Assembly: GCF_025264625.1 (NCBI RefSeq)
Contig: NZ_CP093313.1
Span: 2,480,001 to 2,544,000 of the forward strand
Source of the DNA: Occallatibacter riparius
GTDB lineage: Bacteria; Acidobacteriota; Terriglobia; Terriglobales; Acidobacteriaceae
Length of the DNA: 64,000 bases
Direction: 5' to 3'
Part shown: piece after piece, positions 1 to 64,000 of the stretch
Position numbering within the stretch: position 1 is the stretch's first letter
How the letters are laid out: the number at the start of each line of letters is the position of its first letter
Position numbers and translations under genes: made by a program
Notes under the pieces: model-generated
Seen by the model: the letters and a program-made list of their open reading frames with translations, nothing else
Database searches by the model: none
Told to the model about the DNA's origin: nothing

Positions 1-427
1 TGTGATCGTTGAGGCGCATGGTGCCGCGCGATGCGGTGAGCACTACGTCGTCGGGGCCGCCGCGCACCTCGAGGTGGCCTTCCGCCTCGAGCTCTGTGCT
101 GACCTGGTTATAGGTGACCTTGTCTGCGCTGATCACGTAGTCGCGGTAGTGAAATTCCGTGACGCCGTAGAGCGTAGCGGTATTTGCGGCCCAGGTCTGG
201 CGGTCCGCTTTCCAGCTGACGGGGACACCCGTTACCGGCGCTGGCTCGGGCTGTGCAACGGGGATTACTTCCTGGCCGGGATCGTCGGGCAGGCTGGAAT
301 TGGAGGGCTGATTTGAAGAGCTTGTTCCAGATTGCGCAGGGGGTAACGCATTGGTCAACGTCTGCGCCATCACAAAGGTGTGACAGAGCACTACGAGCGT
401 GATACATAGGAAAAAGCGAGGACGCAT
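1..427 (-). CDS. lptD: LptD/OstA-like LPS-assembly protein, N-terminal part (cut by window edge)
   Basis: Reading the minus strand from the ATG at 425-427 gives 142 residues with no stop, running off the window. It begins with a signal peptide (MRPRFFLCITLVVLCHTFV, then MAQ), followed by a Pro/Ser/Gln-rich linker. From about residue 70 there is an OstA/LptA-like beta-rich stretch containing YGVTEFHYRDYVISADKVTY and EAEGHLEVRGG, the usual repeat style of LPS-transport jellyroll domains. LptD would insert LPS into the outer membrane, but LptA and other OstA-fold proteins start the same way and the beta-barrel lies outside the window, so the family is firmer than the symbol. Transcribed divergently from the RDD gene. 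Confidence 0.7.
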   Translation of the reverse strand, partial: MRPRFFLCITLVVLCHTFVMAQTLTNALPPAQSGTSSSNQPSNSSLPDDPGQEVIPVAQPEPAPVTGVPVSWKADRQTWAANTATLYGVTEFHYRDYVISADKVTYNQVSTELEAEGHLEVRGGPDDVVLTASRGTMRLNDH

Positions 428-662
428 CCGGAGACCAAGGCCAGCATAGCAAACCGCGGGCACAATCAATGGACGTACAACGCACGCTCTGGCTTCAGGA
501 CATTTCGGTTCAGCACGCCCGTTCGGATCGCTCGATCCGCATAAGGTCCTGTACTCACCTCCGCGCTTCCCATGCCTCTCGCATTGTCAATCTCCGCGGC
601 GCCCTGCTCGCTGCCGCGGAACAACAGAGCGGATCGCAGCAAGCAGAGCCGCAACAAGGAAT

Positions 663-2117
663 ATGAAATTGAGCACACTCGGACAGCCCCATCCCGAGGC
701 CGCGTGGAAGCAGGAAGTCGCTCGCCGCATTGCCGCGCATAAAAACCGCAAAGGAGCGTCCGCTCCCGAAGAGCCCGCGCAGGCGCACAACTTTGGCAGC
801 AGCCTGGCTGCGCAGGCCGCGTCGCGCGTTGCCGCGCGCTTTGCCCAGGCTCCGAGCTATACAGAGATGCAGGCTGAGGAAGCGCGCCTCGCGGTGCGCG
901 CCGCAGAGATCGCGACGAAGGTGGCGCTCGAAGCGCAGGCTGCGGCCGAAGAGGCGCTTGCCGAAATGCACGCCGCAGCAGCAGAGCAGAAACGCGGCCC
1001 CGCCGTGGTGGAGAGCATCGCAAGCGCCCGCGTTGAAGCGGTGGAGGAGATCGCCGTCTCGGTTGCGGAGCCGGAGATGGTCTCTGTGCCGGAGCCCGTG
1101 TGGATGAGCGAGGCGGTGGCTGAAGTTGTGTCCGAGCCTTTTGCCACAGTGCCTGTGCAGACGGCTGAGTCTGCCCCGGAGTCGGTGATCACGCAACACG
1201 TCGTGGATGGCCGGAGCTTTGGAATTCGCTGGGAGTCGGATGCGGCTGTGCGCGTATTGCAGCCAAGGCACGCGCCCGCTCCAGAGCCTTTTGAAATTGA
1301 CCGTGAAGACTGGTGGACGCCGGCGGAGGTGAGCGCGACGCTGCGCAATGAGCCGATCGCCATAGAGTCTGACGCGGGCACCGCAAACCTGATCGCGTTC
1401 CCACGCGAGATTATCGCCACGCGCAAGATGCGCCCGCGCCTTGCGGAACCCGTGACTGCCGCCGCGACAGAGCGACAGCTCAGCATCTTTGAAGTCGATC
1501 CGGGTACCGTCTCGACTGAACCTGAGCCAGTGGCCGACCCCTGGCCTGCACAGGAGTGGGCGCCGGCTGGTTGGAACTCGGCGACAGTGTCTGAGACCGC
1601 GCACTGGCCAGTTGAGCAGGTGTCAGGGCCCAAGTGGTCGGGCATGGAGCTGGATGCCCACCCGGTGGTGGAACGCCGCACTGAGCCCGAGGCGGTGCGG
1701 GCAAAGCAGGAAGTTCACCTGGCCAGCCTGGGCTACCGCCTGATGGCGATGGCAGTGGACGGCGGCCTGATCCTGGCCGGCTTTTTTGCCGTGGCGATCA
1801 TGCTTTCCTCCAGTGTGCAGCCGCTTTCGCCACGCTCAGCGGAGGTCTTCGCGGTGCTGGGCCTGGCTTTTGCAGGGTTAGCCTATAACGCGCTGTTCCT
1901 GGGATTGGGCGTGTCGACCCCCGGCATGCGTTATGCGGGGATCGCGCTGAGCACGTTCGAAGATGAAGTGCCGACGCGCGCGCAGTTGCGCCGCCGCCTG
2001 GGCGCGATGGTACTCTCGCTGGCTCCGGTGGCGCTGGGCCTGGTCTGGTCGGTGTTCGATGAAGATCACCTGAGCTGGCATGACCGGTTCTCGGAAACTT
2101 ATCTGCGCAAGCGATAG
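663..2117 (+). CDS. RDD family membrane protein with long Ala/Glu-rich N-terminal region
   Basis: 484 residues. The C-terminal ~135 residues form an RDD domain: an Arg/Asp motif in GYRLMAMAVDG (about residue 358), hydrophobic helices around 365-385 and 395-415, and the closing HDRFSETYLRKR segment. RDD proteins are small polytopic membrane proteins, some linked to ion transport, but the substrate cannot be read from sequence. The first ~340 residues are unusual: low complexity, rich in Ala, Glu, Val and Pro and probably cytoplasmic, with a coiled-coil-like part around 65-115. The ATG at 663 has only a weak AGGA upstream. A hairpin with a T-rich 3' arm follows the gene. RDD domain sure, function unknown. 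Confidence 0.8.
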   Translation: MKLSTLGQPHPEAAWKQEVARRIAAHKNRKGASAPEEPAQAHNFGSSLAAQAASRVAARFAQAPSYTEMQAEEARLAVRAAEIATKVALEAQAAAEEALAEMHAAAAEQKRGPAVVESIASARVEAVEEIAVSVAEPEMVSVPEPVWMSEAVAEVVSEPFATVPVQTAESAPESVITQHVVDGRSFGIRWESDAAVRVLQPRHAPAPEPFEIDREDWWTPAEVSATLRNEPIAIESDAGTANLIAFPREIIATRKMRPRLAEPVTAAATERQLSIFEVDPGTVSTEPEPVADPWPAQEWAPAGWNSATVSETAHWPVEQVSGPKWSGMELDAHPVVERRTEPEAVRAKQEVHLASLGYRLMAMAVDGGLILAGFFAVAIMLSSSVQPLSPRSAEVFAVLGLAFAGLAYNALFLGLGVSTPGMRYAGIALSTFEDEVPTRAQLRRRLGAMVLSLAPVALGLVWSVFDEDHLSWHDRFSETYLRKR

Positions 2118-2163
2118 CACTTGCGAGTGGCAGCTCACCTCTATAGTCTGTTCGAGTCTCAAT

Positions 2164-2197
2164 GAGAAGCCGATCCGTTTCCGGGATCGGTTTTCTC
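2164..2197 (+). terminator. Rho-independent terminator-like hairpin after the RDD gene
   Basis: GAGAAGCCGATCC and GGATCGGTTTTCTC form an imperfect stem around a short GTTTCC loop, with a T-run inside the 3' arm, 46 bases after the RDD stop. It lies directly before the permease gene and could also act as an attenuator for it. Confidence 0.55.
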
Positions 2198-2285
2198 GTT
2201 GTTTGCGTATCCCCGGACACAAGACACCGCCGGCGTGGCAGTCTGCTCGATGAGTGCGCGCGGCTTCCCTGAAAGAGGTGCGTCC

Positions 2286-4742
2286 TTGGCTACCCTTCTC
2301 GCCGACATCCGCCAATCCGTCCGCATGTTCTGGAAAAGCCCGGCCTTCACCATCGCGGTTCTAGCTGCGCTTGCGCTGGGCATCGGCGCCGATACTGCGA
2401 TCTTCTCCGTGGTGAACGCGGTTTTGCTCAAGCCGCTCACGTATCCGGAGCCGGACCGGATCGTGCAGTTCCGGACGACCTCGCGGGACGGGGGCGAGTT
2501 CCAGGGAGCTTCGGTCACCAAGTTCCACATGTGGCAGGCGCAAACTGGCGTGGTGCAGGACGCGGCCGCGTACGACTTCGGCAGCAAGGGGATGAACCTG
2601 ACGGGAAACGTCCCCGAGCAGGTGAAGGGTGTGCATGTATCGGAGGCGTACTTCCGGCTGTTCGGTGCGCGCATGACGCTTGGCCGCACCTTCACCCCGC
2701 AGGAAGACCTGCCGCATGGCGGAAATCTTGTGGTGATCAGCTACGGCTTCTGGAAGCGCAAGTTTGGCGGCGATCCTAACGTTATCGGGCGCACTCTGCC
2801 GCTCAGTGGAGAGCCTTACACCATCATCGGCGTCGTCGACCGCGACTTCGAGTCCGATCCTGCGGCCGACCTGTGGCTTCCGTTCCAGTTTCCGCCCAAC
2901 TCGACCGACCAGGCGCACTACTTCCAGGCTGCGGCAAGATTGAAGCCGGGCGTGAGCCTCGGGCAGGCGCAGGCCCAGATGAAGCTGGGTTACTCGCAAT
3001 TCAAGCGGCTCTATCCTGAGGCCGATCCCAACGACAGCTTTACCGTCAAGCCGCTGAAGGATGCCGTCGTTGGCGATATGCGTAAATCGCTGCTGGTGCT
3101 CATCGGCGCGGTCAGCTTCGTTCTGCTGATTGCGTGCGCCAATGTCGCGAACCTGCTGATGGTTCGCGCCGCAGGGCGCAAGCGAGAATTCGCCATCCGC
3201 GCGGCCATGGGTGCGAAGCGGATCCGCATGATTCAGCAGCTGCTCACGGAGAGCATCCTGCTGGCGCTGGTGGGCGGAGTGCTCGGGCTGGGCCTCGGCT
3301 TCATCGGCGTGCGCTGGCTGTTATCCGTGCGGCCCGGAGCGATACCGCGCATTGGCGAGGACGGCGCCGGGGTGTCCATTGACTGGCGCGTTGCGCTCTT
3401 CACCGTGGGTGTGTCGATTCTTACCGGTATCTTATTCGGGCTGATTCCTGCATTCGGCGCATCGCGTCCTGACCTGGCGGCGACAATGAACGAGGGTGGC
3501 AGCCGCAGCGGCTTCGGTCTGCGGCAGAGCAAGGCGCGGTCGATGCTGATCGTGAGCGAAGTTGGTCTGGCCCTGGTGCTGCTGGTGGGCGCCGCACTGC
3601 TCATTCGCACATTCATCGCGCTGCGCATGGTCAAGCCGGGATTCGATGCGCACAACGTGATCACCATGGAGATGTCGCTGACCGGCCAGCGCTACTCGAC
3701 TACAGGCGGGGTGGCGCAACTCATCCGCGACAGCCGCGACCGAATCAAGGCGATTCCGGGCGTGGAGGAGGTCGGCGTCTCCGATACGCTGCCGCTCGAT
3801 GGCGGATTCGGACTGCCGTTCATCATCGTGGGTCGCCCGCTCAAAGGGCCCGCGACCGGCGGATCTGAGTGGAAGTGTGCCTCGCCTGGGTATTTCGGAG
3901 CATTCCATATTCCCATCCTGCGCGGTCGCGACTTCACTGTGAACGATGTGAACGGCGCGCCGCCGGTGGTGTTGATCAGCGAAGCATTCGCCAAGGAAAA
4001 CTGGAAGAACGGCGAGGACCCGATTGGACAGCAACTCATCATCGGCAAAGGAGTGGGCCCTGAATTCGAAGAGCCGGCGCGCACCATTATCGGCATCGTG
4101 GGCGATGTCCACGATCGCGCCCTGGATGATCCGGCAGGCCCGGTGATGATTGTTCCGCAGGCGCAGATGGGCGATGGTATCACGTTGCTGAATTCGCGGA
4201 TCGCGCCGTTCATCTGGATCATTCGCACGCAAACGGACCCATACCAGGTGGTTCCCGCGGTGACCGAGCAACTGCGCATTGCCAGCGGCGGATTTCCGGT
4301 GGCGCACATCCGCACGATGGATGAGGTGGTGGTGCGATCGACCGCGAGGCAGGACTTCAACATGCTCCTGCTGTCGATCTTCGGCGGCTCTGCGCTGCTG
4401 CTGGCGGCGATCGGCATCTACGGCCTGATGGCTTACAGCGTGACGCAGCGAGTGCGGGAGATCGGCATACGAATGGCGCTGGGCGCGGACCGTGGCAATA
4501 TTCGCAGCATGGTGGTGTGGCAGGGCATGCGACTGGCCATTGCAGGCGTTGTCCTGGGGGTGGGAGCAGCCTTTGCGCTGACGCGCCTGATCGCCAGCTC
4601 GCTTTACGGGGTGAAGAGCTGGGATCCGGCTGTGTTCATCACTGTGCCGATCGTGCTGAGCGCGGTGGCGCTGGCAGCGACATGGATGCCCGCGGTGCGC
4701 GCATCGCGGCTCGATCCGATGAAGGCGTTGCGTATCGACTGA
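2286..4742 (+). CDS. ADOP-type ABC transporter permease (MacB/FtsX family, duplicated)
   Basis: About 819 residues in the acidobacterial duplicated orphan permease pattern: N-terminal helix (SPAFTIAVLAALALGIGADT), MacB-like periplasmic domain, an FtsX block of three helices near 270-425, a central helix (MLIVSEVGLALVLLVGAALL), a second periplasmic domain, and a final FtsX block ending PAVRASRLDPMKALR. These proteins resemble MacB permeases but usually lack an adjacent ATPase, as here; their substrates are mostly unknown. The TTG at 2286 is chosen because AGAGG ends 7 bases upstream. In-frame alternatives are ATG 2250 and TTG 2199, which would lengthen it to 847 residues. Confidence 0.88.
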   Translation: MATLLADIRQSVRMFWKSPAFTIAVLAALALGIGADTAIFSVVNAVLLKPLTYPEPDRIVQFRTTSRDGGEFQGASVTKFHMWQAQTGVVQDAAAYDFGSKGMNLTGNVPEQVKGVHVSEAYFRLFGARMTLGRTFTPQEDLPHGGNLVVISYGFWKRKFGGDPNVIGRTLPLSGEPYTIIGVVDRDFESDPAADLWLPFQFPPNSTDQAHYFQAAARLKPGVSLGQAQAQMKLGYSQFKRLYPEADPNDSFTVKPLKDAVVGDMRKSLLVLIGAVSFVLLIACANVANLLMVRAAGRKREFAIRAAMGAKRIRMIQQLLTESILLALVGGVLGLGLGFIGVRWLLSVRPGAIPRIGEDGAGVSIDWRVALFTVGVSILTGILFGLIPAFGASRPDLAATMNEGGSRSGFGLRQSKARSMLIVSEVGLALVLLVGAALLIRTFIALRMVKPGFDAHNVITMEMSLTGQRYSTTGGVAQLIRDSRDRIKAIPGVEEVGVSDTLPLDGGFGLPFIIVGRPLKGPATGGSEWKCASPGYFGAFHIPILRGRDFTVNDVNGAPPVVLISEAFAKENWKNGEDPIGQQLIIGKGVGPEFEEPARTIIGIVGDVHDRALDDPAGPVMIVPQAQMGDGITLLNSRIAPFIWIIRTQTDPYQVVPAVTEQLRIASGGFPVAHIRTMDEVVVRSTARQDFNMLLLSIFGGSALLLAAIGIYGLMAYSVTQRVREIGIRMALGADRGNIRSMVVWQGMRLAIAGVVLGVGAAFALTRLIASSLYGVKSWDPAVFITVPIVLSAVALAATWMPAVRASRLDPMKALRID

Positions 4743-4771
4743 ACACCGGGCCTTGCACCCCAGAGAATTTC

Positions 4772-4802
4772 TTGTCGCCGATGGCCGCAATCGGGCTAGA
4801 AT
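4772..4802 (+). promoter_or_regulatory. possible sigma-70-like promoter before the coiled-coil protein gene
   Basis: TTGTCG and TAGAAT are separated by 19 bases, about 135 bases upstream of the gene at 4939. The spacing is long, so support is moderate at best. Confidence 0.35.
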
Positions 4803-4938
4803 AAACGCGCTTTCCAATCAGTGTTTTCCCTTCATTCCTGCGTGCGCGGGGCGCGGGGTTCTTTGCTGCGCGTAAAGCCCTGCGTTGCGCACATGGATTG
4901 AGGGAAGGGCCCGGCTTCTTACATTCTCTGGAGGATTC

Positions 4939-5748
4939 ATGCTGTCTCGTATGCAGATGTTCTCTCGGGGCCTGGTTCTCGCAGCCGCTGGGGTTGCCAT
5001 CGCGGTCGCACAGACGAGTCTCTCAAAGTTCGGCGTCAACCTGAATGAGCTCAAGCCGCAGGTGGTCGAGTCGCTGCGGAACGGATTCATTCCGGCATAC
5101 CCCAATCGCAAGGCGTATCAGGCTGCTCCGGTGGCTGCGCGCGTGGCGTTCGTGAATGAGGCCATGGCGTGGGCGAAGGCGTATACCGAGTCGGCCGCGT
5201 TTAAAGCGGATTATGACAAGCGGCGCATTGCGGCGAAGCCCGCAGCGCCCGAGGCTAAGGGAAGCGCGGACGACCAGTACAACAAGCTTTTGGCCGACCA
5301 GCGCAAGTCGCTGGAGGAGATGAAGAAGAACGTTGCCCAGATGTCTGCTGATATGCAGAAGCAGATGCAGCCGGTGATCAAGCAGATGGAAGAGACGATC
5401 GAGAAGACGGCGAAGGACCCGCAGATGGCCGGCATCATGAAGAACAGCTATTCGGCCCAGGCCACGTCTGACGAAGAACACTACAAGAAGGAGCTCGCCC
5501 GGTACGAGAAGGAGTTTCCGGCCGACCCCAAGGTGCTTATCACGAAGCGCCTGCGCGAGTTCATTGCGCTGTGCAACGACGTGAATTTTGACGCGAAGCT
5601 GGTGGGAACCGGCACCAATATGCGCTTCGCGGATCAGCAGTACGAGCAGAAATCTGACCAGTGGAAGCTGCTGTATCGCGCAGGCAAGGAGCCTACTGAG
5701 GCGGCGCGGGCGTATGCGGCGAATTGGTTGAAGCAGCTTGGAGGCTAG
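4939..5748 (+). CDS. secreted coiled-coil protein of unknown function
   Basis: 269 residues. TGGAGGA lies just upstream of ATG 4939, which beats the further upstream start at 4885. It begins with a signal peptide (LVLAAAGVAIAVAQ), so it is probably exported. Residues ~105-175 are strongly helical and Lys/Glu/Gln/Met-rich (EEMKKNVAQMSADMQKQMQP), consistent with a coiled coil. The remainder is mixed alpha with a conserved-looking C-terminus (WKLLYRAGKEP, WLKQLGG). No catalytic motif is evident and I do not recognise the family. It stands alone, convergent with the ROK gene, whose stop lies 19 bases beyond. Confidence 0.75.
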   Translation: MLSRMQMFSRGLVLAAAGVAIAVAQTSLSKFGVNLNELKPQVVESLRNGFIPAYPNRKAYQAAPVAARVAFVNEAMAWAKAYTESAAFKADYDKRRIAAKPAAPEAKGSADDQYNKLLADQRKSLEEMKKNVAQMSADMQKQMQPVIKQMEETIEKTAKDPQMAGIMKNSYSAQATSDEEHYKKELARYEKEFPADPKVLITKRLREFIALCNDVNFDAKLVGTGTNMRFADQQYEQKSDQWKLLYRAGKEPTEAARAYAANWLKQLGG

Positions 5749-5766
5749 CGATCCCCAGCCGGCCTT

Positions 5767-6666
5767 CTACCATGTGAGCGCGCGCAACGCGCTCACCCCG
5801 GCTCCGATCAGGGCCGTCTCATCGTCTTCTTCCAGCACTTCGAGCGAGAAGCTCTGTAGCGGGCTCATCTTCACCATCGATTCCAGGTGCGCGCGCAGCA
5901 TACTGAGTTCGAGGAACTTCACGTTGTGCCCGGTGAAGTAGAACTTGCCCGGGCCGGCGAGATGGATGAACGATGCTGTTGCGGCGGCCAGCGCACGATG
6001 CCATAGATCGACGAACTCCAGGCATTTGGAGTCGCCCTGCCGCGCCGCTGCGAAGACCTCTTCCGGTTCCTTGTCGAGAAAGCGTAGGCGCATGGCGCGA
6101 TAGCCCATGATGCCTTCGAGGTGGCCCACGCCGCCGCATCCGCAGAAGCGCTCCTTGGGGTCGAGCGACACGGTGATGTGACCGCCTTCCCATACGCCTT
6201 CGACGTAGGGCCAGCGGCCGTAGCCAATGCCGTTACCGATGGTCCAAACGCGCGTGAGCCGGTTGAGGTGCCCGCGTGTAGCGGCGACACCGGCGGCGAT
6301 GGCGTCGGCGTCGTTGGCAATGTGTACGGGGGCAGAGATGCCGCGCGATTGCAACAGGCGACCCAGCTCTTCGCCCATGTGGAGGCCTTTGATCTGTTGC
6401 AAATTGGGGCTGTCTTCAATGATGTTGTGGCGCACCACGCCTGGAACGGCAAGTCCAATCGCGTCGAGCTTTTCGCCGCTGTCGGCTGCGAGAGTGGCTA
6501 CGAGCGAGGCAAGAATCTCAAGCAGATCGCCGCTGGGCATCGATGCAAGCTCATCGGTCTGCTCGCCTTCGCCGCGGTAGCGGATGGTGTTGCCAACCAG
6601 CTTGTGGTCCTCGAGCAGTCCAGCGACGATGTGCTCGGTCATGACCAACCCGATGGCGAGTGTCAT
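5767..6666 (-). CDS. ROK family protein (sugar kinase/regulator-like)
   Basis: 299 residues with an ASKHA/ROK fold: N-terminal MTLAIGLVMTEHIVAGLLE, a substrate loop around AIGLAVPGVV, IANDADAIAAG with the catalytic-type Asp, and a zinc motif beginning GGHITVSLDP then FCGCGGVGHLEG. Canonical ROK proteins have CxCGxxGCxE; here the third Cys is His. No helix-turn-helix precedes the domain, so a kinase (glucokinase-like) is more likely than a repressor; substrate unknown. The start at 6666 is set by GGGAGG a few bases upstream, in preference to the 5' extension to 6720, which would overlap sthA. It lies 19 bases after sthA on the same strand, suggesting co-transcription. Confidence 0.85.
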   Translation of the reverse strand: MTLAIGLVMTEHIVAGLLEDHKLVGNTIRYRGEGEQTDELASMPSGDLLEILASLVATLAADSGEKLDAIGLAVPGVVRHNIIEDSPNLQQIKGLHMGEELGRLLQSRGISAPVHIANDADAIAAGVAATRGHLNRLTRVWTIGNGIGYGRWPYVEGVWEGGHITVSLDPKERFCGCGGVGHLEGIMGYRAMRLRFLDKEPEEVFAAARQGDSKCLEFVDLWHRALAAATASFIHLAGPGKFYFTGHNVKFLELSMLRAHLESMVKMSPLQSFSLEVLEEDDETALIGAGVSALRALTW

Positions 6667-6685
6667 GGAAATGCCTCCCTGCCGC

Positions 6686-8089
6686 TTACCCCTGGTACCG
6701 GTGCATCCGGCCCAGCCCATTGAACGCCGCCACCTTGTAGCACTCGGCCAGCGTGGGATAGTTGAATACCGTGTCGACGAAGTAGTCCACGGTTCCGTCG
6801 AAGGTCATGACGGCCTGGCCGATGTGCACCAGTTCGCTGGCGCCCTCGCCGATGATGTGCACGCCCAGCACTTTGCGCGTGTCGCGATGAAAGATCAGCT
6901 TGAGGCGTCCGGTGGTGTCGCCGCGAATCTGTCCGCGCGCCACTTCGCGATAGTAGGCCATGCCTACTTCGTAGGGGACGTCTTCGTCAGTGAGCTGCTC
7001 TTCGGTCTTGCCGATGAAGCTGATCTCGGGAATGGTGTAGATGCCGTAGGGATAGAAGCTCGGATTCGATGTAGTCTCGCCGTCGTCGAAGGCGCGGTGA
7101 GCTGCGATGCGACCCTGTTCCATTGAGACCGATGCCAGCGCCGGGAATCCCACTACGTCGCCTACGGCATAGATGTGCTCGACCTTGGTCTGATAGTGCT
7201 CGTCGACCGGGATGCGTCCGCGCGCGTCGGCTTCGATGCCGGTGGCGGCCAGGTTCAGATCATCCACCGCGCCCTGCCGCCCGACTGCATAGAGCAACGC
7301 ATCGCCCGAAACCTTCTTCTTGCTTTGCAGGTTCGCGACTACGCCACCGTCGGGCAGCTCCTCGACGCTTTCTACCTCTTCGCCCAGGCGCATCGTCACG
7401 CGCGCGTCGCGCAGGTGATAGCTCAGTGCTTCGACGATTTCCTGGTCGGCAAACTCAAGCAGCTTGGCGCGCTTTTCGATCAGGGTGACGCGCACGCCGA
7501 GTGTGGCGAACATGCAGGCGTATTCCACGCCGATGACGCCGCCGCCCACGACGATGAGCGAGCGCGGGAGCGTGGGAAGATCGAGCACCTGATCGCTGTT
7601 GATGATGGTGCGGCCGTTGATGGGGACCTTCGGCGATGTCGAGGGCCTGGTGCCTACGGCAATGATGATGCGATCCGATTCGAGGGTGGTGTCACCGGCG
7701 GGCCCTTCCACCTTTACGTGCGTCGGGTCGATGAAATGGGCGATGCCATGTACCACGTCAATTCCGTTACGCGAGAGCTGTGCCTCGGTGACGTCCACCT
7801 CGGTCTTGATCACGGCTTGCACCCGGAATGCCAGGTCGGCCATGGTGATCTTTTCCTTGACGCGGTAGTTCATTCCATAGACGGAGCGGTAGTTATAGCC
7901 GGAGAGGTGAAGCACGGCCTCGCGCATGGTCTTGGAGGGGATTGTGCCGGTATTGATGCAGACGCCGCCGACAACCGAGCGCGATTCCACCACGGCTACC
8001 CGCTTCTTCATCTTGGAGGCGGCCACTGCGGCGCGCTGTCCGGAAGGCCCCGAGCCAATGACGGTCAGGTCGTACTTGGCGGCGCTCAT
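6686..8089 (-). CDS. sthA: soluble pyridine nucleotide transhydrogenase (SthA-like flavoprotein)
   Basis: 467 residues. FAD-binding GSGPSG at residues 12-17, second Rossmann motif VVGGGVIGVEYA near 180, FAD motif YAVGDVVGFPALAS near 300, and a C-terminal dimerisation domain. The region that is CxxxxC in dihydrolipoamide dehydrogenase reads GGVCINTGTIPSK, keeping the first Cys but with Thr for the second. This loss of the redox disulfide is typical of SthA, which transfers hydride between NADPH and NAD+ in the cytoplasm, and argues against Lpd or glutathione reductase. It is the upstream gene of a two-gene unit with the ROK gene; linking it to sugar flux is only inference. Confidence 0.88.
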   Translation of the reverse strand: MSAAKYDLTVIGSGPSGQRAAVAASKMKKRVAVVESRSVVGGVCINTGTIPSKTMREAVLHLSGYNYRSVYGMNYRVKEKITMADLAFRVQAVIKTEVDVTEAQLSRNGIDVVHGIAHFIDPTHVKVEGPAGDTTLESDRIIIAVGTRPSTSPKVPINGRTIINSDQVLDLPTLPRSLIVVGGGVIGVEYACMFATLGVRVTLIEKRAKLLEFADQEIVEALSYHLRDARVTMRLGEEVESVEELPDGGVVANLQSKKKVSGDALLYAVGRQGAVDDLNLAATGIEADARGRIPVDEHYQTKVEHIYAVGDVVGFPALASVSMEQGRIAAHRAFDDGETTSNPSFYPYGIYTIPEISFIGKTEEQLTDEDVPYEVGMAYYREVARGQIRGDTTGRLKLIFHRDTRKVLGVHIIGEGASELVHIGQAVMTFDGTVDYFVDTVFNYPTLAECYKVAAFNGLGRMHRYQG

Positions 8090-8230
8090 GCGAGTCTCTC
8101 TCCCAGAACGATTCGATGCCTTGAGCCGGAAGGAGTTTCCGTGAGGGGAGTCACGAAGCCCTTCAACCGGAGGCTACCACACGAGCCTCCGCGAAAATAC
8201 GACTTGTCCGAGCAGTTCGCGGATTCACAG

Positions 8231-8277
8231 AAAAAACGGCGCCCCGGTGTCTCGAGATGAAAGACACCGAAGCGCCG
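8231..8277 (-). terminator. Rho-independent terminator of the chemoreceptor gene
   Basis: GGTGTCT (8246-8252) pairs with AGACACC (8262-8268), and CGGCGC (8237-8242) with GCGCCG (8272-8277). The AAAAAA run at 8231-8236 becomes a U-tract on the minus strand. It lies just past the end of the receptor gene at 8300. Confidence 0.8.
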
Positions 8278-8299
8278 GGGAGAATCTTCTTAGAGTGGT

Positions 8300-10009
8300 T
8301 CAGGAGTGCGCGGAGCGCACACTCATTCCGGCCGGCTGCGGGCGGGCGCTGAATTTTCCGCCTTGCTGGTGATCGCCCTCCAGCTTGAATTCGCGGATCA
8401 TGCTATCCAGGTCGCCGGCCAGAGAGGCCAGGTGCTTGAGCGCCTCCACAGTCTCTTCCGCCCCTTGCGTATTCTCCATCGCGAGTTGCGAAATCTGGCC
8501 GGCGGATTCGGAGATCTCACCGGACGCGGCCGTCTGCTCTGTCGCGGCCGTGGCGATGAGTTCGATCTGGTGCTCCACCTGTTTGGAGGACTCGATGATT
8601 GCTTCGAGGCTCTTGCGCGCGCGGTTGGTTTCGTTCAGGCCAGTTTCGACAGCAGTGCGGCTCTCGTCCATTACGGTGAGGGTTTCGCGCGTTTCTTCCT
8701 GGATGCTGCGAATGGTTGCTGCGATCTCTTCGGTCGCGCTCTTGGTGCGTTCGGCCAGCCTGCGCACCTCGCCTGCGACCACTGCAAACCCGCGGCCATG
8801 CTCGCCCGCGCGCGCCGCTTCGATCGCCGCATTCAGCGCGAGCAGGTTGGTTTGCTCGCTGATCTCCTGAATGACGTTGACCACCTTGCCGATCTCCTCG
8901 GATCGGGCGGCTAGCGACGTCATTTTTTCTGAAACCGAGCTGGTCGCGGCGGAGATGCGCTCCATGGTTTCAGCGGCCGACTGCATCACCGCTCCGCCCT
9001 GGTCGGCCGTCTCAGCAGACACGCGGCTGGCCTGTGCGGCATGCTCGGCGTTATGGCTGATCTCGCCGATCGTGACCGTCATTTCCTGGGCCGCGGCCGC
9101 GATCTGATTTGTCTTGCTGGATTGCGTATTGGCGTTGCCGGCGGCCTGAACCGCGCGGGCACTCATCTGGTTGGTCGAACTCGAGAGTGTTTCGGCAGTT
9201 CGACCCAGAGACTCCACCATGGCGCGCAAAGCGGCCACACTGGTGTTGAACGCCTCGTCCAGACGCCCGATCTCATCGCTGCCGGTCACATTCACATGAG
9301 CGGTCAGGTCTTTCACCGCCAACCTCTCCAGTGCGGCGGTGGCGCGCCCGATGCGCGGCGCGATAACGCGCGTCAATGTTGCGCCCACGAGAACGCACAG
9401 CCCCACGAGGAGCGCGGTTGCAACTACGGAAACCCATTCGGCGCGGGTGCTGGAACGCATGGTCGCGTTAGCACCTGAGGTGCCCTCGCGGACATTCAGG
9501 TCGAGATCTGCGCCAAGGTCCTTCAGAGTGTTGCCGAAAAGATTGACTGCCTCATCGCTGGTCAGCGCATCCATCGCATCCCCGATCTTGCCGGCAGAGA
9601 CGAGATTCGCTCCGCGATTGCTCAGTTCGAGGTAACGCTGGAAGTCTGCAACGAACTTCTGGTAGAGCTCGCGCTCGCCCGGGTACGAGATCATGGCTTC
9701 GTATTTACGCAGATCGCTCTCGTACTCCTGGATGGCCTCCTGCCGGCCCTGCATGTGCTTTTCCAGGCATGCGGGGGTTTGGCAGACCAGGACATCGAAA
9801 TCCTGCCTGCGCAGGGAGTTCATGGCAGCACGAATATCGCCGAGCTTAACTACCGATGGGAATGAGTTGAGGCTTACGTCCGAGCTGATCGCGGCGATGC
9901 TTCGCGACGTGAAGAAGGTGTAAGCACCCAAAGCCACACACAGCACGCATACGGTGCCAAATGCGATGTAAAACTTTTGGGAAATCGGGATATTGCGCGC
10001 GAGGGACAT
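8300..10009 (-). CDS. methyl-accepting chemotaxis protein
   Basis: 569 residues. First membrane helix about 12-32 ([17 protein letters not shown]), a periplasmic four-helix-bundle-like sensor to ~190, second helix ([18 protein letters not shown]), a HAMP region, then the cytoplasmic signalling domain with the conserved hairpin tip [20 protein letters not shown] near residue 400. It should relay ligand binding to CheW/CheA and the flagellar motor. No che genes are nearby, so it is an orphan receptor. The C-terminus (SVRSAHS) is not an NWETF-like CheR/CheB tether. The ligand is unknown; CxxxxxxC cysteines in the sensor ([11 protein letters not shown]) are worth noting. A terminator follows. Confidence 0.93.
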
Positions 10010-10130
10010 TCGACCGGACCTTTCGGAGTGAGATCAGTGAACCTCATCGGCGCGGTGTTGGGAGACTTGAGCAGATCAGACAAGCCACAACGCGCAGCTG
10101 TCCGGAATGAGGCGTGTTCCGCCGGGCCGA

Positions 10131-10159
10131 TTGCGATAGAGCTGACGAACCGATATTCT
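10131..10159 (+). promoter_or_regulatory. sigma-70-like promoter for the CE15 esterase gene
   Basis: TTGCGA (10131-10136), 17-base spacer, TATTCT (10154-10159). The predicted start of transcription is about 30 bases before the ATG at 10198, in the divergent region shared with the chemoreceptor gene. Confidence 0.6.
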
Positions 10160-10197
10160 TGCCGCGCATAGCAGTTTTGCTTTCTGAGGAATTTCTT

Positions 10198-11670
10198 ATG
10201 TGTGCTGGCGCGCATATTCGTTTCACCTTCCGGGCCGCGGTCGCTGCTGTCCTAGCAATGCCTCTTACCTTCTTCGCACAAAGCAAGGCTCCTTGTCCTC
10301 CGCCTCCTGCCTCGCGGCCAGCGCCGGTCAAGCTGACGGCGGAGCAGGATCGAGCACGCATGCTGGAGCTGCTTGGATTGCGTGAGGACCAGATGCGCCG
10401 GCCGCCGGCGACTGATCCGAAATCGCCGAATGCTGCGAACTATGACGAGGCGAAGGCGAACGTCTATCCCAATCTGCCGGATGCGCTGAAGATGAAGAAC
10501 GGTCAGAGCGTGACAACGGCGGACCGGTGGTGGAAGCAGCGGCGGCCCGAAATCGTGGCCGACTATGAGCGCGAGATACTGGGCCGCGCGCCGGAGAATC
10601 TGCCGCAGGTGACATGGGAAGTAGTGAGCGAGAAGCCCGAGAACTGGCGTGGCATCGACGTGATCACGAAGCGGCTGGTGGGTCACGTCGATAACTCCTC
10701 CTATCCGCAGATCACAGTCAATATCGACTTGATCCTTTACACGCCCGCGCATTCCGGCGGCCCGGTTCCGGTGCTGATGGAGATGGCGTTTGCGAGAGAT
10801 TGGGAGCGCGCGCTGGCGCGGCCGTTTGTTGTGCCGCCTCCGCCGGGAACGCCGGGCCACTGGGGCGTGGATGGGTACGAAGCGCTCAAGCGTGGTTGGG
10901 GATTCGCAGTGCTGAATCCGGTGAGCTTTCAGTCCGATGACGGCGATGGCCTGACGCAGGGCATCATCGGGCTGATGAACAAGGGCCAGCCGCGCGGATT
11001 GAATGACTGGGGCACGCTGCGCGCCTGGGCGTGGGGCGCGAGCCGCGCGCTCGATTATCTCGGGAGCGATGCGGCAGTGAATGCGAAGGAAGTGGGGCTA
11101 GTGGGGCACTCGCGCTTCGGGAAGGCCGTGCTGGTCACTATGGCGTATGATCCGCGCTTCGCGATCGCCTACTCGAGTTCGTCGGGCGAGGGCGGCGCGA
11201 AGCTCTATCGGCACATTTACGGCGAGCAGATGTCGAATCTGGCGTCTGCTTCGCTCTACCACTGGTTCTGCGGCAACTTCCTTCGCTATGGCGGTCCGCT
11301 TACGCCGGCGGATCTTCCCGTGGATAACCATGAACTGATCGCCCTGTCGGCGCCACGTCCGGTGTTCATCGGAGGCGGATCGAACGACGGCGATGGATAC
11401 GCGATTCAGGGGGGCGATGCATGGGCTGATCCGAAGGGGATGTTTCTGGCGGAGGTGGCGGCGACCCCTGTGTACAAGCTGCTGGGCGGGAATGGGCTGG
11501 GCACGGCGGAGTTCCCTGCGGTCGGCACGACGATCGCAAATGGCGATCTGGCTTGGCGGCAGCATCAATTCGGCCACACGCCCGCGCCAAACTGGCCCGC
11601 GTTTCTTGATTTCGCTGCGAAGTACCTGCACACGCCGGCGGGCGAGAAGGTTCTTGCCCAGGCACAGTGA
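10198..11670 (+). CDS. secreted CE15-type glucuronoyl/acetyl xylan esterase
   Basis: 490 residues. An N-terminal signal peptide (FRAAVAAVLAMPLTFFAQS) is followed by a Pro-rich linker and an alpha/beta-hydrolase. The nucleophile motif is VGLVGHSRFGKAVL (the family's G-x-S-R-x-G-K), with SSSSGEGGAKLYRH after it and a late His in HQFGHTPAP. CE15 enzymes cleave ester links between lignin alcohols and glucuronic acid on xylan, so a role in plant-biomass breakdown fits. The ATG at 10198 is chosen because GAGGA lies 7 bases upstream and it begins directly with the signal peptide. It stands alone behind its own promoter and converges on the DUF2950 gene. Exact substrate uncertain. Confidence 0.85.
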   Translation: MCAGAHIRFTFRAAVAAVLAMPLTFFAQSKAPCPPPPASRPAPVKLTAEQDRARMLELLGLREDQMRRPPATDPKSPNAANYDEAKANVYPNLPDALKMKNGQSVTTADRWWKQRRPEIVADYEREILGRAPENLPQVTWEVVSEKPENWRGIDVITKRLVGHVDNSSYPQITVNIDLILYTPAHSGGPVPVLMEMAFARDWERALARPFVVPPPPGTPGHWGVDGYEALKRGWGFAVLNPVSFQSDDGDGLTQGIIGLMNKGQPRGLNDWGTLRAWAWGASRALDYLGSDAAVNAKEVGLVGHSRFGKAVLVTMAYDPRFAIAYSSSSGEGGAKLYRHIYGEQMSNLASASLYHWFCGNFLRYGGPLTPADLPVDNHELIALSAPRPVFIGGGSNDGDGYAIQGGDAWADPKGMFLAEVAATPVYKLLGGNGLGTAEFPAVGTTIANGDLAWRQHQFGHTPAPNWPAFLDFAAKYLHTPAGEKVLAQAQ

Positions 11671-11711
11671 CACGAAGCCCGGCTTGTGGCCAGTGCTTTC
11701 GGGGATACGGT

Positions 11712-12782
11712 TTACATCTGCGTTGTTCCGGCCGTGGCCGTCGTAGCTCCCTGGTCGCCGCTGTAATCGTCTTCCACCGGGTCCCAGGACTTGTCGGGAT
11801 TGAACAGATCCATCGACTTGAACTGATCCAGCGTTGTCGGCCCGAGGTCCTTTTCGTAGACCACGCCGTCCTGGCTCACGATGAAGGTGCGGACGCCCGT
11901 CACCCGGTACTCGGCCGGAGCGGCAACGAGGGCAAATCCACCGATCATCGCGCCCTTCACCACGTAGTTCAACTTGCCAAGTGGGGCCGCTGGCCCCTGG
12001 CCCTTGAGGATCTTGAAGTAGTAGCCGTGGTACGGATTCAGCTTTTCCTCATAGCCCTGCTCGATGGCCTTGGCTACCTTCTCACCGACCGGGCCGTCCC
12101 AGGTGCCATCCGCGTTCTGCCAGGCAAGCCCGTCCTGATTGCCGGGAGTGCTGATGATTCGCTGGGCGAACTGGCTGGGCTCATAGGCCTGCCGCTGGCG
12201 GAAGGCGTAATCGTACTGCGCATCGACGTAGCCGTGGCAGACCGAGATCGCGTCGAGTTCATTCTCGCCCACGCGTCGGTAAAGGAGTTCCTTCTGGCCG
12301 GCCTTGGTGTCAAAGAACCACTTGGAACCACTCTTTACGATCGGCACGGGAAACGGCCAATCATTGTCTCCGATCACCAGGAAATACCGATTCTTGTTCT
12401 TTGGGTCCGCCGAGACGGATTTCTTCTGCTGGGCTTTGGCTGCGAACGCCGCGGCATGCTCGCGGTCCTGCGCAGGTTCTCCGCTGAAGATGAGCTTCTC
12501 GACGCTCGGCCCGAAGATCTTGATCATCTCATCCTGGTTGAAGTCGTTCGCCGCTGCAATCAGGGCGTCGGCGGCTTCATCCGCGTTGGCGAACGTTTTC
12601 TGACCGGCAACAGGTCCTGATACGGTCGCAGAGGGCTTTGCTGCGGGAGCCTTCGCCGCCGGCTTATCCGTGGCCGCAGGCTGTTGTCCCCGAGTAGATG
12701 GGGAACTGGCGCACACGCAGCCCACCGCGGCGAGAAGAACAATCTGCATAAGACGATTCATCTTTGGATCGGTATGTCTCAT
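11712..12782 (-). CDS. DUF2950 family secreted protein
   Basis: 356 residues with an N-terminal signal peptide (LMQIVLLAAVGCVCASS) and an Ala/Pro/Lys linker. Hallmark DUF2950 segments follow: NRYFLVIGDNDWPFPVPIVK, ELDAISVCHGYVDAQYDY, TPGNQDGLAW, NPYHGYYFKILKGQG and GGFALVAAPAEYRVTGVRTF. The biochemical role of the family is unknown; it is probably periplasmic. It starts 38 bases after the DUF3300 gene on the same strand, and the two families commonly occur together, so they likely form an operon. An alternative start is the Met at 12761. Confidence 0.9.
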   Translation of the reverse strand: MRHTDPKMNRLMQIVLLAAVGCVCASSPSTRGQQPAATDKPAAKAPAAKPSATVSGPVAGQKTFANADEAADALIAAANDFNQDEMIKIFGPSVEKLIFSGEPAQDREHAAAFAAKAQQKKSVSADPKNKNRYFLVIGDNDWPFPVPIVKSGSKWFFDTKAGQKELLYRRVGENELDAISVCHGYVDAQYDYAFRQRQAYEPSQFAQRIISTPGNQDGLAWQNADGTWDGPVGEKVAKAIEQGYEEKLNPYHGYYFKILKGQGPAAPLGKLNYVVKGAMIGGFALVAAPAEYRVTGVRTFIVSQDGVVYEKDLGPTTLDQFKSMDLFNPDKSWDPVEDDYSGDQGATTATAGTTQM

Positions 12783-12820
12783 ATCTCTGCCCCATCACCT
12801 TCCAGATGGATATCGGGTTC

Positions 12821-14449
12821 TTACCTGCGCCGTCCGCCGCCGCCACGGCTCATGCCGCCACCACCGCCACGGGATCCCATGCTCGACGATCCGCGGCTCG
12901 AGGAACTGCGGGCGCTTGCGCCGTCGAAGCCGCCGCCGCGGTTTCCGCCGCCGAAGGCATCACGATTGCCGCCGCCGCTGCGCGAGAGATCGCGGCCACC
13001 GATACTGTCGGCGCCGCCTCTGTTGCCGCCGCCCAAACCGCTATTTCCTCCACGATTGCCTCCGAGCCCGCCATTATTGCCGCCCAAGCCGCCTGCGCGA
13101 TCGCCCGCGGTCCGGTTGCTGGGGAGATTACCGCCTTCGCGGCCGATCTGCTGCCGTGCGTTCGCCTGGCGGTTCGAGAGTGAGTCGCCGCGAGTGACAC
13201 CGCCGAACTTATTGGCAGTGGCGCGATCACCATAGGGCGTTCCGCCGCGATGCGACGGATTGTGCTGCCATGAGCCTCCACCGCCGGCCGGCAGCTGCGA
13301 TGCGCCGCCGCCGGGCCGGCCAGCACCGCCGACGCCACCTACTCCACCCGGGCCGCCCACGCCTCCTGCGCCTCCGACACCGCCCACTCCGCCGGCGCCA
13401 CCCACTCCGCCAACTCCTCCGACGCCTCCTGCACCTCCGACGCCTCCAACTCCGCCTACACCTCCAACGCCGCCTACTCCGCCTGCGCCACCCACTCCGC
13501 CCACTCCACCGGGACGGCCTGCGCCGCCGCTGGGAAGCTGCGAAGGCCGGTTTCCGCGGCTGATGTTCGTGTTGCGATTGAAATTGTTATTTACGTTGAT
13601 GTTGACGTCGTTGTGTCCCCAGCCGCAGCCGCAGCACCAGCCGCCGCCCCAGAACGCGCCCATGGCCACGCCGATGCCAAACGAGATCGCGATACCCGCC
13701 GCGTAATAGCCCGGCGGGGGGTAATAGATAGGCGGATAGGGATAAACAGGAGGACCGTACACAACTGTCGGGTTATACGAAGGCACGTAGATTACTTCGG
13801 GATTCGACTGCTGGACAACGATGACGCTTTTGTTCTCGATGACCTGGGTCTCCACCTTCTGCTGCTCGGTGGTCTTGAGGTTGCCCTTGTCCTGCGCCTT
13901 CTTGCGCATGCGCTGCACAGCGTCCATCACGTCGCTCTGCTGCGCGAGGAAGGCGTTCCCAAGATCGGTGGTCCACTGGATGTCGTCGGTGAGGCGCTTC
14001 ACGAGATCAGGCAGGCCGGCCATGGACTGAACGCTGGGATCCCAGGGCTGCTTTGCAACCGCGTCCGAAAGCGCCTTGTCCTTGAGGGTCTTGTTCTTGT
14101 CGAGCCACTGCTGAAGCTGCACAAGTTCCAACGGATAAGTGGACGAGGCAAGGACCTGCGCCAGCAGCCCATCGGGATAGAGCGCGATGGGAGCGACGAG
14201 GGCGTCGAGCTGGTCGGGAGGTATCTTTGTGCCCTGGCTTGCACCGGCTGCCGGCGCTGTCTGCGCGGGTGCGGCCTGGGCAAGCGCTGCCTGTTGCGCT
14301 GCCGCAGAAGCCGGAAGCCCTGCCGGAATCATGGCGAAGCAACACACCACGGCCACGAAAGTCCTGAACAAGCTGGGTGTGCAATGTGGAGCAGACAGCT
14401 GCTTGCCGGAGGCATCAGCGCTCCGGCTAAATCCGAGTCGGCCTGACAT
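12821..14449 (-). CDS. DUF3300 family secreted protein with glycine-repeat C-terminus
   Basis: About 542 residues. A signal peptide (FVAVVCCFAMIPAGLPASAA) leads into the DUF3300 domain: LDALVAPIALYPDGLLAQVL, STYPLELVQLQQWLDKN, then PEVIYVPSYNPTVVYGPPVY and a hydrophobic Gly/Trp/Cys segment. The last ~260 residues are low complexity: tandem GGVGG/GGAGG units (about 330-400), then an Asn/Arg/Gly-rich tail ending in RGGGGRRR. Function unknown; the tail could bind polyanions or the cell surface. The ATG at 14449 is preferred because GAGG lies 8 bases upstream; the ORF extends to 14509. It is the first gene of the DUF3300-DUF2950 pair. Confidence 0.87.
   Translation of the reverse strand: MSGRLGFSRSADASGKQLSAPHCTPSLFRTFVAVVCCFAMIPAGLPASAAAQQAALAQAAPAQTAPAAGASQGTKIPPDQLDALVAPIALYPDGLLAQVLASSTYPLELVQLQQWLDKNKTLKDKALSDAVAKQPWDPSVQSMAGLPDLVKRLTDDIQWTTDLGNAFLAQQSDVMDAVQRMRKKAQDKGNLKTTEQQKVETQVIENKSVIVVQQSNPEVIYVPSYNPTVVYGPPVYPYPPIYYPPPGYYAAGIAISFGIGVAMGAFWGGGWCCGCGWGHNDVNINVNNNFNRNTNISRGNRPSQLPSGGAGRPGGVGGVGGAGGVGGVGGVGGVGGVGGAGGVGGVGGVGGAGGVGGVGGAGGVGGPGGVGGVGGAGRPGGGASQLPAGGGGSWQHNPSHRGGTPYGDRATANKFGGVTRGDSLSNRQANARQQIGREGGNLPSNRTAGDRAGGLGGNNGGLGGNRGGNSGLGGGNRGGADSIGGRDLSRSGGGNRDAFGGGNRGGGFDGASARSSSSRGSSSMGSRGGGGGMSRGGGGRRR
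13317..13532 (-). repeat. coding tandem repeat encoding (GGV/GGA)n
   Basis: A run of near-identical triplet-based units on the plus strand (CCNCCNACN and similar) encodes repeated Gly-Gly-Val/Ala in the DUF3300 protein. Such tracts usually vary in length between strains through slippage. Confidence 0.8.
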
Positions 14450-14644
14450 GGAACGAACCTCGCTTCCGCGGAATGCCAGTTCGCATGTTCGGCTTTGGGT
14501 TTTGTGCAATCTACTGGCAGAAACGACAGCGGGATGCGAGGTGGACTGCCGTTTCTGCTGCGGACGATGCCTCCAGATTCAGGTACTCCTCAGCAGCGGC
14601 TAGGAAAATGTCCGGGCCGCACGCGTCCGGACATGCACTAGAGA

Positions 14645-15925
14645 TCAGAGACTGCGAATCAGCACGGCTGTCGCATCGTCCTGTCGCTCGCGGAGTGGGC
14701 CGAAGCGGCGGACTTCGTCGATCAATCCGTCGACGCAGGCATCGGGAAGCTGGAAGTGCTCTAGAAGGCGAGCTGGTCCGAACTCCTCGTCTGCATCGTT
14801 CGATGCTTCCGTAATTCCGTCGCTGTAGAGCAGCAAACGCGTCTCGGCAGGCATGGCGATCGTGCGCTCCGGGTAAGCCGAGGTCCCGAGGCCGAGCGGC
14901 AGTCCAGTTTCGACGTCGAGGAACGAGCAGGCGCCGTTGGCGATCACCATCGGCCGGGGATGGCCGGCGCTGGCCAGCGTCAACATGCGGGTGCCGGCAT
15001 CCAGCACCCCGTAAATCATGGTGACGAATTTTCCGATGGGGAAATCTTCCATCAAGCTGCGGTTGAGCTGGGCGAGAGTGGGCGCGGGCGAGGCGTGCAG
15101 GGGAGCGATCGACCGGAGCAGCGCGCGCGTGGCCGACATGAGCAACGCGGCGGACATGCCTTTACCCGAGACGTCGCCCAGGGCGATGCCGTAACGCTGG
15201 TTGCCCAAGTCGATGAAGTCGAACCAGTCACCGGCGGTAGATCCGGCGGGGCACCATGCCGTATCGAACTCGAAGCCCGGCACAACCGGCGTGGGCTTTA
15301 GGAAGAGCGCTTGCTGAATGGCGCGTGCGTCTTCTGATTCCTTTTGCAGACGGGCGCGCTGTTCGCGTTCGGAACGGAAGGCTCGGGCGTTCTCGAGCGC
15401 GATCGCGATATGTCCGGCGAGCGCTTCGAGAACCGTGATCTGGTCCTCTGAGAATGCGTCGAAATCCTGGTGGCTGACCGAGAGAACGCCGGAAATCTCA
15501 CCGGCGACGAGTAGCGGAATTGCCGCTTCGGAGCGCGTTTCGGGCTCGCAGGCAATGTAGTAGGGGTCCTGCAATACATCCGGCGCATAGTGCGTGCGGC
15601 GAATGGAAGCGCAATGACCGACCATGCCCTGCATCGGGCCCAGCCGGTGGTGATGGCCCTTTTGATAGTGCGTGCAGCCGCAGACCTCCTGCAGCACCAT
15701 GTCACCCGACTCTTCTTCGCGGAGCCACAGACACACCTCCACGTTGCCAACGGTTCCGGCAATGTCGTGTACCACGCGGCCGAGCAGCGTGTCGAGATCG
15801 AGTGTAGAGGCGATCCGGTGAGTGGCGCGCTGCACCTTGATGAGCAGTTGCGTGAATTCGCATGCGTCGCGGATGCGTGCGGGGAAAGGCTGAACGGCGG
15901 GAGTACCGACAGTGACGGTAGCCAT
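14645..15925 (-). CDS. GAF domain-containing PP2C-type (RsbU-like) serine/threonine phosphatase
   Basis: 426 residues. A GAF sensor spans about 25-185 (HRIASTLDLDTLLGRVVHDI; PLLVAGEISGVLSVSH), a short helical linker follows (ARLQKESEDARAIQQAL), and an SpoIIE/PP2C domain covers 205-426. Metal-binding acidic positions are visible in AGDWFDF, ALGDVSGKGMSAALLM, LLLYSDGITEA and RQDDATAVL. It would dephosphorylate a serine/threonine-phosphorylated partner, classically an anti-sigma antagonist, in response to a GAF ligand. No anti-sigma or STAS gene adjoins it, so the partner is unknown. GAGGAG lies just before the ATG at 15925. Confidence 0.92.
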   Translation of the reverse strand: MATVTVGTPAVQPFPARIRDACEFTQLLIKVQRATHRIASTLDLDTLLGRVVHDIAGTVGNVEVCLWLREEESGDMVLQEVCGCTHYQKGHHHRLGPMQGMVGHCASIRRTHYAPDVLQDPYYIACEPETRSEAAIPLLVAGEISGVLSVSHQDFDAFSEDQITVLEALAGHIAIALENARAFRSEREQRARLQKESEDARAIQQALFLKPTPVVPGFEFDTAWCPAGSTAGDWFDFIDLGNQRYGIALGDVSGKGMSAALLMSATRALLRSIAPLHASPAPTLAQLNRSLMEDFPIGKFVTMIYGVLDAGTRMLTLASAGHPRPMVIANGACSFLDVETGLPLGLGTSAYPERTIAMPAETRLLLYSDGITEASNDADEEFGPARLLEHFQLPDACVDGLIDEVRRFGPLRERQDDATAVLIRSL

Positions 15926-16110
15926 GCGCGACTCCTCGAACCCGGATTACGGGCCGGATAGCTGATAGATGAATGGCTATGAGCGCCGATGCAAAGTGTT
16001 TCGCAATGCAGGAGAAGCCGGGGCGTCCATCGGACTCTTCGAACCGATTCTAAAGGGAGAACGGTGACCTTTCTCCAGAGTGAATTCCGACCCGAGCAGA
16101 AATTTACCAC

Positions 16111-16593
16111 CTATAGCGGCTTCGACATGACGATGCAGTGGGTTTCGAGACCGTCCTTCAGCGGGTGCGGATACTCGAACGGCACGGCGCCGGTTTCGAC
16201 AAAGCCGTAGGCGCGGTAGACAGGCGGCAACTCCGTGCGCAAGCTCAGAACCGTGATGTCGAGCGCCACGCAGCCGTGCGTGCGGAGATAGTCTTCCGCC
16301 GCCTTCATCATGCGGCTGCCGATCCCCAATCGCTGTTTGGCAGGCGAGACCGCGAGCATGCCCGCGTAGCCCCGTTCCCCGCGTACTTCGACATAGATGG
16401 ACGCGACTAACTGCCCGAGGTGGTCTTCGGCGAGCAGGATTGCGCCTTTCTGCATGGAAGCGGCGAGGCGTTCAGGATCGGTGCGGGGTCCGGTCATGAA
16501 CGTTTCGACGGAGAAAGCTTCATTGATGAGAGGGATGAGGCGGTCGCTGTCGGCGGCGGTGGCAATTCGGATTTGAAGAGGCTCCGGTGGCAT
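16111..16593 (-). CDS. GNAT family N-acetyltransferase
   Basis: 160 residues, single GNAT domain. Strand 1 is IRIATAADSDRLIPLINEAF, and the acetyl-CoA loop is in LAVSPAKQRLGIGSRMMKAA (the Q-x-x-G-x-G/A pattern), followed by ALDITVLSLRTELPPVYRAY and GFVETGAVPFEYP. Family members transfer acetyl from acetyl-CoA to amines; the substrate here cannot be read. It is a cytoplasmic single-domain protein lying between two same-strand genes (186 bases before the phosphatase start, 39 bases after the upstream small gene), so co-transcription with 16633-17061 is possible. Confidence 0.9.
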   Translation of the reverse strand: MPPEPLQIRIATAADSDRLIPLINEAFSVETFMTGPRTDPERLAASMQKGAILLAEDHLGQLVASIYVEVRGERGYAGMLAVSPAKQRLGIGSRMMKAAEDYLRTHGCVALDITVLSLRTELPPVYRAYGFVETGAVPFEYPHPLKDGLETHCIVMSKPL

Positions 16594-16632
16594 ATCCAGA
16601 TCAGAATATGCCGCCGCCAGGCCCTGCGCCCG

Positions 16633-17061
16633 TCAGTCTGTCATGATCCCACGCTCGCGAAGAATGGCGAACACATCCTGGTGGGCGAGGTAGACGAGGA
16701 TCTGCTGGGTGTGGGTGTCGATTAGGAAAGTGGAGTCGACTTCGAGAGGTTCGTCGGGGAGGCTGGGGCGGGTGAAGGTCATGCGCCAGCGGGTGCGGGC
16801 CAGGGTGTAACGCGAGTCGAGGTGAGTCTCGTCGAGTCCAACGAGTTGGCTGCCCCGGCTGCCGAGCTTCGCGAAGAGTTCCTTGCGTTTGGCGAGGGCG
16901 GGGCCGAAGAGAGCGGCAGGGACAGCTTTGGCACCGTCGGGTCCAACGGCAAGGAAGGTCTCCGCGAACTGGGCGAGCGTTTCCGCCTGGGTACCGTGAT
17001 CGGAATTGTGCTGGAAGGTGGTGAAGAAGGCGGCGAGTGATTGGGATTTGGTTAAGGTCAT
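16633..17061 (-). CDS. small unknown protein, NTF2/SnoaL-like by appearance
   Basis: 142 residues from ATG 17061, chosen because AAAGGAG lies about 10 bases upstream; nine residues upstream are in frame but lack support. The N-terminal half is helical (SLAAFFTTFQHNSDHGTQAE, FAETFLAVGPDGAKAV). The C-terminal half looks like successive beta strands (YTLARTRWRMTF, VDSTFLIDT, QILVYLAHQDVFAILRERG), which resembles small NTF2-like proteins. No catalytic residues can be assigned and I do not recognise the family with certainty. A near-consensus promoter lies upstream. Confidence 0.7.
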   Translation of the reverse strand: MTLTKSQSLAAFFTTFQHNSDHGTQAETLAQFAETFLAVGPDGAKAVPAALFGPALAKRKELFAKLGSRGSQLVGLDETHLDSRYTLARTRWRMTFTRPSLPDEPLEVDSTFLIDTHTQQILVYLAHQDVFAILRERGIMTD

Positions 17062-17125
17062 GAGCAGGAATCTCCTTTTGTGCGGCACGCAGATAGATGA
17101 CTTCAGAGCGCGACGGCACTTTAGT

Positions 17126-17154
17126 ATTATATCAAAAACTTGCGATCAAGTCAA
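17126..17154 (-). promoter_or_regulatory. near-consensus sigma-70 promoter
   Basis: On the minus strand, TTGACT (17154-17149), a 17-base spacer, then TATAAT (17131-17126). It points at the small gene at 17061. It is the strongest promoter match noticed in the window and lies in a locally A+T-rich patch. Confidence 0.8.
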
Positions 17155-17261
17155 GCAGAATCAGCCGGTTAGTTGGGTGCGTATGCGTTGTGCTGCCATA
17201 TGCCGCAACGGCTCGCGATCGGCGCATTGACGTGCCGGGTGCGGGGTCTTAGGCTCACTGT

Positions 17262-17813
17262 ATGGAATTCAAGATTGCGGAGCTGGAGAGGGAGCCGATT
17301 GATTTCGGCCTCCAGTTCAAGCCTGGAGCGATCCAGTACGGAGAAGAGGCCCGCCAGACCGGTTCGTTGGCCACAGACGGACGGGCGGAGGTACTGCACG
17401 AGCATCGCGGCCCGAAGGACGTGGTTGCCGACATCCGGCTGAAGGGGCACTGGCAGGGCGACTTTCAGGTTCCCTGCGCGCGCTGCGTGGAGGATGTGGA
17501 TATAGCGCTGCAGGGCGACTTCGACCTGATCTTCCGTCCGCTGGGAGCGGATTCGGGGCCGCAGGAGCGGTCCATCTCGGCAGTGGAAACCGAAATCGGG
17601 TATTATCAAAAAGACAGTCTGTTGCTTGAAGATGTGCTGAGGGAGCAGGTGCTTTTGTCTCTGCCGGTCCGCACCTTGTGCAAGGAAGACTGCAAGGGAC
17701 TTTGTCCGCGCTGCGGAGGCAATCGCAACAACCAGGCGTGCTCCTGCGAGGAGGGTCAGACCGACCCCCGCTGGGAGGCCTTGGGCGAGCTTCGCGGACG
17801 GATCAAGTCTTGA
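17262..17813 (+). CDS. yceD: YceD/DUF177 family protein (large-subunit rRNA accumulation)
   Basis: 183 residues. N-terminal MEFKIAELEREPIDF, then the family's beta-rich region with GDFQVPCARCVEDVDIALQG, and a C-terminal Cys-rich segment (LCKEDCKGLCPRCGGNRNN). YceD proteins are linked to 23S rRNA maturation and are almost always encoded directly before rpmF, as here (111 bases apart). It acts in the cytoplasm and is probably co-transcribed with rpmF, plsX and trm112. Confidence 0.92.
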   Translation: MEFKIAELEREPIDFGLQFKPGAIQYGEEARQTGSLATDGRAEVLHEHRGPKDVVADIRLKGHWQGDFQVPCARCVEDVDIALQGDFDLIFRPLGADSGPQERSISAVETEIGYYQKDSLLLEDVLREQVLLSLPVRTLCKEDCKGLCPRCGGNRNNQACSCEEGQTDPRWEALGELRGRIKS

Positions 17814-17924
17814 GAGATTAACCCTTAGAATCAGGGTGTTACGCCGGTGGGCATTATCTCCCGCACCTTTGCCGAAAGGCAGGGAGGGATTGGGACGGCC
17901 GCGGCGGACGAAAGGAATTGCATC

Positions 17925-18110
17925 ATGCCGAATCCGAAACGGCGCCACTCCGCGCGCCGCACTGCCAACCGCCGCGCTCACGACTTCCTTACGGCCACTG
18001 GTGTTTCCGAGTGCCCCAACTGCCACGAGAAGAAGCTGCCCCATCGCGCCTGCGCAAAGTGCGGCGAGTACAAGGGCCGCGCCGTGGTGGATGTGAAGGA
18101 AGCCAAGTAA
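17925..18110 (+). CDS. rpmF: 50S ribosomal protein L32
   Basis: 61 residues beginning [20 protein letters not shown], the L32 signature, with two CxxC pairs ([15 protein letters not shown]) that form a zinc ribbon. ATG 17925 has GAAAGGA just upstream; an in-frame extension from 17847 has no family match. It belongs to the yceD-rpmF-plsX unit. Confidence 0.97.
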
Positions 18111-18129
18111 GCCGAGGGCTCGGTTGAGC

Positions 18130-19194
18130 ATGCTCATCGATATCGCGCTGGATGCCTACGGAAGTGACAAGGCCCCGGAGCCTGAAATTCGGGGCGCTAT
18201 CCTCGCCTGCCGCACGCTGCCGGTACGGGTCCATTTGATTGGGCCGGAGCCGGAGGTGCGCGACCTGCTCGATGAGCACCTGGAAAACGAAGATTTGCCG
18301 ATCTCGGTGGTTCACGCCTCCGAGCGCATTGGCATGGAAGAAAAAGCCGCCCACGCTGTCCGCCACAAGAAGGACAGCTCCATGCGTGTGGGGCTGAAGC
18401 TGGTGCGCGAGCGGAAGTGCGCGGGTTTCGTAACGGCCGGAAACACAGGCGCGGCGATGGCCACGGCCAAGATGGTGCTGGGAGCGCTGCCGGGTGTGGA
18501 CAGACCTGCCCTTGCGACACCGATGCCGACCTCGAAGGGCAATCCGTGCGTGCTGCTGGATGTGGGGGCGAACGTCGATTGCAAGCCGCACAACCTGGAG
18601 CAGTTCGCGGTGATGGGCGAGATGTATGCCCGCAGCGTGCTGAAGATCCACAAGCCGCGCGTGGGGCTGTTGTCGATCGGCGAAGAAGAGAGCAAGGGCA
18701 ATGATCTTACCCGCGATGCCTTGCCGCTGCTGAAGGCGCTGCCGATTCACTTCATCGGCAACGTCGAAGGCCGAGACATCTTTAACGGTAATGCGGACGT
18801 GATCGTTTGCGACGGCTTTGTAGGCAACGTGGCGCTGAAGACCAGCGAAGGCATTGGGCGGTTTGTGCGCGATGCGTTGCGCGAGTCGCTGACCAAGACG
18901 GTCACGGCTAAAGTGGGCGCGCTATTGTCACGCCAAGCGTTCAATGATTTCCGCCGCAGGCTGGATTACACCGAGTACGGCGGGGCGCCGCTGCTGGGCG
19001 TGCGCGGCGTGTGCATCATCGGCCACGGGTCGTCGAACGACAACGCGATCTACAACGGGATCCGCGTGGCATATGAGTTTGCCAAGGCGGGAACGAACGA
19101 GAAGATCGAGCGCGAGTTCGCGCAGCGTCCCACGCGCGGGCACGGGGCGCACACCGATCCCGAAGCGACCAACCCAGACGCGACCATCCAGTAG
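18130..19194 (+). CDS. plsX: phosphate acyltransferase PlsX
   Basis: 354 residues. Begins [20 protein letters not shown], the PlsX N-terminus with the usual MGGD replaced by YGSD. Later come [56 protein letters not shown] and [20 protein letters not shown]. PlsX makes acyl-phosphate from acyl-ACP for the PlsY step of phospholipid synthesis, in the cytoplasm or at the inner membrane face. TTG 18124 is an alternative start with a better-spaced GAGG. It lies 19 bases after rpmF, the standard neighbourhood. Confidence 0.95.
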
Positions 19195-19205
19195 GCAGAC
19201 GCGCC

Positions 19206-19382
19206 ATGTCTGCCGATTCCTCTCCATCTGAATTTGAATTGCGCTTCGCGGAATTGCGGATGCTGCTAGCGTGCCCGGTGTGCCAGGGCGAGTTGCGGAT
19301 TGATGGCCAGAGCGTGGTTTGCGTCGGCTGCGGGCGCGGCTATCCGATTGTGGATGGAATTCCGGTGATGATCGCGCAATAG
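19206..19382 (+). CDS. Trm112 family zinc protein
   Basis: 58 residues. The core is LLACPVCQGELRIDGQ, then VVCVGCGRGYPIVDGIPVMI, with two CxxC pairs and the typical YPIxDGIPxMl ending of the Trm112/UPF0434 family. Members are small zinc-binding activators of methyltransferases or of unknown role. It lies 11 bases after plsX, so it is probably the last gene of that operon. The integrative element begins 84 bases downstream. Confidence 0.9.
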   Translation: MSADSSPSEFELRFAELRMLLACPVCQGELRIDGQSVVCVGCGRGYPIVDGIPVMIAQ

Positions 19383-19465
19383 ATTCGGATTTAAACCCTT
19401 GTTTCAGCGGTCCGCTGCCAGCCCCACTTTGCGCGATCCTCCATGCGCGACGTCACGTGCGCCTC

Positions 19466-19491
19466 CCATTTACAGTGTTGTGCATGACCAA
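19466..19491. repeat. attL: left copy of the 26-bp direct repeat
   Basis: The 26 bases starting CCATTTACAGTGTTGTGCAT and ending GACCAA are identical to the copy at 24241-24266. Here the embedded ATG opens only a five-codon reading frame (ATG ACC AAA CGG TGA). Confidence 0.9.
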
Positions 19492-19503
19492 ACGGTGATC
19501 CAC

Positions 19504-19665
19504 GGACACCGCGCGAAAGCCCGCGTCCTGCGCGGCTTTCCGCCTCTTCCTCTGGTGTCCAGCAGTGCCCGCGCCGTCAGTTGCCTTACGCTGCCCAAAG
19601 CGTTTAGCGTCCAATCAAACACACAACCAATCACCACGCGATCCGCTGACCTTCCCCCGGTGTCC
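19504..19665. promoter_or_regulatory. candidate integrase arm-type sites, left end
   Basis: Three 7-bp copies lie between attL and the integrase gene: GGACACC at 19504-19510, and GGTGTCC at 19554-19560 and 19659-19665. Arm-site function is inferred from position and from the mirrored set at the other end. Confidence 0.45.
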
Positions 19666-19690
19666 ATTCGTGGTCAAAGAGGGAAGCCAG

Positions 19691-20718
19691 ATGTTTGAGA
19701 AGTCCGGGAAGTTCTATGCCGATTGGCGCGACGCCAGCGGCAGCCGTCTCCGCAAATCTTTCACCAGCAAACGCGCCGCGCTCCAATACGAGGCCGAGCA
19801 GAAAGAGCTCGCCCACCCAAAAAAGCAGGCGCTCGGGTCACGTTGGCCGAAATCCTCAGCGCCGCATTCCTCGGCGAAGCGCAGGACCGCAACACCCACA
19901 ACATCGCCATCGCCAAAGCCCTCATCGCTCAAGCTGGTGCACTCTCGCCGCAAAAGCTAAGCGCCGCGCACGTCATGGAGATTGACGCCACTTTCCGCGG
20001 GCGCCCTTACAGCACCTCGACGCGCTGGCACTACGCCACCGCACTCCGCTGGATGCTCCGTTGGCTGTGGGAGCATCACGGCGCCCCCAAGCTCGATCAA
20101 ACGGTGCGCAAGTGGCCGCGGCCCCGCCCGCGCAATGTCACCGTGCACGACGACGAACGCGCCGCAATCCTCCGCGCGGCGCCCGATCACCTGCGGCTCT
20201 GGGTGCTACTGTGCTCAGACCTCGCCATCCGCTCAGGCACCGCAATCAACATCGGCCCGCCGCACTACAACGGCCAGCGCGGAACACTCTCGTTCACCAC
20301 AAAGTGTGACGAGCACCTAACCCTCCCGGTCACCGCCGCAGTGCAAGAGTTGATCGATCAGTGCGACCCGAACGACCCCACGTCCTACGTGCGGCAACTC
20401 TGGTTTGCCTACAACCAGCGCAAAGGCAGGCGCGGCCCCGTCCTGCGCCTGGGCAACCTGAACGCACTCCGCCGCCAGTTCTCCGAGCTCTGCAAGTCGC
20501 TCGGCACTCGGCGCGTTACTCTCCACGACCACCGCCGCACAACGGCAGTCGCCATGCTCGAACACACGCGCGACGTCCGCGAGGTCCAAGCCCTACTTGG
20601 ACACAAGGACCTGCACTCGACGTTCTGGTATCTCGACCACGCTCTACGTCCAATCCATCGCGAAACCCTCGAAGCCATCAAGCGCCCATTCCTCGTGAAG
20701 AAGGAGCACACCGCATGA
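19691..20718 (+). CDS. tyrosine recombinase/integrase, split by a -1 frameshift at A AAA AAG
   Basis: Catalyses site-specific integration and excision. ATG 19691, preceded by GAGGGA, opens MFEKSGKFYADWRDASGSRL, a normal integrase N-terminus. This frame runs on as an 89-residue product ending at 19960. The remaining domains lie in the -1 frame: a SAM-like core-binding region, then catalytic CSDLAIRSGTAINI (first Arg), TLHDHRRTT (HxxR), LLGHKD (His) and STFWYLDH (Tyr nucleophile). The frames join at AAAAAAG (19819-19825), read as A AAA AAG in frame 0. Joined, they give about 342 residues, a normal length. Read alone, the second frame would need TTG 19723 with no ribosome-binding site. Either programmed frameshifting or an inactivating indel or sequencing error. 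Confidence 0.85.
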
Positions 20719-21074
20719 GCCTAGCAATCCTCCACGCGCCGCCTGGGCGACTGGTGGACATATCCGCCAGCGCCCCGCCGCGCGACCGCACCAGCCGCAC
20801 ACAGAAAGCCCTAGACCACTGCAAGGCCGAATGGTCGAACGCCTACCAGATCGCGCAGGAGAAAGGCCTACCGGCGACCAAGGCCCTCCGCATGGCTCAG
20901 GTGGCCTACAAGCTGGCACTGCCCAAACTCGACGGCCTGCCAGCCATCCGCGCGCACATTGCCGCCGTCGCGCAAGGCGTCGCGCTCGAAGTGTTCACCG
21001 GGCGCGACGCCTCGCAACTCCTGTACGCCGCACAAGTTGCCCTCACCCTCCAGCAGAAAGGAACGAAGAAATGA
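20715..21074 (+). CDS. unknown helical protein encoded next to the integrase
   Basis: 119 residues. Its ATGA overlaps the integrase stop, with AAGGAG 8 bases upstream, so it is translationally coupled. After a Pro/Arg-rich start it is largely helical: RTQKALDHCKAEWSNAYQIA, ATKALRMAQVAYKLALPKL, IAAVAQGVALEVFTG, ASQLLYAAQVALTLQQKG. I recognise no domain. The placement suggests an element accessory function (excision or DNA binding), which is only inference. Confidence 0.75.
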   Translation: MSLAILHAPPGRLVDISASAPPRDRTSRTQKALDHCKAEWSNAYQIAQEKGLPATKALRMAQVAYKLALPKLDGLPAIRAHIAAVAQGVALEVFTGRDASQLLYAAQVALTLQQKGTKK

Positions 21075-21322
21075 GCGCCACCCCCACCCCCCACCCCAAC
21101 GCGCCGGCCGATTTGCCGTACATCACCGCCGCGCCGGACCACACGCAACCCGTCGCCGGAATGGTGCGCGGCCAATCGCCGCGCGCCGCGCAGGTGTCCG
21201 CGATCCTGCACCGCTGCGCAACCGACCTGTGGGACATAGGGACCTACGACGATCCCGGCCAAATGTGGGAAGAAGCCCGCGCCGTCGCCAGCCGAATCCT
21301 TGCAGCCTGTCCCGCCGTCTAA
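21071..21322 (+). CDS. small unknown protein, coupled to the preceding gene
   Basis: 83 residues. ATGA overlaps the upstream stop and AAAGGA precedes it. The sequence is Pro/Ala/Thr-rich at first (MSATPTPHPNAPADLPYITA), then helical (SAILHRCATDLWDIGTYDDP, MWEEARAVASRILAACPAV). No known motif was seen. It is the third gene of a tightly coupled run with the integrase. Confidence 0.65.
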   Translation: MSATPTPHPNAPADLPYITAAPDHTQPVAGMVRGQSPRAAQVSAILHRCATDLWDIGTYDDPGQMWEEARAVASRILAACPAV

Positions 21323-21328
21323 ACCGCA

Positions 21329-21365
21329 ACATGTTGTGTGTGCTCCAATGGTACACACAACATGT
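21329..21365. promoter_or_regulatory. 13-bp inverted repeat, candidate operator
   Basis: ACATGTTGTGTGT (21329-21341) and ACACACAACATGT (21353-21365) are perfect inverted repeats around an 11-base spacer. TGCTACACT, an extended -10-like sequence, follows at once (21366-21374). No T-run follows, so an operator is more likely than a terminator. Confidence 0.5.
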
Positions 21366-21553
21366 GCTACACTCCTGCCGTGCCGCATCCGCTCGACAAC
21401 GCCAGCCCCAAAGCCCAGGACACGACGCCAGCGCCCACCGCTGCCGCATGGCTGCGCGACCCCGGCGCGCCGCCCACTGAAAGCGCCAACTCGCGCCTCA
21501 TCCGACAATGGGAAACCGAGCCCGAATGGAAGGACACCAGTGAGCAGCTTTGA
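21362..21553 (+). CDS. small unknown protein upstream of the sigma-like gene
   Basis: 63 residues from ATG 21362 (in-frame GTG at 21338 also possible). The first half is Pro/Ala/Thr-rich and probably disordered; the C-terminus is charged (SANSRLIRQWETEPEWKDTS). The start lies inside the inverted repeat and has no clear ribosome-binding site, so this call is tentative. It overlaps the next gene by 14 bases, as expected for coupled genes. Confidence 0.45.
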   Translation: MCYTPAVPHPLDNASPKAQDTTPAPTAAAWLRDPGAPPTESANSRLIRQWETEPEWKDTSEQL

Positions 21554-21881
21554 AGCGCTCGCCGTCGCCGCCCTCCGTCGCTGGTGCTCTGAGCGCTCCG
21601 CGCTGCGCTCCGGTCTGACGGTCAACCTGCAAGCCAGCGGCTACACACCACGCCAGCAGCGCGCCCACGATTCACGGCTGGTGCGCGTCCTCAGCTTTGA
21701 ACAGGTCTTCTCCACCCTCGCAGATCGCCAGCAGTCCGCTCTACTGCTGGCCTACCGGGACAACCTATCTCTCACCGCCCTTGCCTCCTGTTTGCGGTGC
21801 AGTGTCCCGGAAGCTCAGGCGCGCGTGTCCGGCGCGCGCCTGAGTCTCGCTGACGCCCTAGACCGCCGCGCCCTGCTTTAA
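21540..21881 (+). CDS. sigma-70 region-4-like helix-turn-helix protein
   Basis: 113 residues from GTG 21540, with GGAAGGA 6 bases upstream. The C-terminal half matches the region-4 pattern: FEQVFSTLADRQQSALLLAY, then DNLSLTALASCLRCSVPEAQ, then ARVSGARLSLADAL. There is no region 2, so it is not a complete sigma factor. It may be a DNA-binding regulator of the element. It shares the C-terminal LDRRxLL ending with 21914-22141. Confidence 0.65.
   Translation: MSSFEALAVAALRRWCSERSALRSGLTVNLQASGYTPRQQRAHDSRLVRVLSFEQVFSTLADRQQSALLLAYRDNLSLTALASCLRCSVPEAQARVSGARLSLADALDRRALL
21857..21880 (+). repeat. 24-nt repeat, copy 1 (divergent)
   Basis: CCTAGACCGCCG at the 5' end and CTGCT near the 3' end match the copies at 22117 and 22663 with a few differences. 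It encodes LDRRALL at the end of the sigma-like gene. Confidence 0.6.
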
Positions 21882-21913
21882 ACAAGCGGATATACTCTTG
21901 TCAGATTCCCCTG

Positions 21914-22141
21914 ATGCAAGCCCAGGCCAATCCTAAGTGCTATGTTTGCGGCTCGCGGCTCCTTCGCCGTGTCCCCTGCACAGGCATGGTGCGCAAACTC
22001 CTGCTCGCGCCCTTGGGCTTCTATCCTTGGCGCTGTTCGTTTTGCGGCATAGTGAGCATTAAGCGGTCGCGGAACTCCCCTCTGCTGTGGTTCCCTGCAA
22101 CCCGGCAGGCCAACGACCTAGACCGCCGCCACCTGCTGTAA
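21914..22141 (+). CDS. small zinc-ribbon protein, paralogue 1
   Basis: 75 residues. KCYVCGSRLLRRVPCTGMVR begins with CxxC; GFYPWRCSFCG supplies a second CxxC, together forming a likely zinc ribbon. The same layout recurs in the next gene (22225-22446), so the two are tandem paralogues. Basic residues between the Cys pairs suggest nucleic acid binding, which is inference. A -10-like TATACT lies at 21892-21897. The gene ends in LDRRHLL, encoded by a 24-nt sequence repeated elsewhere in the element. Confidence 0.7.
   Translation: MQAQANPKCYVCGSRLLRRVPCTGMVRKLLLAPLGFYPWRCSFCGIVSIKRSRNSPLLWFPATRQANDLDRRHLL
22117..22140 (+). repeat. 24-nt repeat, copy 2
   Basis: Differs from the copy at 22663-22686 by one base. 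It encodes LDRRHLL followed by the stop of the first zinc-ribbon gene. Confidence 0.7.
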
Positions 22142-22224
22142 AAAAGAGCGCGGCCAAACTGCTGCGCGCCTGCTACGATGCTTAAACAGCCCTCCCCATC
22201 GCGCGCGCCCAAGCGAGGCTTCCT

Positions 22225-22446
22225 ATGGTGTGCCGTAGCTGTGGCTCGACGTCCTTCACGCGAAGACCCCGCATAGGCTTTCTCCGCAAGTACGTGCTCC
22301 CGCGTTTCGGCTTCTATCCGTGGCGCTGCGACTTATGCGATTATGAGGCCCTGTTCCGGCAGAGAAGCGCCCCCGTCCCCAATGAACAAACCCATCAATC
22401 AGCGCCGCGGCCACACGTCATGAAAAAGGGCGCTGCCGGCCGGTAG
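22225..22446 (+). CDS. small zinc-ribbon protein, paralogue 2
   Basis: 73 residues. MVCRSCGSTSFTRRPRIGFL and GFYPWRCDLCDYEA mirror the first paralogue: CxxC, a basic stretch with FLRKYVLPR, then GFYPWRCxxC. The C-terminal tail differs (QTHQSAPRPHVMKKG) and lacks the LDRRHLL end. Likely zinc-binding, role unknown. A 7-bp hairpin overlaps its stop codon. Confidence 0.7.
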   Translation: MVCRSCGSTSFTRRPRIGFLRKYVLPRFGFYPWRCDLCDYEALFRQRSAPVPNEQTHQSAPRPHVMKKGAAGR

Positions 22447-22451
22447 CGCCC
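22428..22451 (+). terminator. hairpin at the end of the second zinc-ribbon gene
   Basis: GGGCGCT (22428-22434) pairs with AGCGCCC (22445-22451). There is no T-run after it, so termination is only possible. Confidence 0.4.
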
Positions 22452-22662
22452 TGATGCGTTCGTTCGCGTTGTGAGCGGTCTCGCGTCGTGCTCTCCCCCA
22501 GAACACCGGCGCGAGACGCTCGGGCCCAAACCTTGGGAATGCAATCAATCTAGACCCCGACACCACACCACGCAACAGCACCAACGCGGCAAGCCTGATG
22601 CTCGAACGTCACATTTGACAGTTACGGCAATTCTGCTAGCCAGGAGACGAACCGCACTCCTC

Positions 22663-22686
22663 CCTAGACCGCCGTCACCTGCTGTA
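22663..22686 (+). repeat. 24-nt repeat, copy 3 (orphan)
   Basis: One base different from 22117-22140. In the corresponding frame it reads SLDRRHLL-stop, but only 15 sense codons precede it after a stop. It therefore looks like the remnant 3' end of a deleted paralogue. Confidence 0.6.
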
Positions 22687-22884
22687 GCGCTCTTTAATTC
22701 CGGCAATCTTCTGTTCAAGTTCGTAGGCTTTTCGAAAGTGATCAAGCGCCCTCTCGGCGGTATCCAAGTCAACGCTGGCTTGGAAGCGCTCCGCCGCTGT
22801 GAGCGTTATATCGTTTGCTACCGCACTAAGAGCTTGGACTTTCTGTTCGAGGAGAGCGATGTGTTCCTGCAGAGGTCGTTGCAC
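22675..22884 (-). CDS. small helical/coiled-coil protein on the opposite strand
   Basis: 69 residues from GTG 22884. The sequence is amphipathic and charged throughout (LQEHIALLEQKVQALSAVAN, AAERFQASVDLDTAERALDH, FRKAYELEQKIAGIKERYSR), consistent with a helical hairpin or coiled coil. An AGAGG abuts the GTG, too close to be ideal. The composition looks coding, but no family is recognised. It is the only minus-strand gene of the element. Confidence 0.5.
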   Translation of the reverse strand: MQRPLQEHIALLEQKVQALSAVANDITLTAAERFQASVDLDTAERALDHFRKAYELEQKIAGIKERYSR

Positions 22885-23091
22885 CCTCTAAGAATAATCC
22901 GCGCGTGGCTTCCATTCCATCAAAATTGGATCGAAGTAACGTTCACCATGCAGGGGAATGAGTCACAACTAGGGTATTCCCCAACTAAGCCGCCAAGCCG
23001 CTGGATGCTACTGCGCTGCGAAAGCCTAGTCGCGATTCGCAAGGCAACCTTACCGGGCGAGCTCGCATCTCAATTCGCGAGATCATCCGCC

Positions 23092-23304
23092 ATGAGCAAG
23101 CAGGAAGCTCTACCCGAGATCGGAGACCGCGTCTACCTCGACGCACGCGGAGGCGTGTACGTTGTGGTCGAGGTGAACGAAGAGACCCGGACAGTGTCGG
23201 TGCTGCCCGAGCCGGAAGTCATTACCGCGCCTGTCGACAAGCTTGTCCCGGCCGTCGACAACAAAGCTGACACCAGCATACATATCGTGAAGAAGCCAAA
23301 CTAG
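23092..23304 (+). CDS. small unknown SH3-like protein
   Basis: 70 residues from ATG 23092. PEIGDRVYLDARGGVYVVVE and VNEETRTVSVLPEPEV suggest a short beta-barrel resembling small SH3-like domains; the C-terminus is polar (DNKADTSIHIVKKPN). The in-frame upstream extension looks non-coding. It precedes a DUF2158-like gene by 32 bases and may be functionally related to it. Confidence 0.55.
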   Translation: MSKQEALPEIGDRVYLDARGGVYVVVEVNEETRTVSVLPEPEVITAPVDKLVPAVDNKADTSIHIVKKPN

Positions 23305-23336
23305 CGAGCGTCAGGCATCACCAAAGGGTCCCCATC

Positions 23337-23543
23337 ATGCCTCTAAAGCTTTATCGCGGAATCTGCGTTCGCCTGAAATCAGGTGGCCCCATGATGGTCA
23401 TCTTCGGCATCGACGAAGCAGGAGTATATTGCCGCTGGCTGGAAGGCGGAAAGCTGAAAGACGACATCTTCGACGCCGCCGACCTCGAACCCGCTACACA
23501 GCGCGAGGTTGCAGCCGCACTGGACACCCCGCGCAAACCATAA
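23337..23543 (+). CDS. DUF2158 (YodC-like) small protein
   Basis: 68 residues. ICVRLKSGGPMMVIFGIDEA then GVYCRWLEGGKLKDDIFDAA matches the DUF2158 layout: VxLKSGGPxM, a turn, CxW, and a closing Phe/Leu segment. These are small cytoplasmic proteins of unknown role, frequent on mobile elements. It is the last recognisable gene before the G+C-rich stretch and attR. Confidence 0.7.
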   Translation: MPLKLYRGICVRLKSGGPMMVIFGIDEAGVYCRWLEGGKLKDDIFDAADLEPATQREVAAALDTPRKP

Positions 23544-23559
23544 AAGACCATAGATATCT

Positions 23560-24060
23560 ATACCTCTACTCGGTGCGCCGCGCCCTCGGCACGTCCGGCG
23601 CCGCGCAAACGGCCGCGCGTCGTCGTCCGTGCAAGCGCGGCGGGCAATCTCGCCCGCTCGCACGCGCCGCTCGCGCCGATGAAGCCCGGCGCTCTATCCC
23701 GCCGCAAAGAGCGCGGCGGGCACTGCGGGCGGCTGGCTCGCTCCCCTCCGGGCCTGCGCGGCCCCTCGGCGGTCGGTCGTCCGCTTCGCTTCCTCCCTGC
23801 GCTCCATCCGTCGCGCCCCGCCGTCCCCCGCGCATCCGCTGCGCTTCGCTCCGCGGCGGGTGCGCTAACCACCGCGCACCCGGCCCTCCGCCCGCATCGC
23901 CGCCCGCCGCTGGGACCCCGGCCACCGACGCGAAGGGGAGGTGTGCCGCTCTGGTGTCCGCCCATCGGCGGGCGAAGCCATAAAGGGCAACGACAAAAGC
24001 AAAAGCCAGGCGCACGGCGCGCTCCGCGCGCCGCCCGCCATCGCAGCGAACCCGAAAGAA
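23560..24060. other. extremely G+C-rich stretch without a credible gene
   Basis: About 500 bases dominated by C and G, with open frames on both strands but no ribosome-binding site or protein-like sequence; the frames code Arg/Pro/Ala runs. It contains stable hairpins, such as CCCGCCGC (23698-23705) with GCGGCGGG (23713-23720), and GCGGGC/GCCCGC near 23640. It could be a structured RNA, an origin or transfer site, or decayed DNA. Confidence 0.5.
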
Positions 24061-24184
24061 TGTGAGGAATGAACTGATGTGTAGTGATTTAGAACACTCG
24101 AAAACATCTAAAAAAGTGACCGTGAGCACAGCCGAAACATGCTAGCATCGGCCTTAGGAAAGTGGACGCCGCCCGGTATCCACT

Positions 24185-24220
24185 GGTGTCCGAAAATAAT
24201 CCGGACACCCCTCGGACACC
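24185..24220. promoter_or_regulatory. candidate integrase arm-type sites, right end
   Basis: GGTGTCC at 24185-24191 and GGACACC at 24203-24209 and 24214-24220, just inside attR. They mirror the three copies inside attL. Confidence 0.45.
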
Positions 24221-24240
24221 AATGTTTACGCACCCCTGCA

Positions 24241-24266
24241 CCATTTACAGTGTTGTGCATGACCAA
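24241..24266. repeat. attR: right copy of the 26-bp direct repeat
   Basis: Identical to 19466-19491. The repeat includes the start codon and first two codons of the nucleoside hydrolase gene and a possible -10 (TACAGT) 7 bases before the ATG. Confidence 0.9.
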
Positions 24267-25215
24267 GGTGCAGTCCTTTGCCGTTGTTTGTGCGCTGCTC
24301 TGTTCCCTCGCAGGCGTCCGGCCCTCTGCTTCTCAAACGGCTTCATCGGCGGGCTCGCAGCAGCTTGCGATTCTCGATACGGATATCGGCGATGATATTG
24401 ACGATGCGTTTGCGCTGGCGCTCGTGCTGCACAGTCCTGAGATCAAGCTGCTGGGCATTGAGACCGCATTTGGCGATACCGAACTGCGGGCCCGGCTTGT
24501 CGACCGCTATCTGAAGGCGGTCGGGCGGACGGATATTCCCGTGCTGGCCGGCAAGGCGACGCCGCACAATAACGTGTTCACGCAGGCGGCTTATGCGGAG
24601 CGCGAGCCGGCGCACAAGCACAAGGATGGAGTGCAGTTTCTGCTTGACCAGGTCAAGGCGCATCCCGGGCAGGTGACGCTCATTGCGATCGGGCCGCTGG
24701 TGAATGTGGGCGAGGCGATCCGGCGCGATCCTGCGACGTTCAAAAAGCTGAAGCGCGTGGTGATGATGGGCGGTAGCGTGTACCGCGGGTATGGAAACGG
24801 ACGGCCGCCGGAGCCCGAGTGGAATATCAAGCTCGATCCAGAAGGCGCAAAGCTGCTGTTCGGGGCGGGCGTACCGATAACCATGATGCCGCTGGATTCG
24901 ACGCAGATTCCGCTTGACCAGGCGGAGCGCGACCGGCTGTTTTCCTTCGGGTCGCCGCTGACGGACCAGCTCACACTGCTGTATCACCAGTGGGCGACGT
25001 TAACCAAAACGGCCACTCCGACGCTGTTCGATCCGGTGGCTGCGGCCTACACGATCAGGCCGGAGCTGTGCCCGGCGAAGCCGCTGCGGATCGAGGTAGA
25101 CGACAAGGGGATGACCAAGCCGATTGATGGGCAGCCCAATGCGAATGTCTGTGTCGAGTCGGATGCGAAGGGGTTTGTGGACTTTCTGGTGGGAAGGATT
25201 ACGGCGGCGAAGTAG
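24259..25215 (+). CDS. secreted inosine-uridine nucleoside N-ribohydrolase
   Basis: 318 residues. A signal peptide (FAVVCALLCSLAGVRPSASQ) leads the mature enzyme. Calcium/ribose-binding DTDIGDDIDDAFALALVL is the family's DTDxxxDDxxA motif. Further conserved parts are VTLIAIGPLVNVGEAIRR, VVMMGGSVYRGYGN, EWNIKLDPEGAKLLF and TLFDPVAAAYTIRPELC. It would hydrolyse nucleosides to ribose and base in the periplasm or outside for salvage. ATG 24259 starts the signal peptide directly and lies inside attR; no Shine-Dalgarno precedes it. The mobile element has separated the gene from its former upstream DNA, so expression may have changed. Confidence 0.9.
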   Translation: MTKVQSFAVVCALLCSLAGVRPSASQTASSAGSQQLAILDTDIGDDIDDAFALALVLHSPEIKLLGIETAFGDTELRARLVDRYLKAVGRTDIPVLAGKATPHNNVFTQAAYAEREPAHKHKDGVQFLLDQVKAHPGQVTLIAIGPLVNVGEAIRRDPATFKKLKRVVMMGGSVYRGYGNGRPPEPEWNIKLDPEGAKLLFGAGVPITMMPLDSTQIPLDQAERDRLFSFGSPLTDQLTLLYHQWATLTKTATPTLFDPVAAAYTIRPELCPAKPLRIEVDDKGMTKPIDGQPNANVCVESDAKGFVDFLVGRITAAK

Positions 25216-25378
25216 CTTCCTCGAGGGGTATTTACTGGTTAGTACAACGTGGCATTAGTTGTTGTGACGAGTTGTTTTGGGCCTATGGAATTTAGTATCT
25301 CTTTATCTCATTTAAGTTGTTTTTGTTAACCCTGATTTTGGCGAATATATGGAGAAGCAAAAACAGGGGGAGGGGTAG

Positions 25379-25612
25379 CTAATTTTCTAGTAAATACAGT
25401 GACTTATTAGTTACTCCCCGTTTGTGCTTGGTATCAGGCTTGCGGCCGGGCTTTTGAACGGTCTGTTTAATCGCCACGCCCATGATTTTTCGAGCTCCTG
25501 AACCGGTAGGCACACAAATCCCAACGTTCTCACGATAGAGGCCGGAGCTTGCCGTGTAAGTGATGGCGGTCACGGGTGATGAGAGGATGACAACTTGCGA
25601 TTGGGGGGGCAA
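25379..25612 (-). CDS. possible small hypothetical protein
   Basis: 77 residues from a TTG start, with no convincing ribosome-binding site. The sequence (VVILSSPVTAITYTASSGLY, then a basic tail) shows no family match. It sits in an A+T-richer stretch, and 25216-25378 carries no gene I can support. Listed only because the region is otherwise empty. Confidence 0.2.
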   Translation of the reverse strand: MPPQSQVVILSSPVTAITYTASSGLYRENVGICVPTGSGARKIMGVAIKQTVQKPGRKPDTKHKRGVTNKSLYLLEN

Positions 25613-25660
25613 ATTTGCCTATCCGGGGGGTTCGTTCGGAATGTGCCGCGTAGCCTGTGT

Positions 25661-25867
25661 TCACTCATCCTGGCCGTCTTTCATATCGAAGTGAACTGTG
25701 GCAAAGCACGCGCAATTCTCGACCGGACATCGCATCTCTCCACCCTTCGATAAGTCGTTTCCGTCATAGGCGGTGATGATGTGGGGATTGAAGGGATGAC
25801 CGCATCGTTTGCAGTTGCCGTCCTCATCGTCCATGCTATCGGGCGGCAAGATGATGTCGTTTTCCAA
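25661..25867 (-). CDS. small zinc-binding-type protein of unknown function
   Basis: 68 residues from TTG 25867, supported by GAGG 8 bases upstream. NCKRCGHPFNPHIITAYDGN carries CxxC plus His; MRCPVENCACFATVHFD supplies more Cys and His, consistent with one zinc site. Acidic start and end. I do not recognise the family. The nearest genes are over 400 bases away on either side, so there is no operon context. Confidence 0.5.
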   Translation of the reverse strand: MENDIILPPDSMDDEDGNCKRCGHPFNPHIITAYDGNDLSKGGEMRCPVENCACFATVHFDMKDGQDE

Positions 25868-26028
25868 ATGTTTGCCTCGATGGGACTTTTCAGTCGATTT
25901 CAGTGTAGTGCCCGAGTTGGCGTCAGCTGAGAAACTGGACGAGGGTGTGGAACGGCACCGCAGTCATGCATGGCGCCTTGCGTTATCCGAGACAATGAAA
26001 ATGAGAGACTGCAGGCGGTCTCCCGCGG

Positions 26029-26098
26029 GGGCTAAAGCCCAGACTCAATAGGATGAGCGGCTTGCGGCATGACTGAAGTCATGCCCTGATACAAGACC
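26029..26098. repeat. REP-like twin-hairpin intergenic repeat
   Basis: Two hairpins: GGGCT-AA-AGCCC (26029-26040) and GGCATGAC-TGAA-GTCATGCC (26066-26085), followed by CTGATACAAGACC. This arrangement resembles a dispersed intergenic element I recall from acidobacterial genomes; only one copy is in the window. The rest of 25868-26521 shows no gene. Confidence 0.5.
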
Positions 26099-26521
26099 TG
26101 TTCCGAACGGCTATTTTCCGCAATCTGCGCAGAGTTGAGCCCTGACACGTTTCCGTACCCCAACTCAAGTTTTTCCGCAGCGTGTAGGGCCCGAAGTGGG
26201 TTCGTTCTTTGGCGGGTTGGCGTCCTTCGGACGTGGCAAGTTGGCAGGTTGGCGCGAAGTGGGGGGCGTGTCTGCATAAGGTGCCCTAGATGAGCCTTTC
26301 CCTTTTCCCCGATTCGAGGCGAGTGCAGGGGTGTGCCGTCCGTCACATTCAAAACCATTGACATCGGGAGAAATTGAGGAGAAAAATCTTGGGTCGATTC
26401 CCATCCACTCAGCGAAAGACCTGAACGGGCTGGGAAAGCCGTGCATGCGGCAGGCCGCGGACGAATGGTGCGGTATGGCGGGGTCGGCAAAGAGAGCAAA
26501 CGAATTCAGGGAGGAGACAAC

Positions 26522-27109
26522 GTGAAGAGCATCTTGAGAGTGTTTGCCTCGGGGGTCGTTACCGCTGGAGTTGCGGGACTTCTGATGACGGGGTGCAAGT
26601 CTGCGCCGGATTTGTCGAAGGACAACGCGGCGTCGCTGATCCAGTCGCACTATGACAGCCAGCCGCCGGCGGGAGTGACGATCACTGTAGACAAAAAGGG
26701 CCTTCAGCAGGGCCTGACAGCCGGGTATTGGAAGCTGACAAAGATCTATCCCAAGCAGCAGGGCTGGGCGGACTACACCGTGACTGATGAGGGCAAGAAG
26801 GCGTTTAAGCTGCAAAGCGGCGGCGATGTGATCGAGTGGCGGCCGGGTGCAGACGGGGAATATCACTTCCTGGTCACGACCTTGACGGCCACAACCATGC
26901 GCGCCAAGGACGTCAGTGATCCGCAGAATGAACACCTGGCCGACGCCAAGACAGCCAAGAGTGTCAAGTACACGGAAAGCGTGAATCTGACGGGCGTTCC
27001 CCAGCCGCTGCAGGACATCGCGCATAATGCGGGCAATAAGCTGAGCTCAAAGAAGCAGGCCGACCTGGCCTATGAGGACGGCGCGTGGAAGGTGCACGGG
27101 ATTATCTAA
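26522..27109 (+). CDS. putative lipoprotein of unknown function
   Basis: 195 residues from GTG 26522, with GGGAGGAG upstream; the longer frame from 26441 lacks a signal. Residues 1-25 are a lipoprotein signal peptide ending LLMTGC, so it is probably lipid-anchored. The mature part is polar with internal similarity to repeated beta/alpha units (TAGYWKLTKIYPKQQGWADY, EYHFLVTTLTATTMRAKDV, QADLAYEDGAWKVHGII). No family is recognised. It stands alone, convergent with the S53 peptidase gene. Confidence 0.75.
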   Translation: MKSILRVFASGVVTAGVAGLLMTGCKSAPDLSKDNAASLIQSHYDSQPPAGVTITVDKKGLQQGLTAGYWKLTKIYPKQQGWADYTVTDEGKKAFKLQSGGDVIEWRPGADGEYHFLVTTLTATTMRAKDVSDPQNEHLADAKTAKSVKYTESVNLTGVPQPLQDIAHNAGNKLSSKKQADLAYEDGAWKVHGII

Positions 27110-27227
27110 GGCTTAGATGAACTCGCAACCAGGGGCCCTCGGGAACTCGCGATGTGATGGCAAAGTGAGAAAGCAGGGCGCATTCCGGATGCGGAATGCG
27201 CCCAGGCTTTTGTGCCGGTGTTCTTAT

Positions 27228-29909
27228 TTAGATGGAGGCGCTTCTCAGAGACTCCCAGTTGCCAGCGTTGTCCTGGCTCTCCCAATACACGGAGAAGGGT
27301 CCGGTGACTGTTATCTCAAACGGACCCCGATATAGTTGCCAGCCCAGAGATGGGGAGCCGCCGCCGCTGATGTAGATCCAGGTGGCGGCGATTCCGCTGT
27401 ACTGGTCGGATGCATTCAGCGTAATGAGGTACTTTCGCGTCGTAGCCCGGGGGAGCGTTGGCTGCCTCGAGATGGAAAGCAGGGTCTGGGGCGGAGTGTA
27501 GTCGTAGCAAATGGGCCCGTAGGAATAGGACTGTCCGAAGGAAGCGGTGGTCCAGCCCTCATTGTTCCAGCCAACCGCGTAAGCGGTATGGCAACCCTGG
27601 CTGACGCCTCCGGCGCAGCCGTTGGCCCCATTCACGAAGGAGAGGCAGCCGTTGACTGCATTCGGGTATTGGGGGCCACTGTAGAAGAGGTCTCCGGAGC
27701 CGCCATGTGCTTTGGTGGTTGAGTCGGTGGGAGGGGTATCCCAGGACTGCCAGAAGCCGGCAATCCCGGTGCCGTTCGGCCCCTCATTTCCCTTGTAGTC
27801 GTTGACGGTCCAGGAGACGGTCTGGCTGGTGTTGTACCAGTGGTTCACGGCCGGTCCGGTCCAGGTCAGGTAGGGCACGCCGTTGGCCGAGTGGGAGAGG
27901 AGCTCCCAGTTCAGTGACCACGCCAATTGCATCATGTTCGCCGTCCCCCAGCCGGTTACCAGGTCATAGCTGGAATGCGAGCAATAGGAGGTGAGGCTAT
28001 AGGTCGCGGTCTGGTCATTGGAGTTGCAGCCAGTGGTGATGTCGTAGAAGGGGTTGTGCTGCGAACGGTTGTTCAGGCCCTCATCGTAAAGGGCAGCGTT
28101 GGGCTGACCATAGGGGGCGCAGGCCGAGTTATAGGAGGCGCCGCAGATACTACCAATGTAGAGCAGATAGGCGTTCTCCTGAGCGAAGAAACCGGCCATT
28201 TCAGGGGAGGCGATGCTGGTGCCGCCGGTCGGGTGGAGTCCGCCGCCAAAATAGTAGTTCTGCTCGGTAGCTCCCCACGCATTCAGGGAGATGTCGGGCA
28301 CCAGGCGACCGGTCGCACCGGAGTAGTAGTCCTGGTAGGACGGCCGACCGAACACGACGCTTTGGCCTCCCCCGCTTCCGCCGTTGTTGTAGTAGCAGGA
28401 GTTGGCGGAGGTGCCGCCCTGCCAACCGGTTTCACTGACCCAGTTGCCGCTGGCATTGAGCGTGAGGGAAGTGCCGCCCACACCGACGAAGTCGGGGTCG
28501 GATGCGGGGTAGGCAACGGAAGTATGAGCCGGGTTGTTGAAGTAGCAGTCGTCCGTCGAGCCGCGGTCTCCGGAGGCCGTCAACAGCGTCCAGCCCTGGC
28601 CCACCATCGAGTTGAAGATCGTGTGCCAGGCATTGGTTGCGGTCGTGGAGCAGCCGGTGCTCTCCGTGCAACTCCAGCTGGTGGTGAACACGCGGGCATA
28701 GCCGTCGTTCAGCATCTGGTTGAACATATCGGCGTTGCCGGCCTGGCTCCACGTGCCGTCCATGTACACGTAAATGTGGGCTGTGTCGGCCCACGAGCCG
28801 TAGCTGTTTGCGGTGGCCGTGGTCCATTCGCTGTCGAGCATGGTCTCGCCATTGGGCCCGCCAGCGGGCTGGCCATCGATGTACCACCCGTTGAGGTTAT
28901 AGGCGAGGCCGTACTGGGCGGCGAAGCCCTGGTAGTCGCTGATGCTCCAGTCTCCCCAGGCAGCGATAGCGATGGAGGATTCCTTGGGCGAGCCGCCGTC
29001 GACCGGGCCGGCGACGTGGAAAGGATTGCAGCAGTGACCGAGATTCCAAAGCCCGCCGTAGTTGTAGGTTTGGGAGCTGTAGATGTTCGAGGGATCGATG
29101 TAGCCGTTGGTCATGTTGGTGGCGGGTCCACCGGCGTTTGACGCTGGTGCGCCTGCCATCGGGGCGGCTTTGGCTTTGCCGTTGCCGTGCGCGGAGCCAG
29201 CCTCGGCATGGGCTGGGCCGGGAACGTAGTCAGCGAGCTTTGCGTCCCATTTAGGATTCGACGGGCGCATGCGCTGGATGGTGTTCATGCCCAGGACGGC
29301 GTTCACGATGGGGTGCAGGTTCGCCGGCAGAAGCGGATCGCGATCGTTGGAGTAGGCGACGTCGTTGCCCACCTTGTAGGAGTTGATAGTGACGCCGAAG
29401 ACCTTCTCAAGGACGCCTGCAGGAGCCTCGAGGTCAACCAGCAGTCGATTGGGGTAGCGGTTCGTGATGGTGAGCCCCTGGGCTCTGGCCCAACTGAGCA
29501 CCTGTTCCTCGTCGGCGGCAGAAGGGGAGAAGCGCGCGTTCCACTCCTCGGCGGTGAGGAAGTGGTGGAATTCGGGCGAGTTCTTGTCCGTCAGATCATG
29601 CAGGAACTGCTCTTCCTCGACAGGGTGTGGCGGCTTGAGCGCGACGGCCAGACGCAGCATCTTTTCAGGAGCGTAGTGGCCCGCGAAGATCGCCGTTCCG
29701 TTCGCGATCTGGGGCGGAGTGTGATCGGGTATGCGCAGGGTGGGCTCTGGTAAAGGCTGGTGGAATCCAGGGCGAGGAGTCTGGGCGCTCAGAGCCAGAG
29801 AGCTTGCGAGTAAGAAAGTGGCAGCGAGTGCCGGCCGGGCTTTGCTAAGCGCGGCGGTGATCGAAAGCGCGGATCGGGCACGAGAGGCGGCGACAGGGCG
29901 AGAGAGCAT
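27228..29909 (-). CDS. S53 family peptidase (pro-kumamolisin/sedolisin)
   Basis: 893 residues. Signal peptide (ALAATFLLASSLALSAQ), a pro-kumamolisin activation domain at about 55-215 (HFLTAEEWNARFSPSAADEE), then the peptidase. The Glu/Asp pair of the catalytic triad is in GETMLDSEW, the oxyanion Asp in LLTASGDRGSTDDC, and the nucleophile Ser in HPTGGTSIASPEMAGFF. The C-terminal ~230 residues form an added beta-rich region (TWIYISGGGSPSLGWQLYRG; SVYWESQDNAGNWES) resembling Ig-like modules. S53 enzymes are acid-active secreted endopeptidases, fitting an acidic-soil organism. GGAGG lies 10 bases before the ATG. It is alone on this strand; 29910-30488 beyond it shows no gene. Confidence 0.92.
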   Translation of the reverse strand: MLSRPVAASRARSALSITAALSKARPALAATFLLASSLALSAQTPRPGFHQPLPEPTLRIPDHTPPQIANGTAIFAGHYAPEKMLRLAVALKPPHPVEEEQFLHDLTDKNSPEFHHFLTAEEWNARFSPSAADEEQVLSWARAQGLTITNRYPNRLLVDLEAPAGVLEKVFGVTINSYKVGNDVAYSNDRDPLLPANLHPIVNAVLGMNTIQRMRPSNPKWDAKLADYVPGPAHAEAGSAHGNGKAKAAPMAGAPASNAGGPATNMTNGYIDPSNIYSSQTYNYGGLWNLGHCCNPFHVAGPVDGGSPKESSIAIAAWGDWSISDYQGFAAQYGLAYNLNGWYIDGQPAGGPNGETMLDSEWTTATANSYGSWADTAHIYVYMDGTWSQAGNADMFNQMLNDGYARVFTTSWSCTESTGCSTTATNAWHTIFNSMVGQGWTLLTASGDRGSTDDCYFNNPAHTSVAYPASDPDFVGVGGTSLTLNASGNWVSETGWQGGTSANSCYYNNGGSGGGQSVVFGRPSYQDYYSGATGRLVPDISLNAWGATEQNYYFGGGLHPTGGTSIASPEMAGFFAQENAYLLYIGSICGASYNSACAPYGQPNAALYDEGLNNRSQHNPFYDITTGCNSNDQTATYSLTSYCSHSSYDLVTGWGTANMMQLAWSLNWELLSHSANGVPYLTWTGPAVNHWYNTSQTVSWTVNDYKGNEGPNGTGIAGFWQSWDTPPTDSTTKAHGGSGDLFYSGPQYPNAVNGCLSFVNGANGCAGGVSQGCHTAYAVGWNNEGWTTASFGQSYSYGPICYDYTPPQTLLSISRQPTLPRATTRKYLITLNASDQYSGIAATWIYISGGGSPSLGWQLYRGPFEITVTGPFSVYWESQDNAGNWESLRSASI

Positions 29910-30488
29910 GAGGAGGTAACCTCCGTTTCAGGTTTTCGAGGGAGGGGCCCAACGATAATGCCGGAAGGAATAAAGGCGGAGGGTGGTATCAGTCAGGAAG
30001 AAAATGCATCCGCCGGACCTGCAGCCACGGCCTGAAAAGAGTTCGCCGCGGCAGAAGACATTAGGAAGCCATGGCGGCGCGCGCAACCTTCCGCTGCCGC
30101 TTACATCATCAAAGTGGACCGAAGCGATGGCTTGTGACAGAGCCCGATAAGAAAAAAGCGGAACTGCCAAAGTCGCGAAATCTCACTGGCCGGTGGGGGG
30201 ATGGGTAGCCAGCGTCGGAAATGAAAATCCTGGAGAGAACGAAGAACAAGGTGATCTGGATGCCAAATTTCGGTGCCGTTTTTCATAAGGCCGCGGCTGC
30301 ACGGGATTGTGCCAGAAAGAGGGGTGGTTCGGCCACAATTTATTTAGCTCGGCAAGGCCGAAAGTACCCGCGGCGTTTTGATCGGTGTTCAGAACCGGTG
30401 GATGGATCTGGGAGCGCCGTTCGAGGTGAATCCGACCGCCTGCAAAATGATCTAATTAAGTGAACAAGCGAACTCACATAGCAATTCG
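29910..30488. other. intergenic region without a recognisable gene
   Basis: Between the divergent S53 peptidase and the rpsL promoter. Short open frames here lack ribosome-binding sites and protein-like composition; no tRNA or hairpin-plus-T-run terminator was seen. Confidence 0.5.
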
Positions 30489-30517
30489 TTGACCCGACCT
30501 CAGTTTCTTGTTATTCT
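30489..30517 (+). promoter_or_regulatory. sigma-70-like promoter of the rpsL-rpsG-fusA-tuf operon
   Basis: TTGACC (30489-30494), a 17-base spacer, TATTCT (30512-30517). It is the best promoter match before rpsL and would give a leader of about 480 bases. Confidence 0.7.
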
Positions 30518-30523
30518 CAAAAG

Positions 30524-31007
30524 GTTCCGCAAGAACGTCTCTTTTGGTGTGCTTTAACGTAGAGAGGCGTACGGGAGACCCGGGCAGGAAAGTGAAGCGC
30601 GGGTTGGTCCTGCGGCCAGGCAGGGTAGAAGGCCGGCCAGACAGGCTCCGAAATCAGCTCTTATCTTGCAAGGGCAGGGGCAAAGCCGATCCGGGGCAGG
30701 GTCGAGACGAGCTTAAGTTGCTCATCTGCTTTGGGATCGCAAGTATCGCTACGGCGCTCGCGCGTTCTTCACCTTGAAGGGCTATGCGAGCCGGAACCGG
30801 CGAAACGGAGTTGGCCCCCAAGCATTAAAGGGGCGTACAGCCACCGTCCTGGTTCTCGTCTGAGATGGGAAGAAGACAGACGCGAAGCAGAACCGGGCTT
30901 CTGTGCGTTTGGAGCGGGCTGATGAGCTCATCCGATGCCAGAACGACCCGAAGAGTCTGCGCGCGACTGGCTGAACGAAGTGCAGGATCTGGGTAAGGAG
31001 TTTCGGT
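30524..31007 (+). promoter_or_regulatory. long untranslated leader before rpsL
   Basis: About 480 bases between the predicted transcription start and rpsL with no credible gene except a 28-codon frame at its 3' end. Several G+C-rich inverted segments are present, but no known riboswitch or ribosomal leader could be assigned by eye. Confidence 0.4.
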
Positions 31008-31021
31008 TTGCCTACTTTTAA
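30935..31021 (+). CDS. possible 28-codon upstream ORF overlapping the rpsL start
   Basis: ATG 30935 opens [20 protein letters not shown] and continues over the rpsL Shine-Dalgarno, stopping at 31021, 14 bases inside rpsL in another frame. It has no strong ribosome-binding site. If translated it could couple or limit rpsL initiation. Confidence 0.25.
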
Positions 31022-31409
31022 TCAACTTGTCCGCAAGGGGCGTACGGCCCCCCGCTACAAGACGGCGTCGCCAGCATTGCAGGCCTCGCCCCAGCGCCGC
31101 GGCGTTTGCACCCGCGTGTACACCCAGACGCCCAAGAAGCCGAACTCGGCGCTGCGTAAGGTGGCCCGCGTACGGTTGACCAACGGCATCGAGGTCACCA
31201 CCTATATTCCCGGCATTGGCCACAATCTGCAGGAGCACTCGATTGTGCTTATCCGCGGCGGCCGTGTGAAGGATCTGCCGGGCGTGCGTTATCACGTGGT
31301 CCGCGGCACTCTGGACTCGGTGGGCGTAGCCAACCGGAAGCAGAGCCGTTCGAAGTACGGAGCCAAGCGCGCCAAGGGCGGTGCGGCGACTCCGGCGAAG
31401 AAGAAGTAA
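31008..31409 (+). CDS. rpsL: 30S ribosomal protein S12
   Basis: 133 residues from a TTG start, with AAGGAG 7 bases upstream. S12 hallmarks: [69 protein letters not shown]. The decoding-centre Lys of TPKKPN (streptomycin site) is wild type. The C-terminus has a short added Ala/Lys tail ([12 protein letters not shown]). First gene of the str-type operon. Confidence 0.97.
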
Positions 31410-31413
31410 CTGA

Positions 31414-31478
31414 GTTCGTAGTTCACAGTTTGTAGTTCGTAGCCGTGAAGTGCTGGGAATTAAGAACTGTGAACTGTG
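31414..31478. repeat. heptamer hairpin array 1 (AGTTC class), rpsL-rpsG
   Basis: Left arm in steps of 7 (GTTCGTA, GTTCACA, GTTTGTA, GTTCGTA), right arm AACTGTG twice. The arms are roughly reverse complementary. Confidence 0.8.
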
Positions 31479-31557
31479 GTTTTTCGGTTCCCGGACGGAG
31501 TATAGGGCCGGGACTGGGGCAGTAGAAGACGCGCTTAAGTGCGCAAGAGAGTTTTGA

Positions 31558-32037
<480 letters not shown>

Positions 32038-32139
32038 AGCAGACATTGAGATTGGCCCGGATCGAAAGTGGTCCGGGCGCTGGATCGAAGGAAGTAAGAA
32101 GTTAACCGCGGGCATCCCCGCCCGCAAGGATTTGAGACT

Positions 32140-34221
32140 GTGGCTCGCAATATTCCTCTGAATCGTTGCCGGAACATCGGTATCATGGCGCACATCGACG
32201 CCGGAAAGACGACAGCGACAGAGCGCATCCTGTTCTACACGGGCATTACGCACCGCATCGGCGAAGTGCACGAAGGCACCGCGACCATGGACTACATGGA
32301 GCAGGAGCAGGAACGCGGCATCACTATTACTTCGGCTGCGACGACGTGCATGTGGAACAACTTCCGCATCAACATCATCGACACGCCGGGGCACGTCGAC
32401 TTTACGGCCGAAGTGGAGCGCTCGCTGCGCGTTCTCGACGGCGCAGTCGCGGTGTTCGACTCTGTTTCCGGCGTTCAGCCGCAGACTGAGACCGTGTGGC
32501 GCCAGGGCGACAAGTACAAGGTTCCGCGTATCTGCTTCGTCAACAAGATGGACAAGAACGGCGCGGACTTCGAGCACGTGATGGACACGATCCGCAAGCG
32601 GCTGGGCGCGAAGCCTGTGGCTCTGCAGATTCCCATCGGCGCTGAAGCCAACTTCAAGGGCGTGGTCGACCTGATCGAGATGAAGGCGATCCTCTGGCAC
32701 GACGAGACCATGGGTGCCAAGTACTCGGTCGAAGAGATCCCCGAGAATCTGAAGAAGAAGGCAGAAGCCTTCCGCATGCAGCTCATCGAGGTGATTGCCG
32801 AGACCGACGACGTTCTGCTCGAGAAGTTTCTGGAAGGCGAGACGCCGACCAAGGAAGAGCTCAAGGCAGGCATCCGCCAGGCCGTCATCGACCTGAAGGT
32901 GTTCCCGGTGATCTGCGGTTCGGCGTTCAAGAACAAGGGCGTGCAGACGCTGCTTGACGCGGTGGTGGATTATCTGCCTTCGCCGCTGGACAAGCCGCCG
33001 GTGGAAGGCATCAATCCTTCGCATCCGGACGAGAAGCTCTACCGCAAGGTGGATGACAGTGAGCCAATGTCGGCGCTGGTCTTCAAGCTGATCAACGATC
33101 CGTTCGGCAAGCTCTCGTTCATCCGCATCTACTCGGGTACGCTGAAGACGGGCGACACGATTGTCAACCCGCGTACCGGCAAGACGGAGCGCATCGGCCG
33201 CCTGGTGAAGATGCACGCCAACAAGCGTGAGGACATCACCGAGGTTCTGGCCGGCGACATCTGCGCCTGCGTGGGCTTGAAGGATCTGAAGACGGGCGAC
33301 ACGCTGAGCGATCCGCACCACGCGATTGCGCTCGGCGCCATCACCTTCCCGGAGCCTGTGATCTCGGTGGCGATTGAGCCGAAGACCAAGGCCGACCAGG
33401 AGAAGATGGGTATCGCGCTTTCACGCCTCGCGGATGAGGATCCGACCTTCAAGGTTCGCACCGACGAGGATTCGGGCCAGACAATCATCAGCGGTATGGG
33501 TGAACTGCACCTCGAAATTCTTGTGGATCGCATGAAGCGCGAGCACAAGGTCGAGGCCAATGTGGGCGAGCCCAAGGTTGCCTTCCGCGAGACGATCCGC
33601 AAGGCTGCAGAGGGTGAAGGCAAGTACATTCGCCAGACGGGCGGTTCGGGCAACTACGGCCACGCGAAGGTTCGCATCGAGCCGAACGAGCCGGGCAAGG
33701 GTTACGAGTTCGTCAACGACATCAAGGGTGGCGTGGTTCCGAAGGAATACATCAAGCCCATCGATCAGGGTGTGCAGGGTGCGCTGGAACTGGGCATTCT
33801 CGCTGGCTTCCCGGTGGTCGATGTCAAGGTGCATCTCTACGACGGCAGCTACCACGAAGTCGACTCGAACGAAATGGCATTCAAGTTTGCCGGCTCAATG
33901 GCATTCAAGGATGCGGCGAAGAAGGCCAGCCCGGTTCTGCTGGAGCCGGTGATGGCGGTCGAAGTGACGGTGCCCGAGGAGTTCATGGGAACCATCATCG
34001 GCGACATCAATTCGCGCCGCGGCCGCATCGAGGGCATGGAGCACGCGGGCGGTTCGCAGCTGATCAAGGCGATTGTGCCGCTGAAGGAGATGTTCGGTTA
34101 CGTGAACGACATCCGCTCCAGCACACAGGGCCGCGCGTCGTACTCGATGCAGTTCGCTCGCTACGAAGAAGCGCCGCGCATGATCGCGGATGAGATCATT
34201 GGACGGGCGCAAGGAAAGTGA
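32140..34221 (+). CDS. fusA: elongation factor G
   Basis: 693 residues, GTG start with AAGGA 9 bases upstream. G-domain motifs: [13 protein letters not shown] (P-loop), a switch I region with [26 protein letters not shown] and a [11 protein letters not shown]5-type loop. Domains II-V follow, including [20 protein letters not shown] and the C-terminal [20 protein letters not shown]. It drives translocation on the ribosome. Standard length; two hairpins lie between rpsG and its Shine-Dalgarno. Confidence 0.98.
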
Positions 34222-34223
34222 TG

Positions 34224-34282
34224 AGCCGGTAGCTAGTAGCCGGTAGCCAGAAGCTAAGGGCTACGAGCTACAGGCTACGGGC
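34224..34282. repeat. heptamer hairpin array 2 (TAGCC class), fusA-tuf
   Basis: Period-7 units AGCCGGT, AGCTAGT, AGCCGGT, AGCCAGA, AGCTAAG, then complementary-type GGCTACG, AGCTACA, GGCTACG. Confidence 0.85.
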
Positions 34283-34365
34283 CGGGTTTTGGGGCTGGAG
34301 CCGGATAGCCGGCGCCCCATGCGGAAAACGGGAAGCAAGAGCTACGAAAGGGATTCAGGACTTTT

Positions 34366-35553
<1,188 letters not shown>

Positions 35554-35612
35554 GCGCTGGCCGCGCCGGGCGGACCGCCCTTCGGGCGAAAAGTTCGGTG
35601 CGGCAGCGAAAT

Positions 35613-35637
35613 CTGATCAGCTCTCACTGATCACTTG
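35613..35637. repeat. heptamer array 3 (CTGATCA type), tuf-rpsJ
   Basis: CTGATCA, GCTCTCA, CTGATCA at 7-base spacing. This matches the right-arm type of the CAGTGAT class seen after rpsJ and rpoA. Confidence 0.65.
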
Positions 35638-35649
35638 GAAAGAAGAGCC

Positions 35650-35967
35650 ATGGTAGGACAGAGAATTCGCATCCGGTTGAAGGCATACGACTATCGTGTG
35701 CTCGACACCTCTACCGGCGAGATCGTGGATACGGCCAAGCGCACGGGCGCCCAGGTTGCCGGACCGATTCCTTTGCCGACGATCAAGAACAAGTACTGCG
35801 TGCTGCGTTCGCCGCACGTGGACAAGAAGTCGCGCGAGGCTTTCGAGATTCGTACGCACAAGCGTCTGATCGACATTCTCGAGCCGACGCAGCAGACGGT
35901 GGACGCGCTGATGAAGCTCGATCTCCCGGCCGGCGTGGACGTCGAGATCAAGGCCTTTGAGAAATAG
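35650..35967 (+). CDS. rpsJ: 30S ribosomal protein S10
   Basis: 105 residues from ATG 35650 ([20 protein letters not shown]), the normal S10 start; the five extra upstream codons are not family-like. [20 protein letters not shown] and [20 protein letters not shown] are conserved. S10 binds in the 30S head and also partners NusB in antitermination. It opens the S10-type block. Confidence 0.97.
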
Positions 35968-35993
35968 TGGTCAGTGATCAGTGGTCAGTGATC
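35966..35993. repeat. heptamer array 4 (CAGTGAT class), rpsJ-rplC
   Basis: AGTGGTC, AGTGATC, AGTGGTC, AGTGATC at exact 7-base steps. The array begins inside the rpsJ stop codon (TAG). Confidence 0.85.
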
Positions 35994-36030
35994 GAAACTG
36001 ACGGCTGAATCGGACCGCGGTTTGGAAGTC

Positions 36031-36172
36031 CCGGCCTCTGGGCTCGTTTTAGATAGGCGGGGAAGTAGATAGGGATAACACAACAGGACGTTGTGACAGT
36101 GAGCCAGAGGCCGGATCGCAAAGCCGAAAGCCCACGGAACAAGTTCCGGCAGTGCGACGAGACAAGCGTCGC
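36031..36172 (+). promoter_or_regulatory. multi-hairpin leader before rplC, candidate r-protein control region
   Basis: A long stem CCGGCCTCTGGGCTC (36031-36045) with GAGCCAGAGGCCGG (36101-36114) encloses CACAAC-AGGAC-GTTGTG (36079-36095). Two further hairpins follow, CGGAAC/GTTCCG (36135-36148) and GCGACG/CGTCGC (36154-36172), just before the rplC ribosome-binding site. Control by a ribosomal protein is inferred only. Confidence 0.5.
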
Positions 36173-36191
36173 ATGATGAGGTGAGAAGAAC

Positions 36192-36917
36192 ATGGCAGTT
36201 ACGGGAATTCTAGGTAAAAAGATCGGTATGACGCAGGTCTTCGACGAAAAGGGCGATGTGCATCCGATTACGGTGCTGCAGGCCGGCCCATGCGTGGTGA
36301 CGCAGTTGAAGACGATGGCCAAGGACGGCTACGAAGCCGCACAGATCGGACTGGTTGAGTTTGTGAAGGCCAGCAAGCTGACCAAGCCGGAAGCGGGCCA
36401 TCTGGCCAAGACCGACGCTCCGCCGGTGAAGGAGATCCGCGAAGTGGCCGTTGAAGCCGCTGCGGAAGGCGAAGAGGGCACGAAGGCAGGCGACCGCGTG
36501 CTGGTGGACATCTTCAGCGACGCGAAGTTTGTAGACGTGATTGGCACGTCGAAGGGCCGCGGTTTCGCGGGCGTTGTGCGCCGCCACAATTTCGGCGGCG
36601 GCCCCAAGTCGCACGGCCATATGTTCCAGGTGCAGGGCTCGATCGGCGCTTCATCGTTCCCGTCGCGCGTGTTCCCCGGACAGAGGATGCCCGGTCACTT
36701 CGGGACCGATCAAATCACTGTTCGCAACCTGCGCATCCGTGGCATCGACCTGGACGAGAACCTGCTGATGGTGGAAGGTGCGGTACCTGGCCCTCGCGAT
36801 GGCTATGTGTTCATCCGCAAGGCTGTGGCTCCGCCGCGTGAACGCCGTGGCTTCGCCGGATCCGGTACGGTCGATCCGCTGAAGGCTTCGAAGAAGGCGA
36901 CTGCAAAGAGGAAATAA
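36192..36917 (+). CDS. rplC: 50S ribosomal protein L3
   Basis: 241 residues. MAVTGILGKKIGMTQVFDEK, then the L3 signature VVRRHNFGGGPKSHGHMFQV and GQRMPGHFGTDQITVRNLRI. It is an early 50S assembly protein near the peptidyl transferase centre. Slightly longer than usual, with an extra acidic loop at about 85-100 and a C-terminal Lys/Ala tail (KASKKATAKRK). A structured leader precedes it. Confidence 0.97.
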   Translation: MAVTGILGKKIGMTQVFDEKGDVHPITVLQAGPCVVTQLKTMAKDGYEAAQIGLVEFVKASKLTKPEAGHLAKTDAPPVKEIREVAVEAAAEGEEGTKAGDRVLVDIFSDAKFVDVIGTSKGRGFAGVVRRHNFGGGPKSHGHMFQVQGSIGASSFPSRVFPGQRMPGHFGTDQITVRNLRIRGIDLDENLLMVEGAVPGPRDGYVFIRKAVAPPRERRGFAGSGTVDPLKASKKATAKRK

Positions 36918-37003
36918 GCAGGCCTGACCAGAAATATGCGCCCGGATGGGTGCGACAAAGCTTGAGAGCTGACGGGCAAGTGAGTCAGCGGAAGAAGAAG
37001 AAC

Positions 37004-37681
37004 ATGGCACAAGTGGATGTAGTTAATCTGAATGGGGAAAAGGTGGGCTCGGTCGAGCTGGCCGATGCGGTGTTTGCCGCTGACCAGGTGAACGAAGCCC
37101 TGCTGTGGGAGGCGGTGAAGCATTATCGCGCCTCACTGCGCCAGGGCACGCACGCCACCAAGAACCGCAAGCTCGTGGCCGGCTCCGGCAAGAAGCTGTG
37201 GAAGCAGAAGGGCACGGGCAGGGCTCGCGTCGGCTCGGTGCGGTCTCCTTTGTGGAGACATGGCGGCACGGTCCACGGACCTCAGCCGCGCAGCTACGAC
37301 TATGCCTTCCCGCGCAAGAAGCTGCTGGGCGCGCTGCGCTCGGCTCTCGCGGCCAAGCTGGCTGACGGCAAGCTGACGATCGTCGACTCGCTCGAGATCG
37401 CCGAGGCCAAGACCAAGCTCTACCACAACGCGCTGAAGAAGCTGGGCGTGACCCGTACGGCGCTGCTCGTGGAGAACGGCAAGACCCTCAGCAAGGGCCT
37501 GCTGCTCGGCGCGCGCAACCTGGACGGCGTGGAGCTGGTGCTGAACAACGAAGTGCATCCGTATGATCTGCTCCGCTATGACGTGGCCATCTTCTCGAAG
37601 GCCGCTATCGAGCAGCTCACGGAAGCTCTCGCGAAATCGGTGTCGAAGCGCAAGCTCGCGGCACAGACGGAGGCTGCGTAA
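37004..37681 (+). CDS. rplD: 50S ribosomal protein L4
   Basis: 225 residues from ATG 37004 (MAQVDVVNLNGEKVGSVELA); the upstream extension from 36950 is not family-like. The rRNA-contacting loop is KKLWKQKGTGRARVGSVRSP, then GPQPRSYDYAFPRKKLLGAL. L4 lines the exit tunnel and in E. coli represses the S10 operon. Its stop overlaps the rplW start by one base. Confidence 0.97.
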   Translation: MAQVDVVNLNGEKVGSVELADAVFAADQVNEALLWEAVKHYRASLRQGTHATKNRKLVAGSGKKLWKQKGTGRARVGSVRSPLWRHGGTVHGPQPRSYDYAFPRKKLLGALRSALAAKLADGKLTIVDSLEIAEAKTKLYHNALKKLGVTRTALLVENGKTLSKGLLLGARNLDGVELVLNNEVHPYDLLRYDVAIFSKAAIEQLTEALAKSVSKRKLAAQTEAA

Positions 37682-37974
37682 TGCCGACACTCTATACGAC
37701 GATTCGCCGCCCCCTCATCACTGAGAAGGGCCTGAATGTAAAGGAAACCGAAGGGACGCTGGTGTTCGATGTGGCTCCCGAAGCGACCAAGACCGAAGTG
37801 AAGCAGGCTGTTGAGGCTCTGTTCAAGGTCAAGGTGGCAGCGGTTCGCACTTCCAACGTTCTGGGCAAGGAGCGCCGCCGCGGCAAGTTCGCGGGCTTCC
37901 GCCCCGACTGGAAGAAGGCATACGTCCGGCTCAAGGCCGGCGAGAAGATGCCGGAGTACGTGAGCAACCTGTAA
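37681..37974 (+). CDS. rplW: 50S ribosomal protein L23
   Basis: 97 residues. TTIRRPLITEKGLNVKETEG, VDVAPEATKTEVKQAVEALF (approximate) and KVAAVRTSNVLGKERRRGKF are typical L23. It docks trigger factor and SRP at the tunnel exit. Coupled to rplD (TAATG overlap). Confidence 0.96.
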   Translation: MPTLYTTIRRPLITEKGLNVKETEGTLVFDVAPEATKTEVKQAVEALFKVKVAAVRTSNVLGKERRRGKFAGFRPDWKKAYVRLKAGEKMPEYVSNL

Positions 37975-37977
37975 AAG

Positions 37978-38001
37978 CAGGGAACAGGGAGTAGGGAGTA
38001 G
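37978..38001. repeat. heptamer array 5 (CAGGGAA class), rplW-rplB
   Basis: CAGGGAA, CAGGGAG, TAGGGAG, TAG at 7-base steps. No clear right arm was seen; a short one-sided copy. Confidence 0.75.
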
Positions 38002-38106
38002 AAAACCTACCGGCTCACAGCAAGGGATATCGGAACGCGATTGAGCGATCCGGAGAAACGGGGAGAGAGGCGCTGAAGACCGCGCGAATTCTCCAGGACT
38101 AAGACA

Positions 38107-38931
38107 ATGGCAATCAAGACATACAGACCGATAACGCCGACGCTGCGGTTCAAGACGACGCAGGTGAACGACGATATCACTACGTCGACGCCGCATAAGC
38201 CGTTGCTGACGACGCGCAAGCGCACGGGCGGCCGCCGCAACTCGGGCGATCTGACCATCCGCCATCACGGCGGCGGCCACAAGCAGAAGATTCGCCTGAT
38301 CGACTTCAAGCGTGACAAGGCCGGCGTTCCGGGCACGGTTGCGACGATCGAGTACGATCCAAACCGCTCGGCCCGCATTGCTCTGGTGCACTACGCCGAC
38401 GGTGAGAAGCGCTACATCCTGCAGCCCGTGGGGCTGAAGGTGGGCGCCAAGGTGATGTCCGGTGCTGAGGCCGACATCCTGGTTGGCAACGCGCTGCCGC
38501 TGAAGAACATTCCCGCCGGCACTACGGTGCACGCGATCGAGCTTCGTCCCGGCAAGGGCGCGCAGATGGCGCGTTCGGCCGGTGCGCAGGCGCAGCTGGT
38601 GGCCAAGGAAGGCGACTACGCGCTGCTCAAGCTGCCTTCGGGCGAGACCCGCAAGGTGCTGGTGGAGTGCATGGCGACCATCGGCCAGGTGGGCAACACG
38701 GACCACGAGAACGTTTCGATCGGCAAGGCCGGACGCAACCGCTGGAAGGGCATTCGCCCGACCAACCGCGGCGTTTCGATGAACCCGGTCGACCACCCGC
38801 ACGGCGGCGGTGAAGGTAAGACCTCAGGCGGCCGTCATCCGGTGACCCCGTGGGGCCAGCCGACGCGCGGATACAAGACACGCAACAACAAGCGGACCGA
38901 TGCATTCATCGTCAACCGCCGGTCGAAGTAA
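38107..38931 (+). CDS. rplB: 50S ribosomal protein L2
   Basis: 274 residues. [40 protein letters not shown], and the C-terminal [20 protein letters not shown] with the conserved His near the peptidyl transferase centre. Normal length. 15 bases separate it from rpsS. Confidence 0.97.
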
Positions 38932-38946
38932 AGGGAGCGGAGATTC

Positions 38947-39237
38947 ATGGCACGTTCGACGAAAAAAGGACCGTTTGTAGACACGCACCTGATGGTGAAG
39001 GTCGAGGGAATGAATGCGGCCAACGATCGCAAGGTCATCAAGACCTGGTCGCGTCGCTCCACCATCTTCCCCGAGTTCGTGGGCCACACCATCGCCGTGC
39101 ACAACGGCAAGAAGTTTGTTCCCGTGTACGTGACGGAGAACATGGTGGGCCACAAGCTGGGCGAGTTCGCGCCCACCCGCACGTTTAAGGGACACACGGC
39201 TGGCAGCAAGGCTGAGGCCGGCGCCAAGGCGCGGTAA
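38947..39237 (+). CDS. rpsS: 30S ribosomal protein S19
   Basis: 96 residues. [40 protein letters not shown] and [20 protein letters not shown] are typical S19, which sits with S13 in the 30S head. The short C-terminal [12 protein letters not shown] tail is mildly extended. A CCAGGGA/TCCCTGG hairpin (39254-39276) follows. Confidence 0.97.
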
Positions 39238-39297
39238 AGACAGGAACTATGGACCAGGGAGCGCTCAGTCCCTGGCCGAGAGATTGAGGACAGACCA

Positions 39298-39816
39298 ATG
39301 GCAGTCGAGACAAAAGAATACCGGGCCGAGGCCAAGTTTCAGCGCGTGTCGCCCCAGAAGGCGCGCCTGGTGCTCGACCTGATCAAGGGCCGGGGGATTC
39401 AGGAGGCGCTGGAGACGGCGGCCTTCACCAAGAAGCGCATTGCTCCGGTGATCCACAAGCTGCTCACCTCGGCGGTGGACAACGCCAAGTACGTGGCCGG
39501 CGAGCAGGGCATCGATCTGGACGTGGACAATCTCTACGTCAAGAACGCCCTGGCCAACGAAGGCCCGCGCATGAAGCGCATCCGCCCTGCCCCCATGGGC
39601 CGTGCTTATCGCTATCAGCGCCGGCTTGCACACATCATCGTATCGGTGGCAGAGCGCAATGGCGGAGCGAGCCTGGTGACGACGGTGGAAGAGCCGGCGA
39701 AGCCTGCAAAGAAGTCGGCCGGCAAGAAGACGGCTGTGAAGAAGGCTCCCGCGAAGAAAGCAGCAACCAAGAAGTCCGCGTCGGCAGCGCCGAAGGCGAA
39801 GAAGGCCGCCAAGTAG
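39298..39816 (+). CDS. rplV: 50S ribosomal protein L22 with long Ala/Lys tail
   Basis: 172 residues, clearly longer than the usual ~110. The core (residues 1-115) is normal: FQRVSPQKARLVLDLIKGRG, and the tunnel beta-hairpin region ending MKRIRPAPMGRAYRYQRRLA. From about residue 130 an extension made of KKSAG, KKTAVKKAPAKK and similar blocks follows. The tail is highly basic and probably disordered, perhaps binding rRNA or the polysome surface. 20 bases before rpsC. Confidence 0.96.
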   Translation: MAVETKEYRAEAKFQRVSPQKARLVLDLIKGRGIQEALETAAFTKKRIAPVIHKLLTSAVDNAKYVAGEQGIDLDVDNLYVKNALANEGPRMKRIRPAPMGRAYRYQRRLAHIIVSVAERNGGASLVTTVEEPAKPAKKSAGKKTAVKKAPAKKAATKKSASAAPKAKKAAK

Positions 39817-39836
39817 GCGACTGAGAGGAACTGATT

Positions 39837-40511
39837 ATGGGACAGAAAGTCCATCCTTACGGATTCCGGCTGGGAGTGAACAAGCCCTGGCGCTCGCGCT
39901 GGTTCTCTGAGCGCGATTACGACAAGCTCCTTGTCGAGGACGTGAAGCTCAAGGCCGAGCTGCGCGACAAGCTGAAGGCCGCCGGCGTGAGCTCGGTGGA
40001 GATTGAGCGCCCCGGCAACAAGCTGCGCTTCATCATCCGCACGGCTCGTCCAGGTATCGTGATCGGCCGCAAGGGCGCCGAGATCGAGAAGCTCAAGACG
40101 GAGCTGGGCAAGCGCACCAACCGCGACGTGTTCATCGACATCGTCGAGGTGAACAAGCCGGAGCTCGATGCGCAGCTGGTGTCGGAGAATATTGCGCTGC
40201 AGCTCGAAAAGCGCGTCAGCTTCCGCCGCGCTATGAGAAAGTCTGTGGATTCGGCGCTGCGTTTCGGCTGCAAGGGCATCAAGGTTCGTGTATCGGGCCG
40301 CCTGAACGGCAACGAAATCGCCCGCTCCGAGTGGTATCTGCAGGGACGTTTGCCGCTGCACACGCTGAGGGCCGATATCGACTACGGCTTTAGCGAGGCG
40401 GAGACCACATATGGCCAGATCGGCGTAAAGGTGTGGATTTACCGCGGCGATATCTACGAGCAGAAGCGCCGGCGCGAGCAGCCCAACGTGGGTACGTCGG
40501 GAGTGTTTTAA
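39837..40511 (+). CDS. rpsC: 30S ribosomal protein S3
   Basis: 224 residues. [22 protein letters not shown] domain [20 protein letters not shown] (GxxG), and [20 protein letters not shown]. It forms the mRNA entry site helicase with S4 and S5. GAGAGGA precedes the ATG. Standard length. Confidence 0.97.
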
Positions 40512-40514
40512 AGG

Positions 40515-40658
40515 CAGGGAACAGGGATCAGGCAACAGGGAACAGAAGACCCGGTTGCGGGATCACGGCAAGTTTGTTTGGAAGAATCGTAAGTTGCCCG
40601 GGACGGGCGTTGGGCCGCGGATCGAACTGATCCCTGATCCCTGATCCCTGATCCCTGG
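40515..40658. repeat. heptamer hairpin array 6 (CAGGGAA/CTGATCC), rpsC-rplP
   Basis: Left arm CAGGGAA, CAGGGAT, CAGGCAA, CAGGGAA, CAGAAGA (40515-40549). Right arm is four exact CTGATCC units (40627-40654) continuing CTGG. CAGGGATCAG and CTGATCCCTG are complementary, with about 78 bases between the arms. Confidence 0.85.
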
Positions 40659-40674
40659 TTTTGAGGGTTTCGCT

Positions 40675-41136
40675 ATGTTGATGCCAAAGAAGGTAAAATA
40701 TCGCAAGCAGCAGAAGGGCAAGCGCCGCGGTAAGGCGTGGCGTGGTTCTTCGCTTGCGTTCGGCGAATACGGACTGAAGGTCCTGGAGGCCGGCTATATC
40801 ACCGATCGTCAGATCGAGGCCAGCCGTATCGCCATGACCCGGTTCATCAAGCGCGGTGGCAAGATCTGGCTGCGCCTGTTCCCGGATAAGCCGATCACCA
40901 AGAAGCCGGCCGAAGTCCGAATGGGCTCCGGTAAGGGTGCTCTGGATCACTGGGTGGCAGTTGTGCGCCCCGGCAAGATCCTGTTCGAGATGGAAGGTGT
41001 GGCCCCTGACGTTGCTCAGGAAGCTATGCGTCTAGCCTCGAACAAGCTGCCGCTCAAGGTGAAGTTCGTCCAGCGCCCCGGCGCAACTGAGAAGGCTGCT
41101 GCTGCTGCTTCCGCAGAGAAGACGCCGGCTGCATAA
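40675..41136 (+). CDS. rplP: 50S ribosomal protein L16
   Basis: 153 residues. [40 protein letters not shown] and [15 protein letters not shown] are typical L16. The ~15-residue Ala/Glu/Lys tail after VQRPGATEK is an addition relative to the usual ~137 residues. It binds near the A-site tRNA elbow. Confidence 0.96.
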
Positions 41137-41200
41137 GCCGGGCGAGAAGACCGCGGTCACGTGCCCGTGAGGGAAGCGCACCGCAAAAGAGAGAATTGGA

Positions 41201-41458
41201 ATGGAACTCAATAAGATTCGCAGCTTGAGCGACGACGAACTGGCGGCCCAGGAGAAGACCTCGGCCGAGCAGCTTTTCCGAATTCGCTTCCAGATGGCGA
41301 TGGATCCGAGCTCGGGAGCGAAGAAGCTCCGTGAGCTGCGCAAGGACATCGCCCGCATCAAGACCGTAGCGCGGGAGCGCTCACTGGGCATTCGCGGCGC
41401 CAGCAAGGACGGCGCGACTGCAACGACCTCGGCGAAGGCCAAGAAGGGAGCACGCTAA
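41201..41458 (+). CDS. rpmC: 50S ribosomal protein L29
   Basis: 85 residues. MELNKIRSLSDDELAAQEKT, ELRKDIARIKTVARERSLGI: a two-helix L29 core. It is longer than the usual ~65 because of a Lys/Thr/Ala tail (GATATTSAKAKKGAR). The stop is immediately followed by the rpsQ start. Confidence 0.95.
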   Translation: MELNKIRSLSDDELAAQEKTSAEQLFRIRFQMAMDPSSGAKKLRELRKDIARIKTVARERSLGIRGASKDGATATTSAKAKKGAR

Positions 41459-41785
41459 ATGGCGACTCAGGAAACACAGCAGACGCCGGCGGCAACTTCG
41501 CGGCGCAATGAGAAGGTCGGCAACGTGGTCTCGACCAAGATGCAGAAGACCATCGTGGTCGAAGTGGAAATGCGCAAGGCGCATCCGAAGTACAAGCGAA
41601 TCATCAAGAGCTCCAAGAAGTTCTATGCCCACGATGAGCAGAACTCCGCTCGCGTTGGCGATGTGGTCCGCATCCGCGAGACCCGGCCCCTGAGCAAGCT
41701 GAAGCGCTGGACGCTGGAAGAGATCGTCCGCCGCTCCTCGCTCGGTCAGATTGAAGAAATCCAGACGCCGCAGGCTGCGAGCTAA
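41459..41785 (+). CDS. rpsQ: 30S ribosomal protein S17
   Basis: 108 residues. Core [60 protein letters not shown] is S17. An N-terminal extension of ~17 Thr/Gln/Ala residues and a C-terminal tail make it longer than the usual ~85. It abuts rpmC with no gap, so it is translationally coupled. Confidence 0.96.
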
Positions 41786-41806
41786 TCGAGCAAGGGAGAA
41801 GAGACC

Positions 41807-42178
41807 ATGGCAGTACAAATGAGAACCATGCTCGCCGTCGCCGACAACTCCGGCGCGCGCAAGCTGCAGATGATCCTGCCGCTCGGCGGCGGCCTAGGCA
41901 AGAAGGCCTCGCTCGGCGACGTGATTACCGCCGCGGTGAAGGAAGCCTCGCCCGATGGCACCGTCAAGAAGGGCAAGGTTGTGAAGGCGGTTATCGTCCG
42001 CACCCGCAAGGAATATCGTCGTCGGGACGGAACCTACATCCGCTTCGATGAGAACGCGGCTGTTGTGATCGACGATGCGCACGAGCCGGTGGGCACCCGC
42101 GTATTCGGTCCCGTGGCCCGCGAACTGCGCGAAAAGAAGTTTTTGAAGATCGTTTCGCTGGCACCGGAAGTGGTCTAA
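41807..42178 (+). CDS. rplN: 50S ribosomal protein L14
   Basis: 123 residues. [40 protein letters not shown] and [20 protein letters not shown], ending PEVV: canonical L14 at normal length. Located at the subunit interface. GGGAGAAGAG precedes the ATG. Confidence 0.98.
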
Positions 42179-42182
42179 AAGC

Positions 42183-42231
42183 AGCCGGTAGCCAGTAGCC
42201 GGTAGCTACGGGCTACAAGCTACAAGCTGTT
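42183..42231. repeat. heptamer hairpin array 7 (TAGCC class), rplN-rplX
   Basis: AGCCGGT, AGCCAGT, AGCCGGT, AGCTACG, then complementary GGCTACA, AGCTACA, AGCTGTT, all at 7-base steps. A compact, nearly loopless example. Confidence 0.9.
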
Positions 42232-42242
42232 TTGGAGAAATC

Positions 42243-42569
42243 ATGCAGAGCTTGAACATTCATCGCAACGATACGGTCCAGGTCCTCACGGGCTCCGACC
42301 GCGGCAAGCAGGGCCGCGTGCTGCGCGTCTTCCCTGACAACGGCACGGTGCTCGTGGAGCACGTCCGCGTGGTCAAGAAGACCGTCTCCTCGAAGACCGG
42401 TAAGCGCACCAAGGGCGGCATCGCCGAGCAGGAATCGCCCATCAACGTGTCGAACGTTGCTTTGGTCTGCCCGAACTGTGGACCGACGCGCGTGGGCTAC
42501 AAGAAGGACGGCGACACCAAGGTCCGCGTGTGCAAGAAGTGCGGACAGACTCTGGTCGCGAAGAAGTAG
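42243..42569 (+). CDS. rplX: 50S ribosomal protein L24
   Basis: 108 residues. NIHRNDTVQVLTGSDRGKQG is the KOW motif, followed by VEHVRVVKKTVSSKTGKRTK and a zinc-type end, ALVCPNCGPTRVGYKKDGDT with KVRVCKKCGQTLV. It is an assembly initiator of 50S. Confidence 0.97.
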   Translation: MQSLNIHRNDTVQVLTGSDRGKQGRVLRVFPDNGTVLVEHVRVVKKTVSSKTGKRTKGGIAEQESPINVSNVALVCPNCGPTRVGYKKDGDTKVRVCKKCGQTLVAKK

Positions 42570-42575
42570 AAGAAC

Positions 42576-42698
42576 AGCCGGTAGCCTGTAGCCCGCAGCT
42601 TGGAGCGCCAGTTACAGGGACCGACGCTGAAACAGCAAATACAGCGAATAGTCAGGATGCACGAGCTACAGGCTAATGGCTCCTGGCTACAGGCTGAA
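42576..42698. repeat. heptamer hairpin array 8 (TAGCC class), rplX-rplE
   Basis: Left arm AGCCGGT, AGCCTGT, AGCCCGC, AGCTTGG (42576-42603). Right arm AGCTACA, GGCTAAT, GGCTCCT, GGCTACA, GGCTGAA (42664-42698). About 60 bases of other sequence lie between. Confidence 0.85.
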
Positions 42699-42768
42699 TT
42701 GAACACCTACCGCAACGGTACACGGCATTAAGCCACTCCGAGACCGGTAGAAAGAGAGCAAAGACGAA

Positions 42769-43317
42769 ATGGCAGCAAGGCTGAGAGAGAAGTATCACAA
42801 GGAGATCAAGCAGACTCTGCAGAAGGAACTCGGGCTCGAGAACCCGATGGCAGTGCCGAGGCTTGAGAAGATCGTGCTGAACATGGGCCTCGGCGAGGCT
42901 ACGCAGAATAACAAGCTGCTCGATCCGCTGGTTGCGGATCTGGCCGCAATCGCCGGCCAGAAGCCTGTGACGACCAAGGCCAAGAAGTCCATCGCGGCCT
43001 TCAAGGTTCGCGAGGGCATGTCGATCGGCGCCATGGTTACACTGCGCCACGATCGCGCCTATGAGTTCCTGGATCGCCTGATCTCGACGGCTCTGCCGCG
43101 CGTTCGCGACTTCCGCGGCGTTTCGACGAAGAGCTTTGACGGGCGTGGCAATTACACGCTCGGTCTGCGCGACCAGCTGATCTTCCCGGAGATTGATTAC
43201 TCCAAGGTTGAGAAGCTGAAGGGCATGAACATCACCATCGTGACCACGGCCCAGGACGACAACTCGGCGCGCGCGCTTCTGCGGGCCTTTGGCATGCCGT
43301 TCCGCCAGGGCGCGTAA
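42769..43317 (+). CDS. rplE: 50S ribosomal protein L5
   Basis: 182 residues. [60 protein letters not shown] and [17 protein letters not shown] are typical. It carries 5S rRNA contacts and binds the P-site tRNA. Normal length. Confidence 0.98.
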
Positions 43318-43321
43318 TGGC

Positions 43322-43406
43322 AGTTCATAGTTCACGGTTCACAGTTCGTAGTTGCGAGCCGCCAACTGAATCGCTGAGAACTACGAACTTAGGAACTACG
43401 AACTTT
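43322..43406. repeat. heptamer hairpin array 9 (AGTTC class), rplE-rpsN
   Basis: Left arm AGTTCAT, AGTTCAC, GGTTCAC, AGTTCGT, AGTTGCG. Right arm GAACTAC, GAACTTA, then GGAACTACGAACTT with one extra base. The arms are complementary. Confidence 0.85.
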
Positions 43407-43416
43407 TGAGGATTTT

Positions 43417-43602
43417 ATGGCAACCACTGCAAAAGCTGTGAAGGACGCGCGGAAGCCCAAGTTCAGCTCCCGCAAGCACAACCGCTGCAAGCTCTGCGGC
43501 CGCCCGCGCGGCTATCTGCGTAAGTTCGGCGTTTGCCGTCTGTGCTTCCGCGGCCTGGCGCTCAAGGGAGAGATCCCCGGCGTCGTGAAGTCGAGCTGGT
43601 AA
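43417..43602 (+). CDS. rpsN: 30S ribosomal protein S14, zinc-binding type
   Basis: 61 residues: the short, Cys-containing S14 form. [20 protein letters not shown] then [21 protein letters not shown] gives CxxC-x12-CxxC, the zinc knuckle, ending with the usual KSSW. It binds late in the 30S head. Confidence 0.96.
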
Positions 43603-43607
43603 AAGGC

Positions 43608-43670
43608 AGCTCGTAGCCAGGAGCCAGTAGCGAGAGCTGCAGGCTGCCGGCTGCGAGCTACAAGCTGTAG
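43608..43670. repeat. heptamer hairpin array 10 (TAGCC class), rpsN-rpsH
   Basis: AGCTCGT, AGCCAGG, AGCCAGT, AGCGAGA, then GCTGCAG, GCTGCCG, GCTGCGA, GCTACAA, GCTGTAG: nine consecutive 7-base units with complementary halves. Confidence 0.9.
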
Positions 43671-43729
43671 TAACCATTCCCGCGGGTTCTCTCAAAGTGC
43701 GAGAGCGAACGGGGAATGAAGGAGAAGGA

Positions 43730-44125
43730 ATGAGTCTGACCGACCCCGTAGCAGATTTTCTGGCGCGCATCCGGAATGCGATCCGTGCCCGCCACCAGAA
43801 GCTGGACGTGCCGGCTTCGAAGCTGAAGACCGAGATTGCCCGCATTCTCAAGGAAGAGGGCTACATCTCGAACTACAAGACCCAGGAAGAGGAAGGCAAG
43901 CAGATCCTCCGCGTGTACCTGAAGTACGGCGGAACGGAATCGGCCATTCGCGACCTCGCCCGCATCTCCCGTCCCGGCTGCCGTGTCTACATCGGCCGCG
44001 ATGAGATCAAGCGTGTACAGGGCGGACTGGGCATCTCGATCATGACTACCCCCAAAGGGGTTATGACCGGCCGTCAAGCGCGCCGTGAAGGCGTGGGCGG
44101 CGAAGTTCTTTGCGAAGTTTGGTAG
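43730..44125 (+). CDS. rpsH: 30S ribosomal protein S8
   Basis: 131 residues from ATG 43730 (MSLTDPVADFLARIRNAIRA), with GAAGGA upstream; the 11 extra codons from 43697 are not S8-like. Ends ISIMTTPKGVMTGRQARREG, VGGEVLCEVW. It binds the central domain of 16S rRNA and in E. coli represses the spc operon. Confidence 0.97.
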   Translation: MSLTDPVADFLARIRNAIRARHQKLDVPASKLKTEIARILKEEGYISNYKTQEEEGKQILRVYLKYGGTESAIRDLARISRPGCRVYIGRDEIKRVQGGLGISIMTTPKGVMTGRQARREGVGGEVLCEVW

Positions 44126-44277
44126 GACTGGCCGTCCAGGCAACTGCCTTCGGCGGGCCTGAATGGATTCTTGTCGGAGCCAAGTAAGTTTTGTTCGACT
44201 GAGGGCGGCGCTCTCAGGGCTGCAGTGGAACGATGACTCAACTCGTCGGGACTCGCAAGCCAATAAGGATTTGAAGA

Positions 44278-44817
44278 ATGTCGCGTATTGGAAAGAAGCC
44301 GATCCCGCTGGCGTCGGGCGTCAAGTACAAGGTTGAAGGCAACACCGTCACGGTGGAAGGGCCCAAGGGTAAGGTCACGGCGTTGATCGCTAATGGCATC
44401 ACGCTCGAGACCAAGGACGGTCATCTGTTGGTGAACCGCCAGGATGACAAGTTCGCTGCCTTCCACGGCCTGACTCGCGCGCTGGTGTTCAACGCCGTGC
44501 AGGGCGTGACCGCAGGCTGGAAGAAGGAATTGGACATCGTCGGTATTGGATACCGCGCGGAGATGAAGGGCAAGAACACCGTGGTGTTCACGCTCGGCTA
44601 CTCGCACCCGATTGAGTTCCCGTTGCCCACAGGCATTGAAGTGACGATCGACCCGAAGCAGACGCACCTGACGGTGAGCGGCATTGATCGCCAGAAGGTT
44701 GGCCAGGTTGCCGCCGATATGCGTTCGCTGCGCAAGCCTGATCCCTACAAGAACAAGGGCGTGCGCTACTCGGACGAGAAGCTGAAGAAGAAGGCCGGCA
44801 AGACGGGCGCGAAGTAA
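44278..44817 (+). CDS. rplF: 50S ribosomal protein L6
   Basis: 179 residues. [49 protein letters not shown] and the RNA-binding end [20 protein letters not shown]. Normal length. A 152-base spacer separates it from rpsH and lacks a heptamer array. Confidence 0.98.
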
Positions 44818-44818
44818 C

Positions 44819-44887
44819 GGCTAGTAGCCGGTAGCCTGTAGCTCGAAACAGGAAAGCTACAAGCTGCTGGCTGCGAGCTACAAGCTG
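44819..44887. repeat. heptamer hairpin array 11 (TAGCC class), rplF-rplR
   Basis: GGCTAGT, AGCCGGT, AGCCTGT, AGCTCGA, then after a short interruption AAGCTAC, AAGCTGCT, GGCTGCG, AGCTACA, AGCTGAA. Mostly 7-base steps, with one 8-base step. Confidence 0.85.
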
Positions 44888-44940
44888 AATTACCCGAACG
44901 GATCCGCAAGGCGGTTCCGCTGATAGGAAAAGAGACTGAA

Positions 44941-45291
44941 ATGATCACGCAGACCAAGAGAAACGAAATTCGCAAGCGCATTCACGCGCGCATCCGCCGC
45001 AAACTCGCCGGCACCGCCGAGCGTCCGCGCCTGAACGTGTACCGCTCGGTCAACCACATCTATGCGCAGGTGATCGACGATCACGCCGGCGTGACCATCG
45101 TTTCGGCTTCGTCGATCAAGGCGAAGACGGGCGGCAACGTTGCGGCTGCCAAGGAGATCGGCAAGACCATCGCCGAGCTCGCGAAGGAAAAGGGCGTGAC
45201 CAAGGTCGTGTTCGACCGCGGCGGCTACCTGTATCACGGCCGCATCAAGGCGCTGGCCGACGCGGCGCGCGAAGCAGGCCTCGAGTTCTAA
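44941..45291 (+). CDS. rplR: 50S ribosomal protein L18
   Basis: 116 residues. [40 protein letters not shown] and [27 protein letters not shown]: canonical, with the 5S rRNA-binding fold. Normal length. Confidence 0.98.
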
Positions 45292-45296
45292 GTTCT

Positions 45297-45373
45297 GGCC
45301 AGAAGCCAGAAGCCTGTAGCTCGCAGCTTTGAAGGTGCTGGCTACAAGCTAAGGGCTATGAGCTATAAGCCAA
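45297..45373. repeat. heptamer hairpin array 12 (TAGCC class), rplR-rpsE
   Basis: GGCCAGA, AGCCAGA, AGCCTGT, AGCTCGC, AGCTTTG, then GGCTACA, AGCTAAG, GGCTATG, AGCTATA, AGCCAAG. The halves are roughly complementary. Confidence 0.85.
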
Positions 45374-45480
45374 GCACCTTCGGGTGCGGCTACTACGGCC
45401 GGGAGTTGCGGCCGGTTTCTATGAGAAGTTTCAGCAGAGGTTTCCAGGGTGACGCAGGGCGCGCCCGGAAGGAATAAAGA

Positions 45481-45990
45481 ATGACGACGTTGAAGAAGAA
45501 GCTTGATGCCAACCAGTACAACCTGAAGGATCAGGTGGTGGCCATCAATCGCGTGACCAAGGTGGTCAAGGGCGGCAAGAACATGTCGTTCGCCGCACTG
45601 GTTGTGGTGGGCGACGCCGGTTCGGGCGTGGTGGGCTACGGTTCGGGCAAGGCCAAGGAAGTTCCCCAGGCGATCCGCAAGGGAATCGAGGCGGCCAAGA
45701 AGAACCTGGTCAAGATCAACCTGACGGACACCACGATTCCGCACCAGGTGCTGGGCCGCTTTGGCTCCGGCCACGTGCTGCTCAAGCCGGCTCCTGAAGG
45801 TACCGGTGTGATCGCGGGCGGCGCGGTGCGTGCGGTGATGACCTCGGCCGGCGTGCAGAATGTGCTCACCAAGAGCCTAGGCACCGCCAATCCCCACAAC
45901 GTGATCAAGGCGACGTTCGATGCGCTCATCCAGCTGCGCGACAAGGCCGAAGTGGCCAACACGCGCGGCAAGACAGTTGAGGAGCTCTAA
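45481..45990 (+). CDS. rpsE: 30S ribosomal protein S5
   Basis: 169 residues. [40 protein letters not shown] and the glycine-rich [20 protein letters not shown] are typical S5. It contributes to decoding accuracy. Two bases separate it from rpmD. Confidence 0.98.
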
Positions 45991-45992
45991 TC

Positions 45993-46181
45993 ATGGCCGA
46001 AAATAAGAAGATTCGCATTCAGTACTACCGTTCGGCCATTGCCACCCCGGTGAAACACAAGCTGGTGGTGAAGGGCCTCGGTTTCACCCGCCTGAACCAG
46101 ATCGTCGAGCGTGAGGATACTCCCTCGGTGCGCGGCATGGTGAAGGCGATTCCGCACCTGGTGCGGATTGTTGAGAACTAG
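45993..46181 (+). CDS. rpmD: 50S ribosomal protein L30
   Basis: 62 residues. IRIQYYRSAIATPVKHKLVV, GLGFTRLNQIVEREDTPSVR, GMVKAIPHLVRIVEN are typical of bacterial L30. Its TAG stop is also the first unit of a heptamer array. Confidence 0.96.
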   Translation: MAENKKIRIQYYRSAIATPVKHKLVVKGLGFTRLNQIVEREDTPSVRGMVKAIPHLVRIVEN

Positions 46182-46247
46182 CTATTAGCCAACAGCCAGT
46201 AGCTCGTAGCTCTTGCTACTGGCTACCGGCTTCAAGCTAAGGGCTCA
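46180..46247. repeat. heptamer hairpin array 13 (TAGCC class), rpmD-rplO
   Basis: AGCTATT, AGCCAAC, AGCCAGT, AGCTCGT, AGCTC, then CTACT, GGCTACC, GGCTTCA, AGCTAAG, GGCTCAC. It starts inside the rpmD stop codon. Confidence 0.85.
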
Positions 46248-46300
46248 CAACGCGAGTCGTGCTGGAACCCCTCCGGCCGGCGCTATTAGCGAGGAATATC

Positions 46301-46774
46301 ATGGCAAAGAATCTATCGAACCTGCGCGCGCCCAAGAACGCCAATACGGCGCGCAAGCGTGTCGGCCGCGGTATGGGCTCCGGCATGGGCAAGACCTCGA
46401 CCCGCGGCCACAAGGGCCAGGGTTCCCGTTCGGGCTCCAGCCTGATGCGCGGTTTTGAAGGCGGCCAGATGCCGCTGCACCGCCGTCTCCCGAAGCGCGG
46501 CTTCACCAACATCTTCCGCACCGAGTACACGGTTGTGAACCTGGACCGTATTGCTGAGCTCGAAGGCGTGAAGGAGATCGCGCTGGACGACTATCGCAAG
46601 CTCGGATTGGCCTCGCAGAAGAAGCCGCTGATCAAGATCCTCGGATCGGGCGAGCTGACGACTGCGGTCACCATCCACGCGCACAAGTTCTCTAAGTCGG
46701 CCCAGGAAAAGATCGAGAAGGCCGGCGGCAAGGTTGTGCTGCTGGGCGGAGCGCCTGCGGAAGCCAAGGCATAG
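46301..46774 (+). CDS. rplO: 50S ribosomal protein L15
   Basis: 157 residues from ATG 46301 (MAKNLSNLRAPKNANTARKR), GRGMGSGMGKTSTRGHKGQG and GGQMPLHRRLPKRGFTN. The upstream extension to 46259 is not family-like. It organises 23S rRNA. Confidence 0.97.
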   Translation: MAKNLSNLRAPKNANTARKRVGRGMGSGMGKTSTRGHKGQGSRSGSSLMRGFEGGQMPLHRRLPKRGFTNIFRTEYTVVNLDRIAELEGVKEIALDDYRKLGLASQKKPLIKILGSGELTTAVTIHAHKFSKSAQEKIEKAGGKVVLLGGAPAEAKA

Positions 46775-46780
46775 AACACA

Positions 46781-46817
46781 CTGCCCCACGTCCCCTAAAT
46801 CGAGGGACTTGGGGCAG
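46781..46817 (+). promoter_or_regulatory. strong hairpin between rplO and secY
   Basis: CTGCCCCA (46781-46788) pairs with TGGGGCAG (46810-46817), continued by GTCCC/GGGAC with one mismatch; 9-base loop. No T-run follows, so it may be a processing, stability or attenuation structure rather than a terminator. Confidence 0.55.
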
Positions 46818-46917
46818 CAGCGTTCCACAAGCGCGACAGCAAACCTCATTCGCGCGTAAGATGGAAGCACACCCGTAAATTTCCGGCGCCCAGGCGCCTG
46901 AAGCTGGATACCTGAGC

Positions 46918-48303
46918 ATGGTCGAGAAGTTCCTCAATATCTTCCGCATTCCGGATCTCCGCAAGCGAGTTCTGTTCACCCTTGGCATTCTGGCTGTGTA
47001 CCGTCTCGGCGCGTGGCTTCCCACTCCCGGCGTGAACTTCACCCTGCTTGAACGGCTGTTCGATCAGCAGAGCGGTTCGGCTCTCGGCCTGATGAACCTG
47101 TTTGGCGGCGGCAACCTGCGCCGTATGACGATCTTCGCGCTGGGCATCATGCCGTACATCACGGCGTCGATCATCTTCCAGTTGCTGACGGTGGTCTATG
47201 AGCCGCTGGCCAGGATCCAGAAGGAAGGCGAGCTCGGCCGCCGGAAGATCACGCAGTGGACGCGCTACATGACGGTTGTTCTGGCAGCGCTGCAGTCGAT
47301 CGGCATCGCGGCCATCCTCACTAAGCAGGGATTGGTTCTGCACCCGGGATTCGGCTTCATCCTACTGACGATTCTCACTCTCACCACCGGATCAGCCTTC
47401 ATCATGTGGCTGGGCGAGCAGATTACGGATCGGGGCATCGGTAATGGCATGAGCTTGCTGATCTTCGCCGGCATCGTTGCCGGCCTGCCGCATGGCGTGG
47501 GCGAACTGGTCAATAAGATCCAGACGAATGCCTGGGGATCGTTCACGTTCCTCGGTATCATCCTGATGCTGGCTGCCATGATCCTGGTGGTTGCGTTCAT
47601 CGTGTACGTCGAGCGCAGCGAACGCCGCATCCCCATCCAGAGCGCGCGCCGCATCGTCGGCCGCCGCATGATGGGCGGAGCCTCAAGCCACCTGCCGCTG
47701 AAGGTCAACTCGGGCGGCGTCATGCCCATCATCTTCGCCAGTTCAATTCTTTCGGCGCCGCTGTTGTTCTCGCAATCCGAGTGGGTGCAGAACAACCGGT
47801 TCTTCGAGCCGATCCTTCGGGCTTTGCAGCCGGGCTACCCCTGGTACGTCTTTTTGAACTTTGTAGGCATCATTTTCTTTGCGTACTTTTACGTGTCGAT
47901 CGTGATGAAGCCCGATGACATCGCCGATAACTTCAGGAAGTCAGGTTCGTTCATCCCGGGCATTCGGCCCGGCAAGCGCACCTCGGACTTCATCAACGAC
48001 ATCCTCACCCGGATCACGCTGGTCGGCGCACTTTATTTGTTCCTGATCTATCTGATTCCGACCTACATGATTTCGGGTCTTCGTCTGGACCAGCTGTTCC
48101 TGGTGGGCCGTGTTTTCGAAAGCCTGCCCAATTGGGTGACTCATGGCTTCGGGGTCAACTTCTACTTTGGCGGCACGTCGCTGCTCATCGTAGTGGGTGT
48201 CGCCATGGACACCATCAACCAGATCGAGTCGCAGCTTATCATGCGTCACTATGAGGGCTTTTCCCCGCGTTCCGGTCGCATTCGGGGAAGGAAAACCTGG
48301 TAA
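46918..48303 (+). CDS. secY: protein translocase subunit SecY
   Basis: 461 residues with ten membrane helices. Conserved parts: RVLFTLGILAVYRLGAWLPT (TM1), GIMPYITASIIFQLLTVVYE (TM2), GIGNGMSLLIFAGIVAGLPH, ERRIPIQSARR and GIRPGKRTSDFINDILTRIT. It forms the channel for protein export and membrane insertion. Stop and adk start overlap (TAATG). Confidence 0.98.
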   Translation: MVEKFLNIFRIPDLRKRVLFTLGILAVYRLGAWLPTPGVNFTLLERLFDQQSGSALGLMNLFGGGNLRRMTIFALGIMPYITASIIFQLLTVVYEPLARIQKEGELGRRKITQWTRYMTVVLAALQSIGIAAILTKQGLVLHPGFGFILLTILTLTTGSAFIMWLGEQITDRGIGNGMSLLIFAGIVAGLPHGVGELVNKIQTNAWGSFTFLGIILMLAAMILVVAFIVYVERSERRIPIQSARRIVGRRMMGGASSHLPLKVNSGGVMPIIFASSILSAPLLFSQSEWVQNNRFFEPILRALQPGYPWYVFLNFVGIIFFAYFYVSIVMKPDDIADNFRKSGSFIPGIRPGKRTSDFINDILTRITLVGALYLFLIYLIPTYMISGLRLDQLFLVGRVFESLPNWVTHGFGVNFYFGGTSLLIVVGVAMDTINQIESQLIMRHYEGFSPRSGRIRGRKTW

Positions 48304-49022
48304 TGTCGTCATTGAGTTCTACGATTGAACATGGCTGGGAATTGAGTCGAAAGACCGTTCCCGGCCCGATTCTTTTGTTAGGCGCGCCTGGGGTTGGCAA
48401 GGGGACCCAGGCCAAGGAATTGGTGAAGATCTGGGATATTCCCCAGATCTCGACAGGGGATCTGCTCAGGGCCAACGTGGCCCAGGGCACGGAACTCGGC
48501 AAGATCGCCAAACAGACCATGGACTCGGGAAACCTGGTCCCGGATTCCCTGGTCAACGAGATGGTGGCGGTCCGACTGAAGCAGCCGGACACGGTTAACG
48601 GCTTCATTCTCGATGGTTTCCCGCGTACGCTGGGTCAGGCGGGATGGCTAGATGGGCGCCTTTCGGCACAGCCGGAGACACTGCCGGTGGTTGCTGTCAG
48701 CATCCAGGTCGACTATAATCAGTTATTGCGCCGGATTACCGGTCGCAGGAACTGTCCTGTCTGCCAGACCATCTACAACATCTACATGAAGCCGCCCGCG
48801 ATGGTCGGCATCTGTGATGTAGAGGGTGCGGCTCTGGTCCAGCGAGCGGACGATACGGAAGAGGCTTTTACTGAGCGCATGCGCGTGTATGCTGCTCAAA
48901 CCGCGCCCGTTATCGAGCACTACCGGGGACTGGGACGTTTCGCGGAAGTGGACGGAGACCGAGCCATCGATGTGGTGGCTGCCGGAATCATTGCCGCCGT
49001 TGAGCGGCTGCGCAAGGAGTAG
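48303..49022 (+). CDS. adk: adenylate kinase
   Basis: 239 residues. P-loop LLLGAPGVGKGTQAKEL, STGDLLRANVAQGTELG, NGFILDGFPRTLGQAGWL, and a LID with CPVCQTIYNIYMKPP ending GICD, a partial zinc-type Cys set. Catalyses ATP + AMP to 2 ADP. An extra ~18 N-terminal residues precede the usual start at PGPILLLG. Coupled to secY by a one-base overlap. Confidence 0.97.
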   Translation: MSSLSSTIEHGWELSRKTVPGPILLLGAPGVGKGTQAKELVKIWDIPQISTGDLLRANVAQGTELGKIAKQTMDSGNLVPDSLVNEMVAVRLKQPDTVNGFILDGFPRTLGQAGWLDGRLSAQPETLPVVAVSIQVDYNQLLRRITGRRNCPVCQTIYNIYMKPPAMVGICDVEGAALVQRADDTEEAFTERMRVYAAQTAPVIEHYRGLGRFAEVDGDRAIDVVAAGIIAAVERLRKE

Positions 49023-49056
49023 CGCAGCTGAAACGGCGGGTTTGTGCGTGTGACGG

Positions 49057-49143
49057 CAGTTGTCAGTGGTCAGTTTTCAGTTGTCAGTCTCGGACTGGCA
49101 GCGGGGCTGACCGAGAATTGACGACTGAGAACTGAGAACTGTT
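49057..49143. repeat. heptamer hairpin array 14 (CAGTTGT class), adk-map
   Basis: CAGTTGT, CAGTGGT, CAGTTTT, CAGTTGT, CAGTCTC, then AATTGAC, GACTGAG, AACTGAG, AACTGTT. The halves are complementary and the right arm ends two bases before the map start. Confidence 0.9.
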
Positions 49144-49145
49144 TC

Positions 49146-49898
49146 GTGGCTGTTGTACTGAAGTCATCGCAAGAGATCGAGAAGATGCGCCGCGCGGGCC
49201 GTGTGGTCCGCGAGGTGCTCGAGCTCGTGCGCGGAATGGTTAAGCCTGGCGCTACGACTCTCGACCTGGAGAACGCTGCGGATAAGCGGATTGCGGAACT
49301 CGGCGCCAAGGCGGCATTCAAGGGCTACCATGGTTTTCCCGCGGTGCTGTGCACTTCGATCAACAGCGAGGTCGTCCACGGTATTCCTTCGGCGAAGCGG
49401 GTTCTGAAGGATGGCGACATCGTTTCGATCGACTGCGGGGCGATTATCGACGGCTATTACGGTGATGCGGCCATCACGGTTCCGGTGGGCGAAAAGATCG
49501 ATCCGAAGACCGACCGGCTGCTGAAGGTGACGGAGCAATCGCTTCATGCGGGTATCGCGGCGGTGAAGCCAGGCGCCACGCTGGGCGATATCGGCGCGGC
49601 AGTACAGTCGGTGGTTGAAGCCGAAGGGTTTTCAGTAGTGCGTGATTTTGTGGGGCACGGCATTGGATCGAAGATGCACGAAGATCCGCAGGTGCCGAAC
49701 TTTGGCGAGGCTGGTCGCGGCATGAAGCTGCGACCCGGCATGGTGATTGCCATCGAGCCCATGGTTAACGCCGGCAAGCCGGAAGTGCGCGTGCTGCGCG
49801 ATGGCTGGACGGCAGTGACCGACGATGGAAGCATGAGTGCTCACTTTGAGCACACGGTGGCGGTGACCGACACCGGGTCAAGGATCCTGACCGACTGA
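49146..49898 (+). CDS. map: methionine aminopeptidase, type I
   Basis: 250 residues, GTG start. [40 protein letters not shown], metal ligands in [46 protein letters not shown] and the final FEHTVAVTD. It removes the initiator Met co-translationally. No Shine-Dalgarno is visible because the array fills the leader, so initiation may be coupled or weak. Confidence 0.97.
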
Positions 49899-49948
49899 TT
49901 TCGGTCCAAAACCTTGGAGCGCGTGAGCGCCCAGAAGCGGGATATCGA

Positions 49949-50167
49949 TTGTCGAAGGAAGATGCGATTGAGGTAATGGCAACGGTCATTGAGACGTTGC
50001 CCAATGCCATGTTCAAGGTCAAGCTCGAGAATAACCACGAGGTGTTGACCCATGTTTCCGGAAGAATGCGCAAGAACTTTATCCGCATCCTGCCTGGCGA
50101 CAGGGTGGCGGTGGAACTGAGCCCCTACGATCTCAATCGCGGACGGATCGTTTACCGCTACAAATAG
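49949..50167 (+). CDS. infA: translation initiation factor IF-1
   Basis: 72 residues, TTG start. [60 protein letters not shown]: an OB-fold IF-1 of normal length. Only a weak purine stretch lies upstream. Confidence 0.97.
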
Positions 50168-50239
50168 GTAGCCGGTAGCCTGCAGCCGGTAGCGAGTAGC
50201 GTCAAAGCTACGAGCTACAGGCTATGAGCTACAGGCTCG
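50167..50239. repeat. heptamer hairpin array 15 (TAGCC class), infA-rpmJ
   Basis: GGTAGCC, GGTAGCC, TGCAGCC, GGTAGCG, AGTAGCG, then after a short loop AGCTACG-type units AGCTACA, GGCTATG, AGCTACA, GGCTCGA. Confidence 0.9.
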
Positions 50240-50288
50240 ATACACCCCGCGTCGTCCTAAAGATGCGCGGAGAAGGGCAACAAAGCAG

Positions 50289-50402
50289 ATGAAGGTCCGT
50301 GCATCAGTGAAGAAGATTTGCGTGAAGTGCAAGGTCATCAACCGCCGTGGGGTGGTTCGTGTGATCTGCGAGAACGCAAAGCACAAGCAGCGCCAGGGCT
50401 AA
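50289..50402 (+). CDS. rpmJ: 50S ribosomal protein L36
   Basis: 37 residues: [37 protein letters not shown]. It has CxxC plus a later Cys/His for zinc binding, as in the common L36 form. AGAAGGG precedes the ATG. Confidence 0.97.
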
Positions 50403-50434
50403 TTAAGCCTGGTGTAGAAGGAAACTCCAGAAAG

Positions 50435-50516
50435 CAGGGAATAGGCAGTAGGGAATAGGGAGTAGAAGGCACGGCAATCAGTTTCTACTCCGTAAACACT
50501 CTTCCCAACTCCTGCA
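50435..50516. repeat. heptamer array 16 (CAGGGAA class), rpmJ-rpsM
   Basis: CAGGGAA, TAGGCAG, TAGGGAA, TAGGGAG, TAGAAGG at exact steps (50435-50469), then a degenerate right arm with TTTCTACTCC and CTTCCCAACTCCTGC. Confidence 0.8.
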
Positions 50517-50636
50517 ATTCAGGGGCTAGTTAGCTTGAGTCAAGGCTTGCGATGAACCCCGGAGGATTTCCGGATTAACCCGTGCGAACCGGTGCTAGGC
50601 CGGCGGCACATAACAAGAAGCAGCAAAGGAATCCAA

Positions 50637-51023
50637 ATGGCACGTATTGCTGGCGTCGATCTGCCCCGCAACAAACAGGCACGGATCGCGCTTACGTACA
50701 TCTACGGCATTGGTGACCCTCGCGCCAAGTCCATCCTCGAGAAGGCGAATGTTGACGCCTTCAAGAAGGTGCAGGACCTGAGCGAAGAAGAGGTCAACCA
50801 CATCCGCCAGGTGATCGAGGACGAGGGTGATGTAGAGGGCGATCTCCGCAAGGACGTCCAGATGCACATCAAGCGCCTCATCGACATCCAGAGCTATCGC
50901 GGCAACCGGCACCGCCGTTCGCTGCCCGTGCGTGGACAGCGCACCCACACCAACGCCCGCACCCGTAAGGGACCGCGTAAGGGCACGGTGGCCAACAAGA
51001 AGAAAGCGACGGCGAAGACCTAA
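50637..51023 (+). CDS. rpsM: 30S ribosomal protein S13
   Basis: 128 residues from ATG 50637 ([20 protein letters not shown]), with AAAGGAA upstream. [40 protein letters not shown] and [13 protein letters not shown] are typical. It contacts P-site tRNA. It overlaps rpsK by one base. Confidence 0.97.
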
Positions 51024-51442
51024 TGGCGAAACCAGAGAAGGGCGCCGCCGGCAAGGCGGGCAAGAACAAGAAGTTCAAGAAGCGCGAACGAAAGAATGTG
51101 CCATACGGCATCTGCCACATTCAGGCCTCGTTCAACAACACAATCGTCACCATCACCGACCAGGTGGGCAACACCATCAGCTGGAAGAGCTCGGGTTCGC
51201 TCGGCTTCCGCGGTTCGCGCAAGGGAACTCCCTTCGCGGCGCAGCAGGCTGCTTCGAACGCTGCCGGCATGGCGCGCGATCACGGCCTTCGTGCCGTGGA
51301 CGTTCGCGTTGCCGGTCCGGGGTCGGGCCGCGAGTCGGCTATCCGCGCGCTCGCAGCCGCGGGCATCGAAGTGAAGTCGATCCGCGACGTCACGCCGGTG
51401 CCGCACAACGGTTGCCGTCCTCCGAAGCGTCGGCGCGTGTAA
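51023..51442 (+). CDS. rpsK: 30S ribosomal protein S11
   Basis: 139 residues. A basic start ([20 protein letters not shown]), then [40 protein letters not shown] and [18 protein letters not shown], the S11 end. Located in the 30S platform. Coupled to rpsM. Confidence 0.98.
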
Positions 51443-51445
51443 GAA

Positions 51446-51547
51446 CAGGGAATAGGGAACAGGGAGTAGGGAATAGAAAACGGAGTTTCGACTGGCCCGC
51501 AGCATTGGCTTTCTGCTCCCTATTCCCTACTGCCTACTCCCTCAAAA
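51446..51547. repeat. heptamer hairpin array 17 (TAGGGAA class), rpsK-rpsD
   Basis: Left arm CAGGGAA, TAGGGAA, CAGGGAG, TAGGGAA, TAGAAAA. Right arm CTGCTCC, CTATTCC, CTACTGC, CTACTCC, CT. One of the clearest forward/reverse-complement pairs. Confidence 0.92.
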
Positions 51548-51614
51548 CAATGGGCCGGGATGGAGTCTCATCCGAGAGATGTAAACCGGCCGTCATCCGA
51601 AGTCAGGAGAAGAA

Positions 51615-52244
51615 ATGGCTCGTTATACCGGAGCAGTCTGCCGCCTTTGCCGTCGCGAAGGCACCAAGCTTTTTTTGAAGGGCACCAAGTGCCACTCCGA
51701 TCGCTGCCCGATCGAGAAGCGCAACTTTCCCCCGGGACAGCACGGCAAGGACCGTAAGGCCAAGATCGTGGGCTACGGCCTGCAGCTGCATGAGAAGCAG
51801 AAGGCCAAGCGTATCTACTTCACGCTCGAAGGCCAGTTCCGCGCGTACTACGAGAAGGCCAACCGTGCACAGGGCGTCACTGGCGAACTGCTCATTCAGC
51901 AGCTCGAGCGCCGCCTGGACAACGTTGCCTATCGGCTCGGCTTTGCCATTTCGCGCCGCCAGGCTCGCCAGGTTGTGCGCCACGGCCACGTGCTTGTGAA
52001 CGGCAAGAAGGTCAACATCCCGTCGTACCAGGTGAACGTGGGCGACGAGATCGCGATCCGTGAAGGCGCCAAGAAGCTTGTCGTGGTTGAGCAGGGCGTG
52101 CAGTACGCCGCGCAGAACCCCGTTCCGTCGTGGCTAGAACCGAACTTCGAGAACATGTCCGGCCGCGTTCTGCACTTGCCCAAGCGTCAGGATATTAACC
52201 TACCGATCAACGAACAGCTGATCGTCGAACTGTACAGCAAGTAA
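51615..52244 (+). CDS. rpsD: 30S ribosomal protein S4
   Basis: 209 residues. [20 protein letters not shown] with CxxC and [20 protein letters not shown] form a zinc-type N-terminus. The S4 RNA-binding domain is [40 protein letters not shown]. It is a primary 16S binder. AGGAGAAG precedes the ATG. Confidence 0.97.
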
Positions 52245-52247
52245 GGC

Positions 52248-52324
52248 AGCCTGCAGCTTGTAGCCAGTAGCCTGTAGCCAGAGTTCTGAGCTACCGGCTA
52301 CAGGCCGCGAGCTACCGGCCCAAT
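52248..52324. repeat. heptamer hairpin array 18 (TAGCC class), rpsD-rpoA
   Basis: CAGCCTG, CAGCTTG, TAGCCAG, TAGCCTG, TAGCCAG, then AGCTACC, GGCTACA, GGCCGCG, AGCTACC, GGCCCAA. The halves are complementary. Confidence 0.9.
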
Positions 52325-52397
52325 CCAACCAAGAAGGAGCACTTGCGCGGCCGCCGCAGAATGCTTCGCGACGTACTCGCCGCGCGGGAATTGAGAG

Positions 52398-53498
52398 ATG
52401 AATATGCTTTGGAGAGGATTCCAAAAACCCAAGCGTCTGGCAGTTGATGCCGAGACACTGAGCGAAACCTACGGCAAGTTCAGCGCCCAGCCTTTCGAGC
52501 GCGGATTTGGCACCACGATCGGCAACGCACTGCGCCGTACGCTGCTGAGCAGCATCGAAGGCGCCGCCGTCACCGCGATCCGCATTGAAGGCGTGCTGCA
52601 CGAGTTCCAGTCGATCCAGGGAGTGGTGGAAGACGCCACCGACATCATCCTGAACCTCAAGCAGGTTCCTTTCAAGCTCAATGGGGAAGGCCCCAAGGCG
52701 CTCTATCTGCGCGCTGACCAGCCCGGCGTCGTGACCTCCGGCATGATTGAAGCCGATGGCGACGTTGAGATCCTGGACAAGAACGTTTATCTCGCCACCG
52801 TTTCGGAAGGCGGCAAGCTCGAGATGGAAATGCGCCTGAAGCGCGGCCGCGGGTATGTTTCGGCCGACAAGAACTTCGATGGCGATCTCGGACTAGGCTT
52901 CATTCCCGTGGATTCGGTGCACTCGCCCGTGCGCCGCGTCAACTACGCGGTCGATGCTGCCCGTCTGGGACAGATCACCGACTACGACAAGCTCGGACTC
53001 GAAGTGTGGACCAACGGAGCTGTACTGCCCGCCGACGCTGTCGGCCTGGCCGCCAAGCTGCTGAAGGACCACATGAACATCTTCATCAACTTTGAAGAGG
53101 AGATGGATTCGGAAGCGCGTAGCGAAGCGGGTGGACCGATCATCCGCAACGACAATCTGAATCGCTCCGTGGAAGAGCTTGAACTCAGCGTCCGCAGCTA
53201 CAACTGCCTGAAGAACGCCAACATTCAGACCATCGGCGAGCTGGTGCAGAAGACCGAAGCCGAGATGCTGAAGACCAAGAACTTCGGCCGCAAGAGCCTG
53301 AACGAGATCAAGGAAATTCTCGCGCAGATGGGCCTGAGCCTGGGCATGAAGATCGACGAGCAGGGCAACGCAGTCCCCGGACCGACGAGCATTCCTCCGG
53401 CCGCCGCGCTTGCCGCCAGCTACAACCGTTACGACGACGAAGACGAGCCGCTGGATTCGGTGGATCTTCAGTTGCCGACAGAGACCGAGAACTTCTGA
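52398..53498 (+). CDS. rpoA: DNA-directed RNA polymerase subunit alpha
   Basis: 366 residues. The NTD dimerisation and assembly part has [20 protein letters not shown] and [20 protein letters not shown]; the CTD has [20 protein letters not shown] and [20 protein letters not shown]. The alphaCTD residues that contact UP elements are in the usual place. A ~40-residue tail after LGMKIDE makes it longer than the usual ~330. Between rpsD and rplQ, as normal. Confidence 0.98.
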
Positions 53499-53609
53499 CA
53501 GTGATCAGTGGTCAGTTGTCAGTGATCAGTTCGCCGCGAGCAAGCCGGCGGCTGATCACTGGCAGACCCGGCCCGATTGGATCACTGATCACTGAATACT
53601 GATCACTGA
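53499..53609. repeat. heptamer hairpin array 19 (CAGTGAT class), rpoA-rplQ
   Basis: Left arm CAGTGAT, CAGTGGT, CAGTTGT, CAGTGAT, CAGTTCG. Right arm ATCACTG, ATCACTG, AATACTG, ATCACTG. Long-range perfect-type complementarity, with about 45 bases of middle sequence carrying another CTGATCACTGG. Confidence 0.92.
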
Positions 53610-53628
53610 GTCGAAAGAGAGTTTCACC

Positions 53629-54111
53629 ATGCGCCATCGCAATGCCGGATTCAAGCTCGGACGCAACACCAGCCATCGTCGCGCGCTACTGCGCAACCTG
53701 GTCACGTCCGTTATCGTGGAAGACCGCGTGCACACCACCGTGGCCAAGGCCAAGGCGGTTCGCCCGCACGTGGAGAAGATGATCACCCTGGGCAAGAAGG
53801 GCGATCTGCACTCGCGCCGTCAGGCTCTCGCCTTCCTCCAGACCGACGAGGCCGTTACCCGCCTGTTCGAAACCGTGGCTCCGCGCTACGGCGATCGGCA
53901 GGGCGGCTATCTGCGTATCGTTCGCACTGGTTTCCAGCGCGGCGACGGCGCGGAGAAGGCATTCATCGAACTGCTCGGAGCCGAGAAGCAGCTCGAAGCC
54001 AAGGCTCAGAAGCGCGCCGACGCGAAGGCCAAGAAGCGCGAAGAGCTCGAGAAGCAGCTCGAAGAAGCCAAGAAGGAAGAAGGCGAAGGCGGCAACGAAG
54101 AAGCGGCCTAA
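53629..54111 (+). CDS. rplQ: 50S ribosomal protein L17 with charged C-terminal extension
   Basis: 160 residues. Core [60 protein letters not shown] is L17. The last ~40 residues, after [11 protein letters not shown], are an added Lys/Glu/Ala-rich coiled-coil-like tail ([19 protein letters not shown]); normal L17 is ~115-130 residues. Last gene of the long translation run; a terminator follows. Confidence 0.97.
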
Positions 54112-54138
54112 CGCTTCCTCTTGCGTCAGAGTCTCGAC

Positions 54139-54173
54139 GGGGCACATCCTCTATGAGGATGTGCCCCGTTTTT
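54139..54173 (+). terminator. intrinsic terminator of the ribosomal protein run
   Basis: GGGGCACATCCT (54139-54150) pairs perfectly with AGGATGTGCCCC (54156-54167) around a 5-base loop, then GTTTTT. 28 bases after the rplQ stop. Confidence 0.95.
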
Positions 54174-54180
54174 CGCTCTA

Positions 54181-55971
54181 TTACTTCGCGGCCACGCTTT
54201 CTCTTCCGACCAGTTCTCTCGCGTGTGCCAGCTCCGCGAGTTCGGCATCGGCATCCGGCCACGCTTTCAGGAACGCCTTGTAGGCTTCGCGTGCACCGGC
54301 GGCATCGCCCTGCAACTCCTTAACGTGCGCAAGGCCATACAGCGCGAAGCCTGAGTTCGGCCGCTCGGTCAACGCCGACTCATAAGCAGTCCGGGCTCCT
54401 GCATAGTCCTTCGCGCGCAGCAACGTGATGGCCTCTGTCTCGCCCACGGGACGGATATACATCGGCGGCTCGTGATATCCCAGCCGCTTCTCTTCCGCGT
54501 GGGCTGCCTCATAGAGCTTCTTCGCTTCGTCCAGCTTTCGTTGCGCTACCAGAATGCCGGCGCGCAACTCCAGCGACTGCACGCTGAGGCTCTTCAGAAT
54601 TGGATCGGGTAAGGCGTCCGGCATTACCGGCTGAGTAGCGGACTCCTCATCCTTGCTGTCCTTCTTGCTTTCGTCCTTCTTGGCGGCTTTTTCATCGGCG
54701 ACGCGCTGCTGCATCCTCCACAGTCCGGAGTCCATGGCGTCCGACGCCGTTTGCGCAGTGGTCACGTCTCCTGACTCCAGCGCTTTCATGCCTTTTGCGT
54801 AGTCACCCAGTTCTGCAGCCAGCGCGCGTAGATTGGCGGTATTTGCACCATCTGTCTTGGCCTGTGCGGCCATTGCTGCCACCGCTTCCCAGTCACCGAG
54901 GCGCAAGGCTACCGGAAGGCGATTGTTCAGGCGCGTCATTTGGTCGCGCGCCGACCAAATATAGAGCGAGGCCGACAGCTTTCCGCGCCCTTCCCGGGCG
55001 TGGTCGCTGAGCGCATTCGCCTGGCGCAGCTTTCCTTCTTCCATCAGGTTGGCGATTGCGTACATAAGGTTGTGAATGTAGTTCCAGTCGTCATCGGGGG
55101 AGACGTGCTGCTCGCGCATGTAACGCTCGTCCGCTTCCGTTGACTGCGCAAACCAGTGTTCCGCGGTCGCGTAATCGCCCACTCTGAAGTAGATGTGCCC
55201 CGGCATGTGCACCATGTGGCCGGACGTGGGCGCCAGGCTGGCGAGCTTCTCCGCCGCAGTCAGAGCCTGCTCGGGATGATTCCCCGGCTCGATTGCGTGG
55301 ATCCAGTAATGGTTCGCGGCGGAGTCATTCGGAGCATCCTGCAACACGCCTTGCAGGATCATGATGCCCTCTTTCGATCCCGGCTTCGGCTCGTCCGCGT
55401 CGTCGTAGCCATCGCCTACAGCGTTCGCCAGAAATATCCGCGCCTCGATGTCATGGGGATTGTCGCTCACCAGCTTGCGGTATTGCGCGATAGCTTCAGG
55501 CGGAGTGTCTTCCTTCGCGTTCTGTTCAAGCCTGGCCGCCTCGATGTAGAGCTTGTCGGAGTCGCTGGCCTCGTTCTCCAGCTTCACAGCTTGAGCGAGA
55601 GCCCGCTTCGCGTATACCTTCGTCTCCGTTCCTCTGAAGCCTTCCGCCCTGGCCAGTCCCCACCAGCACATTGCGCATTTAGGATCGACGCGAATGCCCT
55701 GCTGGAAGGCCTTGGCTGCCTCGTAATCCCAGAAGTCGTGCGTGAGACTCAGCCCCTGGTCGAACCATGCCTGAGCTTCCGGCGTTGCCTTGATCTGGAT
55801 ATGGCTGTTGCCGATGCCTGTCATCTTGACGGGCACAGGCAGCTTCTCAGGCGGGTCGATGGGCTGCATCTCGCCCATGTCGTGAGTCATCTGCGAGAGC
55901 GCGACGTTTGTGCTGCTGAAAGCGGCAGTCAAAAGGGCCAGGGGAAGAAGGAAATGGCGCGGGAATCGCAT
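54181..55971 (-). CDS. secreted TPR-repeat protein
   Basis: 596 residues with a signal peptide (FLLPLALLTAAFSSTNVALS). TPR-like repeats run through the protein: DFWDYEAAKAFQQGIRVDPK with CAMCWWGLA near 105, ARIFLANAVGDGYDD, then SAANHYWIHAIEPGNHPEQA and HMVHMPGHIYFRVGDYATAE near 260, and C-terminal GFALYGLAHVKELQGDAAGA. A Lys/Asp/Ser-rich disordered insert lies near 430. His/Cys/Trp-rich segments suggest a conserved family, but no enzymatic role can be assigned. It converges on rplQ across the terminator. Confidence 0.85.
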   Translation of the reverse strand: MRFPRHFLLPLALLTAAFSSTNVALSQMTHDMGEMQPIDPPEKLPVPVKMTGIGNSHIQIKATPEAQAWFDQGLSLTHDFWDYEAAKAFQQGIRVDPKCAMCWWGLARAEGFRGTETKVYAKRALAQAVKLENEASDSDKLYIEAARLEQNAKEDTPPEAIAQYRKLVSDNPHDIEARIFLANAVGDGYDDADEPKPGSKEGIMILQGVLQDAPNDSAANHYWIHAIEPGNHPEQALTAAEKLASLAPTSGHMVHMPGHIYFRVGDYATAEHWFAQSTEADERYMREQHVSPDDDWNYIHNLMYAIANLMEEGKLRQANALSDHAREGRGKLSASLYIWSARDQMTRLNNRLPVALRLGDWEAVAAMAAQAKTDGANTANLRALAAELGDYAKGMKALESGDVTTAQTASDAMDSGLWRMQQRVADEKAAKKDESKKDSKDEESATQPVMPDALPDPILKSLSVQSLELRAGILVAQRKLDEAKKLYEAAHAEEKRLGYHEPPMYIRPVGETEAITLLRAKDYAGARTAYESALTERPNSGFALYGLAHVKELQGDAAGAREAYKAFLKAWPDADAELAELAHARELVGRESVAAK

Positions 55972-56036
55972 GGCGAGAGTCTAGCCGAACAGCGACTCCC
56001 CGGACCATCACAAAAACGCGTGCTGACGGCCGATTG

Positions 56037-58376
56037 TCAGCGTAGCAGGGCAGTTACAGGCGAGCCGTCGTACTGAATTTCCTTGTCGACGGTCGCTTCC
56101 ATCTGAGAGCCGGTGGCCTTGCCCGCTCCAACGACGATCACGCGGAAGGTGCGGGTCTTGGGCATGCCGGGATAGCTGCCTTCGCGTGCGCCGATCTTCA
56201 GCGTCGAAGATGCCTCGTCCCAGTGCAGCGCAATGGTGGCGTGCGCGCCCTTTTCGTAGTCGTAGGAATCGCCTTCGTCTTCGTACAGAGTGAAGTCTGC
56301 ATCGGCGCCGCGATAGATGCGCAGCGTGATTGGGGCATCGGGCGATTGGGTCGCATATTCAATCTCCGGCCCGAGTGGCAGGATCGTGCCAGCCTTCACA
56401 AACAATGGAATCCGGTCGACCGGCGCGCCGGCGGTGATGGTCTTGTCGCCATCGAGTTTCGCACCGGTCCAGAAGTCATACCAGGCTGCAGCGGGCGGCA
56501 GATAGACGCGGCGACTGGTCGCGCCCTCTTCCGTTACCGGGATGACCAGGAACGCAGGTCCGAACATGTACTCATCGCCCATGTCGCGGACTTTCTCGTT
56601 GGTACGCCAGTCCATGATCAGCGGGCGCATGATCGTGTAGTCGTCGTTCGTCACCTTCCACGCCAGCGAGTAGATATACGGCAGCATGCGGTAGCGAAGC
56701 TTGTCATACGCGATGAGCGTGGGCACCTGCGGGCCATAGGAGAAGATCTCATTCGTGTTGTTCGAGCGGTGCCCGTGGGTGCGCATGATGGGGCAGAATG
56801 TGCCGAACTCGAACCAGCGCGCATAGAGCTCCTGGTAACGCGGATCGCGGGTGTCGCGCTCCCACGGCCAGCCGTAGCCGGCGATGTCAGTGGTCCAGTA
56901 GGGAATGCCGGAAAGCTCGAAGTTCAAGCCTGCGGGAATCTGTTTGCGAAATGTCGAGAATGTTCCTGTTACGTCCCCAGACCAGATCGTTGTTGCGTTT
57001 CGCTGCTGGCCGGCAAAGGCGGAGCGCGTGAGGATGAAGATGCGCCGCTTGTCGGTCTCCTTGCGCCAGTGGTCGTAGACGTTGCCTGAGTGCATCAGCG
57101 GGAAGATGTTGGTATAGCGGGCGCCGTTGCCGATGGAGAGCTTGTAGGAGTCGAGTGTTGCGTCGCTGAAGCCGTTGCAGCACTCGGGTTCCGCGCTGTC
57201 GAGCCAGAAGCCGTCCCAGCCCATTGCGTACATCTTGCCCATCAGCAGGTTCCAGTAGACCTCGCGCGCCTTGGGATTGGTGGCGTCGTAATCGTCTGTG
57301 CCGGAGATCGTGAGTCCTTCGGCCTCCATCTTCTTGTATGTGTCGGATTTCTTGTCGAGCACGGCCCAGACGGAGATGATGGTGTGCACGTGCTCGTCAT
57401 GCAGCTTTTTGATCGCGCCTTCCACGTCGGGTTCGGGCTTCAGGTAATTCGGATCGAAGGTAGGGTCACCCTCGGTCTTCCACCAGAACCAGTCCTGCAC
57501 GATGAGATCGAGAGGCGCGTGCTGCTCGCGATATTGTGCGGCGACGTCGAGCAGCTCTTTCGCGGAGCGGTAGCGGTCCTTGGACTGCACAAAGCCGTAG
57601 GCCCACTTTCCGAACAAAGGCGCGTGACCCGTCATGTCGCGGTACGTATGGATGATCTGGTCCATCTCCGGGCCGTAGATGAAGTAGTAATCGATGGCGT
57701 CGGCCGCTTCGGCGCTGAGCGTCAGCTCGCTGGGAAAGCGGTTGTCGAACCAGGAGTGGGAGGCGGTGTTCCACAAGATGCCATAGCCATTGGTGGAGAC
57801 CAGCAGAGGCAACGCGACATCGGTGTTGGCCTGCGCAAGTTCCACGACGTTGCCGCGATAGTTGAATGCGCCGCTCTGGTGCTGGCCAAGGCCGTAGAAG
57901 CCCTCGGTGGCGCCGACGAAGAAGCGTGTTTTGACGCGCAAAACGTTTTCACCGTTGACCACGGCTGGCGTATAGGCGCGCGGCTTTCGGTCGGGCATTT
58001 CGGTGAGGAGTTGGTCGCCGGCTGGGTTGCGGAAGGAGATGGTGCTGTTCTTCAGGTTGACGCGCAACTGCAGAGCGGAGGTGCGCAGCGTGGCTTCTTT
58101 GTCGTCCTGCGAGAACTCGAATTGCCCCGGTTCGCACGGTTTCTGCACCCACGGAGTGAAGGGCGATGCGCCCTTCGGGTCGCCTGGGCCAGCCACGATG
58201 TGCAATACCGTTGGGCCGCATACGCTCACGTGCAGGGTCTCGTTGCCGTTGTGCATCACCAGACCTGCGGCGTCCTTGGCGACGGTGATGGCTGGTTCCT
58301 GTGATGTGGCTGTCAGCGTCGCCGCGCTCATAATTGCGAACAGGGCGGTGAGGTAGTTGCTGCGAATCGATCTCAT
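56037..58376 (-). CDS. secreted GH31 glycosidase (alpha-xylosidase/alpha-glucosidase type)
   Basis: 779 residues from ATG 58376, which has AAGGGAAG upstream; the ORF runs 53 codons further without signal-like sequence. Signal peptide (YLTALFAIMSAATLTATSQ), N-terminal galactose-mutarotase-like domain, then the barrel with QDWFWWKTEGDPTFDPN, the nucleophile Asp in GWDGFWLDSAEPE, and acid/base DVTG / TTDIAGYGWPWER parts near 520-560. WLDxxEPE resembles alpha-xylosidases and oligosaccharide transglucosidases. It probably trims plant or fungal polysaccharide outside the cytoplasm. Substrate not certain. Confidence 0.92.
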   Translation of the reverse strand: MRSIRSNYLTALFAIMSAATLTATSQEPAITVAKDAAGLVMHNGNETLHVSVCGPTVLHIVAGPGDPKGASPFTPWVQKPCEPGQFEFSQDDKEATLRTSALQLRVNLKNSTISFRNPAGDQLLTEMPDRKPRAYTPAVVNGENVLRVKTRFFVGATEGFYGLGQHQSGAFNYRGNVVELAQANTDVALPLLVSTNGYGILWNTASHSWFDNRFPSELTLSAEAADAIDYYFIYGPEMDQIIHTYRDMTGHAPLFGKWAYGFVQSKDRYRSAKELLDVAAQYREQHAPLDLIVQDWFWWKTEGDPTFDPNYLKPEPDVEGAIKKLHDEHVHTIISVWAVLDKKSDTYKKMEAEGLTISGTDDYDATNPKAREVYWNLLMGKMYAMGWDGFWLDSAEPECCNGFSDATLDSYKLSIGNGARYTNIFPLMHSGNVYDHWRKETDKRRIFILTRSAFAGQQRNATTIWSGDVTGTFSTFRKQIPAGLNFELSGIPYWTTDIAGYGWPWERDTRDPRYQELYARWFEFGTFCPIMRTHGHRSNNTNEIFSYGPQVPTLIAYDKLRYRMLPYIYSLAWKVTNDDYTIMRPLIMDWRTNEKVRDMGDEYMFGPAFLVIPVTEEGATSRRVYLPPAAAWYDFWTGAKLDGDKTITAGAPVDRIPLFVKAGTILPLGPEIEYATQSPDAPITLRIYRGADADFTLYEDEGDSYDYEKGAHATIALHWDEASSTLKIGAREGSYPGMPKTRTFRVIVVGAGKATGSQMEATVDKEIQYDGSPVTALLR

Positions 58377-58506
58377 GGTTCTTCCCTTGTGCACTGCGAA
58401 GGCGGTTCGGGCAGCCGCGGTACGCAAAATAACAGTCGGGAGAATTGTAAGGTGTGGCTGCAGAAAATCGATGTAGCGCGACGTGAGGCGCAGATTGCCC
58501 GAGCGC

Positions 58507-62306
<3,800 letters not shown>

Positions 62307-62389
62307 CTGGGGGATCCTCCCTGTACGGGCTATCCAAATTGTACGCGAAGCGGAGGTTAGCCCGAGGAGAGGATTGTTCTGAAGCAATC

Positions 62390-63217
62390 TCAGAAGAGAT
62401 GGAAGTTCACCGCGACGGTAATGGCGACGGGGACCGGATGGCCGTCCTTCATGGCGGGTTTGAAGCGATAGAGCTGAACAGCCTGGAGGGCCCTTTCGTC
62501 GAGACCCATGCCGAGGGGGTGGACGACGCGGACGTTGCGGGGATTCCCGTGGGCGTCGACGATGAGGGAGATCATGCAGACGCCCTGATACTTCTGGCGA
62601 CGGGCTTCGTCGGAGAACTCGGCTTCCGGCTCGAAGAGGGGGACGGGCGGGGAGACCCCGTTGACGCCGGGAGAGTACACACCTGGGCCGTCGTCGGACC
62701 CCCAACCGCGGTTTCCTTTGCCGTTTCCGACGCCGCCATGTTTGCCGGAACCGATTCCGGCGTCAGAGCCGGGTCCGTTGGAGAGGACGACGGTGTTGGA
62801 GGAGCGGTAGACGCCGAGGTTGGGCAGGGTTGGGTTGTCGGGGAGTTTCACGTCGGGCGGAACGGCGATGGCGGGATTCAGGGCGAGGATCGGCTTGTCG
62901 AGCGCCTGGACTTGGGGAGGAATGATGGGAGTGCGCTGGAACTGGGGCAGACGGCCTTCAATTGCGGGGAGCAGGTCATGGTTGCCGCCGCCGTTTCCGC
63001 CGTGGGTGCTGGGTGGCGCGAAGAGAGTGTAGTCGTGCAGGCTCACGTGGCCGAGGCGGCTTACGAGCGGCAGAGGCGTCTTGCGGCCGAGTCCGATGCA
63101 GAGCAGCAAGGCAAGAATACTGCCGTTGACGATGACGGAGGTGCCGACGCTCCACGGATTGGTGTGCGTGGCTGCGTGCTGTTGAAAGAGCGAGTCCGAT
63201 GCTGGCTCCAAGGACAT
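62390..63217 (-). CDS. energy transducer TonB family protein
   Basis: 275 residues. A single membrane anchor (SVIVNGSILALLLCIGLG) near 30, a long Pro/Gly/Asn-rich periplasmic linker, then the TonB C-terminal domain: VPLFEPEAEFSDEARRQKYQ, GVCMISLIVDAHGNPRNVRV, LDERALQAVQLYRFKPAMKD, ending VAVNFHLF. It would transmit ExbBD energy to outer-membrane receptors. No exbBD genes are beside it. GAGGAGG lies 6 bases before the ATG. Confidence 0.92.
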   Translation of the reverse strand: MSLEPASDSLFQQHAATHTNPWSVGTSVIVNGSILALLLCIGLGRKTPLPLVSRLGHVSLHDYTLFAPPSTHGGNGGGNHDLLPAIEGRLPQFQRTPIIPPQVQALDKPILALNPAIAVPPDVKLPDNPTLPNLGVYRSSNTVVLSNGPGSDAGIGSGKHGGVGNGKGNRGWGSDDGPGVYSPGVNGVSPPVPLFEPEAEFSDEARRQKYQGVCMISLIVDAHGNPRNVRVVHPLGMGLDERALQAVQLYRFKPAMKDGHPVPVAITVAVNFHLF

Positions 63218-63349
63218 GCATGCCTCCTCAGCGGCGGCGGGCGCCGGCCGGCTTTGGTGAAGTTTCCTGGAATCGCCGCGAACGAGTCTGTGGCATAGAC
63301 GTGCGGAAGCGCACAGTCGTTATCAGATGAAAGCGTGTAAGGGGGCGGC

Positions 63350-64000
63350 TCAGCGGCCTAGGAAGCGCATGATGTTCGCTGGTGGGCGGCCGGCGCGAAG
63401 CTCGGAGGCCATGAACTGCATGAAGGGGTCGATGTGATGGAAAAAGTGCTTGTAGCCGGCGCAGAGGTAATTGAGTCCTGGTTCACCGTCGGGTGTGGTG
63501 AGGAAGCGGTGCTTGGGGCACTCGCCATTGCAGGCGAAGCGGACGTCGCACTGGCGGCACATGCGCGGGAGCATGTCGCGCTTGGCGAGGCCAAAGGCCC
63601 TCTGCTGCGCGGAGGAGGTCATCGCGCGCAGGCCGGTGTCGGCGATGTTGCCGAGTTTGTGTTCCGGGTAGACGAAGTGGTCGCAGGAGTAAAGGTCGCC
63701 ATTGTGTTCGAGCGCGAGCGCTGAGCCGCAGGTGGGGCGGAAGACGCAGAGGCTTTGCTGAAGGCCGAGCCAGCTTTCGAGCGCGACGTCGAATTGCTGG
63801 ATGAAAACTCGGCCGACATCCTGCTTGACCCACTCATCGAAGATGGCGGCGAGAAACTTGCCGTAGGCAAGCGGCTCGACGGACCAGTCCGTGACTTCGG
63901 CGGGCTGCGGTGAAGATGGCTGGATGAGGACGAGGCCGTCGCCGGCGGATTGCGCAGCCTTGCGCTCGACGACGGGTATGAACTGGATGAATCCGCTGCC
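63350..64000 (-). CDS. anaerobic sulfatase maturase-like radical SAM protein, C-terminal part (cut by window edge)
   Basis: 217 residues of the C-terminal SPASM half. The frame is open across 63350-64000, so the true start is outside and the Met at 63622 is internal. Auxiliary cluster Cys motifs are visible: SLCVFRPTCGSALALEHNGD with YSCDHFVYPEHKLGN, then CRQCDVRFACNGECPKHRF and NYLCAGYKHFF. This spacing fits anSME, which converts a sulfatase Cys or Ser to formylglycine using S-adenosylmethionine. Some other SPASM enzymes look similar; no sulfatase gene lies within the window. Confidence 0.85.
   Translation of the reverse strand, partial: GSGFIQFIPVVERKAAQSAGDGLVLIQPSSPQPAEVTDWSVEPLAYGKFLAAIFDEWVKQDVGRVFIQQFDVALESWLGLQQSLCVFRPTCGSALALEHNGDLYSCDHFVYPEHKLGNIADTGLRAMTSSAQQRAFGLAKRDMLPRMCRQCDVRFACNGECPKHRFLTTPDGEPGLNYLCAGYKHFFHHIDPFMQFMASELRAGRPPANIMRFLGR

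Follow-up and report, generated by a model that had tools for sequence, protein, structure and literature searches.

The integrase gene described here lies in a 64-kb stretch of the genome of the soil acidobacterium Occallatibacter riparius (the window, meaning the whole stretch of DNA that was analysed) and is divided between two reading frames (Table 1). Frame 0 opens at the ATG and yields 89 residues without slippage, while the core-binding and catalytic domains are encoded in frame -1, which extends to the stop at 20718; both features had been proposed from the DNA letters alone, in what we call the sequence-only reading, and both were confirmed. Counting 44 codons of frame 0 and 298 codons of frame -1 gives a fused product of 342 residues, in agreement with the size predicted by that reading. 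The frame -1 part matches the Pfam family Phage_integrase (PF00589, E 8e-11), its sole match above the Pfam cut-off, and does not qualify as a DDE transposase of the IS3/IS1 kind. Moreover, the catalytic residues of tyrosine recombinases (R, K, H-x-x-R, H/W and Y) are present and conserved across relatives, and profile comparison with solved chains matched XerC-like proteins, XerD and lambda Int. The genome is a single 6.8-Mb contig in which the integrase DNA is present once; the next protein matches to the integrase are weak, and Phage_integrase matches occur at 11 other places.

Table 1 Features of the integrase locus and its element, in window positions.
Feature	Start	End	Strand	Remarks
Left direct repeat, 26 bp	19466	19491	+	putative att
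Left GGTGTCC cluster	19504	19665		at 19504, 19554 and 19659; putative arm sites, ahead of the integrase start
Frame-0 ORF, 89 aa	19691	19960	+	ATG 19691; AP2-like (beta-beta-beta-alpha) putative arm-binding domain, residues 1 to about 43, then tail
Slippery heptamer C_CCA_AAA	19816	19822	+	frame 0, 5 nt before the stem, common to ten other members; on the E. coli shift-prone list (PMC4066793, available in part)
Overlapping heptamer A_AAA_AAG	19819	19825	+	2 nt before the stem; product identical
Frame -1 part, 298 aa	19822	20718	+	tyrosine recombinase core-binding and catalytic domains; R, K, H-x-x-R, H, Y conserved
Putative stimulatory hairpin	19828	19863	+	GGCGCT (19828-19833) with AGCGCC (19858-19863), 24-nt loop
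Second gene, 119 aa	20715	21074	+	unmatched in Pfam and PHROG; start codon shares ATGA with the integrase stop
Right GGTGTCC cluster	23522	24220		at 23522, 23953, 24185, 24203 and 24214; putative arm sites
Right direct repeat, 26 bp	24241	24266	+	putative att, 4775 bp from the left repeat

The N-terminal domain (46 residues) was modelled as a beta-beta-beta-alpha fold with a pLDDT of 86, and matches the PHROG integrase family phrog_11531 (5.9e-5). A Foldseek search of this domain against the PDB gave no match under E 0.001. In a structure re-alignment with 420 chains, made only as a second look, the AP2 domain 1gcc (Z 5.3) ranked third and the N-terminal domain of Tn916 Int, 1bb8 (Z 4.0), ranked fourth; these Z scores are middling, and the first two ranks were taken by Toxoplasma mitoribosome proteins. 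The N-terminal arm-binding domain of a tyrosine recombinase is thus judged to be present on the grounds of sequence and model, its DNA binding being predicted only.

The exact 26-bp repeats flank a 4.8-kb element and do not recur elsewhere in the genome even when up to 3 mismatches are allowed. The motif GGTGTCC occurs 15 times in the window, with ten occurrences inside the element, eight of them near its ends. Repeats were also found around related integrases: in Acidobacteriaceae dw_441 a 55-bp repeat, 3035 bp apart, lies over the 3' end of a tRNA-Arg gene, and in genome G464 a 53-bp repeat, 3047 bp apart, lies inside a tRNA-Met gene. In Granulicella rosea (L159, 4701-11775), two 100% identical tandem copies of 3527 bp, with a frame-broken integrase, lie between three 21-bp repeats; this suggests that an element with a broken integrase frame has been active recently, and such integrases can therefore be argued to work. 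No att-like repeats were seen in the available flanking stretches around L065, L067, L068 and L069, nor around L161 and L162. In a search for an empty site, in which 55 of 60 genomes matched and only the best loci were taken, the nucleoside hydrolase gene stood beside plsX in none of 19 loci of relatives (1.5-kb flanks), and these loci therefore speak neither for nor against an empty site.

Several other features of the element were observed. ORFs similar to the second gene adjoin related integrases, and ATGA or GTGA stands at the integrase stop in 12 of the 14 relatives whose sequence includes it; translation of the next gene may therefore also depend on the frameshift. Further downstream, the ORF at 21540-21881 has a weak likeness to sigma-70 region 4 (Sigma70_r4_2, 0.0056, below the Pfam cut-off), and similar ORFs adjoin the integrase in Occallatibacter savannae and in the MAG SKS5.bin87. 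The ORFs at 21914-22141 and 22225-22446 are related, small and cysteine-containing (zinc-ribbon-like by eye), and share a 73-nt repeat of 73% identity. A 34-nt repeat is present in three copies (21853, 22113 and 22659), the first two of which encode the C-terminal ends of different ORFs (LDRRALL and LDRRHLL). Near the right end lies a small DUF2158 protein (23337-23543), and a possible start codon of the nucleoside hydrolase gene (ATG 24259) falls within the right repeat; insertion may thus have altered the promoter of that gene.

Homologues were collected through a search of 199 relatives and through profile searches of 398 genomes of the family, 399 of the class and 396 of the phylum (the sets overlap), and the N-terminal and core/catalytic domains were placed by profiles in six frames of each fetched locus. 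Thirty-nine distinct members with a detected N-terminal domain were retained, all from the class Terriglobia. Left out of the count were L103 (a second copy with the same junction sequence as L049), L070-L072 (duplicates of L047-L049), L065-L069 (duplicates of members under other identifiers), L021 (masked stretch), L051 (contig edge), L058 (no N-terminal domain match) and the copy G260:C2. In 38 of the 39 members the core/catalytic part lies in the -1 frame with the change at the same domain boundary, and none has a single frame open through the site. In the exception, L056, the catalytic part, for which the match begins at model position 48, is in frame 0 after an intervening stop. A BLAST alignment with the closely related L052 (75% identity, 37 gap positions) has a gap of one base close to its beginning, from which we infer that L056 is a copy carrying a further frame change.

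This conservation bears directly on the sequence-only reading, which had regarded an indel in the homopolymer as the simpler alternative and had called for homologues to be compared for the same frame break, a comparison that turned out to favour the programmed shift. A sequencing error or recent indel in the A-run, with the gene a pseudogene or mis-assembled, could be entertained since the break falls at a homopolymer, where indels are common, and since L056 does have an additional frame change. However, the break is common to 38 of the 39 members, 26 of the 39 have no A-run of at least six at the site, and several carriers are single-contig genomes (G000, G002, G274 and G464) or strain-named. 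Furthermore, in five pairs the third codon position changes most in frame 0 before the slip and in frame -1 after it, and the catalytic residues are kept, which also speaks against decay. As a general account, indel or pseudogene is refuted by the conserved break, and we leave it only the slimmest chance for the gene in the window.

The frame-broken family was found in one class only of the sampled genomes: matches better than 1e-37 are confined to the class, and the best outside it, in the phylum sample, is 3e-28. Named carriers, all Acidobacteriota, are Occallatibacter savannae and Granulicella rosea (both family Acidobacteriaceae, class Terriglobia), Acidobacteriaceae dw_441 and MAGs. At E 1e-5, plasmid and phage collections contained nothing related to the catalytic part, and they gave only weak matches to the N-terminal domain (best E 0.06); IMG/VR contained 19 distant integrases. 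In a tree of the 39 members and 34 outgroup integrases, the members are set apart by a 100/100 branch. At five places the class also contains integrases whose arm domain, a related one (phrog_11531), belongs to a single open frame of 368-382 codons; the four of these that were placed in the tree fall among the controls.

The two frames could also be read as two genes, an arm-domain protein and a shorter recombinase that is started internally, by coupling or internal initiation, and acts with it in trans. Indeed, the window has a TTG (19723) in frame -1 that would open a 331-aa ORF, and 7 of the 39 members, the window included, have an in-frame start before the core domain. The remaining 32 have none, whereas 31 of the 34 controls do (positions in this comparison are approximate). 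Starts within the arm-domain region would have that region translated out of frame, and the frame-0 stops are 24 to 498 nt beyond the domain end, with no fixed distance for coupling. Neither coupling nor internal initiation accounts for a slip motif and a hairpin that keep a set distance, as described below, and we consider the two-gene arrangement very improbable.

Slippery motifs of the form X_XXZ_ZZN or Z_ZZN, in frame 0 within the overlap of the two frames, are kept or swapped among the homologues. The junctions comprise C_CCA_AAA in 11 members (including the window), A_AAA_AAA in 12, G_GGA_AAA in 2, C_CCA_AAC or C_CCA_AAT in 2, A_AAC_CCY in 4, the C_CCT tetramer alone in 5, and T_TTT or T_TTC in 3, so that a full heptamer is absent in 8 of the 39 (tetramers only). 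An in-frame X_XXZ_ZZN is found within the stop-limited overlap in 30 of the 39 members, against 4.7 expected from codon shuffles; the wrong phases give 13, of which 12 are A-runs read one base later, and 4. The nine outside the 30 are the five C_CCT tetramers, the three T_TTY motifs and L056, which is not scorable as its C_CCA_AAT lies outside the scored overlap. Parsimony gives 11 changes between motif classes on the members-only tree and also 11 with a control label included, a figure to be taken roughly, as about ten, because several branches are weak. In E. coli, the list of 18 shift-prone heptamers includes C_CCA_AAA, A_AAA_AAA and A_AAA_AAG but not G_GGA_AAA, and the C_CCU tetramer is weak and needs a pseudoknot (PMC4066793, in the parts available).

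In the window, the sequence-only reading had placed the switch at A_AAA_AAG, and this heptamer does stand in frame 0, where a run of six A (19819-19824) is followed by a G (19825). The overlapping C_CCA_AAA is the likelier operative site, because of its distance to the stem (5 nt as against 2 nt) and because of homology, the nearest relatives having C_CCA_AAA without an A-run. Residues from either heptamer are identical (P-K-K-A), and the two can therefore be separated by mutants only.

Runs of A raise the further possibility that the RNA polymerase slips and produces mRNAs in the fused frame. Runs of seven A are present in 12 of the 39 members and one of six in the window, and transcriptional slippage has been proposed for IS transposases (PMC3711429, in part). 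On the other hand, members with C_CCA_AAA (outside the window), C_CCT, G_GGA_AAA or T_TTC contain no long run, and the direction is -1 in 38 of the 39, while the transposase families that the accessible part of the same source attributes to transcriptional slippage go both ways. A hairpin at fixed spacing fits slippage of the ribosome instead, and transcriptional slippage appears scarcely credible to us.

Both arms of the stem that had been proposed, GGCGCT and AGCGCC, are present in the window, and the stem is retained in six close relatives. Because the overall folding energy of the region in the window is unremarkable (z 0.06) and hence uninformative, a position-specific hairpin test was used, for which the slip motif of each member was fixed by the author before measurement. 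With the 5' arm allowed to start 4-9 nt after the slip codon, the best uninterrupted stem has a mean of -16.2 kcal/mol over 36 members, while 15 other offsets in these sequences give means between -6.0 and -9.2 kcal/mol; the summed hairpin z is -12 relative to dinucleotide shuffles. The best stem starts 4-6 nt past the slip codon in all but L098 (7) and L052 (9). L059-L061 stood outside this test and were examined apart, and the hairpin p exceeds 0.5 in 3 of the 36 (L016, L057 and L093). Among six close members, 97% of the cells of the 6-bp stem are paired, and two of its six pairs show compensatory changes; the covariation score was matched by 9 of 500 shuffles, and at least two compensatory pairs occurred in 60 of 500. 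Furthermore, pairing of the loop with the member's own downstream 30 nt has a mean of -12.2, against about -9.7, better than any of 5000 reassignments, which suggests an H-type pseudoknot in many members.

Upstream of the site, complementarity of the Shine-Dalgarno (SD) type peaks in windows ending 6 and 8 nt upstream (means -2.48 and -2.22, background -0.23), which coding may explain. Evidence from the window alone is modest: its hairpin is not significant (p 0.08), the possible pseudoknot between GCCGA in the loop and a downstream TCGGC has a p of 0.32, and the SD-like energy is only -2.1 over 18 nt. A covarying structure at fixed spacing is thus supported at the family level and is not significant for the window copy alone.

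Four results were obtained by computation, namely conservation of the break, the slip motifs, a structure in a set position and one common group in the tree, and they lend strong support to the programmed shift that the sequence-only reading had considered. We are highly confident that this integrase gene, which belongs to a small integrative element of an Acidobacteriaceae genome, is expressed via programmed -1 ribosomal frameshifting, in the absence of protein or reporter data. This is by far the best account, although what it says of the rate, of the purpose and of any role for the short product is inference. Ribosomes that do not slip would remain in frame 0 and make a short protein, essentially the arm-binding domain. 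Some ribosomes would slip back by one base at C_CCA_AAA, aided by the hairpin or pseudoknot 5 nt downstream and perhaps by an SD-like stretch upstream, and would produce the 342-residue integrase with its arm-binding, core-binding and catalytic domains. Both the occurrence of frameshifting and its rate are inferred, as is the notion that the integrase is kept scarce thereby.

Comparable control is known from other systems. In transposases of the IS3 and IS1 families, the N-terminal part made alone regulates. The recombinase of these elements, OrfAB, is a -1 fusion made at X_XXZ_ZZN with a downstream hairpin or pseudoknot (PMC4066793, available parts). The integrase of the window resembles them as a mobile-element recombinase made by a -1 fusion with the same type of motif and a downstream structure. 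Unlike their DDE transposases, it is a tyrosine recombinase with a putative arm-binding domain, and its element has att-like repeats, which in two relatives lie within tRNA genes. In dnaX of E. coli, A_AAA_AAG is accompanied by an upstream SD-like element and a downstream hairpin; there the shifted product is the shorter one, whereas in the window it would be the full enzyme. Arm-binding integrases of the lambda and Tn916 type are read in one frame, in contrast to that of the window, whose frame changes between the arm-binding and core-binding domains. They share with it the arm-binding, core-binding and catalytic domains and the residues R, K, H-x-x-R, H and Y (PMC8138268, in part). The nearest known case in the literature searched, as far as its sources were available, is FseA of ICEMlSym(R7A) in Mesorhizobium, where a programmed +1 frameshift controls excision of the element (PMC5882170, PMC9601964). 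There too, recombination of an integrative element is gated by a programmed frameshift, but the shift is +1 and yields an activator of the excisionase gene rdfS, not an integrase.

A frameshifted tyrosine integrase was not found among the matches listed in the literature searched, which excluded subscription papers and supplements and was available only in part. Term searches found neither 'recombinase' nor 'integrase' in the first 300,000 of 475,107 characters of a 2016 recoding review (PMC5009743), in the available text of the GeneTack paper (PMC3711429) or in the main text of PMC4066793, and 'frameshift' is absent from the accessible part of a survey of tyrosine recombinases (PMC8138268).

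The placement of possible binding sites points to a role for the short product. Across members, GTGTCC occurs 48 times in the 7859 nt before the start codon versus 25 times in 34567 nt within the gene, and the former are often tandem repeats abutting the ATG. At least one copy is present in 22 of the 39 members; the other 17 have none, some of them having related repeats. This placement fits arm sites from which, by inference, the free arm domain could also shut off its own expression, at the level of translation or of transcription. We likewise infer, in the absence of binding data, that the short product may occupy arm sites at the element ends and beside its own start codon, where it would repress or compete. 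A tentative extension, which we hold to be possible though rather less than even in probability, is that throughout the clade frameshifting sets the ratio of free arm domain to full integrase, the free domain being a built-in antagonist that binds tandem GGTGTCC-type repeats next to its own start codon and at the element ends.

Frameshift control is well known for DDE transposases, and tyrosine integrases are a large class of mobile-element enzymes. Annotation may miscall such integrases as pseudogenes or give them wrong starts. The break has been kept while slip motifs were swapped about ten times, so that the clade can serve as a natural experiment on frameshift signals, and this in a phylum that has received little study. 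If the proposed antagonism is true, the rate of slippage would fix the supply of integrase and the activity or direction of recombination, and the OrfA/OrfAB logic would have been invented again in tyrosine recombinases.
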